From positions 1,364,001 through 1,428,000 of the forward strand of contig NW_008805071.1 of assembly GCF_000004825.1 (NCBI RefSeq): a stretch of 64,000 bases of DNA, given 5' to 3'. The position numbers and the translations under genes were made by a program. Under the pieces are notes generated by a model. That model did not search any database, had not been told where the DNA came from, and saw only the letters and a list, made by a program, of their open reading frames with translations. Positions 1 to 64,000 of this stretch are shown here, in pieces (positions within the stretch are counted from its first letter, which is position 1; each line of letters begins with the position of its first letter). This DNA is from Heterostelium album PN500 (lineage: Eukaryota; Evosea; Eumycetozoa; Acytosteliales; Acytosteliaceae).

Positions 1-3000
1 TTGTTGTTGGTAGTAGTTCTGTTGTTGAGGTTGTTGTTGTTGGTTTGCCATTTGTGGTTGTTGTTGTTGGGTCTGTTGTTGTGGTTGTTGCACACCAACC
101 TGATAGTAAGGTTGTTGTTGAGTTTGTTGTTGTTGAGTTTGTTGAGCTTGTTGATTTTGTTGAACTTGTTGTTGTTGGTACTGTTGTTGTTGTGGTTGTT
201 GCAGTTGTTGCTGAGGAGATTGTTGAATATTTACAGTCTGTTGAACTTGACCTGGAATCTGTTGTTGAACTTGACCTGGAATCTGCTGTTGAATTTGGCC
301 GGGAATCTGCTGGACTTGACCAGGTAACTGACCGGCTTGTTGTCTTGCCCGAAGAATATGCTGTTGTTGAGGAGTCAATGTTTGTTGTCCCATTTGTATT
401 GGGTTGGCTTTTTGTTGCATCGCTGCAGCGTTAGCGGCAAATTGAGGATTTGGTCTTTGGAATTGTCCAGCCATTCCCATCTGTCCAGGAACTTGTTGAC
501 CAATTTGCTGGCCTGGAATTTGTTGTTGTCCAGGAACCTGTTGTCCGACTTGCATCTGACCTGGTATTCCTTGCATCGGTGCAACTTTGTGAGTGGCTTG
601 ATTGATTTGTTGGACACCGACTCCTTGTTGACCTGCTTGCTGGTATTGTACTTGCATTGGGTGTTGTTGCACACCAGTGTTCTGTTGTTGCTGTTGTACC
701 TGCTGAACCTGTTGTGCTTGTTGTTGCTGTTGTTGTTGCTTCATCAATGCTTGCATTTGCTGAGCTTGTTGTGGGGTGAACTGATTCGGAATTTGAGCGC
801 CAGCTTGCAATCCAGTGAAGTTTTGTTGAGTTGGCTGTTGTCCTTGTTGATTTTGTTGTTGTTGTTGAGTCTGTTGGTTCTGTTGTTGTTGAGCAGCGGC
901 AGCGGCAGCGGCTTGCTGCTGTCGTTGAAGCATCAACTGGTACTGAGGATTCATCATACCGATATTGGCTTGTTGGTTTGGTTGCTGAACCATTCCTGCT
1001 TGCTGTGGAATAACTCCACCTGCTTGTTGGACGACACCGACCTGCTGGTTGGCTGCTTGTTGGGTCTGCTGCTGTACCATTCCGGCTTGTTGTGGAATGA
1101 CACCTCCGGTTTGTTGCGGCTGCTGCTGTGCGATACCTGCTTGTTGTTGAATACCTAGAGATTGCTGGTTGTTAGGTTGAGACTGTTGCTGTTGAAGAAT
1201 TCCAACTTGTTGTTGCGTTGGATTAGTAGAAGTAAAATCTTGATGTGTACCTGCCATTTTATGAATTGCCGGTGGTGGATTACCAACGGTTTGCTGAAGA
1301 AAACTTACAACGTTCTTGTTGATGGTTGGTGGTGTCGGTCGATTCTGTTGTTGCTGTTGTTGTTGCTGCTGTTGCTGCTGTTGTTGTTTAGCAGCTTGCT
1401 GTTGTTGAAATAGTTGCTGTTGCTGTAGTGCGTACAGCTGTTGTTGTGTATTCTGTTGCTGGACACCAACCTGTTGTCCAATGTTGGCAATGGGCTGGTG
1501 TGGCTGTTGGACCGCCATTCCGGTGACCTGACCAACTGCATGTTGTGCCTGCTGACCACCTACAATGCCACCCTGTTGTTGAAGTGCCATTGCTTGTTGT
1601 GCTGCCACGTTGCCAACCAGTTGTTGAGGATTTGTCGATGCCATGACTTGTTGTGGTGTGAATGCTTGTGAGGGTGATGGTGAAGGAATAGTCATCTGAG
1701 TTGGTGTATTGACCATTCTTGTTGGTTGAGTTGGTGTCAGTGGATTGATAGGTGTGTGAGGTGCCGGTTGTTGTGGAGTATGTTGCTGTTGAGCTGCCTG
1801 TTGTTGTTGCTGTTGCAATAGCATTTGATGTTGTTGTAAAATTTGTGCTTGGTGTTGATTAAATTGTGGTGGTTGTAACTGTTGTGTTGGTGTCTGCACT
1901 CCAACGGCGTGGAGGGGCGATGCAACGGATGGTTGGTTTTGTATTTGAACCTGTTGTTGATGCAATTGCTGAGGAGTATGGTGTTGTTGAACATGTTGAT
2001 CTTGAGGTGTGCCGATTTGATGTACGATTGGTTGTTGTTGCTGTTGTTGTTGGATCTGTTGTGGATGTGTCATCTGTGCAGGTGAAGTGGCTGTGTTCAA
2101 CTGTGAATGTGTTGCAGTGGTTGGCGTGTGGACAGGCGAGTGTTGTTGAATAGGTGATTGATGTTGTTGTGCAGTCAATGGTTGCATCGGTGAATTATGT
2201 ACTGGAATATGTGCAGCTTGTTTTTGAATATGCATGGGTTGTGGCTGCTGCATAGTTGATTGTTGTACTTGCATCGGTTGAACTGGAACTTGTTGTTGCT
2301 GCTGCTGTTGCTGTTGTTGTTTTTGCATCGATGTTGGAGTGGATGGGTGAGGCGATGGAACAGCATGCTGAATGGGTGGTGAAGTCTGCATCTGTTGTAT
2401 GTTAGGAGGTTGCTTGTGTACGACACCAGTTGGTGTTGTAGGTGTTGTGATTTGATGTACGATTGGTGGTTGTTGCATTTGTTGTGGATGTTTCTGATGT
2501 TGTTGTGAAATAGGACTTGGTTGTTGTTGCTGTTGCTGATGTATTTGTGGAACGGGTTGCTGTACGAGTTGTGGTTGTTGCTGTTGTTGGAGAGGTGGAT
2601 GTGCATGTGCTTGTTGTGCATTCGTAGCAGCAATGTTTGGTGGCAGATTAGATGGTTGGAGCATAGGTGGTGAGGGTTGATGATGCATTGCTTGCTGTGC
2701 AGTTTGTGCTGCATGTTGTTGTTGAGCTGCTGCTGTTGCTTGTTGCTTTTCAACAGGTTGTTGTTGTTGCTGTGTAGATGACGATGCACTCGCTGCAGTT
2801 GCTTGTTGTGCATTATGTTGTTGAATTGTCGATTGCTGTTGTTGCTGCTGCTGCTGCTGTTGGATTGGCTGAGCAATAGGTTGTGGTGGTAACTGTTGCT
2901 GCTGTATTCTCAAACCATTTCCAAGCATTGTTGCAGAGAGGATATCACGCAAAGTATTTGTCTGCACATTGGAAGTAGATTTCGCCAGTTTGAATCTCTG

Positions 3001-3560
3001 TCTGTCTCTAATCTTCTCTTCAAACTCCTTGTCGATATCCACCAAACTACCATTCAAATCTTTGATCTGCTTGTTGATTGCCATCGTCATCTGAGTGGGT
3101 GTGTTCTCCTCCAGATTCAAGTTGTGTTGATACGAAACGATAGCATCACGATTCTTTGCCTCCAACTCTGGTGATAACTTTGTTCTCAACAAGTTAGGTA
3201 CTTTAAAAATTCAATAATATTAGTTATCTTATTATCATTAAACCTTTTATTTACGACAACATACTTTGATTTTGATCAGGACCAATGACACTTGGAACGG
3301 CAGCAACAGAACCTGGTAACTCTGATATCTCGTGCATCAAAGCACTATATTCACCGGATAACACAATGAAATGACCGAGTGCATCTTCCCAATTCGAAGT
3401 CGATGTAGTTAACAGTAGATTACGAATATCTTCAGCTTTTGCTTTGATAGCATTTAAATTTACATCTATATTAACTTCGTTTGACTAAAACATTGTAATT
3501 ATATCAATAAGTAGAGGTCATTAATTACAGTATCATACACATAATAATAATACATACCAT
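1..3560 (-). CDS. med8: Mediator complex subunit 8 (MED8), Q-rich tail, 3' end outside window
   Basis: Head-module subunit of the RNA polymerase II Mediator; nuclear. Proposed exons, complement: 3558-3560, 3265-3484, 3200 to beyond position 1. Exon 1 is only the ATG, followed at once by GTATGT; exon 2 then reads MSNEVNIDVNL. Removing both short introns (73 and 64 nt) gives one continuous frame. Family signals: HFIVLSGEYSALMHEI (compare the 'LLSGQLNTL' helix of animal MED8), then PNLLRTKLSPELEA (compare 'HLRTKPDPEVE') and a closing TLRDILSATMLGNGLR (compare 'AVAFGKGL'). From about residue 165 onward the protein is at least 900 residues of Q with P, G, V, H, containing degenerate QQIPGQVQ repeats around 240-310. 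Ordinary MED8 is about 270 aa, so the tail is a lineage expansion. The frame is open to the left edge, so the stop is not seen. Confidence 0.8.
240..310 (-). repeat. 24-bp tandem repeat encoding QQIPGQVQ in the MED8 tail
   Basis: Three imperfect 24-bp units follow one another on the coding (minus) strand and encode variants of QQIPGQVQ/QQIPGQIQ. They sit inside the Q-rich exon, in frame, so they change protein length and not frame. Confidence 0.7.
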
Positions 3561-4384
3561 TGAAATAAATAAAATAACAAAAAGAAAATTAAAAATAAAA
3601 TAAATTTAAATTTTGTCCTTGCTTAAATAATTTTAAAAAATTTAATTGAGTTCAATCAAACACCTGCATGCAACAATATTTTTTATTTCCCCTTTAATTT
3701 TTAGAACCATTTTTGTTCTGTCTTTTTCCATCCACAAAGAGCGTTCTCTTTTCTTTGGTACTACTCTACAACCAATTCTAACGAATCGATTTATAAAACG
3801 TAAAATCATCATTAACATTTTTCAGTGTTGATTTGGAATGCGAATTGCTTTATTTGACTAGATCGGGTAAGTTTCTCATTTACGTTATGTGAAGGGAGTA
3901 GAACAACAAAGGAAAAGATGGTGTGTTAAAATGTAAACATTGCATAATCAGGTAAGTAGCTATAAATATGAAAAACAACGAGGATCTACAATCACTTACT
4001 AATTTAATAATTATATACTCATTCAGATAATAATGCAAGATTACTTAATAATATCGATGTATCCAACTTTAATTCATCAACAATAAGTTTATAGGTGGAG
4101 TGAAGAATGAAAAGATTACACGAATAGTCATTAACACCTTGTTCAATTGCTACAATTGTAAACAGTGTGTTGATTGTTAGTTCTAACTGGGTTTACAATG
4201 ATGTAGCAAGTGATCAAGGTGTTAATGATTAGAAGAAGAGAAATCACCAGAAGTACTGTAGTAGAAGTAGAAGAAAGAATTAACTGGATGGAAATAAATA
4301 AAATATAATATTATTAATATATATATCTCAATTTTTAAATCTTTTTCTCAAAATATTATTAGTTTAAATTTATGTATAATTATT
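3561..4384. other. Intergenic: MED8 upstream region with an inverted repeat
   Basis: AT-rich spacer between the MED8 start and the 3' end of the PPP1R21 gene. I see no credible coding exon. The only structure is the hairpin-forming inverted repeat at 4125-4231, listed separately. Confidence 0.6.
4125..4231. repeat. Imperfect inverted repeat, about 40-nt arms
   Basis: Left arm 4125-4163 begins TAGTCATTAACACCTTG; right arm 4191-4231 ends CAAGGTGTTAATGATTA. The arms are reverse complements apart from a few mismatches and a small bulge, with a 27-nt loop that itself contains GTTAG-TT-CTAAC. It could be a tiny MITE or a structured RNA. No target-site duplication is obvious. Confidence 0.6.
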
Positions 4385-7371
4385 TTAATTGGTGATGGTT
4401 TGAAGTGGATGATTTCCTTTGTAACAAAGTAATTGGTGATTGTCAGGTGCGAATACGTTCTCCAATGGATTCCATGCTCTGCATTTGGCACAGAGGATCT
4501 TGTGTTGTTTGATTTTGATGAGTTCTGTGTCGAGTTGCGACAGCGATTCGTTGAGCGAGATATATTGTTCGGTAAGCATCTTCATTTGTTGGTCGTAGTT
4601 GACACGAGTGATCTCGAGTTCCTCTTTGGTCTCCTTTGCTTCTTTCATTGCTTTCTCCAGCTCTTTCTGGACATTCTCATTGAACTGTCCTTTCTTTAGC
4701 AGTGTCTGGTACTGTTCGTAGTAACGTAGCGTTTTAGCATCGATATTGGAAATCTTATTCAACAGCTGTGTAATCTTGTTCTCATAGTAAATCTTCATTT
4801 CCTTCTCTCTTTCCTTATCTTCAAATGAGAAATTCAATGACTATGCATTTGGTGAGAAAGATAAAGTGTTTTTTTTTTGAGTTAGTAACTTTAAGGTTAA
4901 GTTAATAAGCTAATAATTATTAACAGGAACTTACATCTGATTGTTCACCAAAATCATCTAATACATTAAGTTTGAATCTACCGGATGGTGTTATAGTTGA
5001 TTGTTCTGTGGTGGTGTTGTTCGATGATGACGATGAATCGTTGGTGGATGTCTGTAGATTTGGAATGGTAACAACGATATTATCTTCAATCTTTGGTGGT
5101 GGTACAGATGGATTTGAATTGTTTAGTGTTGATGAAGTTGCCAATTGTTGTTGTAAATCAAAGCTATTATCATCGAGATCGATCAGACTATTATTTGTAC
5201 TATTGAATGATTGTTGATTTGGTGAATTGGTTTGTGATGTTGATAATGTTGTTGTTGTTGTTGCACTAACATTTGGTTGTTCAAAGAATGATAAATCAAT
5301 GAGTGAACCATTTGGTGAAAGTACTGTATTATTATTAATATTATTATTATTATCTATTGTTATAACCTCATTTGTCGATGTTTGTTGTTGCTGTTGTTGA
5401 GTATCAATCAAGTCATTATCCATTAGATTAACAGGTGAAGATTGAATAACAGGTGACTTTTGTTGTTGTTGTTGCTGTTGTTGTAATTGTTGTTGATGTT
5501 GTTGTTGTAATGATTGCAATTGTTGTTGATGTTGTTGCTGTAGCTGTGCCATCAGTTGTTGAAGATGTGCAACTTTCTTCTCGTATTGACTGATCGATGT
5601 TCGCTGCTCTTCAAACTTGGAATTCATCATATTCTTCTGGTGTTTGAGTAGTCCTTGATGTTGATCAGAGAGTTGCTTCACCTCGTTCTTATGAGTGTTC
5701 TTCAACTCCTCCAACTCAGTCTCGAGCTTTGTCTTCAAACCACTGAACTTGGCGGCGTCACTCTCCACCTGCAACTCATACTCCCTATTGGAATCGGAGA
5801 GTTGCTCCATCAAATCCTTCAACTCACGAATATCCCTATTGGCATTGGACAGCATCGACTCCTTCTGTGACAGGTCATCCTTCACCGTATTCATAGTGAA
5901 TGCATTCTCCTCTTTCTCCAAAGTCAATTGATTTAATGATTCTATTATAATATTATAATAATAGTTCAAAAGTAATTAGATTATAATGGTTTGTTGGTTT
6001 GTTTGTATGATTACTTACCATTTAACTTTAGTAGTTGATCTTTGAATGTAGATTCAGTCAGTTTCATCTTTTGATTGTGTGAACCGATGATCGATGACAA
6101 TTGAGTTAGATTCTGTGAGAAAATAGACTGGATGTTTGAGACTATTGATCTATAACTTGGTCTCCAATTGTCAATGTTGAGTAACGATTGAATAGAATCA
6201 TGCGATGTGTCCACTGAGAAATCCTTATCGAATACCAAACTTTCGAAACTGATTCTCTCATTCGATGGTGTAATATTATCCAATGGATAATCCTAAAACA
6301 AAATAAAAACAAAACAAAACATTAATCAAACTTTGTTGTTTGTTTGTTTGTTTGTTTTTGTTAACTTTTTAACTTACAATTGTAACAACAGGTGTATTAT
6401 TTATACAATTCTTTACAAGTTCATTAATTTGTTCAATGATATCATCTCTTAACTTTATACTTGCTAAAACTCTATATATATAATAACAAACAGACAGACA
6501 AACAAATAAACAATAATTGTTAATTAATAATTCAAGTCTTATATTATTTGGATATTTACTTTTTCATATCAGTCAATAAATTAGTAACGGTATTTCTTAA
6601 AGATTGTGTCTGTTGTTTGAGTTCTTGTTCGTTGTCCTTTTGAAGATTTATCAGTTTTTCAATCTCTTTGTCCTTCTCCACAATAAGTTTATCACGCTCA
6701 AAGATCTGATGTTTCAAATTCGATTCTACCATCTTATAAGCAATCTCTTTCTCATTTGTAACATTATGTAAATTCTCTGTTTATATATTTATTATTATTA
6801 TTATTTGAATAAGTAACAATGTTATTTATTAATAAATAGATTAGTATTGTATATTTAGTATATATTAGTACTGTACTTACGATTATCATCGATTTTCTCT
6901 TGAAGTTCATGTCTCAATAGATTGATTTCCTCTTCCTTCTTTTGAAGTTCAACTTTGTTACCAAAGAACTTGAATGAACCACCTCCACCACCCTGTTGCT
7001 TCTCATTCATCTGATCCTGAATGGTTTGCAATCGCTTTGTTAATCTCTGGTTGTTGAACTCCAAAACATCGTGTTCCTGCATCGCTGTCACCAACGCCTG
7101 ATCCTTCTCCTTCAAATCTTTATCCAATTCACTTGATTTTTGCTGTTCCTGTTTAAATGTAAATAAAAATAAGAGTATTATTATCATTTGTCATCATTTT
7201 CATTATTATCATTATTGATAGACTTACAGCAATGATAGCTTTTTTCAATAGAGCATTCTGTGTCTTTACTTTCTGATAGTTTGAAACGATCTTTTGTATC
7301 TTCTCATTGTCTAACGGTGAACTACCAGACGGTAAACTACCAGTACTTGAACTAAGATTGTTATTCTCCAT
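4385..7371 (-). CDS. ppp1r21: PPP1R21-like protein (FERRY complex subunit 2), 819 aa
   Basis: Coiled-coil scaffold; the animal orthologue is a subunit of the Rab5-effector FERRY complex on early endosomes. Proposed exons, complement: 7228-7371, 6881-7148, 6560-6776, 6378-6471, 6019-6292, 4935-5941, 4385-4840; all phases agree and total 820 codons. The N-terminus has the KLRAQ-type helix (NYQKVKTQNALLKKAI), followed by long coiled coils. Exon 6 holds a lineage-specific insert of polyQ, N and T. The last exon matches the conserved C-terminal segment of the family (YYENKITQLLNKI ... YYEQYQTLLKK ... LTEQYISLNESLSQ). Odd: after that segment the protein continues for about 35 residues with CAKC and LLCYKGNHP, a short Cys/His extension that I do not recall in animal orthologues. 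Called from N- and C-terminal family segments; the middle is poorly conserved. Confidence 0.82.
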
Positions 7372-8088
7372 ATTATTATAGTTTATTTGATGTTGTAGTT
7401 GTTTTTATGATTATCTTTCTATCTTTTTAATTTCAAAGATATAAATGTAAAAAACAAAGAACAATAAAACAAACTAAACAATAAAACAAACAATCTAGAA
7501 ATAATTTTAAATAGATAATATAATTAAAAGATAGATTGATAAATAATGCTTGCTTTAATTACAAAATGAAAAAATTATTATTGTCCACGAAGTTAAAAAA
7601 AAAAAAATTAATTAACAAAACCAAAAATGTTCACAATTTTTTTTTTCCAGGAGTGAAAAAAGGGATTAAAGAAATCATACCCCAATGTAAGGTGAGATAC
7701 CGATTTCTGATATCCCTCATCATTTTTCTAAGAGTTAAAATTAAACATAATTATGTTCTTTTTCTTTGGTTCCAAAGTTTAAAATATTTCTTATACTATT
7801 TGAAATAATTGAAGAAAAAAAACTTTAACTAAGTTTGAATAAGAATTAAATTATTATTATTGAATCGTTAAGGAGGTATGACGATGATGAAAATGTATTT
7901 TTATTTTTGTTGTTAATACCATTGCAGTATTCTTCAATAATATCTGATTTCTTTCGTTCGTTTTTTAATTTTTTTAATTTAATTTTTGAATCATTTTTTT
8001 TGAAATTTTTTTTTGATTATTATTATTTTGTTTGATAAACAAAACATCTACCTTTACACAATATATATATATATATTTTATATATAGG
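7372..8088. other. Divergent intergenic region, PPP1R21 / PDCD2
   Basis: AT-rich shared upstream region between two divergently transcribed genes. A run of T-rich sequence and a TATATAG just before the PDCD2 start suggest a possible 5' UTR intron acceptor, but this is not proven. No coding exon seen. Confidence 0.5.
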
Positions 8089-9419
8089 ATGACAGATAGT
8101 AATAAAATACATAAACCATTGGTTACACTTGGTTTTCAAGAAACTGATTTCGATCAAGATGAATTGACAAGTGATTTCTTTCCAAATAAAGTTGGTGGTA
8201 AACCCGTAAGTAGTTGGTTAGTTAGTTAGTTTTTTCAACAACTGATTATTTCAGAATGACTGACTGTTTGTTTTTAATAATATAATTATAATATTATTAT
8301 TATTAGTCATGGTTAGATCTTGGTAATCTACCATTGAATAGTGATTTCAAGTGTGATGTCTGTGAGGAGCAGATGTCGTTTTTGTTGCAATTCTACGCAC
8401 CTTGGTCAGACCATGCTAGAACCTATCATAGAATGTTGTTTGTGTTTTGCTGTCAGAAAGCACGTTGTCACAGATACAGAGTGTTCCGTTCACAACTGCC
8501 AAAGGTGAACGATTACTATGAGGCGGATCAAGAGGATCGTCGTTACGAAGAGGGTTTCGCAGTATCAAAGACAAAGCAGGATGCACGTCAACCACAATGT
8601 ACATTCTGCGGGTGTGCAGCACCAACACGTTGTGGAAACTGTCGTCGTGTTCACTACTGTGGAAAAGATCATCAGTCGCGCGATTGGGAACTTGGACATC
8701 GTGAACAATGCAAACAGAACAACCATACACTCGCCAAGAGAAAAGCAGAGTTTCACTATAAGGAATTCCTCATTGTCTGCGACGACATTGAGCAGACTCC
8801 TGTCGTCCTGGTGACAAATAAACATACAAATCAAGATGGTGGACAAGATGATGGTGGACATGATGAAGATGAAGTAGAAGATGATTATGAAAGTGAAGAA
8901 GAAGAGGATGGAGAAACAGCATCGGCGGCACCAGGCAAAGAATTGGCATTGAGAGAAGGCGACTCTGGAAACGTGACAATGGATCACGAAGCATTGGAAA
9001 ACTATCAAGATTATCTGGCAGAGACTGGCAAAGACAATGAGTTCTCTGAGAAGACTTTCACCAATTTGAAGGATCGTCAACTGGCTATCTTCAAACAGAC
9101 TACATCGAGCGATCGCGATCAAATACTGCGGTACTGTCGTGACGTCAACTACCAAACACTCTGGGTATCCGAGAAGAATGTTCCAACTGACAGCGATATA
9201 CCGTGCTGTCCAAATTGCAATGGCGAACGTTCTTTGGAAATGCAAATCCTACCGCAACTCCTCTATTTCTTGGACATCGATTCCAATCAAGTCTCTTCGA
9301 TTCACGACATTGACTTTGGAATACTCTCAATCTACACCTGTAAGAACTCATGTGAATACGACAACAAAACAAAAGGAATACAAGAGGAATTCATTTGGAA
9401 ACAAGATTTTACAAAATAA
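8089..9419 (+). CDS. pdcd2: PDCD2 homologue with MYND finger, 409 aa
   Basis: Programmed cell death protein 2 family; in other eukaryotes a chaperone for ribosomal protein uS5 (RPS2) linking to 40S assembly. Exons 8089-8205 and 8307-9419, joining GGKP|SWLDLGNLPL in frame. The N-terminal half has the family motif SFLLQFYAPW followed by FCCQKARC. A MYND zinc finger lies at about residues 137-176 (CTFCGC, RCGNC, HYCGKDHQSRDW, GHREQC). An acidic linker (DEDEVEDDYESEEEEDGE) follows at about 212-235. The PDCD2_C domain (TLWVSEKNVP, CCPNCNGERSLEMQILPQLL) closes the protein. I chose MTDSNK as start because it follows a TATATAG acceptor-like site; an upstream in-frame AT-rich extension is unlikely to be coding. 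Length and domain order are normal for the family. Confidence 0.93.
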
Positions 9420-9518
9420 TAATAATAAAGAAATAATAAAAAACTATGTTACCATCAATTGATTGTATTTATTGATTCGCGTTCAAAGATTGAACACTTG
9501 TTTTAATAGTTTATTTTA

Positions 9519-9927
9519 CAGTATGATCTGAGTTTACCATTCAAAATCTAGATTGACCAAATCGTTTCTTACTATGACACTGGGTGGCAGCTGCACGGTG
9601 ACGCCGAGTTGATTACCTGATAGTTATACCGTCATGGTGAAGCCTGATATCCAGCACTGCATGATGATGATTAATTTTGAATAAACCCTCATTTTACCTT
9701 GTTTTTATATAGTGTCTTAAGAAGTTAACTAATTGTAAACGGACGTAGTTGATAGTTGATAGTTGATAGTTGAGCTGAGTTTCCATTCGTGAGAAGATAC
9801 CATATGTGTGGTAGTTCGAATTACTTTCAGAATATCTGCCATCGATCATTTTCGTAGTTGTATTATATTACATACCATAACATTAGAGGACATTAGCAGA
9901 AATATTCTGTAAACCCAGATCATACTG
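9519..9927. mobile_element. MITE-like element, 409 bp, TA-flanked with CAGT-type terminal inverted repeats
   Basis: The left end reads CAGTATGATCTGAGTTTAC and the right end is its reverse complement with one difference (G for A at base 13), giving about 19 bp of terminal inverted repeat. Both ends are flanked by TA (9517-9518 and 9928-9929), as expected for Tc1/mariner-class insertion; Tc1-family ends also commonly begin CAGT. The interior has no usable ORF, is noticeably less AT-rich than the surroundings at 9570-9670, and contains a short tandem repeat. It would be a non-autonomous element. Confidence 0.65.
9747..9772 (+). repeat. Heptamer tandem repeat (GTTGATA)n
   Basis: At least three consecutive GTTGATA units plus a partial copy lie inside the MITE-like element. 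No coding role. Confidence 0.7.
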
Positions 9928-10135
9928 TAAAAATCAAATCTTTTAAAGAATAAAATCAATCAATACTATGATTGTCATTGTAAGAGAAAAAAAGATTATT
10001 TATTTAAACAATCAAACTAATAAAATCTAAAAAAAAAATTTTAAAAAAGTAATGCAAGCAATCATTATCATTGCAATAAAAAAATAAAATAAAAAGTGAA
10101 CATTATTCAAGTTAAATCTATTAATATATACAAAA

Positions 10136-10708
10136 ATGACAACTGTATTGTATAATATAACTAACTACTACTATCTATTTTAGTTTTGACACCAAACTAA
10201 TACAATATATTAACTTTTTAATTGTTGATACTACTACTACTACTAAATAGGATAACAATTCAGAGATAACACAATTCTTGGTAGAGGATGTTTTAGCTAT
10301 TTTAAAGGATGTATGTAAATAAACAATACAATCAAACTGTAATAACGAAACATTCAATTCAAACAATTGAATATTGTATATAATATACAAGATAAACTAA
10401 TACCTATTATATTAAATTATATTGTATTGTTTTAGGCAGTCGATGTAACAATTCAAAATCAACAATATCAACATAGTAAAGTACCACAATGGACATCGAG
10501 TGTGATTGATCACTCAATGAAGAAGCTACAGGAATTGAACAGACCATTCAAATATATTGTTACTTGCACTATATTCCAAAAGGTTGGTGCTGGTTTCCAC
10601 ACTGCATCATCTTGTCTTTGGGATACCAACACCGATGGAAACTGCTCGTACAGATGGGAAAACAAGACTATGTATTGTATTACAAGTGTATTTGGATGTA
10701 GAGCATAA
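10136..10708 (+). CDS. dynlt1: Dynein light chain, Tctex-1 type (DYNLT1), 113 aa
   Basis: Cytoplasmic dynein accessory light chain that binds the dynein intermediate chain and cargo. Exons 10136-10144, 10251-10310 and 10436-10708. Exon 3 carries the diagnostic core: [26 protein letters not shown], then [15 protein letters not shown], nearly identical to animal Tctex-1. The assembled protein is 113 aa, the exact usual length. The first exon of three codons (MTT) uses a GTATTG donor and is the least certain part; an alternative tiny first exon is possible. The single-copy core and normal length leave little doubt about identity. Confidence 0.93.
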
Positions 10709-11628
10709 AACATAATACAATACAATACAATACACTATATACATACACCAATCATAATAACGACCATATAATCAATCAATTAAATCAATCAATCAATCTT
10801 TAGAATATAATTATTGATGATAAGAACTGATATCTTCAATTATATACATATACATTTATATTTATATTTAAAAATAGATTAGATCATTATAAATCTAGTT
10901 TATAATACAAATCATAATAATAATAACAACAACAACAACAAACAACAACAAACAACAACAAAACAGAAGCAATTATTTGTAAATTACAAAAGAAAGTAGA
11001 TAAGTTTTTATTAATAAAAACCAACCTTTAAATTAAACAAAATAATATTATTTTAATTTACATATAATTATGCATAGAATGAGGTTTTATATAATAGTAT
11101 TTGTTGAAGTTGGTTTTGGCAATTTGTTGTAGGATTTGTTCAAATTAATTAATTAATAACAAGTTTAGAATGAAGCATCTAGATGAAGTCATAATGATTT
11201 GTGATTGTCAAGTAACCCATTATTAGAAATATAGAGATCGATTTGACCAATTAGATATTTTAATACATTAAACTAAATAATCTATCTTTGTAACTCGCCT
11301 CATCGTGATGATTTATTTTGAAAAAAAAAAACAATTTATTTATGTCCTGATTTGGTTGGATTTTATTTATATCATAATTATGACACCAAAATAAACTAAC
11401 ACAGGGTGTAACAATTTTTTAAAAATACTTTTTTTTTGGGTTTAATTAAATTCTATCAGATATTTATAGACGTATAAATTACTGTCGAGAGATTACAAAT
11501 ATATTGATATAATTATTCAATTTCATTTTATTTTTTTTTAACCAAGAGTTATTAACCAAAAGTTAACTACAAATAAACTTTCAAGTATTTATTTTTGTGT
11601 ACATTATTAATTAAAAAGGATTCTTAAA
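10709..11628. other. Intergenic region
   Basis: AT-rich spacer between the dynein light chain and Plg-RKT genes. It includes an AAC-rich run near 10918-10965 and T-rich tracts. No exon, RNA gene or clear repeat seen. Confidence 0.5.
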
Positions 11629-12219
11629 ATGGGTGCTATAAATTCTATTCCCGATAAGATGGCTGCCAATCAAAAGGCTATGCAAAGTGAAATGCAGTCA
11701 AAACAAGTAAGTTCTGATTCTCAAATATAATAATTTTATTAAATAAAGGTTGACTTATAAAGTGGTGTTATTATTATTATTGTTGTTGTTGGTAGCTGAG
11801 TAATCAAATTAAACTACAAGATAGAATGATGAAGAAACAAATTGCTTTTCAAATGGCCGTAACTAGAGAGAGAACTTATTGGTTCGGTGGTGTAACAACT
11901 CTTGGATTTATAGGTATGATGTCTAACAAATAAAATAATAGAAAGAATTTGATAGTTAACATTTAATCTTTTTATTTCTTTTTCCAATAAAAAAGCTCTT
12001 TTATCAGCAAAGATGAGAGGTAAACCAGTACCAGAAGCAGCGATCGCACCTCTTGTTGCACTTTCAGTAGCCACTGCCTATCAATACGATATGGCATTCG
12101 GAGATAAGATGAACCGTATCAAAAAGATGGCTCAAGATATCGAGGCCGATGGAAATAACTGGTTCGTTCCAATAGAAGATGAAACAATCATGAAAGAAAT
12201 TAATCAACATAAAAATTAA
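11629..12219 (+). CDS. plgrkt: Plasminogen receptor (KT) / Plg-RKT family membrane protein, 139 aa
   Basis: Small two-helix membrane protein family (PLGRKT). Exons 11629-11706, 11796-11913 and 11996-12219 join in frame to 139 aa, close to the 147 aa of the human protein. Family features visible: N-terminal MG (possible myristoylation), the Gln/Met-rich amphipathic helix (MQSEMQSKQLSNQIKLQDRM), IAFQMAVTRERTYWFGG leading into the first membrane segment, and the second segment ending AYQYDMAFGDKM (compare 'TYQYDLGYG'). The human C-terminal lysine that binds plasminogen is not at the end here (ends HKN), so plasminogen binding is not implied; the conserved role is probably mitochondrial or membrane-related. 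Confidence 0.88.
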
Positions 12220-12867
12220 TAACAATGTAATTATAAAATATTGCAAACAAATAAATTTTGAAAACCAAAAAATAGTTTGTGAGTTGTAATTTGATTTTCT
12301 TAAATAAATATTCTTTGATGAACTTAATTCAATCCTATATATTCCTCAAATCTTTATCTTATTTTTTATATATTATTACTACTTTCACACACAACCACCT
12401 GCTAATTATATAATTGGCTGAACAAACCAGTATGTAAATAACTGTAAACAATCATGATTTGATTGTGTGGTGTCTATAAAATAAAATTTAAAAAATCCCA
12501 AAAGCTGTGATAAAATAAAAATTTAAAACTCTAATTTAGTGTGGGGTGATGGTCCAAAAAAACAATTGCTATTATTTTAAAAAAATAGTTTAAAAACAAT
12601 GTTCCTTTTAGGGGTTAAATGTCGTAATATAGGTGCTTTTGTAAACAGCAGGTTATTTCATCACAATTTTAATCATTTTGATTATCAACAGTAAACTATT
12701 CACCTTTCAATAAAAGAGCTCAACTCTTTTTAATTACCGATCACCCACACACATTAAACTGAAGAGTCTCTTTGTATTCCTTTACAAAAAGTAATCGAAA
12801 TCAAACCAACCTACAATTATAATTAAATGTTATAAATTTATTTTATTTGTTCAAATAAATTGAAAAG
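12220..12867. other. Intergenic region
   Basis: AT-rich upstream region of the transporter gene. Short partially complementary stretches occur (CACCTGCT near 12400 and AGCAGGTT near 12648), but they are too short to call an element. Nothing else seen. Confidence 0.4.
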
Positions 12868-15003
12868 ATGAATATTTTTTCGTTATCACTTACTCTATTT
12901 GGTAAATAAATAAATTTTCATAGCAAATTTTATCAATGAAAAAAAATATTAACAATAATCTTTTATATTTCTTATTATAGTACTATCACTTATTGTAGTT
13001 TTTGTACTTATTGATATTCTAAGATTGAATCCACAGAGACCTTTAACTCTGAAATATCGATTAAGAAGGTTTTTAAATTGGTTCTCACTTGGATTATCTT
13101 ATTCAGCTATTTATATTGGTAGATATAATGTAAATATATTAAAATAATTATATAATTTATTTCCAGAGACGAGGCGATGTGGATGTGACGATGATGATTG
13201 TTGTTGTAGTTCTCGAGAAACCAACACCAAATTATTTTAACTATAGTTTTCATTGCTCTCAGTGGTTACTCTCTCGAATGGAAAGAATCTACTGAGCACT
13301 GCCCAATTCGGTTGGATTATGAGTATTGGCTATTGGACATACGCCTTTATTAGCCCATGGACAGGATCTATCGGTGACTATCTCGGTCCAAAACCCTGTG
13401 TAGTTATTGGCGTCTTGGGATCGGGTTTGACAAATATCCTGCTGGGTATTACATTGATCGGTCACGACAGTCCAGCCGCTAAAGTCATTCCACCCACTTT
13501 GCTATTTGGATTCTTCAATGGCTTGAACTTTATTTTCCAATCAATGTCGACTGGATCGGTAAACAAGATAAACTCGGGATGGTATAGACGTTCGGAGATT
13601 GGTGTTTTCGGTGGTATTTTCTCGGCTGTCCTGGCAACTGCCTATTTCTTTACACTAAACGTAGGTGAGGGAATCTTGAATTCGCCACTAAGCTGGAACT
13701 TTTTATTCTTGGCACCTGGAGCACTGTTAGTATTCACCGGTATCCTATGCCTTGTCGTAGTAACCGAGAAGCCATATCAATGCGGTTGGGATGTTGATCT
13801 CACCGATCCAGTAGAGCATCACCTACACACTGAAGATAACCATCCAGAGAAGATCCAAATGTCGATGATCAACTCTTTTGTAGAGCATCATTCAGATTTC
13901 GAGAGTGATGATAGTAATGAAGATCCAAAGAAAAAGGTAGCAGAGAACAGTTCAGCAATAGATAGTAATAATAGTAGTAGTAATAATAATATAATAATTA
14001 TTAGTGAACAATGGAATGATACCAATATGGATACTATAGATATAAAAGGAGAAATGATGGACAATCGTTTAATTATTAATAGTGAAGATGATCATTCATT
14101 CGATGACAAACCAATCCAAGTTAAAACAAAATTGACATTTAAACAAGCTGTAAAGGAGATGGTAAAAGAAGTAATGAAAAAAGAAAACATTCAGCCATTA
14201 CTAAGTAAAGATAATATCATGAACGCAATCTCATTGTTTTGTGTCGGTTGGATAAAAGAAGGTTTTATTGCATGGTACACACCTTTCCTAAATGATGTAA
14301 GTTGCATTTATAAACCTATCTATAGATTTTTTATTTTTACTATCTAGATTAACTAATAAATAAATTAAAATAATATAGAAATTTGGTCCAAATCCAAGCC
14401 AAACATTGCTGACACTTTGTACTGCAGGTGTATCGATTGGTGCAATGACAGGTGGATTCCTGTGTGGATTGTTATCAGATTTGGCGTTCAATTCAAAGAG
14501 ATCCCCATCGCTATTTATATTTTTCTTTTTCCTCAATGTTTTGATCGCCGCACTTTATTTCCTGTCGGACGCAGTCGCCTCGACAATCACTCTGATAACT
14601 CTGATGGTAATTATGTTTGGTACTAATAATGTATTAAGTAAGTATAAACTATTCGCAATTTAATTTAACTTTGAAATTAACAAATCGACATTTACATTAA
14701 TTAACAATAGGTGTAACTGCATTGTTGGATCTTGGAACAGTTAGAAATGCTGCACTCATGGCTGGACTCTTGACAATGTTCCAATATATCGCTAGTGGAT
14801 TCTCCGGATTCTTCTTGGGATACATTGTTCAAGAGTTTGGTTATGGTGTTTGGATATTATCGATGATACCATTCAGTTTGGCTGCAATGGTTATGCAATT
14901 TATTAGTGGAGTTCAAGAGCTATTGTTTTGGAAGAAATGGATTAAATTAGGTAAAAATAATGCAGTCTCTTCCTTGCACTCGGAAACCCAAATTAAACAT
15001 TAA
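12868..15003 (+). CDS. MFS organophosphate antiporter (SLC37/GlpT-like), 594 aa
   Basis: Twelve-helix major facilitator transporter, most like the organophosphate:phosphate antiporter (OPA/SLC37) family that exchanges sugar- or glycerol-phosphates for phosphate. Exons 12868-12901, 12981-13129, 13247-14296, 14379-14637 and 14711-15003 keep a single frame. Evidence: SYSAIYIGRYN before helix 1-2 (the OPA 'Y..Y..R.N' motif), LSTAQFGWIMSIGYWTYA, and GSIGDYLGPKP between helices 2 and 3. The second half has GFLCGLLSDLAFNSKRSP in the equivalent loop between helices 8 and 9. The central cytoplasmic loop (about residues 250-350) is enlarged, acidic and Asn/Ser-rich, a lineage-specific insertion. Substrate cannot be assigned from sequence. 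Confidence 0.82.
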
Positions 15004-15347
15004 AATAAATTTCTTAAGAAAAAAAGAAGATTTCAAGTTGCTATGAAATCAAATATTACATTTAAATCAAAGTGTTTATTAACTATTTTATTATTATTCA
15101 TTTTTAACTAAGTTTCAATATTTTTTCTTATAGTTTTTTTTCTCCTTTTTTGATTTTTTGTTTTTGATTATTATTATTATTATTATTGTTGGATTTGATT
15201 GATTAAGATTTATACAATGTTTTGTTAATTGATTGACTTTGGTTTTTTTTTTTGGTTGTTTTTAGTTTTGATTGTTTTTTTGTTTTCAGTTATGTGGTTT
15301 TGGAGTTGATTTGTTGTTTGATTGTTGATTGATTATTTACACTTTGA
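15004..15347. other. Convergent 3' intergenic region
   Basis: T-rich spacer between the 3' ends of two converging genes, with a TTA/ATT triplet run near 15170-15187. It presumably holds polyadenylation signals for both. No gene seen. Confidence 0.5.
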
Positions 15348-16088
15348 TTATGATTGTTGTGAAATAGCTTCGATAAGATGCTTTGAATGGTTCCATGGGT
15401 TGGTGAGGGTAACTTGCTTATGAATTGGCTTGTTGGAGAGCTTGGGGAATTCCTTATCAGAGTTGAGACGGATGTATGGGGTGGTGATGAGGTTAACTAA
15501 GTGGCTCGATGATGCTTCATCCATCAGCTCCCAGCATTCGATGCTCTTCTCATCGTCCGACTCTGACTCGGATTCGCTCTCGCATAGAACAAAGTCCTCT
15601 TCCATCTCTTGGACGACCTTGTCGACGTTGGAAGCTAGGACGAATTCCTTGATGCTCTCCTCGATTGCCTTTTGGATCTCGATGCGCTCTTTTTGGTTGA
15701 AAGACAAGATCACATCATCCTGGAAGCCATTGACGGTCTTCTTGGTGCCATAGATGAGTTCATTTGGGTTGATTTCATCTCTGTCGTAGTCTTGGGATTG
15801 TGGATAGAGTGATTCCTTGTCAATATCGGTTCCAATGACCAAGGGCGGTCTTGGTTGTGATAGATTATTTGGTTGTGGTGATTTGATTTTTTTGGGTTGG
15901 TTTGGATCTTTTGGAGGTTGTTTCTTGAGTCGCTTCTCTTCCTCCTTTTTCGCTTTTTCGTTTACAATTAATTGTTTCATCTTTTGTAATTCCTTATACT
16001 TTCGGGTGTTGATGTCCTTATTTCTTCCTCTTGACTCCAATCCGAATCTTGGTGGTTCGTTAATAATTAATTGGTTTGATGAATTCAT
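15348..16088 (-). CDS. Unknown protein with a ubiquitin-interacting-motif-like helix, 246 aa
   Basis: Single-exon gene. I do not recognise the family. Order of features: a basic Lys/Glu-rich helix (about residues 28-60) and a Pro/Gln/Lys linker; then RIEIQKAIEESIKEF (about residues 134-148), which fits the UIM core A-x3-S-x2-E preceded by hydrophobic residues; then a Ser/Glu/Asp acidic stretch (CESESESESDDE). Near the C-terminus are KEFPKLSNKP and NPWNHSKHLIEAI. No signal peptide or membrane helix. The UIM match suggests a ubiquitin-related adaptor, but this rests on one short motif. Confidence 0.6.
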   Translation of the reverse strand: MNSSNQLIINEPPRFGLESRGRNKDINTRKYKELQKMKQLIVNEKAKKEEEKRLKKQPPKDPNQPKKIKSPQPNNLSQPRPPLVIGTDIDKESLYPQSQDYDRDEINPNELIYGTKKTVNGFQDDVILSFNQKERIEIQKAIEESIKEFVLASNVDKVVQEMEEDFVLCESESESESDDEKSIECWELMDEASSSHLVNLITTPYIRLNSDKEFPKLSNKPIHKQVTLTNPWNHSKHLIEAISQQS

Positions 16089-18912
16089 TAATTTATTTAT
16101 TAATATTATAAATATAATTGGTGGCGATATTTAAAAAAATATTATTATTATAAAAAAAATACTATTTAAAAAAACTATATTAATTAAAAAAAATATAACT
16201 ATATTAATTATTATTATTATTATTATTTAAAATTTTAAATACAATTAAAAGAAAAAAATGTTACTTGATTAAAATTGATTATAAAAAAAACAATATAAAG
16301 AATTTTAAAAAAGTATTTACAAATAAAATTTAAACTATATATTATCTTGGTTGGTTGTTGATCTAGTTGTTGTGCTGAAGAGTTGTTGGTGATTGGTAAA
16401 TTGGCTAACTAAAAAATAAGAAGGCCAAATTACAATAAAATTATAAAATTAAAAAAATATTTAAAATATATACAAATATTATTATGAAGAATTTACAGAA
16501 ATAAAAAAAATTAAAAGGAGTTGAATAGGGAAAGGAAAGAGATAGGAATATTTAAATACCAGGTGAGAAATGTTATATGTAATTGAAATAACAAGATTTC
16601 AGTAACACAAACAATGATTCAAACCTAAAGTTAATAAAAGAAATATAAAAAAAGAAAAAAGAAAAAAAAAAGAAATATATAAATATAATATAAATATACA
16701 AATAGGAAATATATATAAAATATAGAAAAAAAAAATTAAATCAATTTAATTATACGGTCATATGAGAAATTTCTTTTCTGAAACTACTACTTTAATAGCA
16801 AAAAGCCAAGGTGGAGAGAGGAATTGAGAAATAAAAATTAATTTAAATGTTAGTATTACTGTGTTGTTTGTGTGTGTAAAATTTGGAGGTAAAACAAAAA
16901 AAAAAAAAGTAGGATTTTATAAAGTTTTAAGAAGTGTGTTGTTATTATTTACTATTGTTCATCTTTTTTGTTTATGTTATAACAACATGAGTGAGTGAGT
17001 GAGTGTGGTAGTGATTTATTTTCTTTTAGGATTTCTTTCTTTTATTTTTATGTATTAATTTATCTTTATCGATAGTGACAATATAATAATATTATTAATG
17101 GTGAAAACTTACAAATTGAGATAATAAGTGATATATATATAATATTTTTTTTTTGCTGTTGTTTTTGTGTAGAACGAGAATAAAGCAAAGCAAAAACAAA
17201 AATGAAGCAAAGAATCAAAAGTAAATAAACAAAAGAGAAAAGGAAATGGAATAGTTGAAGGTACAAATTGAAAAATTTAATTATATGACCATAATTAATA
17301 TAGTAGGGGGTCATATGTGGGTTGTTGCCATTTGCTATTTATAAATATATAGAGTGTGTGGAAGAATGTGGGGTTTTATCAAATTGGTTGGTTATTTGGT
17401 TGGTTTAGGGTTGGGTTTGGTTTCTGCAAAGGTCAAATTAGATTATTTGATACAATAAAAGTTGTAAAAGTAGTAATAATTAAATAACAAACAAACACAC
17501 CACAATAACACACACATGGTGCACACACTCACCCAGAAACAAAACAAAAAAAAACAGAACTTATTATGACAAAACATTTTATCATTATTTTAAATGTGAA
17601 CGATTTAAATAATTATATTATATTATTATTACATGTTTAAATTGTTATGTGTTGATATACATTAATTATCAACTATATGTCCATTCATTTTTTGATGAAT
17701 TTGAAAAAGGAGGTAATATGTGAAATTTATTGTGATTATAATAACAGCTAATAATTCAAAATTAATCACACGCAATGTAATTAATATACACTATAGTATT
17801 GCATCAAATAGATCATCTTGTTCCTCACATCAATCTGTACGCACTATGTATATTACATGATCACTATGCATTTTAAATGATTGTTATCTTAATGTGTATG
17901 TGTGTTTGTGTTTCTGTGTGTGTTATGGGAACTCTCTTATTCCAGTGTGTGTTAAGTATTGTGATGTTGATTATTATTAATAGTAAGAGAATAATGATGT
18001 TACTGCATTACTGATTAATATGATTTAAAAACAAGATTTTACATATCAATAATGCGAAATCATATTATAGTGATTATTGCTTCTGTAGATTATCATTATG
18101 TCATAGAGTATATGATATAACAAATAATAAAATCAATCTGATTTAAATCGTTGCATATTGCACTGTAGAGAGTGTGAAAATGATCTGATCAATGGCAACT
18201 ACTCTTTTTTTTTTGTGTCACATACCAACTGAAATTTACAATATAAACCAAACAAAACACTGTCACCGATTTTATGATATATTATTATTATTTTGTATGT
18301 TGTTACGATATAAAGTATAAAGTGTAATCCTACTAAAAATAGATCAAAAATTTTTTTTTTTTTTTTTTTTTTTGTATTAATACAATATGATGTGTACATA
18401 CCAATTAAAATGAAAGAATTAATATTGAAATAAAAATAAAGAAATAAATATATATAAAAATATAAATGAATATGAAATATTTGATTTTTAATGAATTCTA
18501 TTTGTTGTTATCTTTTAAATTTAATATTTAATTAAACAGTTGGATTTATAAATTGTGTTTTCAGAAACTTTAAATTAAATTTAATCAATTAGAAAATTTT
18601 TTTTAAACAATCAAGAATGGGTTGATTCCACCACCTGCAAAAATAACCATTCAATTTCAAAAATATAAAAAACAATGTGTAACCTGGCATTTTTGTGCAC
18701 CTAAATTGGGGATGATCCTAGAATTTAATTTAAATTATTTTCATTTTTATTTTTCTTTAATATTTGTCCTTTTTTTTTTTTTTATTAAATTATTGTTTTT
18801 TTTTAATTATTATTATTTTTTTATGAATTATTTTGTGAACATCAACTAATACTAATTTAGTTAAATTAAATTAAATATGAATGAAATAATTTAATTTGAA
18901 TAGTCTCCTTCT
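16089..18912. other. Long gene-poor region, 2.8 kb
   Basis: Unusually long spacer for this dense genome. It contains A/T homopolymers (for example 18351-18373), a GAGT tetranucleotide run near 16988-17004, and from 17690 to 18190 a stretch of more complex sequence without ORFs. On the minus strand 16340-16410 follows a TTTTTTAG acceptor-like site and reads as Ser/Thr/Gln-rich coding in two frames, so a terminal exon of an undetected gene is possible. I cannot assemble a gene here. Confidence 0.35.
18351..18373. repeat. T homopolymer, 23 nt
   Basis: Uninterrupted T run in the long intergenic region; typical of dictyostelid spacers. Confidence 0.9.
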
Positions 18913-19208
18913 TTATTTTTGTTTTTGAGAAGATTGAACAGATTTGGGAATTTGGTCTCTGAGTAACATTGAAGGTGTTGTTGGAATCTGTGATTTCGGT
19001 TTAAGATTTGGTACATTTGTAAATACAATTTTCTTTTTGGTTTTGTTTACATATATTAGTTGATCTACTCTATCATCTTTTAATGAACCAATTGTAATAT
19101 TATTATTGTTTTCTATATTATTATTATTGTTGTTGTTATTATTGTTGTTAGTGTCATTATTATTGTTATTGTTGGGATCTGTTGTTTGATTTATAGTTTC
19201 TGTACTAC

Positions 19209-19254
<46 letters not shown>

Positions 19255-20052
19255 TAATTGAATATCTTTAAAGACCTCTGCTACTACATTAGTTTGAGCT
19301 CTTTTTATATTTTTAAAGAACATCTCTGTACCGACTACATCTTGATAATAGCCTTTGAATATTCTATTGCCAATCTGTAGTAGAGGTGATTCTGTTTCCA
19401 ATCCCTTTTTGAAGAGTATACATGTTAATTTAACAAATCTATCGATTATAATACAAATGATAAATATAATAATTATAATTATAATAATACTTACAATTAA
19501 TGAATATTCAGCATCTACCAAGATACCAGGATCTTCATTTAGTATTTCTATTAGAATAAGCTCGTCATCGGGCAATATCATTTCATTCTTGTCAAGTTCG
19601 TGTAGTGTGTTGTCTTGAAGGTCGCGCTCCTCATCACTGGGTATCTGATAGTAGAAATCTTCGTCTTCGTCTTCCTCTTCTTCTTCGTCTTCCTCGTCTA
19701 TTTGGGGAGCGTCGTCATCGTCCAACGGTAGATCTTCTTCTATAGCATCTTCATCGTCTTCGTACGAGAAATCACTGGTCGAAGTAGCAGTGCCAATGTC
19801 ATCATCGTCATCATCTGCATCTTTATCACTACCCATAAACTCATCGTCATCTGCAACCTCTTTATCATATTCCTCATCTTCATTAGAGATAGTAATAGAC
19901 GATCTTCTTCTCAGCCTTTTCAATACCGTTGGTTTTACATCTTTTACATTTTTTTCAGAAAGTATACTTTCTTCCACTTCATTTTCTTTTTCTTTTTCTT
20001 TTTCTTTCTCTTTTTCTTTTTTACTTTTTGATTTATTACTACGTTTTGCCAT
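18913..20052 (-). CDS. gtf3c6: TFIIIC subunit 6-like protein (GTF3C6/tau55 domain), about 349 aa
   Basis: RNA polymerase III initiation factor subunit. Proposed exons, complement: 19495-20052 and 18913-19404. After a long Lys/Glu and Asp/Glu N-terminus comes the TFIIIC_sub6 signature: DDELILIEI and GILVDAEYSL, then ETESPLLQIGNRIFKGYYQD and GTEMFF, which align with human GTF3C6 'EEEQLVLVEL...GIID', 'TERPILQVDSCVFAGEYED', 'LGTCVIFEE'. The C-terminus has polyN tracts and a basic tail. The intron end is uncertain: acceptor AAAAAG|GGA keeps frame, while the nearer GATAG site would not, although the residues between (VKLTCILFKK) look protein-like. Start taken at MAKRSNKSK; an in-frame ATG 54 nt upstream lies in AT-only sequence. 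Confidence 0.75.
19208..19248 (-). repeat. Asn-codon (ATT/AAT) trinucleotide tract
   Basis: More than ten AAT codons in the TFIIIC subunit gene encode a polyN run; a typical expandable trinucleotide tract of dictyostelid coding sequence. Confidence 0.8.
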
Positions 20053-20291
20053 TATATATACAAATATATGTTTAATTATTAGTAGACTAATAAAGTTATA
20101 ATTCAACCAAAATTGCGCGCAATTGTATCATAGTTGTTATGAATTTTTAAAAAAAATAAAACAAACACACCTGCAAATTGTTAAATATCAAATTGATTGA
20201 TTGATATAAATTTTTTAAAGTTTGTTATTTAATTAAAGATTTAGAAAAGAAGAAGTAAGAGGAAGAATTAAGAGAAGAATAAAGATAAGTT

Positions 20292-21352
20292 ATGGGTAAT
20301 GTTGGATCTAATATATCAGATGAATTCAAACGCGTCAATAAGAATGGAAAAGACTATTTGGTGTTGGATGAGTTGTTAGAGATGCAACCACCAAGAGAAT
20401 GTACGATCGATACTAGTCATTTGGGTACGTTGTTTGCAATAGATCGTAGACAGACGGGCAGGTTCTACGAGAGTGATATTCTAGAGTTTTCAAGGTTGTA
20501 CGCATCGCAACTTCTACAGAACGGTGGCAAAGATGACTTTCAATCAAAGTTTCAGGCGTACTGTACACTGAAGATGTGGAATGAAATATCGAAACCAGAA
20601 GGTACCGACCTCTTTGTTGAGTGGTTCTCAAAGCTATTCACTCTCAACCCAAACTATGTACAAACATTCAAACACCATCAAGATATTACATTCCTAACGA
20701 GTGACGCAATCAATAAAATGTATCAAGTAAGTAAACAACAACAATAATAACAACAACAATAATAATAATAGCAACAATAGTAACATAACAACAATAACTA
20801 CGACAACAATAACTACGACAACAAACAATTTTTATATATATAATTCAAAACTAAAACATCAAATATAATTCATTTATAAATATAGATATTGTCAATAAAG
20901 AATTACTATGGTGGCGATTTTAGAAGCTTTTTTGATCTTATGCAAAGAACTGCAGAAGAACAAGGCATAATGAAACTAGATGAAGATGAACTCGATGATG
21001 TTGTACCATTGGTGATATTAAAGAATTTCTCTAAAGATTTTATATCTGGATTTATTAAACTTATGGTAAGAGTTCTATACAACCTATTAATAATAATAAT
21101 CAATGAATGTACATTCAACAAAACATAATTATATAATTATTATTATTGTTTATTGCTATAAATATTTATTTTATATTTTATTTTATTTTTTAAATAATAA
21201 TAATTAATTAAATATTTGATTAATTATTGAAGATTATAACAAATTTACTATCATTATCAACAAATAATTCAATATTAAGATTGATATCTTATCTATCAAT
21301 TCCAAATCAATACATATTGATGATGTGTTATTTTAATGGAAGGTTAACTTAA
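20292..21352 (+). CDS. Unknown protein with N-terminal myristoylation signal, about 244 aa
   Basis: I do not recognise the family. Proposed exons 20292-20726, 20886-21065 and 21233-21352. The start MGNVGSN fits the N-myristoylation pattern (Gly2, Ser6). The body (DTSHLGTLFAIDRRQTGRFY, ESDILEFSRLYAS) resembles a degenerate EF-hand-like helix-loop-helix, and later parts are helical (FRSFFDLMQRTAEEQG). Exon 3 (ITNLLSLSTNNSILRLISYL, then YILMMCYFNG) ends at TAA 21350-21352. Alternative end: splicing near 21343 into 21485 onward, where YELGFQSDMVLLQ also looks coding; the phases do not agree, so I prefer the earlier stop. Probably a peripheral membrane protein of plasma or endosomal membrane, by inference from the lipidation signal only. 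Confidence 0.6.
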
Positions 21353-22523
21353 TATGTTTGTTGATTATGAAATGTAATGTTGTTGTAAAGTGTGTTTGTT
21401 TGTGAAATCACAATAAGTCATGATCATCAAATTTAATATAAATTAATATTAATTAATTTCCTTTTTTATACATTAATTTTTTAGTATGAACTCGGTTTTC
21501 AATCGGATATGGTGCTACTTCAATAATTTTACAATTTCTTTGGAGAGTAAGGTGTATACAGTTCATATATATATATATATATATGACAATGTCAAAAAGT
21601 AGGAGAAAGAAGAAAAACGATCAACAGTGTTTGATGCAAATATCAAACATCAACACACCACAACATCAATGACATTGCAAACAAAACACTTTACTGATAA
21701 TCCGAACGAAAGATTGATTCAATTCATTCAATTTGGAAAATAGTGTTTAAATGTGTGTTGTGTGTTTTATCAACAAAATTTATTTATTTTTTTTCTTTTT
21801 ATAGTGTTGTGTAGAGATATTATTACATTGTGTTTTTCGTATTGTGGTAAATGCATGCGATTTTCATTTTATGATAATTTTTCAAACATCATTTATATAT
21901 ATATTTAAAGCGCGTGTATAATTAAAATATTATTTTAATTTTCGAAATCTCTTAATAATTCAATCGGAAATTACACCCACTCTCATTGAAAGGTAGACAT
22001 TTTTTTAACCAAAAATGAAAAATCATGTGAAATCAGTGAATTGAAGATGCATTTTTTCAATCTTCAATGGAAAGAAGCAATTATTATTATTGGTTGGTCG
22101 ACGAAACCACACACAGCACACACACACCAAAACAACAACAACAACAACAACAACAATAGTTATCAAAAGATGGAAAAATAAGGACCACCACTTTAAATAA
22201 ACTTTTATTTATATAAGTTCATTGCAAACAATCCAGTTGCTTTAAATTAATTTTGTGATAGCAATATTATAATTTCCATCCATCCTTCTTTTTTTTCTTT
22301 CAATTTCCTCTTTTATCAACATTTTATATCTAAAACACTTTTTTATATATTTATATAAAACTTTTTTTATTTTAGAAAAATTAAATTTATATTAAATAAT
22401 AAAATTTTATATATATAAAATTAATTAATTTTTTTTTTTAAAACCATTTTATATAACCTTATTTTATAATTCTATTATTTTTTTTTTTGAATTAAAAAAA
22501 ACATTAAACCAGAATTAGTATAA
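21353..22523. other. Intergenic region, promoter of the sHSP-repeat gene
   Basis: AT-rich spacer with a TA dinucleotide run near 21567-21584, an AAC triplet run near 22133-22156 and several T tracts. I looked for nGAAn/nTTCn clusters near the downstream heat-shock-type gene and found no convincing array of three or more. No gene seen. Confidence 0.4.
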
Positions 22524-24776
22524 ATGTCATCAACAATGAATAATTGGTTATCCCATCCAATGGAAGAACTAAATGGTCTTAAGCATCATTTCGATGAGAC
22601 ATTGAAGAACTGGACTTCCTCTTTGACTCATCCAACATCGGAACCAACCGATTGGGGTTGGAAACCCAGAATGGATGTCTGTGAATCCAAGGACAACTAC
22701 AAAATCATCCTTGAATTGCCAGGTTTCCAACGTGATGATTTGGATGTCCAAGTCAATGGACGTTTCCTATCGATCAAGGGTAGTAAATTTGAAAAGTCCA
22801 CCGATGAATGGAAATTCCATCGTCGTGAAAGATATTCAGGTGGTGAATTCCATCGTGCTGTTGCATTACCAGAAGGTAATTACTATTTTAAATTATTTAT
22901 TTCTATTCTATTTTTCTAACAATTTCTATTTTTTTTATTCTATTTTCTCTATTTATATTTTTTAGGAATTGATGGATCATCTATCCAAGCAAAATTCCAA
23001 GGTGGTATGTTGACTCTTACCATTCCAAAGACTGGAGGTAAGAACACTCAACACATTACTCTCTTGGGAAGTGAGGAACACTCCAACCTCCGTTCAGTCA
23101 TTGAAGCCGAGGAAGCAGAGAGAAGAAGAAGAATCCAAGATTTCAATCCAACCTACTTGAAATCCGGTGTCAATAGTAAGATTGGATCGTTCATGGAGGA
23201 GGGATTCGGAAATAGAAGACTCTTTGGATTGGACAAGGATCTTGCCAAGAACTCCAATGAGAATCGTATCATGTCCAAGAGATTGGAGATGAACGAACGT
23301 GATCGTCGTGTTCGTGACAAGCGTGGTGAAGATCAGAAGAAGCTGTTGGCCAACAAGGTTTCAAAGATGGTCAAACCAAACAGCAGTGTCCAACTCCAAA
23401 AGTTGAAGCATGTACCACTCTTCAAGTCATCTCATCAAATGGAGGAGAAGGAACGTACCGATCGTATGCGTGACAAACGTGGTCAGGAAATCTCAAAGTC
23501 CAACGCCAAGAAGGTATCCAATATGATCAAGTCAAGTGGTCGTCATCAACTCAGACGTACTCCATCCAAATCTTCATTCCACCCAAGCGGTAAGAACTCA
23601 TTCCACAAGAACACCTCCAAGTTTGCTCAGATCCGTGTACACCCACACACTGAGCCATTCCACGGAAAGAAGTCTTGTTTGGCCGTTCACCAAATGGAAG
23701 AGAAGGAGAGAAACAGAAGAATGGCTGACAAGAATGGACAGCAACTCGCCAAGAAGAATGCCAAGAAGATCTCTGATATGGTCAAGAGAAGTGGAAAGAA
23801 ATCACTCCACCATGTCTCTCGTCCATCATCTTCATTCTCAAGAATTCCAATCACTACTGGAAGCAGCAGCAGTAAGTACAACTCTCACAGCTTCAAGTTC
23901 TCCAACTTTGGAAACATGAACACTCAAAAGATCAATGCCTGTAGACACATGGACAAGGTCGAGGAGAAAGAGAGAAACAGAAGACTCGCTGACAAGAATG
24001 GACAGCAAATCGCCAAGAAGAATGCCAAGAAGATCGCTGATATGGTAAAGAAGAGCGGTGGAAAATCACGTCTCCACCCATCTCCACACAGCTCATCCAA
24101 GAGAGACATTCATCACCACACATCTACTCATCGTACCATCTCCTTGGAAGAGAAAGAAAGACAAAGAAGATTGAAAGACAAGAAGGGACAAGCTGACGCC
24201 AAGAAGAATGCTATGAAGATCTCCAAGATGGTCGAGAGAGAAGGAAACAGAGCCAACCTCCACAAGGGTTCCACCAACCTCTCAAAGATCAACGCCGGTA
24301 AACACATGAACAAGATCGAAGAGAAGGAGAGATCCAGAAGAATCGCCGACAAGAAGGGAATGGCCGATTGCAAAAAGAATGCCAAGAAGGTATCTGACAT
24401 GATCAAGAAATCAGAGGGTGTAAATATGTTGAAGGTTAACCACGACAGTCCAATGAAGCATCATGACAACAGACAGTTGGATCTCATCGAGGAGAAAGAG
24501 AGAACCAGAAGATTGAAAGACAAGAAGGGTCAAGTCGACGCCAAGAAACTTGCCAATCTCATCTCACAGATGGTCAAGGGAAGCGGTGGAAAAACTCATC
24601 TCAATCCACACCCATTGAGTGCCACCAAGATGGAGTACAATAAGAGTACCAACAAATTCCTCGGTCAATTGGAAGAGAAGGAAAGAGAAAGAAGATTGAA
24701 AGACAAGAAGGGACAGGCTGATGCTAAAAAGACTGCCAAGAAGATTGCCGGAATGATTGGTCGTGCTTCATGTTAA
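22524..24776 (+). CDS. Small heat-shock protein (Hsp20/alpha-crystallin) fused to eight basic repeats, 720 aa
   Basis: Exons 22524-22875 and 22966-24776. Residues about 46-140 are an alpha-crystallin domain: WGWKPRMDVCESKDNYKIIL, ELPGFQRDDLDVQVNGRFLS, RRERYSGGEFHRAVALPEG, then GGMLTLTIPK (the conserved 'A/GxLxLxxPK' strand). Normal Hsp20 proteins end soon after; this one continues for about 570 residues. From residue 226 there are eight copies of a roughly 34-residue unit, consensus EEKERxRRLxDKKGQxDAKK then xAKKISxMVKxSGGK, at nucleotides 23289 onward, separated by Ser/His/Lys-rich spacers. The repeats are hydrophilic, highly charged and predicted helical. Coding sequence is much less AT-rich and uses preferred codons (CGT, AAG, GGT, ATC), suggesting high expression. 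The chaperone part is certain; the repeat function is unknown. Confidence 0.88.
23289..24773 (+). repeat. Eight-fold protein-level repeat array in the sHSP fusion gene
   Basis: Cores begin near residues 226 and 686 for the first and last copies. Units 3 and 4 are almost identical (EEKERNRRMADKNGQQLAKK versus EEKERNRRLADKNGQQIAKK), pointing to a fairly recent duplication; units 1 and 2 are the most diverged. Spacers vary from about 8 to about 50 residues. Confidence 0.88.
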
Positions 24777-25151
24777 ACATGCAACTCCCCTCCAAAACAC
24801 AACTACAAAAAAGAAATAATAAAAAAATTGTTTAAATATATTTAACATTTTCTTATATAAATAATATATAATAAAAAAAAAATGAAAATAATTACAAAAA
24901 ACTTGATTAAATAAAATATTTTATCTATTTATAAAAATATCGCTATTTGTATTTGTTCAATAAACAATAATAATAATTGAGAAAACTAAACTAGTTTTTT
25001 AAATAAATTGTGGGAATTTTAATTGTTTGATCTAACTAACTACAAATTATCAAGTGTTGTTGTAAAGTTTGTTTTTCGAGAATAATAATTGTTGGTACTT
25101 CTTTACACTAAGAATGAAATTGAGAATAAAACAATATGATTTATAAGGTTT
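24777..25151. other. Convergent 3' intergenic region
   Basis: A/T-only spacer between two converging genes, with AATAAA-type signals near 24814-24820 on the plus strand. No gene seen. Confidence 0.5.
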
Positions 25152-27224
<2,073 letters not shown>

Positions 27225-28701
27225 ATTAGCAACTAACTAATAAAAAGCAATTTGTTTTTCCCAAAAAAAAAAAAAAAAAAAAAAAAAGAGCAATTCCAAT
27301 CCGATAATCCGATTCCAATCAATCTAATAAGTAGTAAACATTTATTTTATCCAAGTGAAAAAAAACTTAAATTTTTTAACTTTATTTATTTGTTTGTTAG
27401 TTATTATAATATTATGATTAAATTAGATATGTTATTTGACTATTGACTATTGACTTTGACTTGACTTTGACGGTGAAACACTTAACAATGAATTGAACGA
27501 ATAATAAAATGGTGCAAATGAAGATTGTACCCAGGATGCAAACCAATTAATTGGTTTAATTTAAAAAAAATATGAAAATTTTTAAAATTTTAATTTTTAT
27601 GATTTTATTTTGGTTTTTTTTTTAATGGGAAATGCATATACATTGGGGTTTGAATCAATCAATTTTTATTATTGGCAAACAACAACTTCTTAAAATTTTT
27701 TAAAAGTACAACTATCGGGTTATTATTGTTTTGAATGATGTAGATGTTAGGTGTAATTTCGATCGAATCACAAAAAAAAAAAAAAACAACAACAAAAATA
27801 TCGACATTGTAATCATATGATTATGATTTGTTGTTATGTGCAAAAGCGTTGAATAGTGGGGGTGACAATTCGCAAACCACAATAATGGTAAACATTTTGC
27901 TTAATTGTGGAAGCAAAGATAGAATTCACACAAAAATAATATTATTCAACACGACACGTGTCAGAAATGAAAAGAAGAAGGATCTACAGACTTCTTAGAA
28001 TGATATTAAAGAGAGAGAGAGAGAGATGAGTAGCTACGAAGTGCAAAGTAAATAAAGCAAAGTAAAGTGAAGTGAGGTGAAGTGTAGTGTTGTATAGCGC
28101 TGACTAATATTGTATACATACACTTTTTAGACCTGCTGTTTTGTATTGACCGGATGAAAAAAAAAAAACACCTTTAATGATGTGTTTAAGTTATGTGCTG
28201 TGTTTATGTTGTTATGTTATTACTAGAAACTATACAAAAGAGGAAGGAGAGATTGTAGGTGTTGAGGAGCGAAGAGGAAACGGAGGAAGAAGAAGATAGG
28301 ATAACAGAAGCAGAGAGAAGAAATGGTGTATCAGACTGAAAAAGATGATATTTTAATTATCATTTTGATACACATCTTTTTATCTAGAAAAAAATTCAAT
28401 ATTAAAATGAAAATTCTAAAACAGACACTCCGTTTCCACTCCTTCAACCACTCCACGATTTGCACCATGGTTAAGTTTATTATTAAATTTATTTTTATTT
28501 TTTTTATTTTTTGCGATTTCAAAAAAAAATTTTGACACCTAAACCACTCTTGATTAATTAAAAGTTTCTGTGACAAGCATGTATTATTATTAAGATATAA
28601 GGTTTTATTGATTTGATAAATAATTTTTATTTGTATTGTTTTGTTCTTTGTACATTTTACTCGTAGAGAGGTGTGGTTTCATATGATATCACTACACTAA
28701 C
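27225..28701. other. Intergenic region, 1.5 kb
   Basis: Upstream of the zinc-finger gene. Contains a 25-nt A run (27263-27287), GA-rich repeats near 28015-28030 and a purine-rich AAGTGAAGTGAGGTG stretch near 28060-28085. Open frames at 28320-28576 are T/A-run artefacts. No gene seen. Confidence 0.45.
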
Positions 28702-28958
28702 CTATGGTAATTGACTGATTGATTTCTTTGGTGGTGGAGTACCTTTGCCAACTTTTAAACCGGTTTGTTTTGAGTAGTCGTCATCTTTCTTTGGTGTCCA
28801 TACTCTTTCTTTGGCACCTGCTGGCTCATTTGCCTTTTGAATTTCCTGTTAATTGATAATTTTATAATGTTTAAATAAATTTTTTCTACCAAGTAAAATT
28901 TAATATATTATTTCTTTTATACCTTTTCAAAATGTGATACTAAATTCTTGTTTGACAT
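28702..28958 (-). CDS. Small basic hydrophilic protein, 59 aa, unknown
   Basis: Two exons, complement: 28923-28958 and 28702-28845, joined VSHFEK|EIQKANEPAG with standard GTATAA and AACAG splice sites. The protein is Lys/Pro-rich with RVWTPKKDDDYSKQTG and GLKVGKGTPPPKKS near the C-terminus. Codon quality is clearly better than in the flanking A/T DNA, which is why I accept such a small gene. No membrane segment, no Cys. I do not recognise the family; it looks like an intrinsically disordered small protein. Confidence 0.6.
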
Positions 28959-29975
28959 GATTCTATATGTATTTATTTATTTATATTTATTTAAAATGAA
29001 GAAAACAATATAAAAAAATTTGGATCTCCCTATTTCAGTAACATCCTTTCATTTGATTCCATCAAAAATTAAAAAAAAAAATAATAATCCAAACAAAAAT
29101 ATTACAATAAAAATTTGGGATGGGGTTGTGGTTGTTATTGTATTTAAAATCAAGTTGTCTGCAAAAAAAATATAGTTAAGTGAAAAAAAATTCAAAGAGT
29201 CAACCTGTCCTGTGTTGTATACAATCTTTAGGTCATTTTGAAAAACAAAAATATATTTTAAAACAAATATATCTGTTTACAGGCAAACACAGTGTTTAGT
29301 TCAATTGAATATTATTTATAAATTTTGCGTCTTGTTTAATATATTTACCACCAAATTCCATTTCATTTTTTTTTTATTCTATGGTCATCTTGTAGATTTA
29401 AATAACTTTGATAACAAATAATAACTATATTTTATTAACAAAATGCTATTTCTGTGAAATTTTAAGAAATAAACTAACTATGAAACACTAGATTCTTGAA
29501 AAAATGCAACTTTATTTAATATCTATTATTTTTATTTTTTAAAAATATCTGGTGGGATCCGATTTGGATCAAGTTATTATTTCCATACTTTTTTGAGGTG
29601 TTGGGTTCAATTCACCGATTGGCATGTACTCCGATGATTGGAAGTGGTTGTTGATGTTTTAATTGTGGTTTTCAAGAGAAACTTGACCATCATAATAAAA
29701 AATAGTGCCAAATGGATGGATTTTTTTTTTTTCACATACACCTGTCTATGTGCAAATACATGAATCAATCAAAAAAAAAAAATCTTTTTTTTTTTGGATT
29801 TTTCAAGCATTTTTTTATTTTATTTTTATTTTTATTTTTTAATAATTTTATTTTTTTGCAAAAACTGTTTGCGAATCTAGAGGGAAGTAAACAGATTTAT
29901 TGTTGAGAAACTGAAAACCAAAGAACACTATTTATTTATCTTTTTTTTTTGTTATTTAATTAGTTGAGCACTCTC
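28959..29975. other. Divergent intergenic region
   Basis: AT-rich region between a minus-strand small gene and the plus-strand membrane protein gene. T tracts near 29722-29731 and 29787-29796. A GGTTCAATTC sequence near 29605 resembles a tRNA B box, but no tRNA body is present. Nothing else seen. Confidence 0.45.
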
Positions 29976-31499
29976 ATGAAAGTTCAAATCAAATTATTGA
30001 TATCGGTCGTATTGTTGGTAACTTTGTTTGCCACCTTCACCGAGGCCAAATACACCAAAGGTCACTTGAAGACCAGTTCTTCGTGGGCCTATTTAGATAA
30101 GTTCTGTTTTGGTAACCATGGTAAGTTTAAATATATAATTATTTGACACTATTTTAAAAAAGAAATAGTGAGATATTTCGAATATGTGTTTGAAAATTGT
30201 TATTATTTTACTAATATTAATTACTATAATTTATTACTACTATATAGGTCAGGGACATTTCACATTCTCTGGAAAATCAAGCAGTCCAAACATTGGATTA
30301 TATATTTATGATGATGTTCAAGGATCATGGAACTCTGTTTACAAATCAAGCAAGACTTGTGATGAAAAGACCAACATCTCACTTCCAATCAACCCACAAC
30401 CAACTTTTGACGGTGAGAAATATACCTATCCAGTAAATGACTTTATGCGTCCACATTATTGGTATTTGGTTGCTGCCAACTGTCAAGACGACGACGGTAT
30501 CAACTTGGAATACACTATCAGTTGGATCAATGCTGGTGGCCTTTGGAAAGCTGAATTCTCATACGATGATCAAGGTCTTGAGGCCATGTATCTCGTCTAC
30601 TTCTGGTTCTTCTTACTCTTGGGTGCATACAGTTGTTACTCTGCTTGGGTTCTCATGTCCACCAAATCATTCCACCCAGTAAGTAAAACAAAACAAAACA
30701 AACATATATTTAAGGTATCAAAACAATTTTCAACTAATATTTTCTATTATTTATTTTTTTAATAGATTGTAAAATTATTAACCATTTCAATTATTTTGGA
30801 ATTCCTTTCTGTTTTTATCTTATTGATTCACTACGGTGCATATTCACATGATGGTGTTGGTGCTAAAGGTTTACAAGGTTTCGGTGAACGTAAGTAATTT
30901 TAAATTATCAAATTTGATGTACATTTCATAAACTAATAATTGTTCTTTTAGTTTTGGATTTGGGTGCTCAATTGACATTCATCTTATTGTTGATTTTGAT
31001 TGCAAAGGGTTGGGCTATCTCCAGAGTCACCATCGATGAGAAGAAGATCATTCTCGGTGTTATGGGTATTCTCTCAGCACTCTATTTGATTATGTTCATC
31101 TGGTACAAGGCTGGTCAAGACAAGGCATCGACCGTCTACATGTACGACACTGTTCCAGGTATTATTTTGTTGGTCGTCCGTTCACTCGCCATGGTTTGGT
31201 TCATGTGGTGCGGTTACAACACCTACATGGAAGAGAACCACCCAGCCAAGCGTAAGTTCTACACCTACTTTGGAATTGCATTCGTCATTTGGTTCTTGGC
31301 TTTGCCATTCATCTGTATCGTTGCATCGGCCGTCGATTCATGGATTCGTCAAAAGGTCGTTCTCGCTTTCTACGTCACCTTTAACTTCTTGGCATTGGCC
31401 GGTCTCTCCATCCTTCTCTCGCCATCGCGTGCCAGCGACTACTTTACCATCTCTGGTCGTGTAGACACTGCCGGTTCAGTTCCATATGAATCCATCTAA
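29976..31499 (+). CDS. GPR180/TMEM145-type seven-helix membrane protein, 415 aa
   Basis: Rhodopsin-like GPCR transmembrane-domain family (intimal thickness-related receptor group). Exons 29976-30120, 30248-30678, 30766-30889 and 30952-31499. MKVQIKLL starts a clear signal peptide (LISVVLLVTLFATFTEA). An ectodomain of about 160 residues (GHFTFSGKSSSPNIGLYIYD, paired Cys residues) precedes seven hydrophobic segments starting at EAMYLVYFWFFLLLGAYSCY. Later signatures: GWAISRVTIDEKKIILGVMG, DTVPGIILLVVRSLAMVWFM, then RKFYTYFGIAFVIWFLALPF. Length and order match the family. C-rich codon choice (ATC, TTC, GTC) indicates good expression. Ligand unknown; in other organisms the family acts at the cell surface or secretory pathway. 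Confidence 0.85.
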
Positions 31500-32766
31500 A
31501 ACCACAAACTCCAACACAATATCAAATAGTAATAGTAATAAATTCAAACCAACAATATTTATAAATGTAATATTTATGGAATTTTTTTATGAATAATAAT
31601 AAAATAATAAAAATAAAAACATATGTTTTATTAATTAAATTAAATTAAATTAGATTTCCAATTATCTTTCCATTAATTAAAGGAAGATTTCAAACCCAAC
31701 CAAATCAGAAATTTCAAACTTTATAATTTCAAATATTGTTCCGATTTTGTTACTATATGATATACATATTATGTTGGTAGTTCATTCCATCCACCGATTG
31801 TTTAGATGTTTAGAATATTCTAAATTTAACTTGTTTAATGACTCATATAAATATACTTTTATAACTTTCTTTTTTTTCTTTTTTTCAAATTATTTTTGTG
31901 ATTGAATTTTCTGACTATTAAAAGTTAAGGAATAGATGAGTCATCAAACACCAAGATCCCAAATATGAAATAATTAATTTTTTTTCAAACTTCAAAAAAA
32001 CCCCAAAGTTTAAATTTTTAAACGAAACATATTTTTTTTTTTTTTTTCTTGAACACCAACAATCTTATTAAGAATCATAAACAGTTGCAACTTATTTATT
32101 TAGATAAACAGATAGGATAGTGAATTAAACTTCGCATATCACAAAAAAAAAAAACTAAATATTTTAATTTTTATTATTGTGTAAGTCGAATCAAAAATAA
32201 GTAAAGAGTCTGTCTACTTAACATAATAATAACTACAAATAACCTCAACAGCAAAACAAAACAAAAATAATAATAAGAAGAAGAAGAAGAAGATAAAACA
32301 GTCATTCATTTATTTATATCATTAAGAATTTGTGTTTTTTTTCGTTTTTATTTTTTTTAACCTGTTCAATAAATAAACCACAACTTACAGTCATCAACAA
32401 CAACATCAACAACAACAACAATAACAAAAAATTAAATTTAATTATTAAATCAACAAATTTCAAAATAAAATTGTACAAGAATAGAATTTGAAAATTAAAT
32501 AGATAGATTCAATATTTTAAATTAGATAAAATTATTAATTCATATTTTTATTTTTTCATATTTTATATTTATATATATTGTAAAAATAGATTATTTTGTT
32601 ATTTTATAGATTATTTTTAGATAGATAGATAGAGTAAATAGATAGGAAATATAGTTAGAGAGATAGATTAGTTGTTGCTTTTTTTATAAATAGTTTTAAT
32701 TTTAAAAGATAGATAGAAATATACAGATAGATATTTAAATATATATAGATAGATAGAGTTTAAACA
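31500..32766. other. Intergenic region and 5' leader of the Ca2+-ATPase gene
   Basis: AT-rich with an AAG triplet run near 32275-32293, AAC triplet runs near 32395-32425 and, over the last 150 bp, interrupted GATA/AGAT tetranucleotide repeats reaching almost to the start codon. No gene seen. Confidence 0.5.
32615..32758 (+). repeat. Interrupted (AGAT)n tetranucleotide repeats in a 5' leader
   Basis: Several AGATAGATAG blocks lie directly upstream of the ATG at 32767. Similar blocks precede the CNOT2 start (37661) and the start at 60652. Confidence 0.8.
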
Positions 32767-35695
32767 ATGGTCAAATATCATTTTGATGGTTTAGATGAAC
32801 GAAAAGTAAATGATAGTAGAGAAAAGTATGGAGCGAATACACTGCCACCTGTAAAGGTGGAAAGTTTCTTTGAAAAGTTAAAAGGTAACTTTGAAGATCC
32901 ACTGATTCATATTTTGTGTGTGGCGTTGGTAATCACAGTGGTTTTGGCATTCTTTGGCTATGCAGAGTGGTTCGAGGGTATCGGTATTGCAAGCGCCGTC
33001 TTCTTGGCCACGTTTGTCTCGACCTACTCAGAGTACAAGAACGAGAACTCCTTCCAGGAGCTCCAAGAGAAGGCATCGCGTATCAAGTGCAACGTGTTCC
33101 GTAACGGAAATCACGTGCAACACATCTACGCCTTTGACGTCGTAGTCGGCGACTACGTACTTTTACAAGCTGGTGACAAGATTCCAGCCGATGGCAAGTT
33201 GGTTGCCGGTGAACTCTTTGTGAATCAATCGTCGCTCAACGGTGAGAGCCAGCTCGAGAAGAAAACAGTGGCACCCGACTCTTACAAGCCAGCCTACAAA
33301 AACAACTTCCTCGACGACCATCTCTGCTTCCGTGGCTCCGTAGTGGAGGACGGCGAGGGTGTGCTCCTCGTCGACAGCGTCGGTAGCGCCACCATCTACG
33401 GTGAGCTCGCCGTCGAACTCTCCAAGGCAGACGAGCGTGAATCGCCACTGCAAATCAAGCTCGGTCGACTCGCCGACAACATCTCGACACTCGGATACAT
33501 CGGTGCTTGTTTCATCGTTGTTTCGTTCCTCTTCAAGCAGTTCATCATGGACAATGGCTATCAATGGGATCAGATCCGCACCTACATCTCCAACTACCCG
33601 ATGGTACTCCGTGACATTGTCAACTCGGTCACCCTCGCCATCATTATTATTGTCGTCGCCGTCCCCGAAGGTTTGCCAATGATGATTGCCATCGTTCTCT
33701 CGTTGAACATGCGTAAGTTGTTGAAGGCCAAAGTACTCGTTCGTAAGCTCCTTGGAATTGAGACTGCCGGTAGTTTGGATATTCTGTTTGTCGATAAAAC
33801 AGGTACAATCACCAAGGGTCAGTTCATTCCACGTACGTTTGTCAGTGGAAGCGGTGTCACCTACAAAGGATTCAACCAGATTCCACAGGAACTCAGAGAT
33901 GTACTCTCTTTTGCAGTCAGAGAATCAACTTCATCCGTCATCGATGGGGACGGACAAATTGTTGGTGGAAACGCATCGGACAAAGCGCTCCTTCAATTCC
34001 TCGACCAAAGCTCACTCATGAAAGATTACAGCGTAGAGATCGTCAAGGAAATTCTATTCCACTCTGAACGTAAATATTCCGCTGCCTTGATGAATGTTCC
34101 AATTCAAGGTGGTCCATCAGGTAAACCACCATTAGGTATCTTAAAGTAAGTTGGTTTCTCAGATCGAATAACAAATGATATCATTCTTCTAACATGTTTA
34201 TTGTTATATTTAGGTGTTCTAAACATCATAGTAGTGATTCGATTGATATCACTTGTTTGAAGGGAGCACCAGAGATTGTAATTAGTCGTTGTACTTCACA
34301 CTTCAATGAAGACGGTTTCATTGAACCAATTCCAAATATCGATGCTTTCACTACAGAGATCAACAAGCTCTCGGAGCAAGGTATCAGAGTTATTGCTGTC
34401 GCCGTTTCAAAGGAGCCACTCAAGGAGACTGAAAAGTTGCCAAACAATTTGATTTTGGTCGGTGTCGTCGGTGTCTACGATGAGATTCGTGAGGAATCGA
34501 GAGGTGCCATTCAAACAGCTAAGGGTGCAGGTGTTCAAGTCGTCATGATTACAGGTGACAAGCGTGAAACAGCCATTGCAGTCGCCCATCAAATCGGATT
34601 GATTGCACCGGGTGAAGAGCATCAACCGGGTGTCGTCATCACTTCGCTCGACTTGCAACACGTCACCGACGAGCGTCTCAAGGAGATGATTCCACATCTC
34701 CGTGTTGTCTCTCGTGCACTGCCAAAGGACAAGACTCGTTTCGTCAATGTCGCTCAATCGCTTCACAAGGTTGTCGGTATGACTGGTGACGGTGTCAACG
34801 ATTCCGCCGCTCTCAAGCACGCCGACGTCGGTTTCGCCATGGGCAGTGGATCGGAAGTCTCAAAGGAGGCAGCCGACATTGTCATTCTCGACGACAATTT
34901 CGCATCGATTACCAAAGCCGTACTCTATGGTCGTACCATCTACAAGTCGATCCAAAAGTTCATTGTATTCCAATCGACCATCAATGTAGCTTCAACTCTT
35001 ATCGTATTTTTAGGTCCATTCATGGGTATCGATTTCCCACTCACACTTATTCAATTGCTCTGGGTCAACTTGGTTATGGACACTCTTGCAGCACTTGCAT
35101 TCGGTGGTGAACCAGCTCTCGAGCGTTACATGAAGAATAAACCAATCAAGAGAGATCAAAATATTATTACACCAAGGTAAATAAGAAGAAAACAAACAAC
35201 CATCAATACAATTATACAAGTTAATTAATCAACTAACATATTTACTATTATTATTATATTAGAATGTGGGCATCAATTTTAAGTGGTGGACCATTCATTT
35301 GGGCAATGTCAGTTACATTCTTGACTAACGATAATGTTGAATCTTTCTTCACAAGAAATGGAATTCCTTCAGAACCGGTCTTCTTGACAGCATTCTTTGT
35401 ATTCTTTATTTTTATGGCTGTGATCAACGCCTTCAACGTTCGTACCCACAGACTCAACTTGTTCGATCATCTTTTGGATAACAAGGGATTCATTTTGGTG
35501 GTTCTCTTTATTTTCATTGTGCAAATCGTATTCACTTATATTGGTGGACGTGTACTAAGAACTGTCGGACTCAACTTGAACGAATGGGTCGTAATCATTC
35601 TTGCCTCACTCACTATTATCCCATTCGACCTTTTACGTAAATCACTAATGAATTTATTTCTTCACTCAACGAGCAGAAGAGTCAAACGAGAGTAA
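32767..35695 (+). CDS. P2-type Ca2+-translocating ATPase (PMCA-like, short), 924 aa
   Basis: Exons 32767-34145, 34214-35176 and 35263-35695. All cytoplasmic domains and about ten helices are present. Motifs: VVAVPEGLPM (helix 4 Ca2+ site), phosphorylated Asp in FVDKTGTITKG, LKGAPEIVISRC (ATP site), VVMITGDKRETAIAVAHQIG, MTGDGVNDSAALKHADVGFA, and helix 6 LLWVNLVMDTLAALA with the Asn/Asp Ca2+ ligands. The protein ends soon after helix 10 (TSRRVKRE), so the calmodulin-binding tail of animal PMCA is missing. Oddities: the actuator loop reads SSLNGESQ where TGES is usual, and the phosphorylation motif is DKTGTIT and not DKTGTLT. The overall style resembles short bacterial PMCA-type pumps. Exon 1 coding is markedly GC-richer than neighbours. 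Pumps Ca2+ out of the cytosol, to the outside or the contractile vacuole. Confidence 0.9.
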
Positions 35696-35863
35696 AATAA
35701 AATACGTTTAATAAAAAAATAAAAATAAAAGAAAATAATATAATAAATAATATATATTAAAATTTTATTATTTTTATTATTATTTATATTAGAGATTAAT
35801 TCAAACAAGTTGAAATACAATTTCATTCTTTATTTTTCTATAATATTTCATCACTCTAATTAA

Positions 35864-36700
35864 AATGGATAATCAATTTGAAAATAAAAGATTTAAATCT
35901 AATCCAGATATTATATTTAAAATTCAATCATTAGGATCTTTGGGATTTCAAATGTCTTCATCTTTATATACTATATCAAGGTTTGGTAAATTATTGCAAA
36001 TTTAAACAATGTTTGTTAATAAATAAAAAGATATTCCAAAAATAATAGGTAAATCTATTATCTCAATAGAAAAAATTGCTAATGAGGTGAACTTATATAG
36101 ATTAATGAATTTTTTCTTTTTTTAAATGGTATTTTTAATGAAATGGTTAGTGAAATACTATTCTCGAGAATAACCAGATGTCATTTTCATTTTGTGATCC
36201 TTCGGTTAGAGATACAGTTGTAATGCTGGGAGGACAATTCTTTTCACTTCCTTATCATTCATTATATGAAACCTTAGAGACTGGTGTTTGCCAAACCTCG
36301 AGATCACTAAATGGTAAGAGTATCTTGCAGTTTTGTCTTGAAAATCGACAAGTTGCAAAGGATTTCTCTACAGGCATGACAGGTCTAGCAGTTGAAGCTA
36401 TACCATTGTTAGCAAAACTTGGAGAATATGGAAAGTTTGAAGTTGTCTGTGATATCGGAGGATCAGCTGCAATATAAGAAACTAAATTAATAATGTATTT
36501 ATTCTTAAATTAATATAAATATTTAATTAGTTTATCAAAAGAAATTTATAACGAAAGTTATCAATTTTGATTTACCCAAAGTTATAGATGAAGTTATGTT
36601 CCCACTGATAGTAGACTATCTTTTTATCCTGGTAGTTTCTTTGAGACAATTCCAAATGCCGATTGTTTTATTATAAAGAACATCATTCACAACTAGTCTG
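35864..36700 (+). pseudogene. Degenerate type-2 O-methyltransferase
   Basis: Fragments of a dictyostelid O-methyltransferase (DmtA/polyketide OMT type, SAM-dependent) occur in order but in several frames. N-terminus MDNQFENKRFKSNPDIIFKI and FQMSSSLYTIS at 35864; KSIISIEKIANEV near 36053; GIFNEMVSEILFSR near 36128; then a frame change to DTVVMLGGQFFSLPYHSLY and FEVVCDIGGS (SAM motif I) ending at a stop at 36476; and further remnants FDLPKVIDE near 36568 and FYPGSFFETIPNADCFIIKN near 36625. Frameshifts and stops interrupt it and the catalytic C-terminus is not intact, so it cannot make a full enzyme. Introns explain at most one of the breaks. Confidence 0.75.
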
Positions 36701-36733
36701 ATTAAGAATCAAAGTTAATTAAGCTTTATTTCC

Positions 36734-36902
36734 TTAGTGAGAAAGATCTGCTACGAATTCTTGAATGTGAATTCTACCATTGGCATTCAATGATGATGCA
36801 ATATTGTTGAATGGGATAACATAATCAGTGGAACACCATTTGTAATAGAAAAGATATTGCATCCTGATCAATTGTATTGCGAGAGTATCATAGTTTTGAA
36901 AC
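36734..36902 (-). pseudogene. Possible orphan exon or gene fragment
   Basis: After a CCTCCAG acceptor-like site the minus strand reads FQNYDTLAIQLIRMQYLFYY, then NNIASSLNANGRIHIQEFVA, and a stop. Codon use is clearly protein-like but no start or other exon can be joined. It adjoins the decayed methyltransferase and may be another relic. Confidence 0.35.
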
Positions 36903-37024
36903 TGGAGGAGGCAAAAAAAAAAAACAAAATAAACTAAAACAAAAAAATAAAATGTTAATTGTGACATTGGACAGATCTCCAAATCGGATTCGAACCAAAA
37001 GAAACCATTAAAAGTTTGCTGCAA

Positions 37025-37660
37025 GAGATCTTATCTCTATCAAATAACAAGAAACAATTAAAAAGTGTGCATTTCTGTAACCAATTTTTTTTTATGGTTT
37101 TTTTTCTTTTTAATTTAAACTTTTTTTCCTGAGAAATTTATATATTTTTTTTGGTTTATAAACAACAAAAGTCTTTGGTTGAAAGAGTATCAAAAATTGA
37201 TATTTTATTTATATTATAACTATTTCTATATTTCTATCTCTACTTTTATTAAATGATTAACATTTGATTTGAACTGTTTATTTTTGTTTAAAAATTTTTT
37301 CATTTTTTTTTCATTTTTTTTTTTTTTTTTTTTTTAAAGGTTTGTTCAATTATTTGAGTATCATATTAAATTTTTATATTTCATAATTTACAATAATTAA
37401 TTGAATGTATGTAAAGATTTGAGTTGTGAAAATCAATATAAACACATTACATAAAATAGTTAGTGCAACAACATAATATAATAATTAAATTGATCATTAT
37501 TATCACATTTGAACTTCATTAACTAATATTTTCGATCATTTCAATTAAAGTTAAAGTGTAATATAGCGCAAAGATATATAAATTGTGTGTTGTAGTTTAT
37601 AGAGTAGATAGAAGTTAGATAGATAGTTAGATAGATAGATAAGACAGGATTGATAACGGA
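37025..37660. other. Intergenic region and 5' leader of CNOT2
   Basis: AT-only sequence with a 22-nt T run (37314-37335) and AGAT/TAGA tetranucleotide repeats at about 37606-37640 just before the CNOT2 start. No gene seen. Confidence 0.5.
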
Positions 37661-39561
37661 ATGTCTTCACCATATACTAATATGAATGTTCGTAATGGTA
37701 AGTTGTTTTTGAATGTTTGAATCTAATCGAATCGAATAGAAAGAAAGAAGATAAAAGAAATCAGGAATATTGAAATCAAAATGTAATGTTTGTTTAAATA
37801 GGTGCACACGATATGATGAATCCAAGAGGTGTGATGGTTCCGCCACCAGGTGTGATGGTACCACCGCCAGGATCACAACCACCGATGAATAGATTCCCGA
37901 GTAATGCTGCCGGTGCCGGTGGTATACCATCGAGACCACCCGGATCGATGGGATCGATGGTTGGCATGGGCATGCCGAATCCAAACATTGGACCACCACC
38001 CTCACTCTCTTCGATGGGCGGTCCTCCACCACAGATGAACATGGCATCGATGATGAACGCAATGTCCAACATGAACTTGGTTGGACAACAACCACCACCA
38101 CAATCGGTTGTTGGCGGTGGAAATGTAGTTGGCGGTGGTGTCGGTGTTGGTTCTGGCAATGGAATGCTGCCGCAACAACTGAGAACTTCCGTTGGTAGTA
38201 TATTGACATCACAACAACAGCAGCAGCAACAACAACAACAACAGCCTCTGTCACAAGTAGGTGGAGGTAGAAGTGTAACTCCACAGCAGCAGCAGCAACA
38301 ACAACAACAACAACAAAACAATCGTATTGGTGGAGGAATCAACGGTGTAAATAGTCAACAACAATCTGCAGCTCAACAGCAACAACAGTCGAATCTCAAT
38401 ACAATGTCTTCACATCTGAGTTCTCTACAGAGACCAGGACCTGGTATGCCACAACCACAACCACAGCAACAACAATCATTTAATCCACAGACATTCGCAT
38501 CTCAAGTTATACAACAACAACAACAACAACAGCAACAACAACAACAACAAAAAGGTGTTGTTGGAGGTATGCAGCCAAATTCTCAACAACCGAAACTAGA
38601 GGATCTCTACGATAATCTGAATGATTTCCCAGCACTTGGAGGATCAGGTAAAATGCCAAAGATGACACATCAACAACAACAGCAACTACATCAACAACAG
38701 CAACAACAACTTCAACAACAAATACAACAGCAACAACAGGATGATCAAGATATATATTCATCACAATACCAACAATCTAAACAACAACAACAACAACAAC
38801 AGCAACAACAACAACAACAACAAATTCAACAAAGAACTTCACAAAAGGATGATAAATTACTAAAAGATGTAAGTGATATATCTTAAAATACTTTGATTTA
38901 CTTTACGTATTAACTAACATTAAAAAAAACAATCTTAGCCAAATCACAAATATGGATTATTAGGATTATTAAACATTATTAAAACACAAGATGTAGATGT
39001 TAGTACTCTTACAATTGGAATCGATTTAACATGTTTAGGTCTAAATCTTAATTCTGCTGGGTAATTATTATCAAGATTGTTTTTATAAACTCAATGTATA
39101 TAGAATATAGTTACTAATTCATTTGATATTTATTGATGTGATATAGTGATTTGAGTACACAATTTGGATCACCTTGGTACGATACAAACATTCAGAGAAA
39201 ACCAGAGTACTATCTACCAGCGTGTTACTCAACACCAGGACTGGAATCACCAGCGTTCAAAATGAGTCTGTTCACATACGAGACACTATTTTATATCTTT
39301 TACTCGATGCCAAAGGATATATTACAGATACACGCCGCATTGGAGCTGTACGATCGTGAATGGCGCTATCACAAGGAAGGCAAGATATGGTTGACAAAAG
39401 CACCGAACACTGAGTCCACCGTTACACAAGCCTACGAAATCGGATCGTTCATCTTCTTTGACGTCACCATCTGGGAGACCGTAAGGAGAGACAACTTTGT
39501 GCTTCCACACGACGTACTCGAGACAAGAGAATGTCTAGTAATGTCACTGAAAGATAATTAA
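37661..39561 (+). CDS. cnot2: CCR4-NOT complex subunit 2 (NOT2 domain), 546 aa
   Basis: Core scaffold subunit of the CCR4-NOT mRNA deadenylase. Exons 37661-37697, 37802-38868, 38939-39060 and 39147-39561, all phases consistent. The N-terminal two thirds is low complexity: Pro/Gly/Met-rich (VMVPPPGVMVPPPG) and four long polyQ tracts, with a short conserved NLNDFPALGG motif near residue 280 (the 'DFPALG' element of CNOT2). The C-terminal NOT2/3/5 domain is intact: HKYGLLGLLNII, IGIDLTCLGLNLNSAGDLST, FGSPWYDT, then LFYIFYSMPKDILQIHAALE, YDREWRYHKEGKIWLTKAPN and SFIFFDVTIWETVRR. The order of motifs matches animal CNOT2 closely. Confidence 0.93.
38200..38830 (+). repeat. PolyQ (CAA/CAG) tracts in CNOT2
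   Basis: Four in-frame glutamine tracts of about 11-16 codons, mixed CAA and CAG, within exon 2. Confidence 0.9.
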
Positions 39562-40374
39562 ACTAAATGAATGTATGAAACCAACAACAACAACAACAAC
39601 AACAACCAATCACCAAATCACTATTCATCATCATACACCTCCAACAGTAATTAAAGATGATCGATCATCTATGATTATTTAACAACAACACAACGATCCA
39701 CCTAAATACAACTTTCAACCAATGCAAAGCAATCAAACTCTATGTAAAGACTCGCCATAAAATCTTTATTGCTAAGATGGAAATAATAAATACGCTTTAT
39801 TTAAATTTTAGGATTATATATAATCTATTTATTATGAATATTAATATTATTTTTATTTATGACTGAGATTCGGTTAGATATTGGATTTTGGTGGTTTGAT
39901 ATCAAATGGTTCGATTTCTAATACCTATCATTACAATGTTAGTTACTTTGAGAAAGTAAAAGCAAATATAATTTTTAATGATTACCTTTTAAGAAGTGTG
40001 TAAATTTGTTTGATTGTTAACATTGTCAATAAAAAGTAGTGAAATTTAATAAATCTGAAGTTGTAGATTATGTAAAAGAAAACTATAGATGTTTCAGTGA
40101 TAGAATTTATTTCTTGAATAATAGTTGGGAAAAGTAATAGGATATAATTTTTCTTAACTATATCATATTAGAGAAGGAGGACAAGAAGAAAATAGAGTCT
40201 AACTTGTATACAAATTCTTAAAAGTCATGATCTACAACTTCAGATATATCATTATATTCATTTTTATAATATTGAAAGTAAATAAAGCGAGAACAAAAAA
40301 ATAAAAAAATCAATTTTTAAATTTAAAAATTTTGAAAATTTAAAAATTTAAAATTAAATATAACTTACATCAAA
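39562..40374. other. Intergenic region upstream of tRNA-Val, with an inverted repeat
   Basis: CNOT2 3' flank followed by AT-rich sequence. It holds a perfect 15-bp inverted repeat at 40054-40068 / 40230-40244, listed separately. No coding exon seen. Confidence 0.5.
40054..40244. repeat. 15-bp perfect inverted repeat around a 161-bp spacer
   Basis: Left arm TCTGAAGTTGTAGAT (40054-40068), right arm ATCTACAACTTCAGA (40230-40244). Pairing extends a further four bases inwards with one mismatch. It lies about 130 bp upstream of the tRNA gene. Flanks show no clear target duplication. Confidence 0.65.
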
Positions 40375-40448
40375 GTCAGGATGGTGTAGTTGGTTATCAC
40401 AAAACCTTAACACGGTTTGGGTCATGGGTTCGATTCCCATTCTTGATA
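40375..40448 (+). tRNA. tRNA-Val (anticodon AAC)
   Basis: A full cloverleaf folds without an intron. Acceptor stem GTCAGGA pairs with TCTTGAT (two G-U pairs); D arm GTG/CAC; anticodon stem AAACC/GGTTT with loop TTAACAC, so the anticodon is AAC and reads GTT valine codons; variable loop GGGTC; T arm ATGGG-TTCGATT-CCCAT; discriminator A at 40448. The internal promoter elements are good: A box TGGTGTAGTTGG and B box GGTTCGATTCC, an exact consensus match. CCA is not encoded, as expected for a nuclear gene. Confidence 0.94.
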
Positions 40449-40486
40449 CAAATTTTGTAAAATAAAACCCTAAATGCGCGCATATT

Positions 40487-40511
40487 GGAGTTCGAATCTC
40501 TTTTTTTTTTT
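40487..40511 (+). promoter_or_regulatory. External B box (exB-type) downstream of tRNA-Val, followed by a T run
   Basis: GGAGTTCGAATCTC lies 38 bp after the tRNA 3' end and matches the B-box core GTTCGAATC with a short T-arm-like stem, but no tRNA body precedes it. It runs directly into eleven or more T residues. D. discoideum tRNA genes are known to carry B-box-like elements in their 3' flanks, and tRNA-targeting retrotransposons use such regions. Confidence 0.65.
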
Positions 40512-41040
40512 ATTATCTTAAAACATATGATACAGCTTCTAGGTTCTTTAACTTTAAATTATATTTTTGTTTATTTAAATTTATAAATCTTACTTCACTA
40601 TATTTAATTTTGTTTTAATTTAATTACCCAATCCACCAGAATTTGATCTGCAACAACATTACAACCTACAACAGTCAAATATCCATATACAAAAATACTG
40701 AAATAAATGGACAAAAACAAAAGCTGGATGCATTGTGTATTCCAGGATAGAAATTTGTTTTCATAGAGCAACCAATAGTCTAAAACCTTACTCAGTTTGG
40801 TAGGTGATGGATACACTCAAGCACATATATATAAAAACTTTACTCCACCAATGTAACATACTTGATCTAATATCTAAAGTGTAATAATTCTTTCTATTTG
40901 TTAAAAACTTTTATTAAAATTTTCTATTTGTTTAAAAAAAACAAAAAAAGAATAATCAAACAATTGAAAAAAATAAACAAAAATAATAATCAATTTATTA
41001 AAAATAATAATTTGTTTTATTTACAGAAACTTTTGTTTGT
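40512..41040. other. Intergenic region
   Basis: A moderately complex, less AT-biased stretch at 40614-40860 has only a 70-codon minus-strand frame that looks non-coding (no family features). The rest is A-rich. No gene called. Confidence 0.4.
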
Positions 41041-43134
41041 TTATTGGTTTTTCTTATGGTTTGGTGTAAGAAAATCTATAAACTTGCTAAATAATTTGTT
41101 TGATTTGGTGTGATTAAAGGATGATGTCTGTTTTTTAATGTAATGATAAACAAGAGGTATGGTATTGTGAAATAAAGCAGTATATAAATCTATACTGGTA
41201 AATTCTATTTGGTGTTGAGTGTGAAAGTAATGTAATACATCTAAAGCTCCGTTTCTAACAAAATAGTTGATATATTGTTTGAGGAAGTTTTGTGTTTGAT
41301 CTTTGAAATTTTTGTCTTTTCTGTTACTCTTGTCTACCATTTTCCGATTTAATTGTATTATAAAAATGATTGTCTCTAAATTGACACGATAGATATCTGT
41401 CAGCAGTGTAAAATTGATCGATTGAATGGCTAATTTATCGACAACCCATCGAAGTAATTGAATTTTTGAATTGTTGATAACGTTCGATAGGAATTGATTC
41501 AGATCTAACTGACTCCATTTCAGATAGTCCCAAATTAGTGGAATGACATCTTCGTGTGAGTCATTGATCAAGCCAAACAAATCACTGAGAAACATAATAT
41601 TGTTTGGATCGTTGCGTACTCGGTCGGGCGTTGCATCCAGAAAATACGAAAGCAACTCTCTACTACCACGTCGCATACTCCAAGTGATAAGATCTTTATA
41701 GCGATCCGTAGAGATGTCGACCTTTTCATAGATGTACTCTGAAATTTTTAAATTTCCACACTGAAGTGCAATGAATAGATTATCGACTTTCAGAGCGCAT
41801 CCAAAGTTCTCATGAACGTGAATGAGTACTTCCAATTTGGAGCTATAGATTGCACTGTTTATCCAACCGGATTGCATCGAATTTCTAGCGGAATCACTGA
41901 TATGTACTGGATTCTGAAGATTGGTGTTTTCAAATCGACCTTTCACCATGTTGATCAGTTCGATATTCCCGTACTGAATGGCTTTCGATATTTTGCTTTG
42001 GTTTATCACAAGCTGTGAATTGATAAGTATATAACGAACCAGTTCCGTATTTCCTTTGGTGATGGCATCTCCCAATGACTTTTCTGAAAATTGTGCCAAC
42101 TTTTCCTTGTGTAGATAATATACTAAATCGAGGAATCCTCTTTCCACAACTGTTTCCATAGCTTCATCAGGTATCAAACTGATAAACATCCGATCATCCA
42201 TTCCATTAGCTAGGAACAGGTAGTTTCTAAATCTTTCCAGTATATCCAACCTATTGAAATGCAGACACTTGGTTATTGCAATTGTATTTGGCACTTGTTT
42301 GGCTTCACCAAGTAGATATTCAATCATTTCACTATCTCCATTCGCCACTGACATTGGTAGTGCCAATCCCCACGCTAAACTACTCCATCGGTTGACCAAC
42401 CGCTTCATTAGATCCAAGCCATCGACTTTGTTTGCAAGTGATTCCAACGATCTTCGCCAAAGAGCAGGATCATCGCAATACTCATGCTCAAAGAAATACT
42501 CTACGATATCCAAATGTCCAAAGTAGGCAGCCATATTAATGCCATCTTCAGTCGGATGCAAATGGAATGGTTTACCCATGAGTTCCTGGACACACGCCAA
42601 ATGTCCATGACTGGCAGCGACATCGACAATCGTTCGTGTTTCACTTTTCCAAACGGTACCATGTGATTTCGAATGTCGCCAAAACAGCTGAAGCAACTCC
42701 ATATTACCCTCGATCGCAGCGTTGGTAAGAGTTTGAACAGTCACGGGAATATCGAGTTTGCAATGGAGGTACTCTACGATCTCGATGCAGCCTGTGCGTG
42801 TTGCCAACTCCAAAGTCACAGGATACGAAGGATGAAAGAATATCTTGGCGTTGCTATATTCGGCAACCTTGAGAAACAGCGGGTAGTTTTCACACCGCTG
42901 ACACACCAGCTTTATAGCGTTGAAATCAAAATAAACGTATTCTTCACGATCGATCTTCTCATACAAAAGCGATGGGTAGTTGAGAAGCATCCAATGACCA
43001 GAGATCACTTCATCATATTTATAGACAGGACCTAATCTAATTTTCACTGCACTATGAATTTCATATATCTTTTCGAAAACTATTGATTTTATTACTTTAT
43101 TTCTCCAAACATTATAAAATGCTCTATCACTCAT
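41041..43134 (-). CDS. Ankyrin-repeat-type protein of the dictyostelid family, 697 aa
   Basis: Single-exon gene. The N-terminus (SDRAFYNVWRNKVIKSIVFE, HWMLLNYPSLLYEKI) is the typical opening of the expanded dictyostelid ankyrin-domain family. It is followed by many degenerate ankyrin-like units: TRTGCIEIVEYLHCKLDIPV, AAIEGNMELLQLFWRHS, VAASHGHLACVQELM, MAAYFGHLDIVEYFFEHEY, and later ALQCGNLKISEYIYEKVD and NGALDVLHYFHTQHQIEF. The HLxxVxxL/GNxELVxxL pattern recurs throughout. No other domain is visible. Function unknown; presumably protein binding. It lies next to other lineage-expanded families. Confidence 0.82.
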   Translation of the reverse strand: MSDRAFYNVWRNKVIKSIVFEKIYEIHSAVKIRLGPVYKYDEVISGHWMLLNYPSLLYEKIDREEYVYFDFNAIKLVCQRCENYPLFLKVAEYSNAKIFFHPSYPVTLELATRTGCIEIVEYLHCKLDIPVTVQTLTNAAIEGNMELLQLFWRHSKSHGTVWKSETRTIVDVAASHGHLACVQELMGKPFHLHPTEDGINMAAYFGHLDIVEYFFEHEYCDDPALWRRSLESLANKVDGLDLMKRLVNRWSSLAWGLALPMSVANGDSEMIEYLLGEAKQVPNTIAITKCLHFNRLDILERFRNYLFLANGMDDRMFISLIPDEAMETVVERGFLDLVYYLHKEKLAQFSEKSLGDAITKGNTELVRYILINSQLVINQSKISKAIQYGNIELINMVKGRFENTNLQNPVHISDSARNSMQSGWINSAIYSSKLEVLIHVHENFGCALKVDNLFIALQCGNLKISEYIYEKVDISTDRYKDLITWSMRRGSRELLSYFLDATPDRVRNDPNNIMFLSDLFGLINDSHEDVIPLIWDYLKWSQLDLNQFLSNVINNSKIQLLRWVVDKLAIQSINFTLLTDIYRVNLETIIFIIQLNRKMVDKSNRKDKNFKDQTQNFLKQYINYFVRNGALDVLHYFHTQHQIEFTSIDLYTALFHNTIPLVYHYIKKQTSSFNHTKSNKLFSKFIDFLTPNHKKNQ

Positions 43135-43460
43135 TTTTCCATAACTAATACTAATGATATGATATCTTTTTAATAATATACAAAATAACTACTATAAAAA
43201 ATAAAAAAATAAGAATAGAACTAAATTTAATTAGATTGTTTAAAAATAAAAAAATAAGATTGATTAGTTTTTTTAATTTTTTATAATTTGATTTATTTGC
43301 TTGGGGGTGAAACTCTGATTGTTTTGGTGAAAATCTTTAGAGCATGAATAAAAAATATATAAAAATAGAAGTATTAATATTATTTACATATCTAATGTCA
43401 TACATAACCAAATAAAACTTAAATAGTTTGGTTGATGTGGTCATAATAATTATAGAGGAT
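43135..43460. other. Intergenic region
   Basis: AT-rich spacer between two same-strand genes; promoter of the ankyrin gene and 3' flank of the next gene. Nothing else seen. Confidence 0.5.
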
Positions 43461-43868
43461 TCAAGAGAAATCCAAAGTGTACACTCCATCTTCGACCTCT
43501 TGATCATACAGATTCGATCCATGAGCTCTGAAAGCTTTTCGGAAGATACTGTATTCATTGAATTTCCCATCATGGAATACGAAAACACTCTTGGCAACAT
43601 AGATCTTTTGACTGTGACCTGAAGCATTGCATTGACCAACTGAAATCCTGTTGTGAGTCTCCGAGTTGAACCCATACAAATGATCGGACTTTCTCGAGAA
43701 TCCAATATGATTCGTGCTGTCGTCGGAGAGATACATATTGACAGTGGCATCTGATTTAACTAAATTGTATAACTGTCTATGTGCTGTCATTGAATTTGTC
43801 GGAACCAAATCGGCATAAAAAGCAGTTTTGGTGGACATATCATATAAACCGGTAAAACTAGTGCTCAT
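43461..43868 (-). CDS. Unknown small protein, 135 aa
   Basis: Single exon from MSTSFTGLYDMSTKTAFYAD to VEDGVYTLDFS. It is rich in Ser, Asn, His and Tyr, has one Cys (GQCNASGH), no signal peptide and no membrane helix. A beta-rich pattern is likely (VNMYLSDDSTNHIGFSRKSD, SQKIYVAKSVFVFHDGKFNE). Base composition and codon use are like the neighbouring genes, which supports a real gene. I do not recognise the family. Confidence 0.6.
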   Translation of the reverse strand: MSTSFTGLYDMSTKTAFYADLVPTNSMTAHRQLYNLVKSDATVNMYLSDDSTNHIGFSRKSDHLYGFNSETHNRISVGQCNASGHSQKIYVAKSVFVFHDGKFNEYSIFRKAFRAHGSNLYDQEVEDGVYTLDFS

Positions 43869-44119
43869 TGATATGTAATCTTGACTTTAAAGTTATTATA
43901 ATGTTTAATGAAACTAAAAAAAAATAAATTATAAATCAAACATTACTTACTTATATATGTATTTCATTTAAATAAAATAGTAACAATTAATAATATAAAT
44001 TATATATAGTTGGTAGAAATGTATATAAATTATGAAGATAAAACCTTAAACAACTTGTAAATCGGAAATTAAAGATTACTAATTTTAAAATAGGGAAAAC
44101 ATTGAGAATTTGTAAAAAT
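43869..44119. other. Intergenic region
   Basis: A/T-only sequence; nothing seen. Confidence 0.5.
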
Positions 44120-44260
44120 TTAGTTTATTTGTTTAGCAATTATATTTTTAGTATAGTATTGCACTACTAATCCGGAGGTATCATTGGTATGAAGTTTTTT
44201 TAATGGTGAATCTGATGTTATTAGCTTGTTGATGATATTTTCGGATTCATTCACTCCTAA
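44120..44260 (-). pseudogene. Orphan coding fragment, 46 codons
   Basis: After a TCTTTAG acceptor-like site the minus strand reads LGVNESENIINKLITSDSPL, then KKLHTNDTSGLVVQYYTKNI, and a stop at 44120-44122. The codon pattern is protein-like, but the upstream 100 bp has stops in every frame and no joinable exon, and the next gene upstream already has its own stop. It may be a relic of a decayed gene. Confidence 0.35.
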
Positions 44261-44373
44261 CTAAAGATTTCGTTGTGGAGCTACTCTGTTGTTCTATTTC
44301 TTATAAACAGTAGTCAACTTGAACGAGCCATATATATATTCTAAATATTATCCAATTGTTGTTAACATTGGTG

Positions 44374-45165
44374 TTATTGCTGCTGCTGTTCTAAATAGTT
44401 GATTATCTCTGATTGCTTATTGGATTCGGCTATATAGAGAGCAGAGTCTAAACCTGCTGTTGTAGAGTGAGTGCAGTTCTCATATAGATATTTAACAACA
44501 TCTATATGGCCTTGAACGATTGCAGACTCTAACGCTTTGTATGTGCATCCTTCAGTGCGGTTTTCATTGAGGAATCTACAAACTTCGAGGTACCCTTTGG
44601 AAGCAGCGACATCCATTGCTCTTGTCAATCGTTTATCTTGCTTTACTGCTGGTTTCACCAGTTGATTTAGATATTTAATGATCTCTAGATTGCCTTGTTC
44701 AATAGCGGATACCAATGCCAATGCCATATCTTGACTCTTCTCTGCTGCGACTACTCTTCCTCTACCACCTCCACCACTAGCTTGATTCCTCTCTAGTAAG
44801 AATCGAATGATGTTGATATGACCTGATTTTGCTGCGATGGCAATGAGATGTGTAGGCAACTCAAACTGTCGAGTCATATCATTGAACTTTAGATACTCGA
44901 CAACTGAAAGGTGGCCCTGTTGCACAGCATAGGATATCGATGCTTTAAATGTATTTCTTATCTGTTTGGGATGAGATTCTATGTAGCTCCTAAGTGGTTC
45001 TAAATAGCCATAATATGAAAGATCTATTGGTGATAGAATGAGTTGATTCCACTTTAAACTCTTATAACCACTATTAACAGTATTGATCTTTACTACATAA
45101 TTAAATATTATTCTACAAACATATTTAATCTTTATCAATGATATAAATAATCTTGTATTTATCAT
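44374..45165 (-). CDS. Ankyrin-repeat protein of the dictyostelid family, 263 aa
   Basis: Single exon, much shorter than the 697-aa relative nearby. After an N-terminal segment without repeats (MINTRLFISLIKIKYVCRII) come at least five ankyrin-like units: YAVQQGHLSVVEYLKFND, IAAKSGHINIIRFLLERN, SAIEQGNLEIIKYLNQL, VAASKGYLEVCRFLNENR, SAIVQGHIDVVKYLYENC, and a final partial unit (DSALYIAESNKQSEIINYLE). It ends in polyQ just before the stop. A Gly/Arg insert (SGGGGRGR) interrupts the second unit. Lineage-expanded family; role unknown. Confidence 0.82.
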   Translation of the reverse strand: MINTRLFISLIKIKYVCRIIFNYVVKINTVNSGYKSLKWNQLILSPIDLSYYGYLEPLRSYIESHPKQIRNTFKASISYAVQQGHLSVVEYLKFNDMTRQFELPTHLIAIAAKSGHINIIRFLLERNQASGGGGRGRVVAAEKSQDMALALVSAIEQGNLEIIKYLNQLVKPAVKQDKRLTRAMDVAASKGYLEVCRFLNENRTEGCTYKALESAIVQGHIDVVKYLYENCTHSTTAGLDSALYIAESNKQSEIINYLEQQQQ

Positions 45166-45357
45166 TACTACTATTAACTATTTCTTTCTTTTCATTAATA
45201 AATAATATGATCATTAGCATACTAACCCGCAAGCAGTTTTTTCATTAAAAATTAAGTTTTTTGGTTTATCTTGGTTATTTTTTGTTGTTTGTTTATTAAT
45301 TAACTAACTATTATCTATAAATAGAATAGTTGGTTGTATATAATATTTATATGTTGA

Positions 45358-46935
45358 ATGAATTATTCATTAAATTTATTGTTTAAAAATTATGATAGAA
45401 ATGAAATAATTAATAAAAGTCAAGTTATTGAAGAAAGAGATAATAACAAGAACAAAGATAGCAATAATCATTATAATAGAACATTGTTAAATTATATACA
45501 GAAAAAGATATTCAATTACTTGTTTCATGATATTGGTATTACTTTTAGATGGAAGTTATCTTTGAATCTGGTCTCAAAGCGATGGTTTGAATTCATGAAG
45601 TTAGAGGTACAAAGTTACTTCAAGGTGGAATGTTCGCCTGTCAGCTTCTATGGGTTCTGCAGGCTGTATGACTACGAGAAGATGTTGAATCCCTACTGTA
45701 TACTATCATATTCTAACAATATCATTATCAACGTGCCCACCTTTTCTATCTTTGGAATGGTTATCATGCTGGAGAGTCAGTTTCTCGATATCTTTAGGCG
45801 CATCGTCTCGGAACACTCGAACATCTCTATCAACTACAACTACGATACCAACTACAAGCTACTCGATCAGATGATCGATATCATCAATTGTCATTGCAAA
45901 ACGATATCGTTTGTCGGCGGACTCAACCTGACAACCGAGCAGTTTGTTGAAACGCTCAAGATGATAACGATACCAATCACGGTGTTGCCAGCGGTCGAAG
46001 TTCCCGGTCCCACTTCCTTTGGCTATATCACTGAGTTGTTTAACATCGTACAACGCCAGACACAGATGGAAAAGGTGAGACTCGTTCAATACTACCATTC
46101 GATCCGCGACGATTTCCAGAGTATAAATTCCGAGAACACCTGTTCGAAACTCTCGTACCGGTTCTTTAGTTCGACACACCAACACCCGATACCAACAGAG
46201 TTTTATCACTTACTGAGTCGGTGTCTGGCTGGCGGTCAACTCACCAAGCTTGTTCTCACGTTCAACGTCTACGAACCGAAAGTACTCGACTACATTGTAA
46301 ATAGCAAAACATTAATATCGCTGCATCTCGAGAACATCCTCGATGACTCGATGATTGCTCCGCTACTCGCCAATACCACCCTGAGGAAATTGAAACTTGC
46401 ACAAAACTTTAGGTTTAAATTGCTCGATACGCTTCCAGCCGTGCAGATAGATACGATCAACACGAGCGTTCGCTATCTCAAGTTTGATCCATACGTTTCG
46501 ATTCCATCGAGTGATCGATTCAGTATATTCTTTTATCCCACGAAATACTTTAGCAATCTAAACACTCTGAAAATGCGGATACTACGACCGGAACATCAAG
46601 AGTGGCTCTCGAACTTGGGCAACGATCAAACGATTCGTCACCTCTACCTAAGTCAAGGTTATCGTACGAATTTCGATCAGATCATAGTTGAACAACTAAA
46701 AATCAATAGTAGACTAGTCAGACTTGACATTGGCTACTACTTTACCGATATAGATGACATCGCTCGAAGATTCTCTGATTACATCGATTTAAATCGATCC
46801 ATTCAAATAATATCCGTATGTAATAACGAACTCATCATTAACAACCTGAAATCTGAATCCAATCAATTTGTTTTCTACAAACTAATCAAAGAATATGAAA
46901 TTTATTTTTTTGGTAAGAAATTAAGAAATAATTAA
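45358..46935 (+). CDS. F-box/LRR-like protein of a dictyostelid family, 525 aa
   Basis: Single exon. The N-terminus has an F-box-like helix set (LLNYIQKKIFNYLFHDIG, SLNLVSKRWFEFMK), as in many dictyostelid proteins that pair an F-box-like start with degenerate leucine-rich repeats. The body shows LRR-type spacing (LTKLVLTFNVYEPKVLDYIV, LISLHLENILDDSMIAPLLA, TLRKLKLAQN, RLVRLDIGYYFTDIDDIA). The match is by pattern only. If the F-box is real it would act as a ubiquitin-ligase adaptor; this is inference. Confidence 0.65.
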   Translation: MNYSLNLLFKNYDRNEIINKSQVIEERDNNKNKDSNNHYNRTLLNYIQKKIFNYLFHDIGITFRWKLSLNLVSKRWFEFMKLEVQSYFKVECSPVSFYGFCRLYDYEKMLNPYCILSYSNNIIINVPTFSIFGMVIMLESQFLDIFRRIVSEHSNISINYNYDTNYKLLDQMIDIINCHCKTISFVGGLNLTTEQFVETLKMITIPITVLPAVEVPGPTSFGYITELFNIVQRQTQMEKVRLVQYYHSIRDDFQSINSENTCSKLSYRFFSSTHQHPIPTEFYHLLSRCLAGGQLTKLVLTFNVYEPKVLDYIVNSKTLISLHLENILDDSMIAPLLANTTLRKLKLAQNFRFKLLDTLPAVQIDTINTSVRYLKFDPYVSIPSSDRFSIFFYPTKYFSNLNTLKMRILRPEHQEWLSNLGNDQTIRHLYLSQGYRTNFDQIIVEQLKINSRLVRLDIGYYFTDIDDIARRFSDYIDLNRSIQIISVCNNELIINNLKSESNQFVFYKLIKEYEIYFFGKKLRNN

Positions 46936-47205
46936 GAATTTATTAATATAATTATAAAAAACTAACTAACGAACTTGTTTATTTTTAAAATATAAATATC
47001 TTTTTTAATAGTTCGGAGGTTACATCAATCAAATTCATTCTAATAAAAATTGATTTTTTATACTAAAAATACTTAAGCAGTGGGTGGACTCATGAATAAA
47101 TGATCAAGAATAAAATAACCACGCTAGAATTGATTGATTTTATTCTTTTTTTAAAAATTACTTGTAATCATATGATTAGTAACAAAGATAAAGAGACATA
47201 GAGAT

Positions 47206-48711
47206 ATGAAAATAAATAACTTTATATTACAACTAATACTTAAAAATACACATCCTCTTGGAATTTTCGATAAGATGGAAAGTTTTTTAGATAGATGTGG
47301 TGTAACTTATGACCAGCTTGAATACCCGAGATTCTCATTGGTAGAGTTGTCTTTGGTCAGTTGGGAGTGGTTCAATACAATCTCAAAGATGTTGTACTAC
47401 TTGGAGTTTTCGATAGAATCACCCAAGGTAATTGCAGTCTATCCGTGTCGAGAGAAACACTATAACAATCGAAAGCGCTCGCAAAAACTAAATGTTTCGG
47501 TGCTTGCTAGCAAGTACAGTTTGCTGCGATTTGAGAATATCAGTTGCATGATGCTGGTCGATGTATATCCGTGGAAAAAGACATTCGACGCCTTATTGGA
47601 GCGATTCTTTAACAACAAGCTACTGAAAACCGTTATAGTGAGCAGTGAGATCACTCTCTTGCAGAGCTTCATCGCCAAACACCCGGCCAAAGGAAGATTC
47701 CAATATCAGGTGATACCGACCATCTCCAACAACTTGGCACAGGATTTGGTCAATAAGAATATCCAGTATCTGGTGTCGCCAAAGAGTGGAGTCGAATGGC
47801 TAGAGACTGTTGTAGACTGTGACCTCGATGAGATCAGCTTGTCCAACACCATTGACCATATGAAATTCATTGAGAAATCGGTTGGATCCTATCGTCACAC
47901 TAGACTCCAGACCTATCAATGGTCAGATAAAATTACAAAGGAAGCATGGCTGCGTGTGCATGAACTCAGCTATATTGGATATCTTTCGATTACCGTTATC
48001 GATCCAGACAGTCTTGCAGCGATTCTAAATGGACAAACATCACCTTATCTTCAGAGACTAAAGTTGAAAACCAATTTCAATAGTGACACCGAAGAGTTTA
48101 CAAATGGAGTGGATCGACTAATGACAGCAATCAAGAAAAACAAAACGATTACAAACCTTTGCATTTCCGATTGGCGACAATCAAAGCGAATGGTACAACC
48201 AATTAAATCACTCAAAATAGAAAAGTCATTCTCCGACCTATTAGTAATCAATAATACAATCACCAAATTAAAACTGATAAGTTTTGTTCATTGCAACAAT
48301 GCTTTTATCGAATCGCTCGGTACATGCCAACTCAATACACTGAAAGTAATTGTTATGGAAGGATCTATTTTCTCTGGACTCACCAAGTCGTTGCAATCCA
48401 ATCAATCGATTACCAGTCTAACAATGCAATTGGTCAGAGACAATGATAATACATTGAATTTAACGAAATCACTCTTGGATTTGCTATCGACCAACAAGAA
48501 TATCTATGAATTGAATCTTACAAGATGTAGTCTATTTAAACTTGAAAAAGATAAAGAAAAGCTCATAGACATTTGTAAAAGACAAGATACATCACTGGTA
48601 CATCTTCATCTTGACAAATATCTAGCTCAAATTGTAATGCCAGCTTTAAAACTCGAAAAACACAATAATTTAGATAAAAGAGTGGTCATACATTCACAAA
48701 TCCATTCATAA
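47206..48711 (+). CDS. F-box/LRR-like protein, paralogue of the gene at 51613, 501 aa
   Basis: Single exon. It shares a conserved block with the gene at 51613: SKYSLLRFENISCMMLVDVY, PWKKTFDALLERFFNN, VIVSSEITLLQSFI, RFQYQVIPTISNNL, against FSLLKFSNIKSLVIRDIY, PWRKSFDTFLDNILNN, VTLMSEIVLLEHFI and RFKYQLIPLISNEL. The N-terminus (LVELSLVSWEWFNTISKML) is F-box-like, and the C-terminal half is LRR-like (NTLKVIVMEGSIFSGLTKSL). No catalytic domain visible. Function unknown. Confidence 0.68.
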   Translation: MKINNFILQLILKNTHPLGIFDKMESFLDRCGVTYDQLEYPRFSLVELSLVSWEWFNTISKMLYYLEFSIESPKVIAVYPCREKHYNNRKRSQKLNVSVLASKYSLLRFENISCMMLVDVYPWKKTFDALLERFFNNKLLKTVIVSSEITLLQSFIAKHPAKGRFQYQVIPTISNNLAQDLVNKNIQYLVSPKSGVEWLETVVDCDLDEISLSNTIDHMKFIEKSVGSYRHTRLQTYQWSDKITKEAWLRVHELSYIGYLSITVIDPDSLAAILNGQTSPYLQRLKLKTNFNSDTEEFTNGVDRLMTAIKKNKTITNLCISDWRQSKRMVQPIKSLKIEKSFSDLLVINNTITKLKLISFVHCNNAFIESLGTCQLNTLKVIVMEGSIFSGLTKSLQSNQSITSLTMQLVRDNDNTLNLTKSLLDLLSTNKNIYELNLTRCSLFKLEKDKEKLIDICKRQDTSLVHLHLDKYLAQIVMPALKLEKHNNLDKRVVIHSQIHS

Positions 48712-49204
48712 TAATAATTACTCATCCAGAAATTAAAAAAAAATTAAAATTAAAAATAAAAAACAAAAAGTTTTTTTTTTGATCAAATGTGGATCTCTGG
48801 TGTCCACAAACATCTTAAAAATATATTAGTTTGCAAAACAGGATTCAGATTTTTTTTTACAACAATTTTAATTAAACAGGCCAAATACCACAACGATATT
48901 TTGATTAATTTTTGCAAAAAAAACAGGGTCATTAAACAGGTCACTTCTAAATTAGTAAAAATTAATCAAAAAAAAATGACACAATCTCCAGACTAAACAA
49001 GAATATTCTAAATTACTTTTCCAAAGGTTTTGTTTACATCTTGAAAACCAAACTATTTAAAGTGATTGTAAATCAAGATTAAATCATTCAATCCACCAAC
49101 AATTCTAAATTAACAAATAATAATATATTGTATAATTTTGTATAAATAATAATATTTATTAAATTAAAAAAACATCAACAACAACCAATAAATAACAAAT
49201 AAAA
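48712..49204. other. Intergenic region, promoter of the cysteine proteinase gene
   Basis: AT-rich. A GTTTACATCTTGAAAACC stretch near 49030 and A-runs are visible. No gene; the 48787-48996 frame is an A/T artefact. Confidence 0.45.
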
Positions 49205-50386
49205 ATGAGATTACTATTGGCATTCTTTATGATTGTCGGTCTTGCTGCCGGATCAAGATTGTTTGCCGAGAAACACTACCAAAATCAATTCACCAACTGG
49301 ATGGTCGTCCAAGATCGTCAGTACGATGCCTATGAATTCCGTACTAGATACAGTGCCTTCAAGGACAATCTTGATTTCATCCACAGATGGAATGCCGTCA
49401 ACAAGGAAACCGAACTCGGTGCCACCGTCTTTGCCGATTTGACCAACGAAGAGTACCGTGCCGTCTATCTCGGTATGAACGTCGACGCCTCCAATTTCGC
49501 TGCTCAACCAGCCACTTTGGATCAAGTTTACCAACCAGTTCGTTCCACTCTCGATTGGAGAAACAACGGTGCTGTCGGTCGTGTCAAGGATCAAGGTCAA
49601 TGTAAGTTTTATCTAATATAATGTGTAACAACAAAAACAACTATAAATATTAATACAATTGATTCACTGCATTTTTATAGGTGGATCGTGTTGGGCATTC
49701 TCAACTACTGGTGCTGTCGAAGGTGCTCACCAAATTGCCACTGGAAACTTTGTTTCACTCTCTGAACAACAATTGATGGACTGCTCACGTTCCTACGGAA
49801 ATCACGGTTGCCAAGGTGGTTTGATGGATAGCGCAATGTCATATATCGTAAAACAGGGTGGTATTAACACTGAAGAATCATACCCATATGAGATGCGTGA
49901 CTCCTACACCTGCAAGTACAATCCAGCCAACAACGGTGCCAAGCTTTCCGGTTACTCCAACATCAAGCGTGGATCCGAAGCTGATTTGGCTGCCAAGTTG
50001 AACATCGGTCCTGTGGCTATTGCCTTGGATGCCTCCCATTCCTCCTTCCAACTCTACAAATCCGGTGTCTTCTATGACCCAGCTTGTTCATCGACCTCGT
50101 TGTCTCACGGTGTATTGGCTGTTGGTTACGGAACCGAAGGATCATCTGCCTACTGGATCGTTAAAAATTCCTGGGGTACCAGATGGGGTGATGCCGGTTA
50201 CATTTGGATTGCTAAGGACAGAAACAATCATTGCGGTAAGTATTTTAAAACTAAGTTAAAAAAAACATCACAACCTCTATGATTGTTTTTGTTTTTTCAA
50301 ACATATTAACAATTACTAATTCTATACATTCTTTTTTAACAATTACAGGTGTTGCAACTATGAGTTCAATTCCAATTCACGTTTAA
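49205..50386 (+). CDS. Papain-type cysteine proteinase (C1A), secreted/lysosomal, 329 aa
   Basis: Pre-pro-enzyme. Exons 49205-49601, 49681-50235 and 50349-50386. Signal peptide MRLLLAFFMIVGLAAGSRLF; I29 pro-region with an ERFNIN-like helix (YEFRTRYSAFKDNLDFIHRW) and a FADLTNEEY motif. Mature enzyme begins near STLDWRNNGAVGRVKDQGQ. Catalytic residues are all present: oxyanion Gln in DQGQ, active Cys in CGSCWAFSTTGAVEG, His in SLSHGVLAVGYG, Asn in WIVKNSWGTRWGDAGYIWIA. Disulfide Cys residues (LMDCSRSYGNHGCQGG) are conserved. The intron after the Q falls inside the active-site codon TGT. There is no Ser/Gly-rich insertion of the kind seen in some dictyostelid paralogues. Strong codon bias suggests high expression. 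Confidence 0.94.
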
Positions 50387-50677
50387 GAGTGTCTATTAAA
50401 GATACTTTTAGATTTGTTTTTTTTATAAAACTAATTATTACTTTTAAAAAGTGTAATAAAATATAATTCTAAATATACATATAAATAAATAAAAACTTTA
50501 TTCTCATAAGCTATACTGTATATCTATATTTGTTAGAAATTGAATAATCTATATTTCGTATTCTGTCTGCTGATTTTAGAAATAATTGTATTTGCAACAG
50601 CCAAGAAGTTAAATTTAAAAAAAATTTAAAATATTTATTATAAAAAACAAAAGGCATGTAATTTCATTGTTTTTATT

Positions 50678-51352
50678 ATGTTCAAAATGAATGAATCAAA
50701 CAATAATATTGAAAACTTAACTCATAATATAGATAGTTTAAATGTTGATCAAGATAAATTTGTTACAGCGCTTGATGATGAATCAACAATATCAAACAAC
50801 AAAGACAACAATGTAAAAAATGTAAATTTAGAGTTTCAAGAACAAGACAAAATGAATATAGATTCCGATAAACATTTAGATGCAAATAACATTAACAACG
50901 ACAACAACAATAACAATAATAATGATAATGATAAACATTTAGATAATAACAATAATAATAATAGTAATAATAATCAAAAAGTAACAATAATAAAAGATAA
51001 ATATTATTATGAAAGAATACAATGTTTTTTACATAATGATAAACTACAGTTTATTTGTTATGATTGTAAACGCTATGTTTGTTCTCAGTGTGTGGTAGGA
51101 GAGCACAAAGAACACACCATTGAGAACATGGTGAACAACACACAACAACAGATCGATCATTTAAATCAATTGAAACAATACAACTCTAAAACACAGCAAG
51201 TATGGGAAGACCTCAAAAAACTATCGAAACAATACCTTCATCTACAATCACAAGAACAAGAAATCTCCAACACCTTTTCTGAACTACACAAGTCTCTACA
51301 TGAAGTAGAATCGAATCTAACGAATAAGAATATTATAAAAAATATATTATAA
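50678..51352 (+). CDS. B-box zinc-finger coiled-coil protein, 224 aa
   Basis: Single exon. The N-terminal half is acidic and Asn-rich with two KHLD blocks between polyN tracts. A B-box-type zinc finger follows at about residues 114-150 (IQCFLHNDKLQFICYDCKRY, VCSQCVVGEHKEHTIENM: Cys/His ligands spaced as in B-box 2). A coiled coil (TQQQIDHLNQLKQYNSKTQQ to HKSLHEVESNLTNK) ends the protein. The usual larger dictyostelid B-box proteins continue with FNIP or LRR domains, which are missing here, so it may be a shortened member. Function unknown, probably ubiquitin or scaffold related. Confidence 0.75.
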   Translation: MFKMNESNNNIENLTHNIDSLNVDQDKFVTALDDESTISNNKDNNVKNVNLEFQEQDKMNIDSDKHLDANNINNDNNNNNNNDNDKHLDNNNNNNSNNNQKVTIIKDKYYYERIQCFLHNDKLQFICYDCKRYVCSQCVVGEHKEHTIENMVNNTQQQIDHLNQLKQYNSKTQQVWEDLKKLSKQYLHLQSQEQEISNTFSELHKSLHEVESNLTNKNIIKNIL

Positions 51353-51612
51353 TATCAAACGAATCAAATCCATATAATAATAAAAATGTATATAAATTTA
51401 AAACAATATAACTAATTAGTATCTTGAATATCAAGATAAAAAACAATATATCAAGATAAATACTTTTGATTATTTCAAACTATCCGATTTTTTATCTAGA
51501 TATTTTCTAAAGATAAATATTTATTTATCATTCTTTTAATTCTAAACTAAGTCTACTATTTACTTTCTTATTATTTTTCTCTTTCATTCTTTTTATTATC
51601 AAATAGTTATAA

Positions 51613-53196
51613 ATGGAAAACATAAACGAATATATTTTAAATAAAATATTGTTATATTTGGATCCTGTTAAATTATATTTTAATTTTGACACGATAGTAC
51701 CAACTAGAACACATGAATTCGACTGTAAACCAAGAACATCAATCGTTGACATTGTATTGGTTTGTAAAAGTTGGTTCAATGTGATTTCCAAATCACTATG
51801 TCATCTCGATGTGAAATTCAGTGATACTCTTGCCATTGAAGATTTCGTGATGACAATACAACCTACACACATCAGCAAAGCCAAGCCACCAATTGGTCCT
51901 GAAGTAAAGTTAGATGTGCTCTATATATACAACCATCGTACCATTGGTGATTACTATACCAAACGATTTAAAGAATCGAGAATCATCTATCTCAATGATG
52001 CCAAATCGATATTCCAGTCGAATAGCTTTAGCTTGTTGAAGTTTAGTAACATTAAATCTTTGGTGATCCGTGATATCTACCCATGGAGAAAGAGCTTCGA
52101 TACGTTCCTAGATAATATACTGAACAATGGTGTTTTAGAAACAGTTACATTGATGTCAGAGATCGTCTTGCTGGAACACTTCATCAACAAACATAAGACA
52201 GCAAACAGATTCAAGTATCAGCTGATTCCACTTATCTCCAATGAATTATCTAAAAAAGATATATCAAAGGCAATACAATTCGTTAATAAGAATAGTGATA
52301 ATATCAGCTTGTTAGAGACTATAGTAGATTTAGATAGTAATATAGATAGTAAAGTTGCAATTAGTCATTTGAAAATGATAGAGAAAGAATCAACTCAATT
52401 GGATAAGCCAACGATTCAACTCAATTGTCTTTTCGATTTAAATGATAACAATTTCAGTCTAAAAGGATTAACTACCATTTACAAATTGGAACTTACCAAC
52501 GTTTCAATTAAGAATCTTACATCAATTCTCCAACTAAGGATGTCAAGTTTGAATGTATTGAAATTCAAGCTGGCAGATCATGGAACCGATTACTCTGATC
52601 TCTATTATGAACAATTCAATCAACTATTCCAAGCACTGAAAGATGATAAACATATTGAATCACTATCAATCGATGGAAATCTAAATGATAGTCTATCAAC
52701 TGTACCTCAAGAACCAATTACTAAAATGTTTGGTAATCTTCTGTTGGAAAATCAAACATTGACAAGATTAAAGTTGAATCATTTCTACAATTTAAATCAG
52801 CAATTCTACTCGTCGTTAAGAAAGGTCTCTCTGAGATATCTCTCTTTAATGATGTTAAATAGAGAACATGCAAAGTTGTTGATAACATCATTAATTGACA
52901 ATCAATCAATATATATGTTATCATTGAAACACCATTACACAATGACAGAGACGGAGCTTGAAATTTCAATTGCAGATCTAATTGTATCATCAAATCGAAC
53001 GAACCTATATATTCTACAAATAAATAGGTGTCGTGCACTCACCAACGGTAAACACATAATAGAAGCACTTAAACAGACAACAAACACATTAAAACATCTG
53101 ATTGTTGGTAAATCAATTTGCATCGATGAATTGTATACAAACAACAAACAAAAAATGAATATTAAAACAATCATTCATAACAATAGATATTGTTAA
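51613..53196 (+). CDS. F-box/LRR-like protein, paralogue of the gene at 47206, 527 aa
   Basis: Single exon starting MENINEYILNKILLYLDPVK, an F-box-like opening, with VDIVLVCKSWFNVISKSLCH as its second helix. The middle block is clearly shared with the gene at 47206 (see there). The second half is LRR-like (VSLRYLSLMMLNREHAKLLI, SIYMLSLKHHYTM). Same strand and about 3 kb from its paralogue, with the cysteine proteinase and B-box genes between, so the pair arose by local duplication. Function unknown. Confidence 0.7.
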   Translation: MENINEYILNKILLYLDPVKLYFNFDTIVPTRTHEFDCKPRTSIVDIVLVCKSWFNVISKSLCHLDVKFSDTLAIEDFVMTIQPTHISKAKPPIGPEVKLDVLYIYNHRTIGDYYTKRFKESRIIYLNDAKSIFQSNSFSLLKFSNIKSLVIRDIYPWRKSFDTFLDNILNNGVLETVTLMSEIVLLEHFINKHKTANRFKYQLIPLISNELSKKDISKAIQFVNKNSDNISLLETIVDLDSNIDSKVAISHLKMIEKESTQLDKPTIQLNCLFDLNDNNFSLKGLTTIYKLELTNVSIKNLTSILQLRMSSLNVLKFKLADHGTDYSDLYYEQFNQLFQALKDDKHIESLSIDGNLNDSLSTVPQEPITKMFGNLLLENQTLTRLKLNHFYNLNQQFYSSLRKVSLRYLSLMMLNREHAKLLITSLIDNQSIYMLSLKHHYTMTETELEISIADLIVSSNRTNLYILQINRCRALTNGKHIIEALKQTTNTLKHLIVGKSICIDELYTNNKQKMNIKTIIHNNRYC

Positions 53197-54097
53197 AATT
53201 GAATAAAATAAATAAAAAATAAATTTATTTTTATTTTAATCAAAATTTAACGATCAGATTAGATTTGCTTTAGTGTTAAATTAATTTATCATAGATTTTA
53301 GTGATTAATGTATTATTACACTTTTTATATTAATTAATTTACTATTTTATTTTAATTTATTTATTTTATAATTAATTGGACAAAGAATGAGTGTGATGGT
53401 ATATCTGTATTATTGATGGGTAGGATACACCAACTATCCAACTCAAATGTCTTTTCACCCTATAATCATTGTGTAAAATAGGTCTTCAAATTTAGATAAA
53501 TAAATCTAAACTCAATCCATTTCATCCTATAAAAGGATATTTAGAATGACGATATCAAATTTGCCACAAAAGAAAGAAGAAGATTTTTGTTTATTCTTTA
53601 AGTGAATTAATTCAGTAGGTGGTAGTGGTGGTGGTATTTCTCCTCTTTTCTATTTGATTTTATTTTCAATCCCCTATACCTACACTCACACACAAAACAA
53701 CACACATCACAAATCACACACCATAAACAAATTTCATTTTAATTAAAGTTTTTGCTTGCGTGAAAAAAACAATAATGAATTCAAGCTACTATATTGGACT
53801 ATTGGAATATTGGCATATTTTTCAGATGAAGGATTGTTTGACCAGTCTGATCAATATACAATAAAAATTATAATACCTCCTCTGCAAAAGTAAATCAAAT
53901 ATTAAACATTATTCATATCATTTTTAGATGTAATCAAAGGAATTTTATACTTTGATTTCAAAATAAAAAAAAAAAAAAGTTTAATTAATTTAATAAAATT
54001 AAAGACAAGATTTACTGATTTTTATTCAATTATAAAACCATCGAAATTATTGATGCTTTGATCAATTAAATTTTAAATCTAAAATTAATAAACATTA
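53197..54097. other. Intergenic region
   Basis: Mostly AT-rich. A small hairpin TTTAGAT...ATCTAAA lies near 53490-53509, and 53620-53710 has a C/A-rich ACACAC-containing stretch. A possible short exon near 53775-53860 could not be joined to anything. Confidence 0.4.
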
Positions 54098-55262
54098 ATG
54101 TTGAAAGATAGTTTAGTTAGTATACAAAATAATAAAATTCAATCGTCTGTAAATTCCAGAATTGAAAGAGTAAGGATTAAAATAAAAGAAAAAATTTTTA
54201 TAAAAAATACACTATTTATTAACTATATGTACATTTAAATAAAAATTAAAATAGGTTTTATCTCATTTGGATTCATTTGTAATTGGAAATTCAAATAACA
54301 CAGATGAATCAGTTCAACCAAATTCCGTGGTTGGCTATAATATCGATTTTAATTATTTGAAGTCCATTGTAACGCCAGTCCTTTACAGAGAATTCAAAAA
54401 TGATTTTCCATTCCAGTTAAAGAAAATGTTGAAAGAGACATTGGAATTTGTCAAGAAGAATGGTCAGATCAATCAATTCAATGTACAAATGAGATTGCTA
54501 ATTTCAGTCTCCAAAACAATTATATTCGATTTATTCAACCAAAAACTATCAAACTTTTTCAAATTGGAGATGGTTCCACTTTTTGCACGTCCATATTGTG
54601 CATCGATCAAGGCACTCTATACCAAGCACTCTGTAGTTACTATTATGGATTGCAAATCACTTATTGGTCGCAATGAAATCGAAATCATTCATGGTGATAA
54701 GACTGGTCCACTCTTGACACTCGCCAAATTCCTTTTGCAAAACGAACGTTCACTCTCTCACATTGATGCCATTCCATCATCGAATATCGGTCTCCAAACC
54801 AATTCCATAGCCAACTTTTTGTCATTCCGACTTTTGACTTCACTCTTTGAAGTTAGAAATAATTTGAAGCTCAACGAATTCAAAATTACATTGAAAAGAT
54901 TCCATAAGAATGAATTAGAGAACAGACAACAATCGACATCACATTTAGAACACCAACAGAATGAACATCATCACTTGATTCACCAAATCAATACAAACAG
55001 TAGTTTTGCAATTAAATATGCCAATGCTCACTTGGAATATCAGGTGCTAAAGTGTATCACTGAATTCCCAGAATCTACCAACCTCCCCATATTGAACTAT
55101 CTTATTCTTCTTGACACTGTAGTAAAGATTCACGATGATTTGGGCTGGATTCTAGCGAATCGATTAGTATCGAATCATATTGCAGAGTCAATTCCAATCC
55201 TCATCAACGATTTAGTTAACAAACTATCACCATTTCTTTCGAATTTGATTGGTCTATTTTAA
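54098..55262 (+). CDS. Protein resembling the C-terminal part of acyl-CoA oxidases, 359 aa
   Basis: Two exons, 54098-54169 and 54255-55262; exon 1 reads MLKDSLVSIQNNKIQSSVNS and joins ...RIER|VLSHLDSFV in frame. All-helical, no signal peptide. Two stretches recall the acyl-CoA oxidase C-terminal half: EIIHGDKTGPLLTLAKFLLQ (compare the '(F)EGDNTVLLLQTAKYLL' helix) and VVKIHDDLGWILANRLVSN near the end (compare 'EDLGWFLxNG'), followed by LINDLVNKLSPFLSNLIGLF. If so it lacks the FAD-binding beta-domain and most of the N-terminus, and has no SKL-type peroxisomal signal, so it would be a diverged or inactive relative. Assignment is tentative; otherwise unknown. Confidence 0.45.
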
Positions 55263-55966
55263 TTAATTCGATCGTCAAAGTTATTATTTTTCAGCAATTA
55301 AAAAAAAATAATAAAACTATTGGTTAGACCAATAGTTAACAAAACAAAAAAATATATAAAACAACATTCTAATAATAAAATTTTAAAAAATTTCAGAAAC
55401 TATTTTAAGTTATTAAATATAATATTATTATTTTTTGGTTTTTGCACCATCAGTTAGGTAGAGAATAAAAAATAAATACAATTGTTAACACTCACTAAAT
55501 TTAGTGTGGTCAAAAAAAATGTTGTTTGATGTGGTGTGAAAAACATCAACACTTGATTTATTTTTTGTGAGAGATAATATTGGCAATATTAATAAGCTGA
55601 AGTTGTGTGTTTATTCGATTCAATTAGAATTCCTTCAATTTTAAATGTAATTCAAAATTTTAATAAATTAAAATTAAATTATATCTTTAATAGTGTAAAA
55701 GTAGTTTTTCAATTTTTACAAATGATTTGTAAATCTCTATTCATTTATAAATATATAAGATTATTTATAGTAAAAAATAACAAATTTACAACTTTTATAA
55801 TAAATAACAATCAACATATTTAAATATATATTTTATTGCTATTTTAAAATAAAATAATTACTCGATTACATTATTTAATAATTTAGTTATCTTTTTTTTA
55901 AAAAAATAATTATCTAAATGTAAATAAATATTATAATTATTGTTTTTTATTAGAAATTAAATAATA

Positions 55967-55997
<31 letters not shown>

Positions 55998-56015
55998 TGA
56001 AAGTTATTCTAAAGA
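55263..56015. other. Intergenic region
   Basis: AT-only, with an (ATT)n run just before the next gene (55970-55997). Open frames in this stretch are artefacts of low complexity. No gene seen. Confidence 0.5.
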
Positions 56016-57712
56016 ATGGAACCACATATTGAACCGCATGCAACGATTAATAACTATGTGGATGTTTATTATGAGGAGGAGGAAGATGATGGAGGTGATG
56101 AAACACAGGTTTTAATAGAGGGTGGAGAGTTGCTGATTCCCAAGGATATATCGATACGATCGGAGCGTGGACATAGTTTAGGTCAAAAGTCAATCTCTAC
56201 TATTGGATCATTCATATTCATTGTCAATCAGATCTATGGACCTGGTGTACTTTCAATTCCAGTGGTATTCCAACAGAGTGGATTCATCTTGACAATGATA
56301 TCACTGACATTCTTCTTGCTGGTATCGTGTTTGGCCTCCACCCTGCTATGTGAATCACTGGCGTTGATTCCAGGCAACAGGAAATTTGACAAACACATCG
56401 AGTATAGTGTTGCAATCAAATACTATTTCGGTAACAAATGTCATTTTCTCTTTCAAATCATAAATAATCTATGTATACAATGTTATAATATTGCGAGTAT
56501 TGTAATATGTGCACAGGTAAATATATATATTGAATTTTAAACTTGCCATTTATATATATACTAAAAATAATTATTATTATTTAGTCAATAGATCAATTCT
56601 TTCTATTAATATTTAAAAAGACATTTGCTTTGAATATTTATCCTCATTTCGAATTCCTGTCTACCGATGACATAACATCACTCTATACATCTGGATCCAT
56701 CAACATTACCATTGGATATCTTTTAATATGCTTAATATCAATACCGACTTCCTTTATGAATCTAGATGACAATGTTAAAGTAAAACATAACAACTATATT
56801 CTTTATCTCTCTTTAATATTTATATTAATGTTTTTTTTTTTTCTATAATTCTAGATTGTACAAACATTATCTTTTATATTCTTATTTTTATTACTTGCAG
56901 AGTTTATTATACAATTTATATTGAATGGTCTGGAATTGGATAGAGTTCCTGTGGTTGGTGATAATTTCGGTCAGTTGGTCAGTGTTTTTATCTTTTCTTG
57001 GGCGTATCCTATGTTCATACCGTCTTGGGTAAACGAAAAGAAAGACAGTGTCAGTGTTAACAAAGTAGTTTGGGCAAGTGGTGTATTTTCATGGTTTGGC
57101 TACCTCTTCATTGGATTGCTATGTGCTCTCTCCTACCAGTATTTGGGAACCGACAATATCCTAACGCTGATGGGATTACCGCCATCACCACTGATCACCA
57201 GAATCGCATCGTATCTCTTCAGTCTCGGTGTGATAATGCCTGGCATACCTGTTTGTTTTATTACGACCAGGTACAACCTGTACGTAGGTCACATCTGTGG
57301 TCGCAAGTCATCGTATTTCTGGGGTGTAATTGCACCTTGGTTGATTAGTTTCGTGTTTTGTCAGCAACGTATATTCGCACAGTTTCTAAATTGGTCATCA
57401 TTAATATTGAATAGTGCAGTAAACTTTATTATCCCCTTCATTGTCTATCTAAAAGCTACTTCTTCCTCCTCTAAACTACGAAATAACGACCACGATAATA
57501 ACAACAACAACATAGTTAATGAATATGACAGATACGATGAACAAAAGATAGATAATACCATCTCACCTGTACAGCCTTATCCAAAACGATTCGAAAAGTA
57601 CAATCGACACATTACAAAAGCGATACTTTTGATAACAGTTACCGTTTGTCTATCTCAGATTGTCTATGATATTGTATTGTCTGTACAAGGACATGATATA
57701 TTAGATCATTGA
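56016..57712 (+). CDS. Amino acid/auxin permease family transporter (SLC36/38-like), 517 aa
   Basis: AAAP-family integral membrane transporter, about 11 helices. Exons 56016-56516, 56585-56779 and 56855-57712. The acidic cytosolic N-terminus ends in the family-defining first helix ISTIGSFIFIVNQIYGPGVL, SIPVVFQQSGFI (the 'N...G.G.L..P..F...G' pattern of AAAP transporters). Later segments: SVFIFSWAYPMFIPSWVNEK (helix 6 region), FGYLFIGLLCALSYQYLG and VIMPGIPVCFITTRYNLYVG. A charged Asn-rich insert (NDHDNNNNNIVNEYDRYDEQ) precedes the last helix. Substrate unknown; amino acid/H+ symport or vacuolar export is typical. Confidence 0.8.
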
Positions 57713-58687
57713 TCAGCTGATTAGATCAATCAATTGATCAACAAACTCCAATAATATTAATAATAAACATATCTAATATATATATCTACAAATCTTGTTT
57801 ATAAATATTAGATTAAAAGTCTTGTGTTGTTTTGATTTCACCAATTCACACAAAAAAATTTAGTGAAAATAAGATGAAATTCCACAAATTTTTAACACAG
57901 ATATAAATAAATATTCCAAACCTCAATCAATGTTGTATCTATAGATGAGGAAGTTAATAATAATATAAATGCTATTGTATCCCTTAATACAATATAGTAT
58001 CAATAATTAATTATTTAACTATAGGAATTAATCATTGATAGAACAGAGCAGATTTTGTTGTCGATAAATGTGGCATTGAATATAATATACCAATCAAAGT
58101 ATTATTAAATTTCAAAAATGATAAGTACCTAACAAAACACTATCATGTTCCGCACAGATAGTTAAAAATTAGTACTTATCAGCATTTGAAACGTTACAAC
58201 AACAGTTTAATTGATATGTCTCCCGATTCTAAATTAAAAAACAAAAGAAAAAAATTGAGAATGATAGGATTTAGGTTAAACACAAATAACTTGATCACAA
58301 TCATAATCAAAAAAAAAAACACAGAATCAATAAAGGAACATTCGCACATAAAACCAAAGGTGGAATTATGACAATAACCATTGTCATAGTGAAACGATAT
58401 ACAATCCCTGTGAGATCATAATACAAAGTGATCACACGACACAAAAATAACAATGCCACGCAATGACAACCTCTCTTTTTTTAACCCCTTTGTCTATTTT
58501 TGACACACCCAAAAGAAGTAAATTTTTATTAAATATAAGATAGATTTGAATCTTAAATTAACAATATATTCAAAATATATAATTCATATTAAATAATAAT
58601 TAAATATTTGATTTTTTATTTAATAATTTTTTGTAATTCTATTTATAGAAAGATGTAACAATTTAGGAATATTTGTAATTTCCTACC
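57713..58687. other. Convergent intergenic region with small hairpins
   Basis: Between converging genes. A perfect 8-bp hairpin with a 4-nt loop (ATGACAAT-AACC-ATTGTCAT) lies at 58368-58387, with a second weaker stem around 58408-58438. No coding exon seen. Confidence 0.45.
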
Positions 58688-59621
58688 TTATTGTAAATTA
58701 TTAAATAAATAGTTATTCATATCAAATCTGGTTGGGTTGAAATAAATTGGTGTAGAATCTTGATTTCCCTGGGATTCAATAATTGGTAAATATTCCAAAG
58801 GGTATAAATTAAGATTATTCAGTTGAGGGGTAGTCACTTCAACTAAGTTTGAATAACAGTTGTTTATAATTGGTTGTTTTTGAATTTGATTATTTTTGTT
58901 CAACCTCTCAAACTTTACTTCTTTAGGGGTTGGTTTGGTAATCTTCTTCTTTTCTGGTGAGTATGGTATTATTCTAGGTTGACATACTACCTTTTTAGTG
59001 ATGAATTGTAGGTAGTATTTTCTTATCACCATTCTGACTAAACTTAAATCATATACTGGAATGAAATCGGCCTCTGGAAGATAGGACACCATATAACGAA
59101 GATGAGATAGATCTCGTTTTTTGGAAGAGTCCTTGGCAATAGCTGGAAATTCAACTTCATTTTGGAGAATTCTTGGCTTTGATTTATCATCTCTCTTTAA
59201 AGTGATGTAGGAGAACGCAATATTGTTATTGAAAGGGGAGTTTATGTTTTCCAGTTGAAATTCTTTTGAAACTCCGGTTTTCTGATAAGTCGTATTCTGA
59301 CAAACTCTTATCCATTCTTTAGGTTTGTTTCTATCCTCTAAACTTTTATAAAATAAAATAATAACAACAAATGTATCATTATCTGTTAATAAAAGTAAAG
59401 AAATAATAATTAGAATACTTTTTTTTAGATAATAAATAATAATAATTTAATTTTTAGATATTACAAAAGTTTTTGATTGCATCTTCTTCATTTGTATAAA
59501 CTCTTATGTTTTCAGAGTGACCATCTTCAAATACAATTTGGATATGACTGAAGATTCCTCCATAATTTAGAATTTGGTCAAATATAAAATTACCTTTTAC
59601 TCTTAAATATAAATCATCCAT
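58688..59621 (-). CDS. Unknown protein, 283 aa
   Basis: Two exons, complement: 59465-59621 and 58688-59382, joined ...AIKNF|YNDTFVVIIL across a T-rich 82-nt intron (donor GTAATA). Exon 1: MDDLYLRVKGNFIFDQILNY, FSHIQIVFEDGHSENIRVYT. Exon 2: LFYKSLEDRNKPKEWIRVCQ, then NNIAFSYITLKRDDKSKPRI, a central VSYLPEADFIPVYDLSLVRM, and an Asn/Gln/Pro-rich tail. The first part looks beta-rich and could be a C2-like or PB1-like fold, but no motif decides it. No membrane helix. I do not recognise the family. Confidence 0.6.
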
Positions 59622-60651
59622 ATTAATAAAATTCTAAATTGAACAAATGGTAGATTTTTTTTTATTTATAGTAAAAGAAATTGGAAGTAATAATTCAAAT
59701 TGAAGATCAAGTCGACTTTTAATAGTAAAGGTTAAATTTATCACTGTTATTTTTAATATCTATTATTTGGTTTATGTTTTTGCCTTTCTCTTTTTTTAGT
59801 TATCAAGAGAAACGGAAAATCAAAAAAGTTCCCAAATTGATAAACTTTTTTTGCTACACACACATATTTATTTTTAGAATTCCATTGGACAATTTTTTGA
59901 ATTTCCCATGATTTTGTGTATTGAACATTAGTAATAAGTTAACTTTTTAGACTCAATATTCTCAATATTTGTATAATTAACAACAATTATATCATAAATA
60001 GAAAAATGTTGTTTTTTATTTTTTCAACAAATTATATTATTTTGAAAAAAAAAAACCATAACAAATATGAGAGAGAAATGCATCATCATTTTACTATTCT
60101 TATAAATTATGATTTAGATTTTAGATAAAAGGTGTTTAATTATTTTGATTGGTTATTACGATTTAAATTTAATCAAGAAGTTGAAATTTGAAAAACAAAA
60201 AAAAACAAGAAATCAAATATAGTATCTTGTTTAAAAAAATATATCAACTACTTGTTTGAATTTCCAAACAATTTATACTTTTAGATACTTTTCAAATTGT
60301 AAATGATAATTAGGATTTTCTGATATTTGAAAAAAATAATTAAAATAAAATAATTTTAAATTGTTTATAAAATTTTGATTAATAATATAGTTATATCTAA
60401 AAAATCTTTTAAATTTGTTTTTTTAAGATCTTTAAAAAAAAAACAAACAAATGTCTAATTTTTTTGAATTATTTTAAATAAATAAAAAATGTAAAATTTA
60501 GTTTGAAAAAAAAAAAAAAAAAAAAACAAATGTTTATAAATTAATTTATTAATTAAATAAAAAATGATACAAATATTATATTCAACTTTAAAGTAATAAT
60601 ATAAAGATATTTATTTATTGAAAATAGAAAAGATAGATAGATAGAACGAAC
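59622..60651. other. Intergenic region, 1 kb
   Basis: Very AT-rich with a 21-nt A run (60506-60526) and AGAT repeats directly before the next start codon (60629-60643). No gene seen. Confidence 0.5.
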
Positions 60652-60966
60652 ATGTTCAAAAGAAAAAGAGATGTAGATGAGGGTGCCACGAGCATTGCAA
60701 TTGACATTGTCAGTCATCAAAACAATATCAACAATCAATTCAATCATATAAATAATCTAATATATAACAACAGCAACAACAACACAAACAACAACAATGC
60801 TTATTTAATGAATTATAACAACATTAATGATAATAACAATAATCATACAACTCAAAATGAAAGTTATAATGAAGTTGTTGCTGATGACGATGATAATGAC
60901 GATGTTAAACTGAAAATAAGAAGATTGCATATCGGAAGTAGTAATAATGGTATTGTTGTTAACCAT

Positions 60967-61008
<42 letters not shown>

Positions 61009-61593
61009 CAGCAGCACAATAATCATTATAACAACCACCATCATATCCAACACAATAATCAACATAATCAACAAAATATATATAATAATAATAATAATCA
61101 TCATCACAGTCATGCTAATAATATACATGAGAACCATTTAATACTTGAGCAAGAACAGCAACAGCAGCACCAACAATATTTAAACTATATAAATCAACAA
61201 CAAATAAACAATAACAATTCATTAAATCAGTCTCTTTCAAACATTCATATATACGACCAACAACAGCAACAGCAACTACAACAACTACAACAACAGCAAC
61301 TACAACAGCAGCAGCAGCAGCAACAACAGCAGCAGCAACAACAACAACAACAACAAAATGTAAATATTTTTAAAGAAAATCCTATAAATGATTCGAATCA
61401 ACAAGAACAGCTGCAACAGCACCAACAACCATATTCAAACCAAACACATAACAACTCATTATACACCGGTATAAATAACACATTACGATTAGCGCACATC
61501 GACCGAGTTAGACAGAAATACGGTTTGAAACCACTGGACAATGCCGATAACAATAATAACAATAATAACAACACAACATCCGGTTCACCATAA
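60652..61593 (+). CDS. Asn/His/Gln-rich low-complexity protein, 313 aa
   Basis: Single exon from MFKRKRDVDEGATSIAIDIV to a stop at 61593. Over 60 percent of residues are N, Q or H; runs include polyN near residues 104-118, HHIQHNNQHNQQ, and a polyQ tract of about 20 near residue 215. The only higher-complexity parts are the basic start (possible nuclear signal KRKR), DVKLKIRRLHIGSSNNG, and RLAHIDRVRQKYGLKPLDNA near the C-terminus, a short helix that would be the best query for homologues. Prion-like composition. No function can be assigned. Confidence 0.65.
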
Positions 61594-61813
61594 TCTAAAT
61601 AAACATGTTTTAAAACCAATAGTATTTAATTATACGATTGGAAGTTACTTTTAATTATAATTCAAAAAAGTTCAAATTTCTTTGAAAAACAAAATTTAAA
61701 TTTTTTCGCCGTTATGCAACAAAAAAAAAAAATAAGATTAATCATTTTTAAATTAAGGACAACACTCTTTGTAGATATAACATAATATAGTAATAATAAT
61801 AACTAGTTTTTAT

Positions 61814-63358
61814 ATGAATACAACCAATGGCTATGACAACAATGGAGATGATAATAAAAATGACAGTGAATATGTAGTTTGTGGTGAGAATATACAGAAT
61901 GCAATTAAAATACTATTAAATGCTCATTCCAAAGATATAATGAGTATGTTTTACCTCTAATACTCAACAAATATAATATGATTATACATATAACTAATAT
62001 ATATTTATTTAGAGGTAGAGAATGAGTTTCAAACACAAAAGAAATTATGGGAAGAAGAAAAGATAACTTTAGTCAAAGCATATAAAAGGTTTGATATTAT
62101 ACTCACATATTATTTCCCTGTTAAATCTATCATTCATCCTAATATAACCTATTCATACAAATGTAGACTGAAAGAAAAGAATGAGATTTTAATTAAAATT
62201 ATAAAAGATCATGGTATTAACTTAAATAATATCAATATCAAAAACAAAGAGAATATTAATAGTAATAGCAGTAGCAATAATAATAGTAATAGTAATAGTA
62301 ATAGCAATAATAATATTAATAGTAATAATAATAGTAATAATAATAGTAATAATAATAGTAATAATAATAGTAATAATAGTAATAATAAAAGTAAAAATAA
62401 CAACACTAATAATAGTAGTAATAATAGTAGTAAAAATAACAACAATAATAATAGTAGTAAATTTGTAAATAACTTTGATTTGGGTGATCAGTTTGTAGAG
62501 AGTGGAAGTGATAGCGATGGAGATGCAGATGGTAATAGTTTTCAAATGAAAAAGAAGATTGTTAATGTACAGAAGAAACAAGAGACTGCTGCTGCTGCCG
62601 CCACAACTACAACTACAACAACAACAACGACGACTGATGACAAGAGGAACAAGAAACGAAAGAGCAATGAACCAGTTATACTCGATGCACAAGATGATTT
62701 AGATTTGCCACTAATCAATGATAAACATAAAGAGGAAGAAGAATTACAACTACAACAACAGATTATTTCAATTTCACAGTCACAATCACAATCACCACAA
62801 CAATTGCTTTCAAATCGATTTGGTGATAACAATAGATCACCTACGTCTTCACAGCCAACAACCTCTACTTCTACTACAACCACAAAACAAAAGAATTATA
62901 AATACTCTGAAGTTGTAAGGAATAAAGCGGAACGTGAGCAACTAGAAGGATTCGAATGTCAACACTGTAAAGAGGTATGTTACATCGACACAAACTTTAG
63001 TAGTTTTATGAATATCAGGTCCACCACCACCTGATGACCTTTCGAAAGAAATGAAATTTCAAAATCATTGATGATGAAAATTCTTCTTGAAGACAGGTGT
63101 GAAATAATCATGAAGGGTGATCAATGACGGAACCTTTTTTGGATATTCTTAAAATCCACAAGATTAACTAATTCATGAAAAACAAATTTTGTTCATTTTC
63201 TTTCTCCATCACAATAATAGTTTTATGATGCAGTGCTAGGCGATAATTTTGACAAAAAGATACTTTTAAATCAGTGTTCTCGACACAGACACGATGATAC
63301 TCCACCATCAACACCTCCTGGATTCTGGGACTTTGGATTTGGTGATTCTCCAACTTAA
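61814..63358 (+). CDS. CtIP/Sae2/COM1-type DNA end-resection factor, 383 aa
   Basis: Cofactor of the MRN nuclease in double-strand-break resection and meiosis; nuclear. Exons 61814-61943, 62013-62088, 62167-62974 and 63221-63358. N-terminal coiled coil (EFQTQKKLWEEEKITLVKAY); long Asn/Ser-, Thr- and Gln-rich linker; then the conserved C-terminal domain: YKYSEVVRNKAEREQLEGFE, CQHCKE|FYDAVLGDNFDKK, LNQCSRHRHDDTPPSTPPGF, WDFGFGDSPT. These match human CtIP (CxxC, 'CSRHR', 'TPxxFWxxGF'), including the basic patch and the Thr-Pro CDK-type site. The third intron (246 nt) is unusually long and structured and interrupts the zinc motif. The second intron (78 nt, donor GTTTGA) is a multiple of three and could be retained. 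Confidence 0.85.
62975..63220 (+). other. Long structured intron of the CtIP-like gene
   Basis: 246 nt from GTATGT to AATAATAG, three times the usual length here and visibly less AT-rich at 63010-63130. It contains inverted repeats ATCAGGT...ACCTGAT and TCATTGAT...ATCAATGA and a CTTTCGAAAG palindrome, as a small intronic RNA might. Confidence 0.5.
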
Positions 63359-64000
63359 AAAAAGTAAATCAAAATAAAAATAAATAAAAATATTACCTCT
63401 ATTTATTTTTTAGTATAAATAATTGTAGTGATTTTATAAATAGATATTGATCTAAAAAAAACTTAATTTATTTAGATTAACCACATAGGAAATATTATAT
63501 AAGATTTGAAAGTTTAACCAGAAAAAGAGTGATGGAGGAACTTGAAGTTGATATTAACTCGGTTCGGTTCAATTTTATTACTATGTACAGATTGCTAATT
63601 ACAATAAAGAGTAAGAGAAAAGTAACTCCTCATTTACAAAGAGATCCCTTGATTTTACTTGTTGACATGTCATTTTCATGGGTCTATAACCTCGATTACT
63701 TGTCAAAAAAAAAAAAAAAAAACAACCAAACCAATCCAATAAAATCCAAATAAATTAATATTAATTATTTTTTAAAACGGTGTAGAAAAAAAGTCAATAG
63801 TTTCAGATTGTATACAGATATCATGATGATACATGACTGCAAATTGAACCACCCCTTTATAAATTTGTCAACCATGAAAATTGTAAATTTATTTCAAACC
63901 AACTGTCACTACCGACATGGTTGTCGTGCTGCTTTTAATAAAAGAGAGTCTAAAAAAATGCCTGTTAACACCCAGAACCAAACACCTAATCACACATATG
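63359..64000. other. Right-edge region without a recognisable gene
   Basis: CtIP-like gene 3' flank. A plus-strand frame at 63485-63705 (FESLTRKRVMEELEVDINSV, YRLLITIKSKRKVTP) has better than random codon use and could be a gene fragment or exon, but start, stop and family are not clear. Confidence 0.3.

What the first reader, a model, noticed from the sequence alone, without database searches (positions are those of the whole stretch)
22524..24776. Small heat-shock protein fused to an eight-copy basic helical repeat array
An intact alpha-crystallin domain is followed by about 570 residues with eight copies of an EEKERxRRLxDKKGQxDAKK-type unit. I know of no sHSP with such a tail (established: sHSPs are normally 15-40 kDa). 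The hydrophilic Lys/Glu/Ala-rich units recall LEA-type desiccation proteins or RNA/tubulin-binding repeats. Highly biased codons suggest abundance. One inference is a stress or spore protectant combining a chaperone with a disordered/helical shield; another is a chaperone tethered to a filament or nucleic acid.
Basis: partly seen in the sequence, partly recalled or inferred. Interest (0 to 1): 0.78.

Follow-up and report, generated by a model that had tools for sequence, protein, structure and literature searches.

The report
Small heat-shock protein with basic tail
A slime-mould gene fuses an ordinary small heat-shock chaperone to a long, strongly basic tail with eight repeated segments; it has the same build as a slime-mould protein already shown to gather into droplets with the help of polyphosphate and to be made during spore formation, so it is probably a longer relative of a known kind.

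Summary
Two exons (22524-22875, 22966-24776) encode 720 residues, 82.6 kDa: an alpha-crystallin domain (Pfam HSP20, E 1.3e-18), then 565 residues of pI 10.5 and net charge +78. The tail holds eight ~35-residue units that shuffles do not reproduce and whose protein sequence varies less than their silent sites. Of 14 other sHSP genes found in this genome, none has such a tail in frame.

The claim that no such sHSP is known fails. D. discoideum HSP48 (PMC6584373) has an alpha-crystallin domain (pI 5.72) and a basic disordered C-terminal region (pI 10.69) that drives condensates; these shrink, and the protein falls, without polyphosphate kinase 1. Its RNA rises over 1,000-fold in fruiting bodies, not on heat. 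The window's genome has a PPK1-type kinase.

Best reading: an HSP48-type, polyanion-gathering spore chaperone, longer and with an ordered repeat. Tail homology to HSP48, hsp69 or hsp83 could not be tested: no eukaryotic collection is held, and the folding queue stayed full. New member of a known kind; interest modest.

The parts
22524..22875 (+). exon 1: N-terminal arm and most of the alpha-crystallin domain (aa 1-117 plus one base)
   Evidence: HSP20 41.4 bits alone
22876..22965 (+). intron, GT...AG, with an in-frame stop
22966..24776 (+). exon 2: end of the alpha-crystallin domain, basic tail, stop codon
22677..23045 (+). alpha-crystallin (HSP20) domain, aa 52-144, interrupted by the intron
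   Evidence: Pfam PF00011 E 1.3e-18, 67.4 bits
23280..23390 (+). repeat unit 1 (aa 223-259), the most divergent
23436..23546 (+). repeat unit 2 (aa 275-311)
23691..23801 (+). repeat unit 3 (aa 360-396)
23955..24065 (+). repeat unit 4 (aa 448-484)
24141..24251 (+). repeat unit 5 (aa 510-546)
24312..24422 (+). repeat unit 6 (aa 567-603)
24483..24593 (+). repeat unit 7 (aa 624-660)
24666..24773 (+). repeat unit 8 (aa 685-720), runs to the C terminus

Best explanation
This is an HSP48-type dictyostelid small heat-shock protein: an ATP-independent holdase domain carrying a long, multivalent, strongly basic C-terminal region. The eight Lys/Arg-rich units, joined by Ser/His/Asn-rich stretches, most likely bind a polyanion (polyphosphate first, RNA as alternative) and so gather the protein into cytosolic condensates during fruiting-body and spore formation. 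There the alpha-crystallin domain holds unfolding clients, and polyphosphate may be stored. Shown here from sequence: the domain, the tail, its charge, the repeat and its lower replacement than silent divergence, its uniqueness among the sHSPs found in this genome, and a polyphosphate kinase gene in the same genome. Inferred by analogy with D. discoideum HSP48: polyanion binding, condensation, client holding and spore-stage expression.
For: Same order and charge split as HSP48: N-terminal part pI 6.16 and tail pI 10.5 here, against 5.72 and 10.69 for HSP48. Deleting the HSP48 C-terminal region abolishes puncta, while the C-terminal region without the alpha-crystallin domain still forms them. 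In PPK1-null cells HSP48 puncta and protein level fall. HSP48 RNA rises >1,000-fold in fruiting bodies and did not increase on heat stress (both n = 2); its gene is a late prespore gene down-regulated in spaA- cells. The window's genome has one PP_kinase match, E 8.9e-58. Computed tail charge +78.5 at pH 7.4. Eight units kept as protein. The paper also lists an hsp83, close to 82.6 kDa if that number is a mass (my inference).
Against: No sequence comparison with HSP48, hsp69 or hsp83 was possible; no eukaryotic collection is held. The HSP48 paper does not describe this repeat. FoldIndex of 540 tail positions unfolded but also 103 of 130 positions before the tail, so it does not discriminate here. 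In PPK1-null cells diffuse GFP-HSP48 fell too, so polyphosphate may act there by stabilising the protein rather than by driving condensation. The HSP48 work used expressed GFP fusions. Absence of a heat-shock element within 600 bases upstream says little: 9 of the 12 upstream regions scanned had none. No expression data for this species are held.
Confidence: 0.6

Rival explanations
1. The repeat units are helical modules that tether the chaperone to a specific protein or filament (actin, tubulin, a spore-wall or nuclear structure), so the holdase is targeted rather than condensed.
For: The 10 invariant columns include non-basic positions (Glu, Asp, Gly, Ala, Met), which suggests a shape beyond mere charge; 28 of 28 unit pairs show pN below pS; units favour helix over the rest of the tail by composition.
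Against: Sequence searches find no known binding repeat: Pfam, NCBIfam and PDB sequences (one match at E 0.17, taken as chance). HSP48, of the same build, forms membraneless puncta that did not appear to colocalise with nucleus, lysosome or trans-Golgi.
Confidence: 0.2
2. The tail acts as a hydrophilic desiccation shield (LEA-like), protecting dried spores without binding a particular polyanion.
For: Tail is long, 16% Lys and 7% Glu, without Trp and with 0.5% Tyr; HSP48's gene is a late prespore gene.
Against: No LEA family match in Pfam at E<=1. The strong net positive charge and position-specific conservation are not expected of a bulk shield (inference).
Confidence: 0.12
3. The basic tail binds RNA or DNA, making a nucleic-acid-bound chaperone.
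For: Net charge +78, 25% Lys+Arg in the tail.
Against: No nucleic-acid-binding family in Pfam at E<=1; for HSP48 two programs predicted no RNA-binding domain. The polyphosphate dependence of HSP48 does not exclude RNA.
Confidence: 0.15

Closest known systems
Dictyostelium discoideum HSP48 (DDB_G0280215; PMC6584373)
   Same: N-terminal alpha-crystallin domain of lower pI followed by a highly basic C-terminal region; social amoeba; PPK1-type polyphosphate kinase in the genome.
   Different: This protein is 82.6 kDa, not about 48 (mass inferred from the name), and its tail is a defined eight-unit repeat; the HSP48 region is described as basic and disordered, with no repeat mentioned. Tail homology untested.
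D. discoideum hsp83 (DDB_G0288861) and hsp69 (DDB_G0283911)
   Same: Listed as newly identified alpha-crystallin-domain proteins; hsp83 agrees in mass if its number is a mass.
   Different: No sequence or functional description seen; the relationship is a guess from size.
Canonical sHSPs of the same genome (nearest: locus L017)
   Same: 40.9% identity over residues 46-137.
   Different: All 14 others found stop within 9 residues after the HSP20 match; this one continues for 576 residues after its match.
Yeast Hsp42
   Same: An sHSP whose disordered regions control sequestration of misfolded proteins (as told in the discussion of PMC6584373).
   Different: It uses a prion-like region, a different kind of extension; no sequence comparison was made.

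Membership tests
small heat-shock protein (HSP20) family | alpha-crystallin domain | tested here: met
   PF00011 E 1.3e-18, 67.4 bits, cut-off 20.8; exon 1 alone matches 6 PDB sequences at E<=0.001, all sHSPs by name
small heat-shock protein (HSP20) family | C-terminal I-X-I/V motif after the domain (recalled) | tested here: inconclusive
   A QHITLLG segment (I-T-L) lies at the expected place, read by eye
small heat-shock protein (HSP20) family | small size (about 12-43 kDa, recalled) | tested here: not met
   82.6 kDa. Size is a naming convention and HSP48 exceeds it too, so I call it an alpha-crystallin-domain protein of sHSP descent rather than a typical sHSP
HSP48-type condensate chaperone | alpha-crystallin part of lower pI plus highly basic C-terminal region | tested here: met
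   pI 6.16 and 10.5 against 5.72 and 10.69
HSP48-type condensate chaperone | disordered C-terminal region | tested here: inconclusive
   FoldIndex negative at 538 of 540 tail positions but also at 103 of 130 before it; structure prediction never ran (queue full, first try, last)
HSP48-type condensate chaperone | PPK1-type polyphosphate kinase present in the organism | tested here: met
   PF02503 E 8.9e-58 at G000:C24:661722-662252
HSP48-type condensate chaperone | tail sequence homologous to HSP48/hsp69/hsp83 | not testable with these tools
   no eukaryotic sequence collection is held
HSP48-type condensate chaperone | condensate formation, polyphosphate dependence, induction in fruiting bodies | not testable with these tools
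   needs experiments or RNA-seq
LEA desiccation proteins | match to an LEA family profile | tested here: not met
   Pfam at E<=1 lists only PF00011 and PF17886, both HSP20-type
tubulin-binding repeat proteins | match to a tubulin-binding repeat profile | tested here: not met
   Pfam at E<=1 lists only PF00011 and PF17886

The most novel reading that the evidence does not exclude
The tail is not a featureless disordered region but a sticker-and-spacer array: eight discrete helical polyanion-binding modules separated by His-rich stretches, giving a sequestrase whose condensation is set by module number, polyphosphate level and cytosolic pH as spores go dormant. His makes up 9.6% of the tail outside the units and 0.3% inside, and computed tail charge rises from +78.5 at pH 7.4 to +92.3 at pH 6.0. 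That the spore cytosol acidifies is assumed, not taken from a call.
Probability: 0.25. Interest if true: 0.6.

Novelty: new member of a known kind. Interest (0 to 1): 0.35.

Why it matters
If it behaves like HSP48, chaperone condensates that depend on polyphosphate would not be confined to one species, and the regular eight-unit tail would let valence be tested unit by unit, which a featureless disordered tail does not allow. It would tie together chaperone action, polyphosphate storage and dormancy.

Tried and rejected
Two-gene (no splice) reading: rejected, because removing the intron removes an in-frame stop, keeps the frame, and raises the HSP20 score from 41.4 to 67.4 bits.

Repeat elsewhere: the exon-2 protein (E<=1), one unit (E<=10) and the last four units (E<=10), sought in G000, hit only this gene; only the best candidates are scored there. 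The exon-2 protein found no confirmed relative in prokaryote genome contigs (4 pattern matches, none confirmed), viral contigs (8, none confirmed) or plasmids, and no convincing PDB sequence (one match at E 0.17; none). These collections hold no eukaryotic genomes, so they say nothing about other dictyostelids.

Promoter clues: the three-box heat-shock-element scan was negative but uninformative (9 of 12 regions had none; the window gene and 11 of the 14 other sHSP genes were given). The window gene's upstream had one ACACCCA (0 in the other 11) and five GT/CA-rich hexamers (0-2 in the others). Both element definitions are recalled. ACACCCA was dropped as chance (8 in the window against 4.7 expected, reached by 11 of 100 shuffles); the hexamer count was not tested against chance. 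One search listed no paper that I opened for a consensus.

Literature: 8 searches, in open-licence PubMed Central papers only. PMC6584373: outline, Results and Discussion read, passages elsewhere. PMC5923282, PMC5519678 and PMC8418117 (a reference-list entry) in passages only. Others in listings only. PMC5519678 names an ant transcript 'ddb_g0288861-like' with no domain listed; too thin to use.

Structure: one attempt with the exon-2 protein and ten with the unit alignment met a full queue. The ribosomal L6 search was not used.

Full report
What is there. At 22524-24776 two exons join across a 90-base GT-AG intron into one 720-residue frame. Unspliced, the frame stops at 22919. The spliced protein scores 67.4 bits against HSP20 over residues 52-144, against 41.4 for exon 1 alone.

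The tail. After the alpha-crystallin domain, residues 156-720 carry net charge +78 and have pI 10.5; residues 1-155 have pI 6.16. Eight units with 10 invariant columns sit 52-88 residues apart, so they are separated by linkers rather than packed head to tail. The core pattern is found 8 times, and at most once in any of 5000 letter shuffles. Units carry 33% Lys+Arg, 0.3% His and 0.3% Pro; the rest of the tail (linkers, plus the stretch before unit 1) carries 9.6% His, 14.8% Ser and 4.8% Pro. Units hold better helix formers than the rest of the tail (mean 0.40 against 0.60 kcal/mol; 0 of 10000 permutations as large). In 28 of 28 unit pairs silent sites differ more than replacement sites (means 0.62 and 0.31).

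The family in this genome. The HSP20 search gave 19 matches, which I collapse by position to 15 genes, this one included; it is a lower bound, because introns split matches. All 14 others end in frame within 9 residues after the match (introns further down were not modelled); one of them, in L011, has in-frame stops. The nearest of them by tblastn is in L017, 40.9% identity over query residues 46-137. The repeat was found nowhere else in the genome at E<=10.

What is known. Santarriaga et al. 2019 (PMC6584373; Results and Discussion read; passages) describe D. discoideum HSP48: an N-terminal alpha-crystallin domain of pI 5.72 and a predicted disordered C-terminal region of pI 10.69. The C-terminal region is needed for cytosolic condensates of the GFP fusion and, without the domain, still gives them. 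Condensate size and number fall in PPK1-null cells, but so does the protein level. RNA rises more than 1,000-fold in fruiting bodies, does not rise on heat stress, and nearly disappears on germination. Their Table 1 also lists hsp19, hsp69 and hsp83. Yamada et al. 2018 (PMC5923282; passages) report DDB_G0280215, the HSP48 gene, as a prespore gene expressed after 16 h and down-regulated in spaA- cells.

Reading. From the same build and charge split, and with a PPK1-type polyphosphate kinase in the genome (E 8.9e-58), the likeliest function is a polyanion-gathering chaperone of the spore stage. Every step past the anatomy is by analogy. What may be new is the regularity of the tail: eight conserved, possibly helical modules rather than an amorphous region. 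The HSP48 paper's main text uses 'repeat' only for simple sequence repeats in general and in its reference list, but I could not check the HSP48, hsp69 or hsp83 sequences, which may hold the same units.

Codon use. On an index built from seven actin/HSP70 frames of the genome, the gene scores 0.55; 7 of the 14 other sHSP genes were scored, at 0.31-0.46; ten neighbouring ORFs score 0.22-0.64, one of them above this gene; the reference frames themselves score 0.63-0.83. This fits moderate to high expression at some stage.

Limits. No eukaryotic sequence collection, no RNA data and no structure prediction (11 tries, queue full) were available. Of 10 other ORFs of the window scanned with Pfam, 7 matched a family (PDCD2/MYND, MFS, C2H2 zinc finger, GPR180/TMEM145, E1-E2 ATPase, ankyrin repeats, papain-type protease) and 3 none; I see no functional clue in them.

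Noticed in passing
L011 about 1720-1970, minus strand (G000:C7): A near copy of the sHSP gene of L010 with in-frame stops, apparently a pseudogene (by eye).
   Followed up: no
L020 (G000:C24:1308000-1317500) and L019 (G000:C14): Three closely similar sHSP genes in about 6 kb and a fourth on another contig, apparently a recent expansion, each with an acidic Ser-rich insert inside the alpha-crystallin domain (by eye).
   Followed up: no
L009 1869-3017 minus; L010 1777-2571 minus: sHSPs with long Gln/Arg/Lys/Glu-rich N-terminal extensions before the alpha-crystallin domain, the mirror image of the window gene (by eye).
   Followed up: no
window 25152-25673, minus: Convergent neighbour: a C2H2 zinc-finger ORF with His-rich repeated stretches.
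   Followed up: no
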